A DNA stretch of 14,832 nucleotides from positions 1 through 14,832 of the forward strand of contig WFPG01000152.1 of the NCBI GenBank assembly GCA_015487755.1. The letters are read 5' to 3'. This DNA is from Acidobacteriota bacterium (lineage in GTDB: Bacteria; Acidobacteriota; Holophagae; Thermotomaculales; Thermotomaculaceae). Both the position numbers and the translations under genes were made by a program. Of the stretch, positions 1-14,832 are shown in pieces; within the stretch, counting starts at the first letter, position 1, and each line of letters starts with the position of its first letter. The notes under the pieces are model-generated. The model was given only the letters and a program-made list of their open reading frames with translations. It searched no databases and was not told the DNA's origin.

Positions 1-619
1 AGTTAATACAACACATAAGCCTTCCGCACACACCCGATATTTTACCGGGATTTAGTATTAAATGCTGGTTTTTTGCCTGTTTAATTGAAACAGGGTAAAA
101 GTTGTGGAGAAAGGTTGTACAGCATAGTTCCCTTCCGCATATTCCAAGCCCGCCAACCATCTTCGCTTCATCTCTTACACCTATTTGCCTCATCTCTATC
201 CTTAACCTGAACCTGTGGGCTAAATCCCTCACCAATTTCCTGAAATCCACCCTTCCGTCTGCCGTAAAGTAGAAAATAGCCTTTGTCCTGTCAAGGGTAA
301 AATCCACCTTTATGAGTTTCATATCCATTTCCCTTGCTTTTATTCTCTCTTTGCAGAACTCGTATGCCTCTTCTTCAAGTGATTTCAACTCTTCTTTTGT
401 TCTTATGTCATCTTCGGTGGCTTTTCTAACAACAGGCTTTAATTCCCCCTCTATCTGGGAAGGCTCAACCTCTCTGTTAGGGATAATAATCTCCCCTAAC
501 TCTAAACCTCTGTCGGTTTCAATTACTACCTTATCCCCTTTTTCAAATTTAATTCCGTTTGGGCTATATATAAAAAACCTCCCTGTCTTTTTCACCTTTA
601 TTCCGACTATTTCAGGCAT
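1..619 (-). CDS. ricT: PSP1-domain protein RicT (YaaT), C-terminus cut by window edge
   Basis: The gene reads leftwards from ATG at 619 and stays open to base 1, giving the first 206 residues; the family is usually about 270 aa. The translation has the PSP1 core followed by a cysteine cluster, C161-GREL-C166-C167 and C198-GRLM-C203-C204, with the spacing of Bacillus RicT. In Bacillus, RicT forms the RicA-RicF-RicT complex, which binds Fe-S clusters and modulates RNase Y-dependent mRNA processing; in other phyla its role is less clear. The start is supported by AGGAG at 625-629, 5 nt upstream. It lies 22 nt downstream of tRNA-Leu on the same strand, and I see no terminator between them, so both may be on one transcript. 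Family assignment is firm; function in this organism is inferred. Confidence 0.93.
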   Translation of the reverse strand, partial: MPEIVGIKVKKTGRFFIYSPNGIKFEKGDKVVIETDRGLELGEIIIPNREVEPSQIEGELKPVVRKATEDDIRTKEELKSLEEEAYEFCKERIKAREMDMKLIKVDFTLDRTKAIFYFTADGRVDFRKLVRDLAHRFRLRIEMRQIGVRDEAKMVGGLGICGRELCCTTFLHNFYPVSIKQAKNQHLILNPGKISGVCGRLMCCIN

Positions 620-641
620 GATTTCTCCTATTTGTGTCAAA

Positions 642-728
642 TGGTGCTCAAGGGGGGATTCGAACCCCCACGGGTTTGACCCCACACGGACCTGAACCGT
701 GCGCGTCTGCCAATTCCGCCACTTGAGC
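642..728 (-). tRNA. tRNA-Leu(CAG)
   Basis: Read on the minus strand this is a class II tRNA. The acceptor stem is GCTCAAG/CTTGAGC with discriminator A and an encoded CCA (642-644). The D-arm contains GGAATTGGCAGAC. The anticodon stem CACGG/CCGTG encloses loop TTCAGGT, giving anticodon CAG, which reads CUG leucine codons. A long variable arm follows, then a T-arm with a five-G/five-C stem and loop TTCGAAT. The long variable arm, anticodon and D-arm are all typical of tRNA-Leu. A good promoter lies 20 bp upstream, and ricT follows without an obvious terminator. Confidence 0.97.
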
Positions 729-748
729 GTTGATAAGTAACGCTTTAT

Positions 749-777
749 ATGATAAAGTTAGTTCGGAGTAAAGTCAA
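749..777 (-). promoter_or_regulatory. Sigma70-type promoter of tRNA-Leu
   Basis: On the minus strand, -35 TTGACT (772-777), a 17-bp spacer and -10 TATCAT (749-754) are followed by the tRNA 5' end at 728, about 14-20 nt after the expected start site. Both boxes match consensus at 5 of 6 positions. The promoter lies back to back with rnr: its -35 box ends just before the rnr ATG at 779, and the rnr Shine-Dalgarno lies in its spacer. Predicted by eye only. Confidence 0.65.
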
Positions 778-778
778 G

Positions 779-2806
779 ATGCAGTTAATCAAAAAAGAAA
801 TACTGAACTTTTTAAAAAAACAGAAAAACCCAATAGGAATAAAGAGGATAAGAAAACACCTTAACCTTCCCAGAGGGGAGATGTCTTACCTTCGGGAAAT
901 TTTAAAGTCTCTTATAAGAGAGGGGGTAATTGTTAAAACTGAAAATAACTGTTATAGATTAAGCAATGAGTATCAAAACACATCCCAGAAGCAGGTATGC
1001 CACGAGTTTGAAAAACTTTATGAAGGGAAAATATACGCAGGTAGAAAGGGAAACCTGATTTTTAAAGTAAGGGGAAGCAAGAGGGTGTTAAGGGTAATAC
1101 CCCCGAAAAACCTTTCCACAATCTTAATGGACAGCGACAAGGTTATGCTTTTGAAGTTGAAAAACAGGGATGCGGGCATTGTGGCTACCGTTACTGACAG
1201 GGCTTTTTACAGAAGGCTGGGAAGAGTAGAAAACGGAAGGGTTAAAATAAGGTTTAAAAGAATTTATGTTAAAGGAAAGGTAAAATCCCCCATTATTGAG
1301 TATATTACAGGGAAAAAGGCCGAAGTAATAAAAGAGTTTTCCGATAATGCCAAAGGTGCCTATGATTTAAATATCTACCTGCATTCTATCAAGCATTTTT
1401 TCCCGCCTGAGGTTATGGAAGAGGCGCGACACCTTTCCGTTGAAGACAGTTTTTTTGCAAAAAGGCTTGATTTAAGGAATGACCTTGTTTTTACCATAGA
1501 CGGGGAAGATGCAAAAGACTTTGACGACGCCGTTTCTTTGAAAGAGACAAAGAAAGGCTATGTTTTAGGGGTTCATATTGCAGATGTTTCCCATTTTGTA
1601 GAAAAGGGAAGTTGCCTTGATTCAGAGGCAATGATTAGAGGGGTTACAACCTATATGCCGGGTAAAGTCGTGCCTATGCTTCCCGAAAGGCTTTCAAACG
1701 ATCTTTGCAGTTTAAAGCCTTATGAGGACAGATACACCTTATCCTGTATTATAACCCTTGATAAAAAGGGAAATGTCCTTTCATACTATTTAACAAAATC
1801 GGTAATAAACAGTAAAGCAAGGTTGACTTATGAAAAGTTAAACGAATACTTTCACGGAAAATCCGATTTCCCTTATCCGGAAGTTAAAGGGTTAAAGGAA
1901 ACGATAGATAAAATGCACTCACTTTCTAAAAAACTAAGGCAGAAAAGGTTGAGAAAGGGCGCTTTATTTTTAAATGTGGAAAAGCCCTATGTTAAGGTTT
2001 CAAAAAGAGGGGAACTTTTAGATTTAAAGCCTCAGGTTCAGCAGGATGCGGAAAAGTTAATAGAAGAGTTTATGCTTCTTGCAAATGAATGTGTGGCAAA
2101 CTTTTTAATAAAAAGGAATTTACCGGGTATTTTCAGAATTCACCCGGCTCCAGATGATGAGAAATTGGCTGATTTGTTTGTCCTTTTTGAAAGTGCAGGT
2201 TATAAAACTTACGATAAAACCCTGCCTGAATTGATAAATAGTATTGATGACAGAAACCTTCATTACATTACATTAAGGTATTTAACAAGGGCTGAATACT
2301 CCGCAAGGCCCGGATTGCATTTCGGGTTAAATAAATTGGAATATTTGCATTTTACTTCGCCTATAAGGAGATATCCTGATTTAGTAGTGCACAGGATTGT
2401 CAAGGCTGCTATTGAAAAAACCGCTATTCCGTATAAAAAAGCGGAACTTGAATGGATAGCAAAATTAACATCCACCCTTGAGAGAGATGCTTTTTTTGCC
2501 GAATTGGATACGGCTGAGTATTTTATTTTGAAGGATATTCAGAAAAAGGGCATTAGGGAATTTAACGGTATTGTTTCAGGCTTTTCGGAACATACCTTAT
2601 TTGCAGAACTTGACGGTTACTATGTTGACGGAATGATTCCCCTTTCCGATTTAAAGGGCTACTATACTTTAGACCCGACAGGGCATTTTTTGATTGAAGA
2701 AAACGGGAAAAAGATAACAATAGGAATGAAGTTAAAGGTTAAAATTGCTGAAATTGACCCGATTTTAAGAAAATTAAAACTAAATGTTTTAAAGCCCGTC
2801 TTATAA
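779..2806 (+). CDS. rnr: Ribonuclease R (RNB-family 3'-5' exoribonuclease)
   Basis: A processive, hydrolytic 3'-5' exoribonuclease that degrades structured RNA and takes part in mRNA and rRNA decay. Domain order (675 aa): N-terminal winged-helix segment (about 1-60), two cold-shock-type RNA-binding domains (about 75-215), the RNB catalytic domain with the signature TIDGEDAKDFDDAV at 239-252 (metal-binding Asp 241, 247, 249 and 250), and a C-terminal S1 domain (about 597-674). The lysine-rich tail found in E. coli RNase R is absent. The winged helix favours RNase R over RNase II. I chose ATG 779 because GGAG at 765-768 precedes it; an in-frame ATG at 749 has no ribosome-binding site and lies in the -10 box of the divergent tRNA promoter. 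The DUF1573 gene follows after 27 nt, probably on the same transcript. Confidence 0.94.
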   Translation: MQLIKKEILNFLKKQKNPIGIKRIRKHLNLPRGEMSYLREILKSLIREGVIVKTENNCYRLSNEYQNTSQKQVCHEFEKLYEGKIYAGRKGNLIFKVRGSKRVLRVIPPKNLSTILMDSDKVMLLKLKNRDAGIVATVTDRAFYRRLGRVENGRVKIRFKRIYVKGKVKSPIIEYITGKKAEVIKEFSDNAKGAYDLNIYLHSIKHFFPPEVMEEARHLSVEDSFFAKRLDLRNDLVFTIDGEDAKDFDDAVSLKETKKGYVLGVHIADVSHFVEKGSCLDSEAMIRGVTTYMPGKVVPMLPERLSNDLCSLKPYEDRYTLSCIITLDKKGNVLSYYLTKSVINSKARLTYEKLNEYFHGKSDFPYPEVKGLKETIDKMHSLSKKLRQKRLRKGALFLNVEKPYVKVSKRGELLDLKPQVQQDAEKLIEEFMLLANECVANFLIKRNLPGIFRIHPAPDDEKLADLFVLFESAGYKTYDKTLPELINSIDDRNLHYITLRYLTRAEYSARPGLHFGLNKLEYLHFTSPIRRYPDLVVHRIVKAAIEKTAIPYKKAELEWIAKLTSTLERDAFFAELDTAEYFILKDIQKKGIREFNGIVSGFSEHTLFAELDGYYVDGMIPLSDLKGYYTLDPTGHFLIEENGKKITIGMKLKVKIAEIDPILRKLKLNVLKPVL

Positions 2807-2833
2807 ATTGAGATTATATATACAGGAGGATAT

Positions 2834-3838
2834 ATGAAAAAGGTTGTCGGGATTTTTATTATTAACCTTTTAGCGGTGCTTTTTCTTTTTGCAAAAGGGC
2901 CGCAGATAAAGTTTGAAAAAAAACTTATCGATGTAGGAAAAGTGCCGATTAATACAAAGGTTACAGGCGAGTTTAAGTTTAGGAATGTGGGGGATGAGAA
3001 GCTTGTAATTTATATGGTAAAACCCGGGTGAGGCTGCACAACATCCACTTTGGAGAAAGTGGAATATGAGCCTGGAGAGTCCGGAGTAATCAAGGCTTTT
3101 TACAATACGGGAAGTCATACCGGAAGTTTTGCAAAAAGAATAAGAGTAAAATCAAACTCTGTAAAAGATAGCGATATAAACCTTGTTTTAAGGGGAAGGG
3201 TTTATGCGGAACTTGAACTAAAAAACAATACCCTGTTTTTCTACGATTTAATTCCCGGTAAGACAAAAACATTTTCTGTACAGGTAACAAACAATATGGG
3301 GAAGCCCCTTGAAGTAAGAGGCTGGGAAATAACTTATCCTTTCAATGCTAATCTCTATTTTGACCTTAAAATTAAGGTTGTTAAAGGAAGCGAAAACCAG
3401 GAATTTTTGAAATTTTACCTAACGCCTAAAAAGGCGGTTTACCAGTTTAAAAACTCGTCGTTAACCGTTAAAGTTAAAACAAATTCAAAACAGGTTCCAG
3501 TACTTTCTTTCTATATGAGGGTCAAAATTAAAAAGGTTATAAACATAACACCGACTGCACTTTTTATGTACACTAAAGTTGATGGGAAAACAGCCCCAGC
3601 AACAATTGAAATTGATACCCAGCTTGATAGTGGTATTAAGATAAAGTCGGTAACATGTAATAATTGCCCTCTTACATTTGAAGTGGTAAATGTTTCTGAT
3701 AAAAGCAAACAGATATTAGTTAAGCCTGATTACCGTAAAGGTAAAAAAGGAAAGATTTTTTCTGGGATAATTAGAATACTTGTTGATGCAAACGGTGTGA
3801 AAGAGTTATCCATTCCCGTTAGAGGTAAATTATATTAA
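2834..3838 (+). CDS. Secreted DUF1573 protein with in-frame TGA at Sec66 (putative selenoprotein)
   Basis: Read through one TGA (3029-3031), this is a single frame of 334 aa. AGGAGG at 2824-2829 precedes ATG 2834. Residues 1-20 look like a signal peptide (MKK, then a hydrophobic stretch ending LFLFA). Residues 24-113 match the DUF1573 (ASH/Ig-like) pattern: an IDVGKV strand, FKFRNVGDEKL, the motif region, PGESGVIKAFYNTG, then GSFAKRIRVKSN. Family members carry C-G-C-T at the motif; here it reads U66-G67-C68-T69, so TGA replaces the first conserved cysteine. Two further Ig-like segments follow, the last with C275-NN-C278. A SECIS-like hairpin begins at the TGA. The downstream half has only a TTG (3050) as possible start, with no ribosome-binding site and in the middle of the domain. 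Function is unknown; a UxC/CxxC thiol-selenol redox role outside the cytoplasm is inference. Alternatives are a point-mutant pseudogene or a base-call error. Confidence 0.82.
3029..3073 (+). promoter_or_regulatory. Putative bacterial SECIS element with UGA Sec codon
   Basis: Starting at the A of the UGA, AGGCT (3031-3035) pairs with AGCCT (3069-3073). After an internal loop (3036-3043 and 3064-3068), TCCACTTT (3044-3051) pairs perfectly with AAAGTGGA (3056-3063) around the loop GGAG (3052-3055). Known bacterial SECIS elements lie immediately 3' of the UGA inside the coding sequence, have a short stem-loop with a G among the first two loop bases, and place that loop about 16-37 nt from the UGA; here the gap is 20 nt. 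The role would be to recruit SelB with Sec-tRNA. selA, selB, selC and selD are not in this window. Confidence 0.75.
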
Positions 3839-3861
3839 CATTGTGAAAGGTTAAAATAAAA

Positions 3862-3887
3862 AGCGGGGAAAAATCCCCGCTCTTTTT
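3862..3887. terminator. Bidirectional Rho-independent terminator between DUF1573 gene and metK
   Basis: An 8-bp stem AGCGGGGA (3862-3869) / TCCCCGCT (3874-3881) with an AAAA loop is followed on the plus strand by CTTTTT. On the minus strand it is followed by TTTTTATTTT. It lies between two convergent genes and can serve both. Confidence 0.9.
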
Positions 3888-3908
3888 GTGCTTTTATGTA
3901 AGTTTATT

Positions 3909-5036
3909 TTATGCGAACAAATCTTTAATATCTGTATATTCCCACTTGAAGTCTTTGTCTTCTCTGCCGAAATGCCCGTAAGCGGCAGTCTTTCTATAAA
4001 TAGGCCTTCTCAAATCAAACCTTTCAATAATCCCTTTAGGTGAAAGGTCTATGTTTTTGCGGATAATTTCCGCTAACTCGCTGTCAGGCCTTTTACCTGT
4101 CCCGTAAGTGTTAACCATTAAAGAAACAGGCTGGTCAACACCTATAGCGTATGCAATCTGAACTTCGCATTTGTCCGCTACGCCTGATGCGACTATATTT
4201 TTAGCAAGGTATCTTGCCATGTATGAGCCTGACCTGTCAACTTTGGACGGGTCTTTTCCTGAGAAAGCGCCTCCGCCGTGTGCCCCGAATCCGCCGTATG
4301 TGTCAACGATAATCTTTCTTCCTGTTAACCCGCAATCACCCTGGGGGCCTCCGATTACAAATCTTCCTGTAGGGTTAATTAAATATTTTGTATCCGAATC
4401 AATCATATTTTCAGGAAGCACCGGGAAAATAACATTTTCAAGGATATCCTGCCTTAATTCATTGTTCTTTACTGTGTCGGCATGCTGGGTTGAAACAACA
4501 ACGGTGTCAATCCTTTTAGGCTTCCCGTTTTCGTATTCAACCGTAACCTGTGATTTTCCGTCAGGCCTTAAATATTTTAAAATCTTTTTCTTTCTAACCT
4601 CTGCAAGCCTCATTGTAAGTTTGTGCGCTAAAGTAATAGGCAAAGGCATTAATGTTTCAGTTTCGTTAATTGCGAAACCGAACATCATTCCCTGGTCTCC
4701 TGCCCCTCCTGTATCAACTCCCATAGCGATGTCGGGAGATTGTGAGTCAATAGTTGATATAACCCCGCAAGTATCGCAGTCAAACCCGTACTTTGCCCTT
4801 GTGTATCCTATTTCCCTTACGGTTTCCCTTGCTATTTTAGGAAAATCTACATAGGTGTTTGTGGTAATTTCACCAGCAATCATAATAAGCCCTGTAGTAA
4901 CCAATGTTTCACAGGCAACCCTACCGTTAGGGTCGTTTTTCATTATCTCATCAAGGATTGCATCTGAAATCTGGTCTGCTATTTTATCAGGATGGCCTTC
5001 AGTTACCGATTCAGATGTAAATAAGTACTTTGTCAT
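3909..5036 (-). CDS. metK: S-adenosylmethionine synthase (methionine adenosyltransferase)
   Basis: A cytoplasmic enzyme that makes S-adenosylmethionine from ATP and L-methionine, releasing phosphate and pyrophosphate. The 375-aa product is near the usual 380-400 aa. Clear family motifs are GHPDK at 14-18, GAGDQG at 111-116 (methionine/ATP loop), and the glycine-rich P-loop-like GGGAFSGKD at 254-262. The start is supported by GGAGG 6 nt upstream of ATG 5036. An extended -10 box (5073-5081) predicts a leader of only about 30 nt, too short for a SAM riboswitch. The gene appears monocistronic and ends at the shared bidirectional terminator. It is divergent from mdh. Confidence 0.97.
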
Positions 5037-5072
5037 TTGTTCCTCCAGAAAAAAAGTAAAAAAGTCAAAAAA

Positions 5073-5081
5073 ATTATAACA
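5073..5081 (-). promoter_or_regulatory. Extended -10 promoter of metK
   Basis: On the minus strand this reads TGTTATAAT, a perfect TATAAT box with a TG extension. The -35 region is weak. The expected start site near 5066 leaves a 30-nt leader with GGAGG before ATG 5036. Confidence 0.65.
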
Positions 5082-5136
5082 TACTTTCGAATTTTCCCGA
5101 AAATATTTAAATTATGATAATATGAGAATGTGTTTG

Positions 5137-5145
5137 TGATAAAAT
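5137..5145 (+). promoter_or_regulatory. Possible upstream extended -10 for the mdh-sdh operon
   Basis: TGATAAAAT has a TG extension and a 5-of-6 -10 box, without a good -35 box. If used, it would give a leader of about 165 nt that includes the imperfect hairpin at 5159-5207. Low confidence. Confidence 0.3.
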
Positions 5146-5158
5146 TATTAGAGCTGAT

Positions 5159-5207
5159 TCGGGAGCGGCTTGTGTAAGAGAAATCAATAAAACAAAAGCA
5201 TTCCCGA
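5159..5207 (+). other. Imperfect hairpin in the metK-mdh intergenic region
   Basis: TCGGGA (5159-5164) pairs with TCCCGA (5202-5207), and GCTTGTG (5168-5174) pairs with CAAAAGC (5193-5199) with one mismatch. The two stems are separated by a small internal loop (GCG/AT) and capped by an 18-nt A-rich loop. No poly-T follows, so it is not a terminator. It does not match any riboswitch I know. It could be part of a leader RNA, an operator or chance. The rest of 5037-5318 holds promoters and ribosome-binding sites only. Confidence 0.35.
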
Positions 5208-5264
5208 TATCCTCTTTATGTGCGGTTTTGATTTTTAAAATATATTCGGTGCGATTGGCAGTAA

Positions 5265-6254
<990 letters not shown>

Positions 6255-6268
6255 ATCGGGGGAATGGT

Positions 6269-6892
6269 ATGACTGAAGTTGCTGTTGACAACAGTTTTTA
6301 TTACAGAAGGATTCACTCTTTACTGGGAATTTTCCCGATAGGATTGTTTATCCTTGAACACTTTTTTACAAACTCTTTTGCTGTGCACGGTGCGGCTGTT
6401 TACAACGGAAAGATTGAGTTTTTTAAGGAATTGCCTTATCTTTTTGCAATTGAATTGTTGTTTATCTTTTTACCTTTGGCTATACACGGTCTTTATGGCC
6501 TTTACATTGTTTACACAGGAGAGCCTAACAACCTGCAATACGGTTATTTCAGAAACTGGATGTACCTTATTCAGAGGGTAACAGGTGTTATTTTGCTTTT
6601 CTTTATAGGCTGGCATGTGTATGTAACAAGGGTTTCTGCATTGCTTTACGGTACCGAAGTTTCCTATCAATACATGGCTCAGATGTTCCGGAACCCGGTT
6701 GTATTCTGGTGGATGGTTATTGGTATAATTTCAGCAGCATTCCACTTTGCAAACGGAATCTGGTCTTTCTGCATTGTATGGGGAATTACAACAGGACCCA
6801 GGGCGCAGAAGTGGATGGGCAAGGCTACCATTGTTCTTTTTCTTGTTCTTGCCTTTGTCGGCATTAGAGCATTGCTCGCTTTTCATATTTAG
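6269..6892 (+). CDS. sdhC: Succinate dehydrogenase cytochrome b558 subunit (di-heme SdhC)
   Basis: Membrane anchor of complex II, carrying electrons from the SdhB Fe-S clusters through two b hemes to quinone. The 207-aa protein has five hydrophobic segments (about 18-38, 55-82, 98-122, 145-170, 185-205). Histidines H31, H73, H116 and H159 line up with the heme ligands H28, H70, H113 and H155 of Bacillus subtilis SdhC, with nearly constant offset. It is therefore a single-subunit di-heme anchor (no SdhD), the type normally linked to menaquinone. GGGGGA at 6258-6263 precedes ATG 6269. It follows mdh and precedes sdhA in the order known from Bacillus sdhCAB. The direction of the reaction in vivo (succinate oxidation or fumarate reduction) cannot be decided from sequence. 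Confidence 0.94.
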   Translation: MTEVAVDNSFYYRRIHSLLGIFPIGLFILEHFFTNSFAVHGAAVYNGKIEFFKELPYLFAIELLFIFLPLAIHGLYGLYIVYTGEPNNLQYGYFRNWMYLIQRVTGVILLFFIGWHVYVTRVSALLYGTEVSYQYMAQMFRNPVVFWWMVIGIISAAFHFANGIWSFCIVWGITTGPRAQKWMGKATIVLFLVLAFVGIRALLAFHI

Positions 6893-6907
6893 TGAAGGAG
6901 GTTAGTG

Positions 6908-8695
6908 GTGAGTGATAAAAGAGTAGTTGTTGTCGGCGGCGGGCTTGCCGGCTTAATGACAACTATAAGGCTTTGTGAAGAGGGGATACCCGTTGACCTT
7001 ATTTCAATAGTTCCGGTTAAAAGGTCTCACTCTGTTTGTGCGCAGGGCGGTATAAACGCTGCACTTGATTTACACGGTAAAGGAGATTCCCCTTACGAAC
7101 ATTACGATGATACTGTTTACGGGGCAGACTTTCTTGTTAACCAGTTGCCTGTAAAAAGAATGTGCGAGAAAGCCCCTGAAATTATATACATGTTTGACAG
7201 AATGGGCGTTATGTTTAACAGGACAATGGAAGGGAACCTTGATGTAAGGGCTTTCGGCGGAGCAAAGTTTAAAAGGACTGTTTTTGCAGGGGCTACAACC
7301 GGACAGCAGTTGCTTTACGCTTTAGACGAGCAGGTTAGAAGGTTTACCGCTGAAGGAATGGTTAAGCAGTGGATAGGATATGATTTCCAGAGGTTGATTG
7401 TTGACGAAAACGGCGTTGTTCACGGCTGCATTGCAATGAATATGAACACAATGAAACCGGAAGTATTTCCTGCTGCCGCTGTGGTTGTTGCAACAGGCGG
7501 CCCCGGTTACATATTCGGCAAATCAACAAACTCATTTATAAATACAGGCTCTGTTGCATGCATGTGCTATAAGCAGGGTGCAAAGTACGCGAACGGCGAG
7601 TTTATCCAGATTCACCCGACAGCAATCCCCGGATCGGATAAAAACAGGCTTATGAGTGAATCTGCAAGGGGAGAAGGCGGAAGGGTATTTACCATTAAAG
7701 ACGGAAAGAGATGGTACTTCCTTGAAGAGATGTACCCCGCTTACGGAAACCTTGTTCCCAGAGATATCGCAACAAGGGCTATCTTTGATGTTTGCGTAAA
7801 CCAAAAACTTGGCATTGACGGCAAAAATATGGTTTACCTTGACCTTTCTTTCATGGATTCCGACTACCTTGACAGAAAGTTAGGCGGTATCCTTGAAATC
7901 TATGAAAAATTCGTAGGAGACGACCCGAGGAAAGTGCCTATGAAGGTATTCCCGTCAGTCCACTACTCAATGGGCGGTTTGTGGGTTGACGACGATACAG
8001 ATATGACAAACCTTCCCGGCTTGTTTGCAGCAGGTGAAGTTAACTATCAGTACCACGGGGCAAACAGGTTAGGTGCTAACTCATTGCTTTCATGTGTTTA
8101 TGACGGTTTTGTTGTAGGTGCCGCAATGCCTGATTACCTTAAAAGTTATCAAAAACCTGAGAACTTTGATAAATTGGCTGACAAAGAACTTAATGAAGTT
8201 GAAAAACTCTTTGAAAAAATTTATGCAATGGACGGAAGTGAAAACGCTAAAAAGCTTCACGATGAATTAGGCAATATGATGACAGAAAGGATGACTGTTG
8301 TAAGGCATAATGACAAATTGGAAGAACTCCTTGGAATGCTTGATGAGTTAAAAGATAGGTGGAACCACATAGGCATTGCAGACAAATCAAGGGTGCTTAA
8401 TCAGGAAGCAATCTTTGTTAAAGACCTTGAAAATATGATTACCCTTGCTAAGGTTATGACAAAGGGTGCATTATTGAGAAATGAAAGCCGTGGCGCTCAT
8501 TATAAGCCTGAATTCCCTAACAGGGATGATGAAAACTTCTTGAAACATACAATTGCTACCTATACCCCGGACGGACCGGAGATATCTTATGAGCCTGTTA
8601 AGATTGCTGACATTCCTCCAAGGCCGAGAAACTATGCGGTTGACAAAGAGGAAACTAAGAAGATGGCTCAAAATAAGGACAAGGGGGGTAAATAA
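6908..8695 (+). CDS. sdhA: Succinate dehydrogenase / fumarate reductase flavoprotein subunit
   Basis: Catalytic subunit of complex II, interconverting succinate and fumarate with covalently bound FAD. Numbering from GTG 6908 (595 aa): dinucleotide-binding GGGLAG at 10-15; H41 in RSHSVCAQGG is the expected FAD-linking histidine; the active-site region has HPTAIPG (H236) and SESARGEGG (R254), then HYSMGG (H352), and HGANRLGANSL (R387) near the C-terminal end of the FAD domain. A helical capping C-terminal region completes the normal length. AAGGAGG (6895-6901) lies 6 nt before GTG 6908 but only 3 nt before the in-frame GTG 6905, so I prefer 6908. The stop codon overlaps the sdhB start (TAATG), implying translational coupling. 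Confidence 0.95.
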   Translation: MSDKRVVVVGGGLAGLMTTIRLCEEGIPVDLISIVPVKRSHSVCAQGGINAALDLHGKGDSPYEHYDDTVYGADFLVNQLPVKRMCEKAPEIIYMFDRMGVMFNRTMEGNLDVRAFGGAKFKRTVFAGATTGQQLLYALDEQVRRFTAEGMVKQWIGYDFQRLIVDENGVVHGCIAMNMNTMKPEVFPAAAVVVATGGPGYIFGKSTNSFINTGSVACMCYKQGAKYANGEFIQIHPTAIPGSDKNRLMSESARGEGGRVFTIKDGKRWYFLEEMYPAYGNLVPRDIATRAIFDVCVNQKLGIDGKNMVYLDLSFMDSDYLDRKLGGILEIYEKFVGDDPRKVPMKVFPSVHYSMGGLWVDDDTDMTNLPGLFAAGEVNYQYHGANRLGANSLLSCVYDGFVVGAAMPDYLKSYQKPENFDKLADKELNEVEKLFEKIYAMDGSENAKKLHDELGNMMTERMTVVRHNDKLEELLGMLDELKDRWNHIGIADKSRVLNQEAIFVKDLENMITLAKVMTKGALLRNESRGAHYKPEFPNRDDENFLKHTIATYTPDGPEISYEPVKIADIPPRPRNYAVDKEETKKMAQNKDKGGK

Positions 8696-9441
8696 TGGCT
8701 GATACTGTAAGACTTAGAATAAAGAGACAACTCTCCCCGGATTCAAGCCCTTTCTGGGAAGAGTTTGAAGTTCCTATGACTCACGGCATGAATGTTATTG
8801 CATGCCTTGTTGAGATTCAGAAAAACCCTGTAACAAAAGACGGGAAAAAAACTACCCCGGTTGCATGGGAATGCTCCTGCCTTGAAGAGGTTTGCGGTGC
8901 ATGCACAATGATAATCAACGGAAGGGTAAGGCAGGCATGCTCTGCTTTGGTAAAAGACCTTGAGCAGCCGATTGTTCTGGAACCGATGACAAAGTTTCCC
9001 GTTGTAAGAGACCTTGTTGTTGACAGGCAAAAGATGTTTGACAACCTTATGAAGGTTAAGGCTTGGGTTCCTATTGACGGCACACACAATATGGGCCCCG
9101 GCCCGAAGATTCCCGAACCTGAAAGGGCAATTCACTATGAACTTTCAAAGTGTATGACCTGCGGTTGCTGCCTTGAAGTATGCCCGCAGTTTAACGAAAA
9201 GTCAGATTTTATGGGTGCCCAGATTATCTCACAGGTAAGGCTGTTTAACTTCCATCCGTCAGGAGCGTCTTTGAAAGAGGACAGGCTTCATGTTTTAATG
9301 GGTAAAGGCGGAATTAGCGAATGCGGAAACGCTCAAAACTGCGTTGAAGTTTGCCCGAAAGAGATTCCTTTAACCCACTCAATAGGAGAGGTTGGAAGGC
9401 AGGTTACCTTGCAGGCGCTTAAAGACTGGTTTATGAAGTAA
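8695..9441 (+). CDS. sdhB: Succinate dehydrogenase / fumarate reductase iron-sulfur subunit
   Basis: Electron-transfer subunit of complex II linking the SdhA flavin to the SdhC hemes. The 248-aa protein has the three expected cluster motifs: [2Fe-2S] cysteines C62, C67, C70 and C82 in an N-terminal plant-ferredoxin-like domain; [4Fe-4S] cysteines C153, C156, C159 and C163 in CMTCGCCLEVCP; and [3Fe-4S] cysteines C210, C216 and C220. An extra cysteine, C60, sits just before the first motif. The ATG shares one base with the sdhA stop codon, and a GGGGGG run lies just upstream. A strong terminator follows, ending the mdh-sdhCAB operon. Confidence 0.96.
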   Translation: MADTVRLRIKRQLSPDSSPFWEEFEVPMTHGMNVIACLVEIQKNPVTKDGKKTTPVAWECSCLEEVCGACTMIINGRVRQACSALVKDLEQPIVLEPMTKFPVVRDLVVDRQKMFDNLMKVKAWVPIDGTHNMGPGPKIPEPERAIHYELSKCMTCGCCLEVCPQFNEKSDFMGAQIISQVRLFNFHPSGASLKEDRLHVLMGKGGISECGNAQNCVEVCPKEIPLTHSIGEVGRQVTLQALKDWFMK

Positions 9442-9468
9442 AAAACGGAAAAATAGATACAATTTTTA

Positions 9469-9492
9469 GGGGGCTCACAAGCCCCCTTTTTT
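9469..9492 (+). terminator. Rho-independent terminator after sdhB
   Basis: A 7-bp GC-rich stem, GGGGGCT (9469-9475) / AGCCCCC (9480-9486), with loop CACA is followed directly by TTTTTT. It closes the mdh-sdhCAB operon. Confidence 0.92.
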
Positions 9493-9568
9493 ATTTTCTC
9501 TTTAATTGAAACAAAGTAAATTCCCTTATCGTAAAATCTATTAGAAAATGCTAACAAATAGAAAACAA

Positions 9569-9596
9569 TTAACATCTGTGGGGTTAATGGTAAAAT
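9569..9596 (+). promoter_or_regulatory. Promoter of the NfeD-SPFH pair
   Basis: TTAACA (9569-9574), a 16-bp spacer and TAAAAT (9591-9596) each match consensus at 5 of 6 positions. A start near 9603 gives a 20-nt leader with GGGAGG before ATG 9623. It sits between the sdhB terminator and the next gene. Confidence 0.6.
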
Positions 9597-9622
9597 AACC
9601 TTATTAGATTTTGGGAGGTACA

Positions 9623-10042
9623 ATGAAAATTGAGCCTTACGCAGTCTGGCTGATATGCGGAATGTTTTTAATGCTTCTGGAATTTGTGGTGCCGGGGCTT
9701 GTAATTATCTGGTTCGGAATAGGCGCATTATTTGCCGGATTTGTGGCGTATTTAGGGGGTGGTATGCATTTGCAGGTGGGGGTTTTTGTTCTTGTTTCTA
9801 TTCTTTCTCTAATGTTTGTTAGAAAATTTTTTGCAAAAGATGACGGGAGCCCTCAACAGGTTGGTGCAGAAAGGCTTATTGGGAGAGAAGCAGTTGTATT
9901 AAAAGATATTACCCCTGAAAATCCCGGATTTGTTAAGGTTGAAGGGGAAGAATGGCTGGCTAAGTGTGACAAACCGTGTCAACAAGGGGAAAGTGTTGAA
10001 ATTCTGGCGGTTGAAGGTACACACTTAATAGTTAAAAAATAA
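9623..10042 (+). CDS. NfeD-family membrane protein (short form)
   Basis: A 139-aa membrane protein. Three hydrophobic segments occupy about residues 8-67, with an LEFVVPGLVIIWFGIGALFAG core typical of NfeD. A soluble C-terminal OB-fold-like domain (about 80-139) contains LIGREAVVLKDI and ends in IVKK. Short NfeD proteins without the N-terminal ClpP-like protease part are almost always encoded beside a stomatin/SPFH gene, as here, and are thought to partner it in membrane microdomain organisation or quality control. GGGAGG (9613-9618) lies 4 nt before ATG 9623; the TTG at 9611 overlaps the ribosome-binding site and is not a credible start. The SPFH gene follows after 18 nt. The exact cellular role is not known. 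Confidence 0.88.
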   Translation: MKIEPYAVWLICGMFLMLLEFVVPGLVIIWFGIGALFAGFVAYLGGGMHLQVGVFVLVSILSLMFVRKFFAKDDGSPQQVGAERLIGREAVVLKDITPENPGFVKVEGEEWLAKCDKPCQQGESVEILAVEGTHLIVKK

Positions 10043-10060
10043 ATTTTGGGAGGTTTTTAA

Positions 10061-10966
10061 ATGCCTGTGATTTATTCCTCAATTATTTTTGTTGTTGTGT
10101 TGTTTATTGTGTTATCGGTGAAAATTGTGCGTCCCTATCAAAAGGGTATTGTTGAAAGGCTTGGAAGGTTTAACAGAATGGTTTCACCCGGTTTAAGGTT
10201 TATAATCCCGATTATTGAGTCAATAAAAAAAGTTGATATGAGGGAGATGGTTGTTGATGTCCCCCCGCAGGAGGTAATTACAAAAGACAATGTTGTTGTT
10301 ACCGTTGACGCCGTTATCTATTATGAGGTTACAGACCCGGTTAAAGTTTTGTATAATGTAAGAAACTTTTACCTTGCCGTAACAAAACTTGCTCAAACAA
10401 ACCTTCGTAACATTATAGGTGACCTTCAACTTGACGAGTCTCTTACATCAAGGGAGAAAATTAACACAAGTTTAAGGGAAATCCTTGACGATGCAACAGA
10501 TAAATGGGGTGTGAAAATAACAAGGGTTGAGCTTCAAAAGATTGACCCGCCTCTTGATGTTATGGAAGCAATGCACAGGCAGATGAAGGCTGAAAGGGAA
10601 AGAAGGGCGGCGATCCTTGAAGCGGAAGGTGTCAAGCAGTCTGCAATATTACAGGCTGAAGGTGAAAAAAGGTCTGCGATATTGAAGGCTGAAGGTGAAG
10701 CGGAGGCTATGAGGCAGGTTGCCGATGCGGAAAAGTATAAAGAAATTGCAATTGCAGAAGGACAGGCAGAGGCTTTGAAAAAGGTTTTTAAGGCTATCCA
10801 CGAAGGCAACCCGACAAAGGATTTGATTACTTTAAAATACCTTGAGGCTTTAAAGGAAATGGCAAACGGACAGGCTACCAAGATGTTTGTGCCTTACGAA
10901 GCATCAGGCGTTTTATCTTCATTAGGGCTTGTAAAAGAGGTTTTAGGAGAAAAAGCGGATTCTTAA
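10061..10966 (+). CDS. SPFH/Band 7 (stomatin-like, QmcA-type) membrane protein
   Basis: A 301-aa prohibitin/stomatin superfamily protein. It has one N-terminal membrane segment (about 4-20) and an SPFH/PHB domain (about 21-175) with [24 protein letters not shown] and [22 protein letters not shown], all typical of the QmcA/stomatin group. A charged alanine- and glutamate-rich coiled coil (about 175-245) contains an 11-residue repeat, and the C-terminal stretch probably supports oligomerisation. Such proteins form large membrane-bound rings and often influence membrane proteases such as FtsH. GGGAGG 8 nt upstream supports ATG 10061. It is co-transcribed with the NfeD gene and closed by a terminator. 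The role is inferred from family and partner. Confidence 0.93.
10589..10687 (+). repeat. Three 33-bp (11-residue) tandem units inside the SPFH gene
   Basis: Three consecutive 33-bp units encode [22 protein letters not shown] and [11 protein letters not shown] (protein residues 177-209), and a degenerate fourth begins AEGEAEA. Such hendecad repeats are usual in SPFH coiled coils; the DNA copies have diverged at synonymous and other positions. Confidence 0.75.
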
Positions 10967-10982
10967 ATAAAATTTTTGGGTT

Positions 10983-11006
10983 AGGGGGCAAAAGCCCCTT
11001 TTTTTT
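10983..11006 (+). terminator. Rho-independent terminator after the SPFH gene
   Basis: AGGGGGC (10983-10989) pairs with GCCCCTT (10994-11000), including one G-U pair, around an AAAA loop, with a run of eight T from 10999. The T-run overlaps the stop codon of the convergent helicase gene. In the minus direction no good T-run follows the hairpin, so it mainly serves the plus strand. Confidence 0.85.
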
Positions 11007-13263
11007 ATTTAGTAGTGAAAATAGAAGAGATTGCTATAACATTGCTTTTGATATTTGAAGCCTCGCCGTTTCTTATCCCTATACAGGAAGGGCAGCCGTG
11101 GGAGCATTTGCACGATTTAACAAGGGATTTTACCCCTTCAAAAACGCTTTCTTTCAGTTTGAATATTTGAGGGGAGAGCCCTATCCCGCCGGGGTATGCG
11201 TCGTAAAGAAATAGCGAGTATTGAAACTCTTCCTTTGTGTCGTCAGCCTGTACCGAAGAGCCTAAATCCCTTGTGTCGCACATTAAGAATATTGAGGCTA
11301 TGTTTTTCATTGCATATAAAAAACCGTTTAATGTTTCGGTAAAATCAGATTTAGAAACCCCCATCTGTTCCCTTATTGAGTCGTCAATTGTAAGCCAGAA
11401 AGATGTTGTATGCATTTCAACATCGGGGATGTTTATATTTCCGTACCCTATGTTCTCGTTTGTGTAAAACTTTATCTTTTTAAACCCGGTAATTGTGGTT
11501 AAAACGTGTATCTCTCCAAGGTTGTGGTGAAAGAAATTTCCTTTTTCCTGTTTGTCAAGTTGCAGTATGTTTACCGTTGTGTGGTCTATTGCGTCTGTGT
11601 AATACTCTGCCTGAACCTCTCTCACATAAGCCTTTCTATTCTGGTAATCAAGTTTTTCAACCTGATAGAGTTTTCCCTGAACAAGGTAAATTGCCTGCGG
11701 GTAAATTGTTGTATGCGCAGCAATATAATCAACTTCGGCTATAACTTTGTTCCTCTTTTCAGTCATGTCTATAACAACAAAATTGTCGTTTGTAACGCTT
11801 CTTAAAGAAAAGGTTGCCGCAGGGTAACTGTCTGAAATCCAGTGCCACTTTTTCCCGAATTTATTTACAAGTTCAACCTCTTCCATTTTTGACAGAATAT
11901 TTTCAATATCCGTTTCCCCGAACTTTTCACCTTCTTTGAAGGGGAGTTCATAAACTGCACAGCATAGATGATTGAAGAGTATGTCGGGGTTATCTGGGTT
12001 TATCCTTGCATGTTCAGGGGATGATTTGAAGAGGTAATCGGGGTTTGACATTATAAATTGGTCAACCGCAAAGTTTGAGCCTATTAAAACTGCAAGTGAA
12101 TCGTCTTTTTTCCTTCCGGCTCTTCCGGCCTGCTGAAGGGTTGAGGATATTGTTCCCGGGTATCCCGCTATTATGCAGCCCTGCAATTCCCCTATGTCAA
12201 TCCCCAATTCAAGTGCATTTGTGGAAACAATCAAACTAATCTCTTTATTCTTCATCTTTCTTTCTATCTCTCTTCTTAAATTGGGAAGGTAGCCGCCCCT
12301 GTAGGCTGAGATTTTGTGTTTTTTTGTATGGTTTGCCCTGTCTTTTAGGTATTTGGTAATAACCTCAACCGCAAGCCTTGTCCTTGCAAAAGTAATTGTG
12401 GGAATTTCTTTTTCAAGAAACTCTTTCCCCATTAACACCGTTATGTCAACATAACTCTTTCTTATTCCCAACTCTCTGTTTACAATTGGAGGATTTATAA
12501 AAAAGAAGTGCTTTCTTGCGGAAGGAGCCCCGTTTTCGTCTATAAGCTCAAACTTCTCTTCAATCAGATTTTCCGCCAATTCCAGCGGGTTTGCTATTGT
12601 TGCTGAGCAGCAAATAAATTGAGGGTTAGCCCCGTAAAAATTGCATATCCTCTTAAGCCTTCTCAATACATTTGCAAAGTGTGAGCCGAAAACCCCCGTG
12701 TAAATGTGAACCTCGTCAATAACTATAAACTTTAAGTTTTCAATAACCCTTCTCCACATCGGGTGGTGGGGAAGTATTGCTTGATGAAGCATATCAGGGT
12801 TGGTGATTATAATTTGAGCATTTTTCCTTATCCCTTCCCTGACATCTGAAGGGGTATCCCCGTCGTACACCTCGCACCTTAAAGGAATACCTGACTTTTC
12901 AGCCAATTCTATAACCGATTTTGACTGGTCTCTTGACAGAGCCTTTGTAGGGAAGAAGTAAAAACACTTTGTTGAGGGGTTTTTTTCTATCTCGTTTAAA
13001 ATAGGCAAGTTATAGCACAGTGATTTTCCCGAAGCGGTGGGGGTTGTTATTACAACGTTCTTCCCCTTTTCAATAAGTTTAAATGATTGATATTGATGGG
13101 AGTAAAGTTTCTCTATCCCCGCTTTTTTTAACCCGTTTTTAAGTTTTTCCGAGAGGCTTTCAGGTATGTCTTTGTAAGTTCCCTCTTTCTTTTCAAAAAT
13201 GTGGTAATGAGTCAGGTATTTGTGGTTTTTTAAAAATTCAATCAAACTTTCGGTGTTTTTCAT
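11005..13263 (-). CDS. DEAD/DEAH-box helicase with C-terminal DUF1998/four-Cys domain (MrfA/YprA-like)
   Basis: A superfamily 2 helicase of 752 aa, close to Bacillus subtilis MrfA (749 aa), an ATP-dependent 3'-5' DNA helicase acting in repair of mitomycin C damage. Visible motifs: Q-motif-like SHQ at 55-57; Walker A TPTASGKS at 74-81; DEVH at 183-186 (motif II); SAT at 220-222 (motif III); STNALELGIDIG at 347-358 (motif V); and QQAGRAGR at 377-384 (motif VI). The C-terminal DUF1998 region contains DAYPGGIGLS and a cysteine cluster C718, C720, C724 and C727, matching the metal-binding motif of MrfA. No MrfB-like exonuclease gene is adjacent. There is no Shine-Dalgarno before ATG 13263, but a TATAAT box lies only 8 nt upstream, suggesting a leaderless mRNA. 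The family is certain; the repair role is inferred. Confidence 0.9.
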   Translation of the reverse strand: MKNTESLIEFLKNHKYLTHYHIFEKKEGTYKDIPESLSEKLKNGLKKAGIEKLYSHQYQSFKLIEKGKNVVITTPTASGKSLCYNLPILNEIEKNPSTKCFYFFPTKALSRDQSKSVIELAEKSGIPLRCEVYDGDTPSDVREGIRKNAQIIITNPDMLHQAILPHHPMWRRVIENLKFIVIDEVHIYTGVFGSHFANVLRRLKRICNFYGANPQFICCSATIANPLELAENLIEEKFELIDENGAPSARKHFFFINPPIVNRELGIRKSYVDITVLMGKEFLEKEIPTITFARTRLAVEVITKYLKDRANHTKKHKISAYRGGYLPNLRREIERKMKNKEISLIVSTNALELGIDIGELQGCIIAGYPGTISSTLQQAGRAGRKKDDSLAVLIGSNFAVDQFIMSNPDYLFKSSPEHARINPDNPDILFNHLCCAVYELPFKEGEKFGETDIENILSKMEEVELVNKFGKKWHWISDSYPAATFSLRSVTNDNFVVIDMTEKRNKVIAEVDYIAAHTTIYPQAIYLVQGKLYQVEKLDYQNRKAYVREVQAEYYTDAIDHTTVNILQLDKQEKGNFFHHNLGEIHVLTTITGFKKIKFYTNENIGYGNINIPDVEMHTTSFWLTIDDSIREQMGVSKSDFTETLNGFLYAMKNIASIFLMCDTRDLGSSVQADDTKEEFQYSLFLYDAYPGGIGLSPQIFKLKESVFEGVKSLVKSCKCSHGCPSCIGIRNGEASNIKSNVIAISSIFTTK

Positions 13264-13271
13264 ACAATTGA

Positions 13272-13277
13272 ATTATA
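13272..13277 (-). promoter_or_regulatory. -10 box of the helicase gene, implying leaderless mRNA
   Basis: A perfect TATAAT on the minus strand ends 8 nt before the ATG at 13263. With standard spacing transcription would begin about 2 nt before the start codon. The -35 region is AT-rich but poor, and no ribosome-binding site is visible. Confidence 0.5.
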
Positions 13278-13304
13278 CTCTAAAATGCAAATTAAAAATA
13301 GAGG

Positions 13305-13313
13305 TGTTAAAAT
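13305..13313 (+). promoter_or_regulatory. Extended -10 promoter for the CYTH-fluC-DUF190 run
   Basis: TGTTAAAAT (TG extension plus a 5-of-6 -10 box) would start transcription near 13320, leaving about 18 nt that contain GGGAG before ATG 13338. No clear -35 box. Confidence 0.45.
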
Positions 13314-13337
13314 AGAATTGATAAAAAGGGAGTTGAA

Positions 13338-13817
13338 ATGGGAATTGAGATTGAAAGAAAGTTTCTTGTAAAAGACACCTCTTTTTTAAAGGGATTAAAA
13401 GGGGTTTACATCAGGCAAGGGTATATCCACATAGGGAAAAAATCTGTTTCAAGAATCAGGGTTATTGATAACAAAAAGGCAATGTTAACCGTAAAAGGTA
13501 AAACGGGGGATATTTCAAGGCTTGAGTTTGAGTATGAAATCCCTGTCGTTGATGGTATTGAAATGCTTGAAAATATTTGCTTAAAGCCTTTGATTGAGAA
13601 GGTTAGGTATAAAGTTAAGGTTAATAACCATTTGTGGGAGGTAGACATTTTTGAAGGGGAAAACAGGGGATTGGTAATTGCCGAGATTGAGTTGAAAAGT
13701 GAGGATGAACAATTTGAAAAGCCTGATTGGGCTGGGGAAGAGGTAAGCGAGGACGAGAGGTATTACAACTATTCCCTTGTGAATTATCCCTTTTCAAAAT
13801 GGGGCGGGAAAAAGTAA
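13338..13817 (+). CDS. CYTH-domain (triphosphate tunnel metalloenzyme) protein
   Basis: A 159-aa single-domain CYTH protein. The diagnostic ExExK motif is at E4-I-E6-R-K8 at the very N-terminus. Tunnel-lining charged residues follow: R26 in YIRQGY, R39/R41 in SRIRV, K53 in LTVKGK, R61/E63 in SRLEFE, K88/R90/K92 near EKVRYKVKV, the EVDIFEG strand, and AEIELKSE. Small bacterial members similar to NeuTTM or CthTTM hydrolyse inorganic tripolyphosphate with divalent metal, and some relatives act on nucleoside triphosphates; the substrate here cannot be read from sequence. It is cytoplasmic, with no signal. GGGAG (13328-13332) precedes ATG 13338, and the stop overlaps the ribosome-binding site of the fluoride channel gene. 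Confidence 0.88.
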   Translation: MGIEIERKFLVKDTSFLKGLKGVYIRQGYIHIGKKSVSRIRVIDNKKAMLTVKGKTGDISRLEFEYEIPVVDGIEMLENICLKPLIEKVRYKVKVNNHLWEVDIFEGENRGLVIAEIELKSEDEQFEKPDWAGEEVSEDERYYNYSLVNYPFSKWGGKK

Positions 13818-13834
13818 AGGAGGATTTGCTTTAA

Positions 13835-14212
13835 ATGAAGTATCTTGTTGTTTTTATCGGAGGCGGATTCGGTGCGATGATGAGGGACATTGTATCAAAG
13901 TTTGTTTACTCCCTTTTTTTTCCGACTTTTCCTTACGGAACTATGGCTGTAAACCTTCTTGGAAGCCTTCTTTTCGGTTTTTTGTGGCAGTTAACCGAGA
14001 GAATGATTGTTTCAAAAGAGATAAAAGCCCTTATTTTTACAGGCTTTTTAGGGGCGTTTACAACCTTTTCAACCTTTTCTTTTGAAACTGTCAATTTAAT
14101 TAGAGAAGGGGAAATAAAGTTTGCAATTTTAAATATTGTGGCAAGTGTTTTTCTGGGTTTAGTGTGTATTTTTTTAGGCATCTTTCTTGCTAAACAAATT
14201 GTAAGGGGTTAA
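13835..14212 (+). CDS. crcB: Fluoride-specific ion channel FluC (CrcB)
   Basis: A dual-topology inner-membrane channel that exports fluoride passively and protects against fluoride toxicity. The 125-aa protein has four hydrophobic segments. Family motifs are present: GGGFGAMMRD (R17), GTMAVNLLGSLLFG with the pore asparagine N40, and GFLGAFTTFSTFS at 70-82, whose F78 and F81 match the two pore phenylalanines and whose Thr/Ser stretch helps bind the central sodium. A single homodimer-forming gene is seen, not a tandem pair. AAAGGAGG (13816-13823) lies 11 nt before ATG, rather far, but no alternative start is open. No fluoride riboswitch is visible in the 17-nt gap or before the CYTH gene. It is followed almost directly by a DUF190 gene. 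Confidence 0.95.
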   Translation: MKYLVVFIGGGFGAMMRDIVSKFVYSLFFPTFPYGTMAVNLLGSLLFGFLWQLTERMIVSKEIKALIFTGFLGAFTTFSTFSFETVNLIREGEIKFAILNIVASVFLGLVCIFLGIFLAKQIVRG

Positions 14213-14214
14213 TT

Positions 14215-14556
14215 ATGTTGCCGGAACAGGGATTGCTTTTAAGGATTTTTGTCGGGGAAGACGATAGGTGTAAAAACGGAAGGCCTTTGTACGAAGAGAT
14301 AGTTATGAAGGCAAGGGAATTAAACCTTGCAGGGGCAACTGTTTTAAAGGGGGCAATGGGTTTCGGAAAAACAAGTAGAATCCACACTTCCAAATTTCTT
14401 GTTCTGTCTGAAGATTTGCCTGTGGTAATTGAAATTGTTGATACGGAGGAAAAGATAAATCAATTGCTTCCTTTTTTGGAAGAGGTTATCCAGGGGGGTA
14501 TGATTACCCTTGAAAAGGTGGCCATCCTTAAGTATAAGGGGGTACAAAGAGAGTAG
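14215..14556 (+). CDS. DUF190 family protein (FluC-associated, PII-like)
   Basis: A small cytoplasmic protein of 113 aa of the DUF190 family, predicted to have a PII-like fold. Typical features are the N-terminal LLRIFVGEDDR strand, YEEIVMKARELNLAGATVLKGAMGFG (residues 26-51), and LPVVIEIVDTEEKI followed by a GMITLEKV strand. DUF190 genes often sit beside crcB/fluC; here ATG 14215 begins 2 nt after the fluC stop, with GGGG (14204-14207) as ribosome-binding site inside the fluC end, indicating coupled translation. A regulatory or sensing role in fluoride handling is a guess from this association. Confidence 0.88.
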   Translation: MLPEQGLLLRIFVGEDDRCKNGRPLYEEIVMKARELNLAGATVLKGAMGFGKTSRIHTSKFLVLSEDLPVVIEIVDTEEKINQLLPFLEEVIQGGMITLEKVAILKYKGVQRE

Positions 14557-14565
14557 GAGGCAACC

Positions 14566-14832
14566 ATGCGCAGGCCTTTAATTATTTTCCTTATGTTTTT
14601 TGGGCTGTTTTTTGCTTTCGGGCAAACAGCCAGCCAGCTTTACAACAAAGTTCAGGCAGATTCTACAAAGCATATTGAAAAGGGAAAGATTTATCTTAAA
14701 AAAGGCAGAGTATCAAAAGCGGAAAAAGAATTTGAGAAAGCCATTAAAGCTTGGAAACATGCCTATGTGGCTTACGCTTACCTTGGGATTATCTACTATC
14801 AAAAAAGAGACTTCTTAAAGTCAAAAGAATAC
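14566..14832 (+). CDS. Secreted TPR-repeat protein, C-terminus cut by window edge
   Basis: ATG 14566 with AGGAGG 5 nt upstream opens a frame that runs to the last base (89 codons). Residues 1-19 form a signal peptide (MRRP, then a hydrophobic stretch with several Phe, ending AFG). From residue 38 the sequence has a tetratricopeptide pattern: IEKGKIYLKKGRVSKAEKEF, then AYVAYAYLGIIYYQKRDF as a second helical unit. It therefore probably acts in the periplasm as a protein-protein interaction scaffold; the partner is unknown. It starts 9 nt after the DUF190 stop codon, so it may share the transcript, although a functional link to fluoride is not evident. Confidence 0.82.
   Translation, partial: MRRPLIIFLMFFGLFFAFGQTASQLYNKVQADSTKHIEKGKIYLKKGRVSKAEKEFEKAIKAWKHAYVAYAYLGIIYYQKRDFLKSKEY

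Follow-up and report, generated by a model that had tools for sequence, protein, structure and literature searches.

Within the 14,832-nucleotide stretch of Acidobacteriota DNA analysed here (hereafter the window), two open stretches of the same frame, 2834-3028 and 3032-3838, are separated by a single TGA. This raises the question of whether the locus is a broken gene, or whether the TGA is read as an amino acid. The initial annotation proposed a single DUF1573 gene, with the TGA at the first Cys of the CGC motif of the family. When the TGA is read through, 2834-3838 gives a product of 334 residues (65 codons, the TGA and 268 codons), matched by PF07610 at residues 25-123 (82.4 bits for a cut-off of 26.1, E 2.4e-23). 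The match spans both sides of codon 66 and the TGA thus lies within the domain. In a profile search, this gene, with one internal TGA, was the sole PF07610 match in the contigs of the genome. The features of the locus are as follows.

2824..2829, + strand: AGGAGG ribosome-binding site, from the sequence, 4 bases 5' of ATG 2834
2834..3838, + strand: putative DUF1573 selenoprotein gene, 334 residues, TGA read as selenocysteine (Sec), TAA end
2834..2893, + strand: probable signal peptide, residues 1-20, assigned by eye; confidence of the structural model low over residues 1-20
2906..3202, + strand: DUF1573 (PF07610) domain, Ig-like, from the profile match and the model
3029..3031, + strand: TGA, probable Sec66, first residue of the U-G-C-T motif, from the sequence and homologues
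3035..3037, + strand: Cys68 of the motif, presumed partner of Sec66, invariant in the 19 Sec forms
3044..3063, + strand: SECIS-like hairpin, 8 bp stem, loop GGAG at 3052-3055, 20 nt after the TGA
3656..3667, + strand: C-N-N-C (Cys275, Cys278) in the third domain, from the printed sequences of relatives

Elsewhere in the window, a tRNA-Leu (CAG) gene is found at 642-728 on the minus strand, and at 13835-14556 two adjacent genes look, on inspection of the sequence, like crcB and a DUF190 protein gene. None of the riboswitch families attained its gathering score in the window.

The TGA could instead stand for another amino acid (Trp, for instance), a suppressor could read it, or each of the two pieces could be a protein in its own right. 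In support of such readings, the window has 13 complete genes, none of which uses TGA as a stop, all of them ending in TAA or TAG. Two separate proteins, however, fit poorly with the second piece, which begins within the domain and has no ribosome-binding site: AGGAGG precedes ATG 2834, and none of the in-frame starts 3' of the TGA (TTG 3050, GTG 3059, ATG 3296) was judged by eye to have a convincing one, as the initial annotation had noticed. Decoding as Trp or another residue is countered by the homologues, in which the site is Cys in 48 of the 48 stop-free sequences read and never Trp, and by the Sec-decoding genes and SECIS-like hairpin described below. Altogether, these readings are given very little probability.

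The homologues were collected by searching 61 genomes with the window protein and 396 genomes of the phylum with PF07610. Some match to the window protein was found in all 61 genomes, and a match with one TGA in eight of them. These eight are eight of the nine genomes of the window's own family (f1), five from one genus and three from a second; the ninth (G008) has a distant match only. The window gene is flanked by rnr (PF00773) and metK (the latter identified by eye), an arrangement found in both genera. PF07610 is present in 269 of the 396 genomes, at least 16 of which show one internal TGA and no other stop; the 16 listed comprise five of f1, seven of f28, three of f18 and one of f60, which places the TGA in at least 11 genomes of three other families. 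In total, 19 distinct TGA genes were read, eight from f1 and 11 from the other families; L018 and L023 represent one contig of G001 and were counted once. In all 19 the TGA occupies the same codon, the first residue of the motif, which is UGC in 17 genes and UAC in two (L085, L087). Stop-free homologues carry Cys-Gly-Cys at the site in 48 of 48 cases (22 + 7 + 19). Each interrupted homologue among the matches listed has one TGA; TAA and TAG were not seen. The alignment recommended in the initial annotation thus gave TGA at position 66 for close relatives and Cys for those further away. The random stops or frameshifts in close relatives that it had named as evidence against a selenoprotein did not appear, the only interruption being one TGA at the same codon.

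Purifying selection acts on both sides of the TGA. For three close pairs within the genus, dN/dS is 0.044-0.085 before the TGA and 0.045-0.086 after it, with high dS values (0.87-1.46 and 1.95-2.54). Less tidy ratios (before, after) were obtained for L083/L090 (0.13, 0.34), L081/L082 (0.20, 0.13) and L081/L084 (0.60, 0.33). The whole gene also accounts for the short relatives in public databases. Ten protein clusters (P0003-P0012) of 255-262 residues correspond to the post-TGA part of the gene. One of them, P0005, represents TTHT_1846 from Thermotomaculum hydrothermale, whose public entry does not have the pre-TGA part. That automated annotation starts these relatives after the TGA is the only point in favour of a pseudogene or a sequencing error, in which the TGA would be a true premature stop. 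Against this, the TGA recurs in eight different assemblies from the family, including one closed into a single contig; no other stops occur, dN/dS is low on both sides and the hairpin codons described below are frozen. Together, these points make a pseudogene or an error highly improbable, even more so than the other readings of the TGA. All these explanations were rejected on the points counted against each.

For a bacterial SECIS element, the published constraints are a loop of 3-9 nt, an upper stem of 4-16 bp, a G in the first two loop positions, a spacing of 16-37 nt and an MFE of -7.5 or lower (PMC13188914). The element of the window agrees with these values, having a GGAG loop, 8 bp, a spacing of 20 nt and -10.1 kcal/mol over 29 nt. 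Folding of the 62 nt from the TGA gives -18.5 kcal/mol (z -2.55), with 7 of 200 shuffles equally good. Over the 48 nt after the codon, mean z is -0.64 in Sec genes vs +0.58 in Cys genes (19 vs 29, p 0.003), a modest difference. The position of the loop was then compared within a test stretch of nt 13-41, counted from the U of UGA; this test was devised after the 48-nt folding output and was not blind. The loop begins at nt 24 or 25 (20 or 21 nt past the codon) in 19/19 Sec genes and at nt 24-25 in 7/48 Cys genes, mostly with weak stems. At that position an unbroken stem of at least 7 bp is found in 16/19 Sec genes vs 0/48 Cys genes (longest 5), and the remaining three Sec genes, from the sister genus, have an 8 bp stem with a bulge. 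Folds of -7.5 kcal/mol or lower occur in 16/19 Sec and 9/48 Cys genes; combined with a loop at nt 24-25, this leaves 16 Sec and two Cys genes (L034, L112). Stability exceeds that of 1000 synonymous recodings at p 0.05 in 12/19 Sec genes (11/19 in a repeat) and 0/48 Cys genes, the p values being uncorrected and the genes related to one another.

Stem sequences differ between groups of Sec genes; within a genus, the hairpin codons are frozen. Among five species of the window's genus, they are identical in 7/7 columns with a common amino acid vs 10/56 in the remainder of the compared stretch (p 3.5e-5), and in the sister genus in 7/8 vs 26/79 (p 0.004). The loops UUCG in f18 (L083, L088, L090) and CACCA in the f60 gene L086 do not have the G asked for by the published model. 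It should also be noted that two Cys genes, L112 and L113, which the unbroken-stem criterion hides, fold strongly (-10.9 and -18.7 kcal/mol), with 10 pairs each plus a mismatch and loops at nt 24 and 26; against synonymous recoding neither reaches p 0.05 (p 0.20 and 0.10). Both adjoin the f18 Sec genes on the tree described below, with weak support (80/50), and both come from genomes with a tRNA-Sec. Their hairpins are possibly relic SECIS elements, or chance products of GC-rich sequence. They weaken the statement that Cys genes have no hairpin, but not the frozen codons or the TGA at the same codon.

The machinery for Sec decoding was searched for in the genomes. In the genome of the window, a tRNA-Sec with anticodon UCA (76.3 bits, cut-off 47), SelB (354.4 bits, cut-off 242) and SelD (351.7 bits, cut-off 125) were found. 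The absence of selB and tRNA-Sec, held in the initial annotation to count against the proposal, is thus contradicted by two matches above cut-off. Of the four genes that it had suggested looking for, only selA was not found, in an assembly that is 89% complete (G000, 0 matches). SelA was likewise not found in G004 (97% complete); it was found in four of the nine genomes searched (G001, G002, G003 and G005), genus mates of the window's organism among them. The SelD gene of the window genome (L079:2942-3988, contig C239 of G000) has an in-frame TGA of its own, within an N-terminal AAG-U-AGKLG, and itself looks like a selenoprotein gene. More widely, tRNA-Sec was detected in 15/19 TGA-bearing genomes, 7/8 in f1 and 8/11 elsewhere; the search found none in G007, G223, G088 and G250. 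It was also detected in 4/52 other genomes and in 9/17 genomes that yielded the Cys form, which indicates that genomes with Sec decoding need not carry the Sec form. Second tRNA-Sec-like matches (about 54 bits) in G001, G003 and G004 proved to be tRNA-Ser genes and were discarded. G139 has two matches above cut-off (C5:7081-7170 and C87:318-412), perhaps a duplicate or contamination.

Thus, the TGA at one codon, the Cys in homologues, the SECIS-like hairpin and the presence of tRNA-Sec, SelB and SelD support the selenoprotein proposed initially. The sequence evidence indicates that the apparently broken gene is very probably intact and encodes an exported DUF1573 selenoprotein, the TGA being read as Sec. 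It can be proposed that SelB and a Sec-tRNA with anticodon UCA would read the UGA at 3029-3031 as Sec, directed by the hairpin at 3044-3063; such hairpin-directed insertion is strongly supported by comparison of the genes.

What could the Sec residue do in the protein? AlphaFold2, run on 44 sequences with Cys placed at residue 66, returned an all-beta model (mean pLDDT 91.4, pTM 0.73), in which the window protein is predicted to form a string of three Ig-like beta-sandwich domains. Residues 65-68 of the model form the loop joining strands 57-64 and 69-73 of the first domain, so that Sec66-Gly67-Cys68 would be displayed between two strands. This domain aligns with VesC and with a PapD-like domain of HYDIN at 2.2-2.5 A over about 100 residues. 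When the whole model is matched to ciliary proteins, the rmsd is large (about 7-14 A for the top-ranking matches), and the resemblance is confined to strings of such domains. No solved chain matched by sequence up to E 1, and neither thioredoxin-like nor copper-protein chains are among the structure matches listed.

From the motif and the gene neighbours of distant relatives, and given a selenoprotein, Sec66 and Cys68 probably form a thiol/selenol redox site. At the envelope, the pair would cycle between selenol/thiol and selenenylsulfide, exchanging with partner thiols or persulfides. A less probable alternative, though one with some claim to attention, is that the selenoprotein uses Sec66-Cys68 to bind a soft metal or to carry a persulfide rather than as a redox pair. 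With one residue between its members, U-x-C is also a plausible metal pair, and a published table has an entry for a Cu/Zn efflux transporter with UxC; rhodanese neighbours and fusions in relatives would fit persulfide handling. Against this alternative, no further conserved ligand was noticed near the motif, the window has no metal-handling neighbour, and the second C-x-x-C, that of the third domain, is kept in one genus only (5/5 members, vs 0/3 in the sister genus).

The neighbours in question come from one branch of f28, comprising five genomes (DUF1573-TGA loci L118:193-4250, L116:3793-6354, L081:361-2038, L115:6170-7444 and L117:7079-10468). A cytochrome c554-type gene lies just upstream on the same strand in 4/5 of them (G172, G139, G223, G305), and an exported rhodanese is encoded on the same strand in 4/5 (G172, G139, G223, G164). 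For both, the best NCBIfam matches are to '(seleno)protein' models and fall short of the cut-off. A nearby UGSC-family gene is also split by a TGA in G172 and G164, before S-S-C and G-S-C, and in G139 only a fragment of such a gene was seen; UGSC is catalogued as a selenoprotein family in a published table. By tblastn, no such neighbours were found in the other f28 TGA genomes (G230, G250), in f18 or in f60. Three DUF1573-rhodanese fusions (P0020, P0023, P0031) keep CGC, and their rhodanese domains, examined by eye, do not have the catalytic Cys; they lend weak functional support. By analogy only, the f28 neighbourhood supports an envelope thiol or persulfide redox function, and it gives a handle for testing the function of DUF1573. 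A more specific and quite speculative idea is that DUF1573-Sec proteins are non-thioredoxin redox carriers of the envelope, in which an Ig-like Sec-Gly-Cys would shuttle electrons between rhodanese persulfides (or thiols) and c-type cytochromes. This idea would take in the f28 module of rhodanese, cytochrome c554-type and TGA-split UGSC-family genes, as well as several Cys/Sec switches within the phylum.

These switches were studied on a tree of 67 DUF1573 domains in which the Sec/Cys residue was masked. The Sec label needs six changes on the tree, at least three of them under starred branches. A single origin of all Sec forms, as one clade, was rejected on this domain tree (AU p 9e-6). The tree has 119 columns and long branches, and does not fix how many exchanges took place or in which direction. 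Neighbours on the tree offer close natural Sec/Cys pairs: in f60, G394 has Sec and G181 has Cys together with a tRNA-Sec; in f28, G230 has Sec and G354 has Cys, no tRNA-Sec being found in the latter.

How does this gene relate to described selenoproteins? The initial annotation had hinted that none was known in the family. On the contrary, PMC9312934 and PMC13188914 each have a table entry for DUF1573 with UGC and cite the 2007 Olavius paper for it, and a table of PMC2398784 gives OS_HP2 as pfam07610 with UxC and the numbers 2, 2 and 354, taken here as Sec sequences and Cys homologues. OS_HP2, or DUF1573 selenoprotein (PF07610, NF041425), has the same domain and the same Sec position as the window protein. 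PF07610 matches the window protein above cut-off and the in-frame TGA gives U-G-C at the place of C-G-C; it is thus well supported that the gene belongs to the already known DUF1573/UGC selenoprotein family and is not a new kind. Among NCBIfam models, NF041425 gives the window protein its best match, and 19/19 Sec forms match it at E <= 1e-3. Because the score of the window protein (53.5 bits; 64.1 for its genus mate P0002) does not reach the curated cut-off of 100, the gene is placed in the published PF07610/UGC family rather than under the NF041425 model. Within the literature covered, a search returned nothing connecting Thermotomaculum with seleno- terms.

Compared with OS_HP2, the window protein has two extra Ig-like domains after DUF1573 and comes from another phylum than the Olavius deltaproteobacterium. 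It has the U-G-C motif in common with the UGC-containing TlpA/Prx-like selenoprotein, but the latter is tabled under the thioredoxin-like identifiers cd02966 and pfam00578, whereas the window protein is modelled as Ig-like. The fold common to the HYDIN/ASH/VesB-like Ig domains says nothing on function. A family that owes its name to a gutless-worm symbiont and ocean surveys now reaches at least four families of another phylum.
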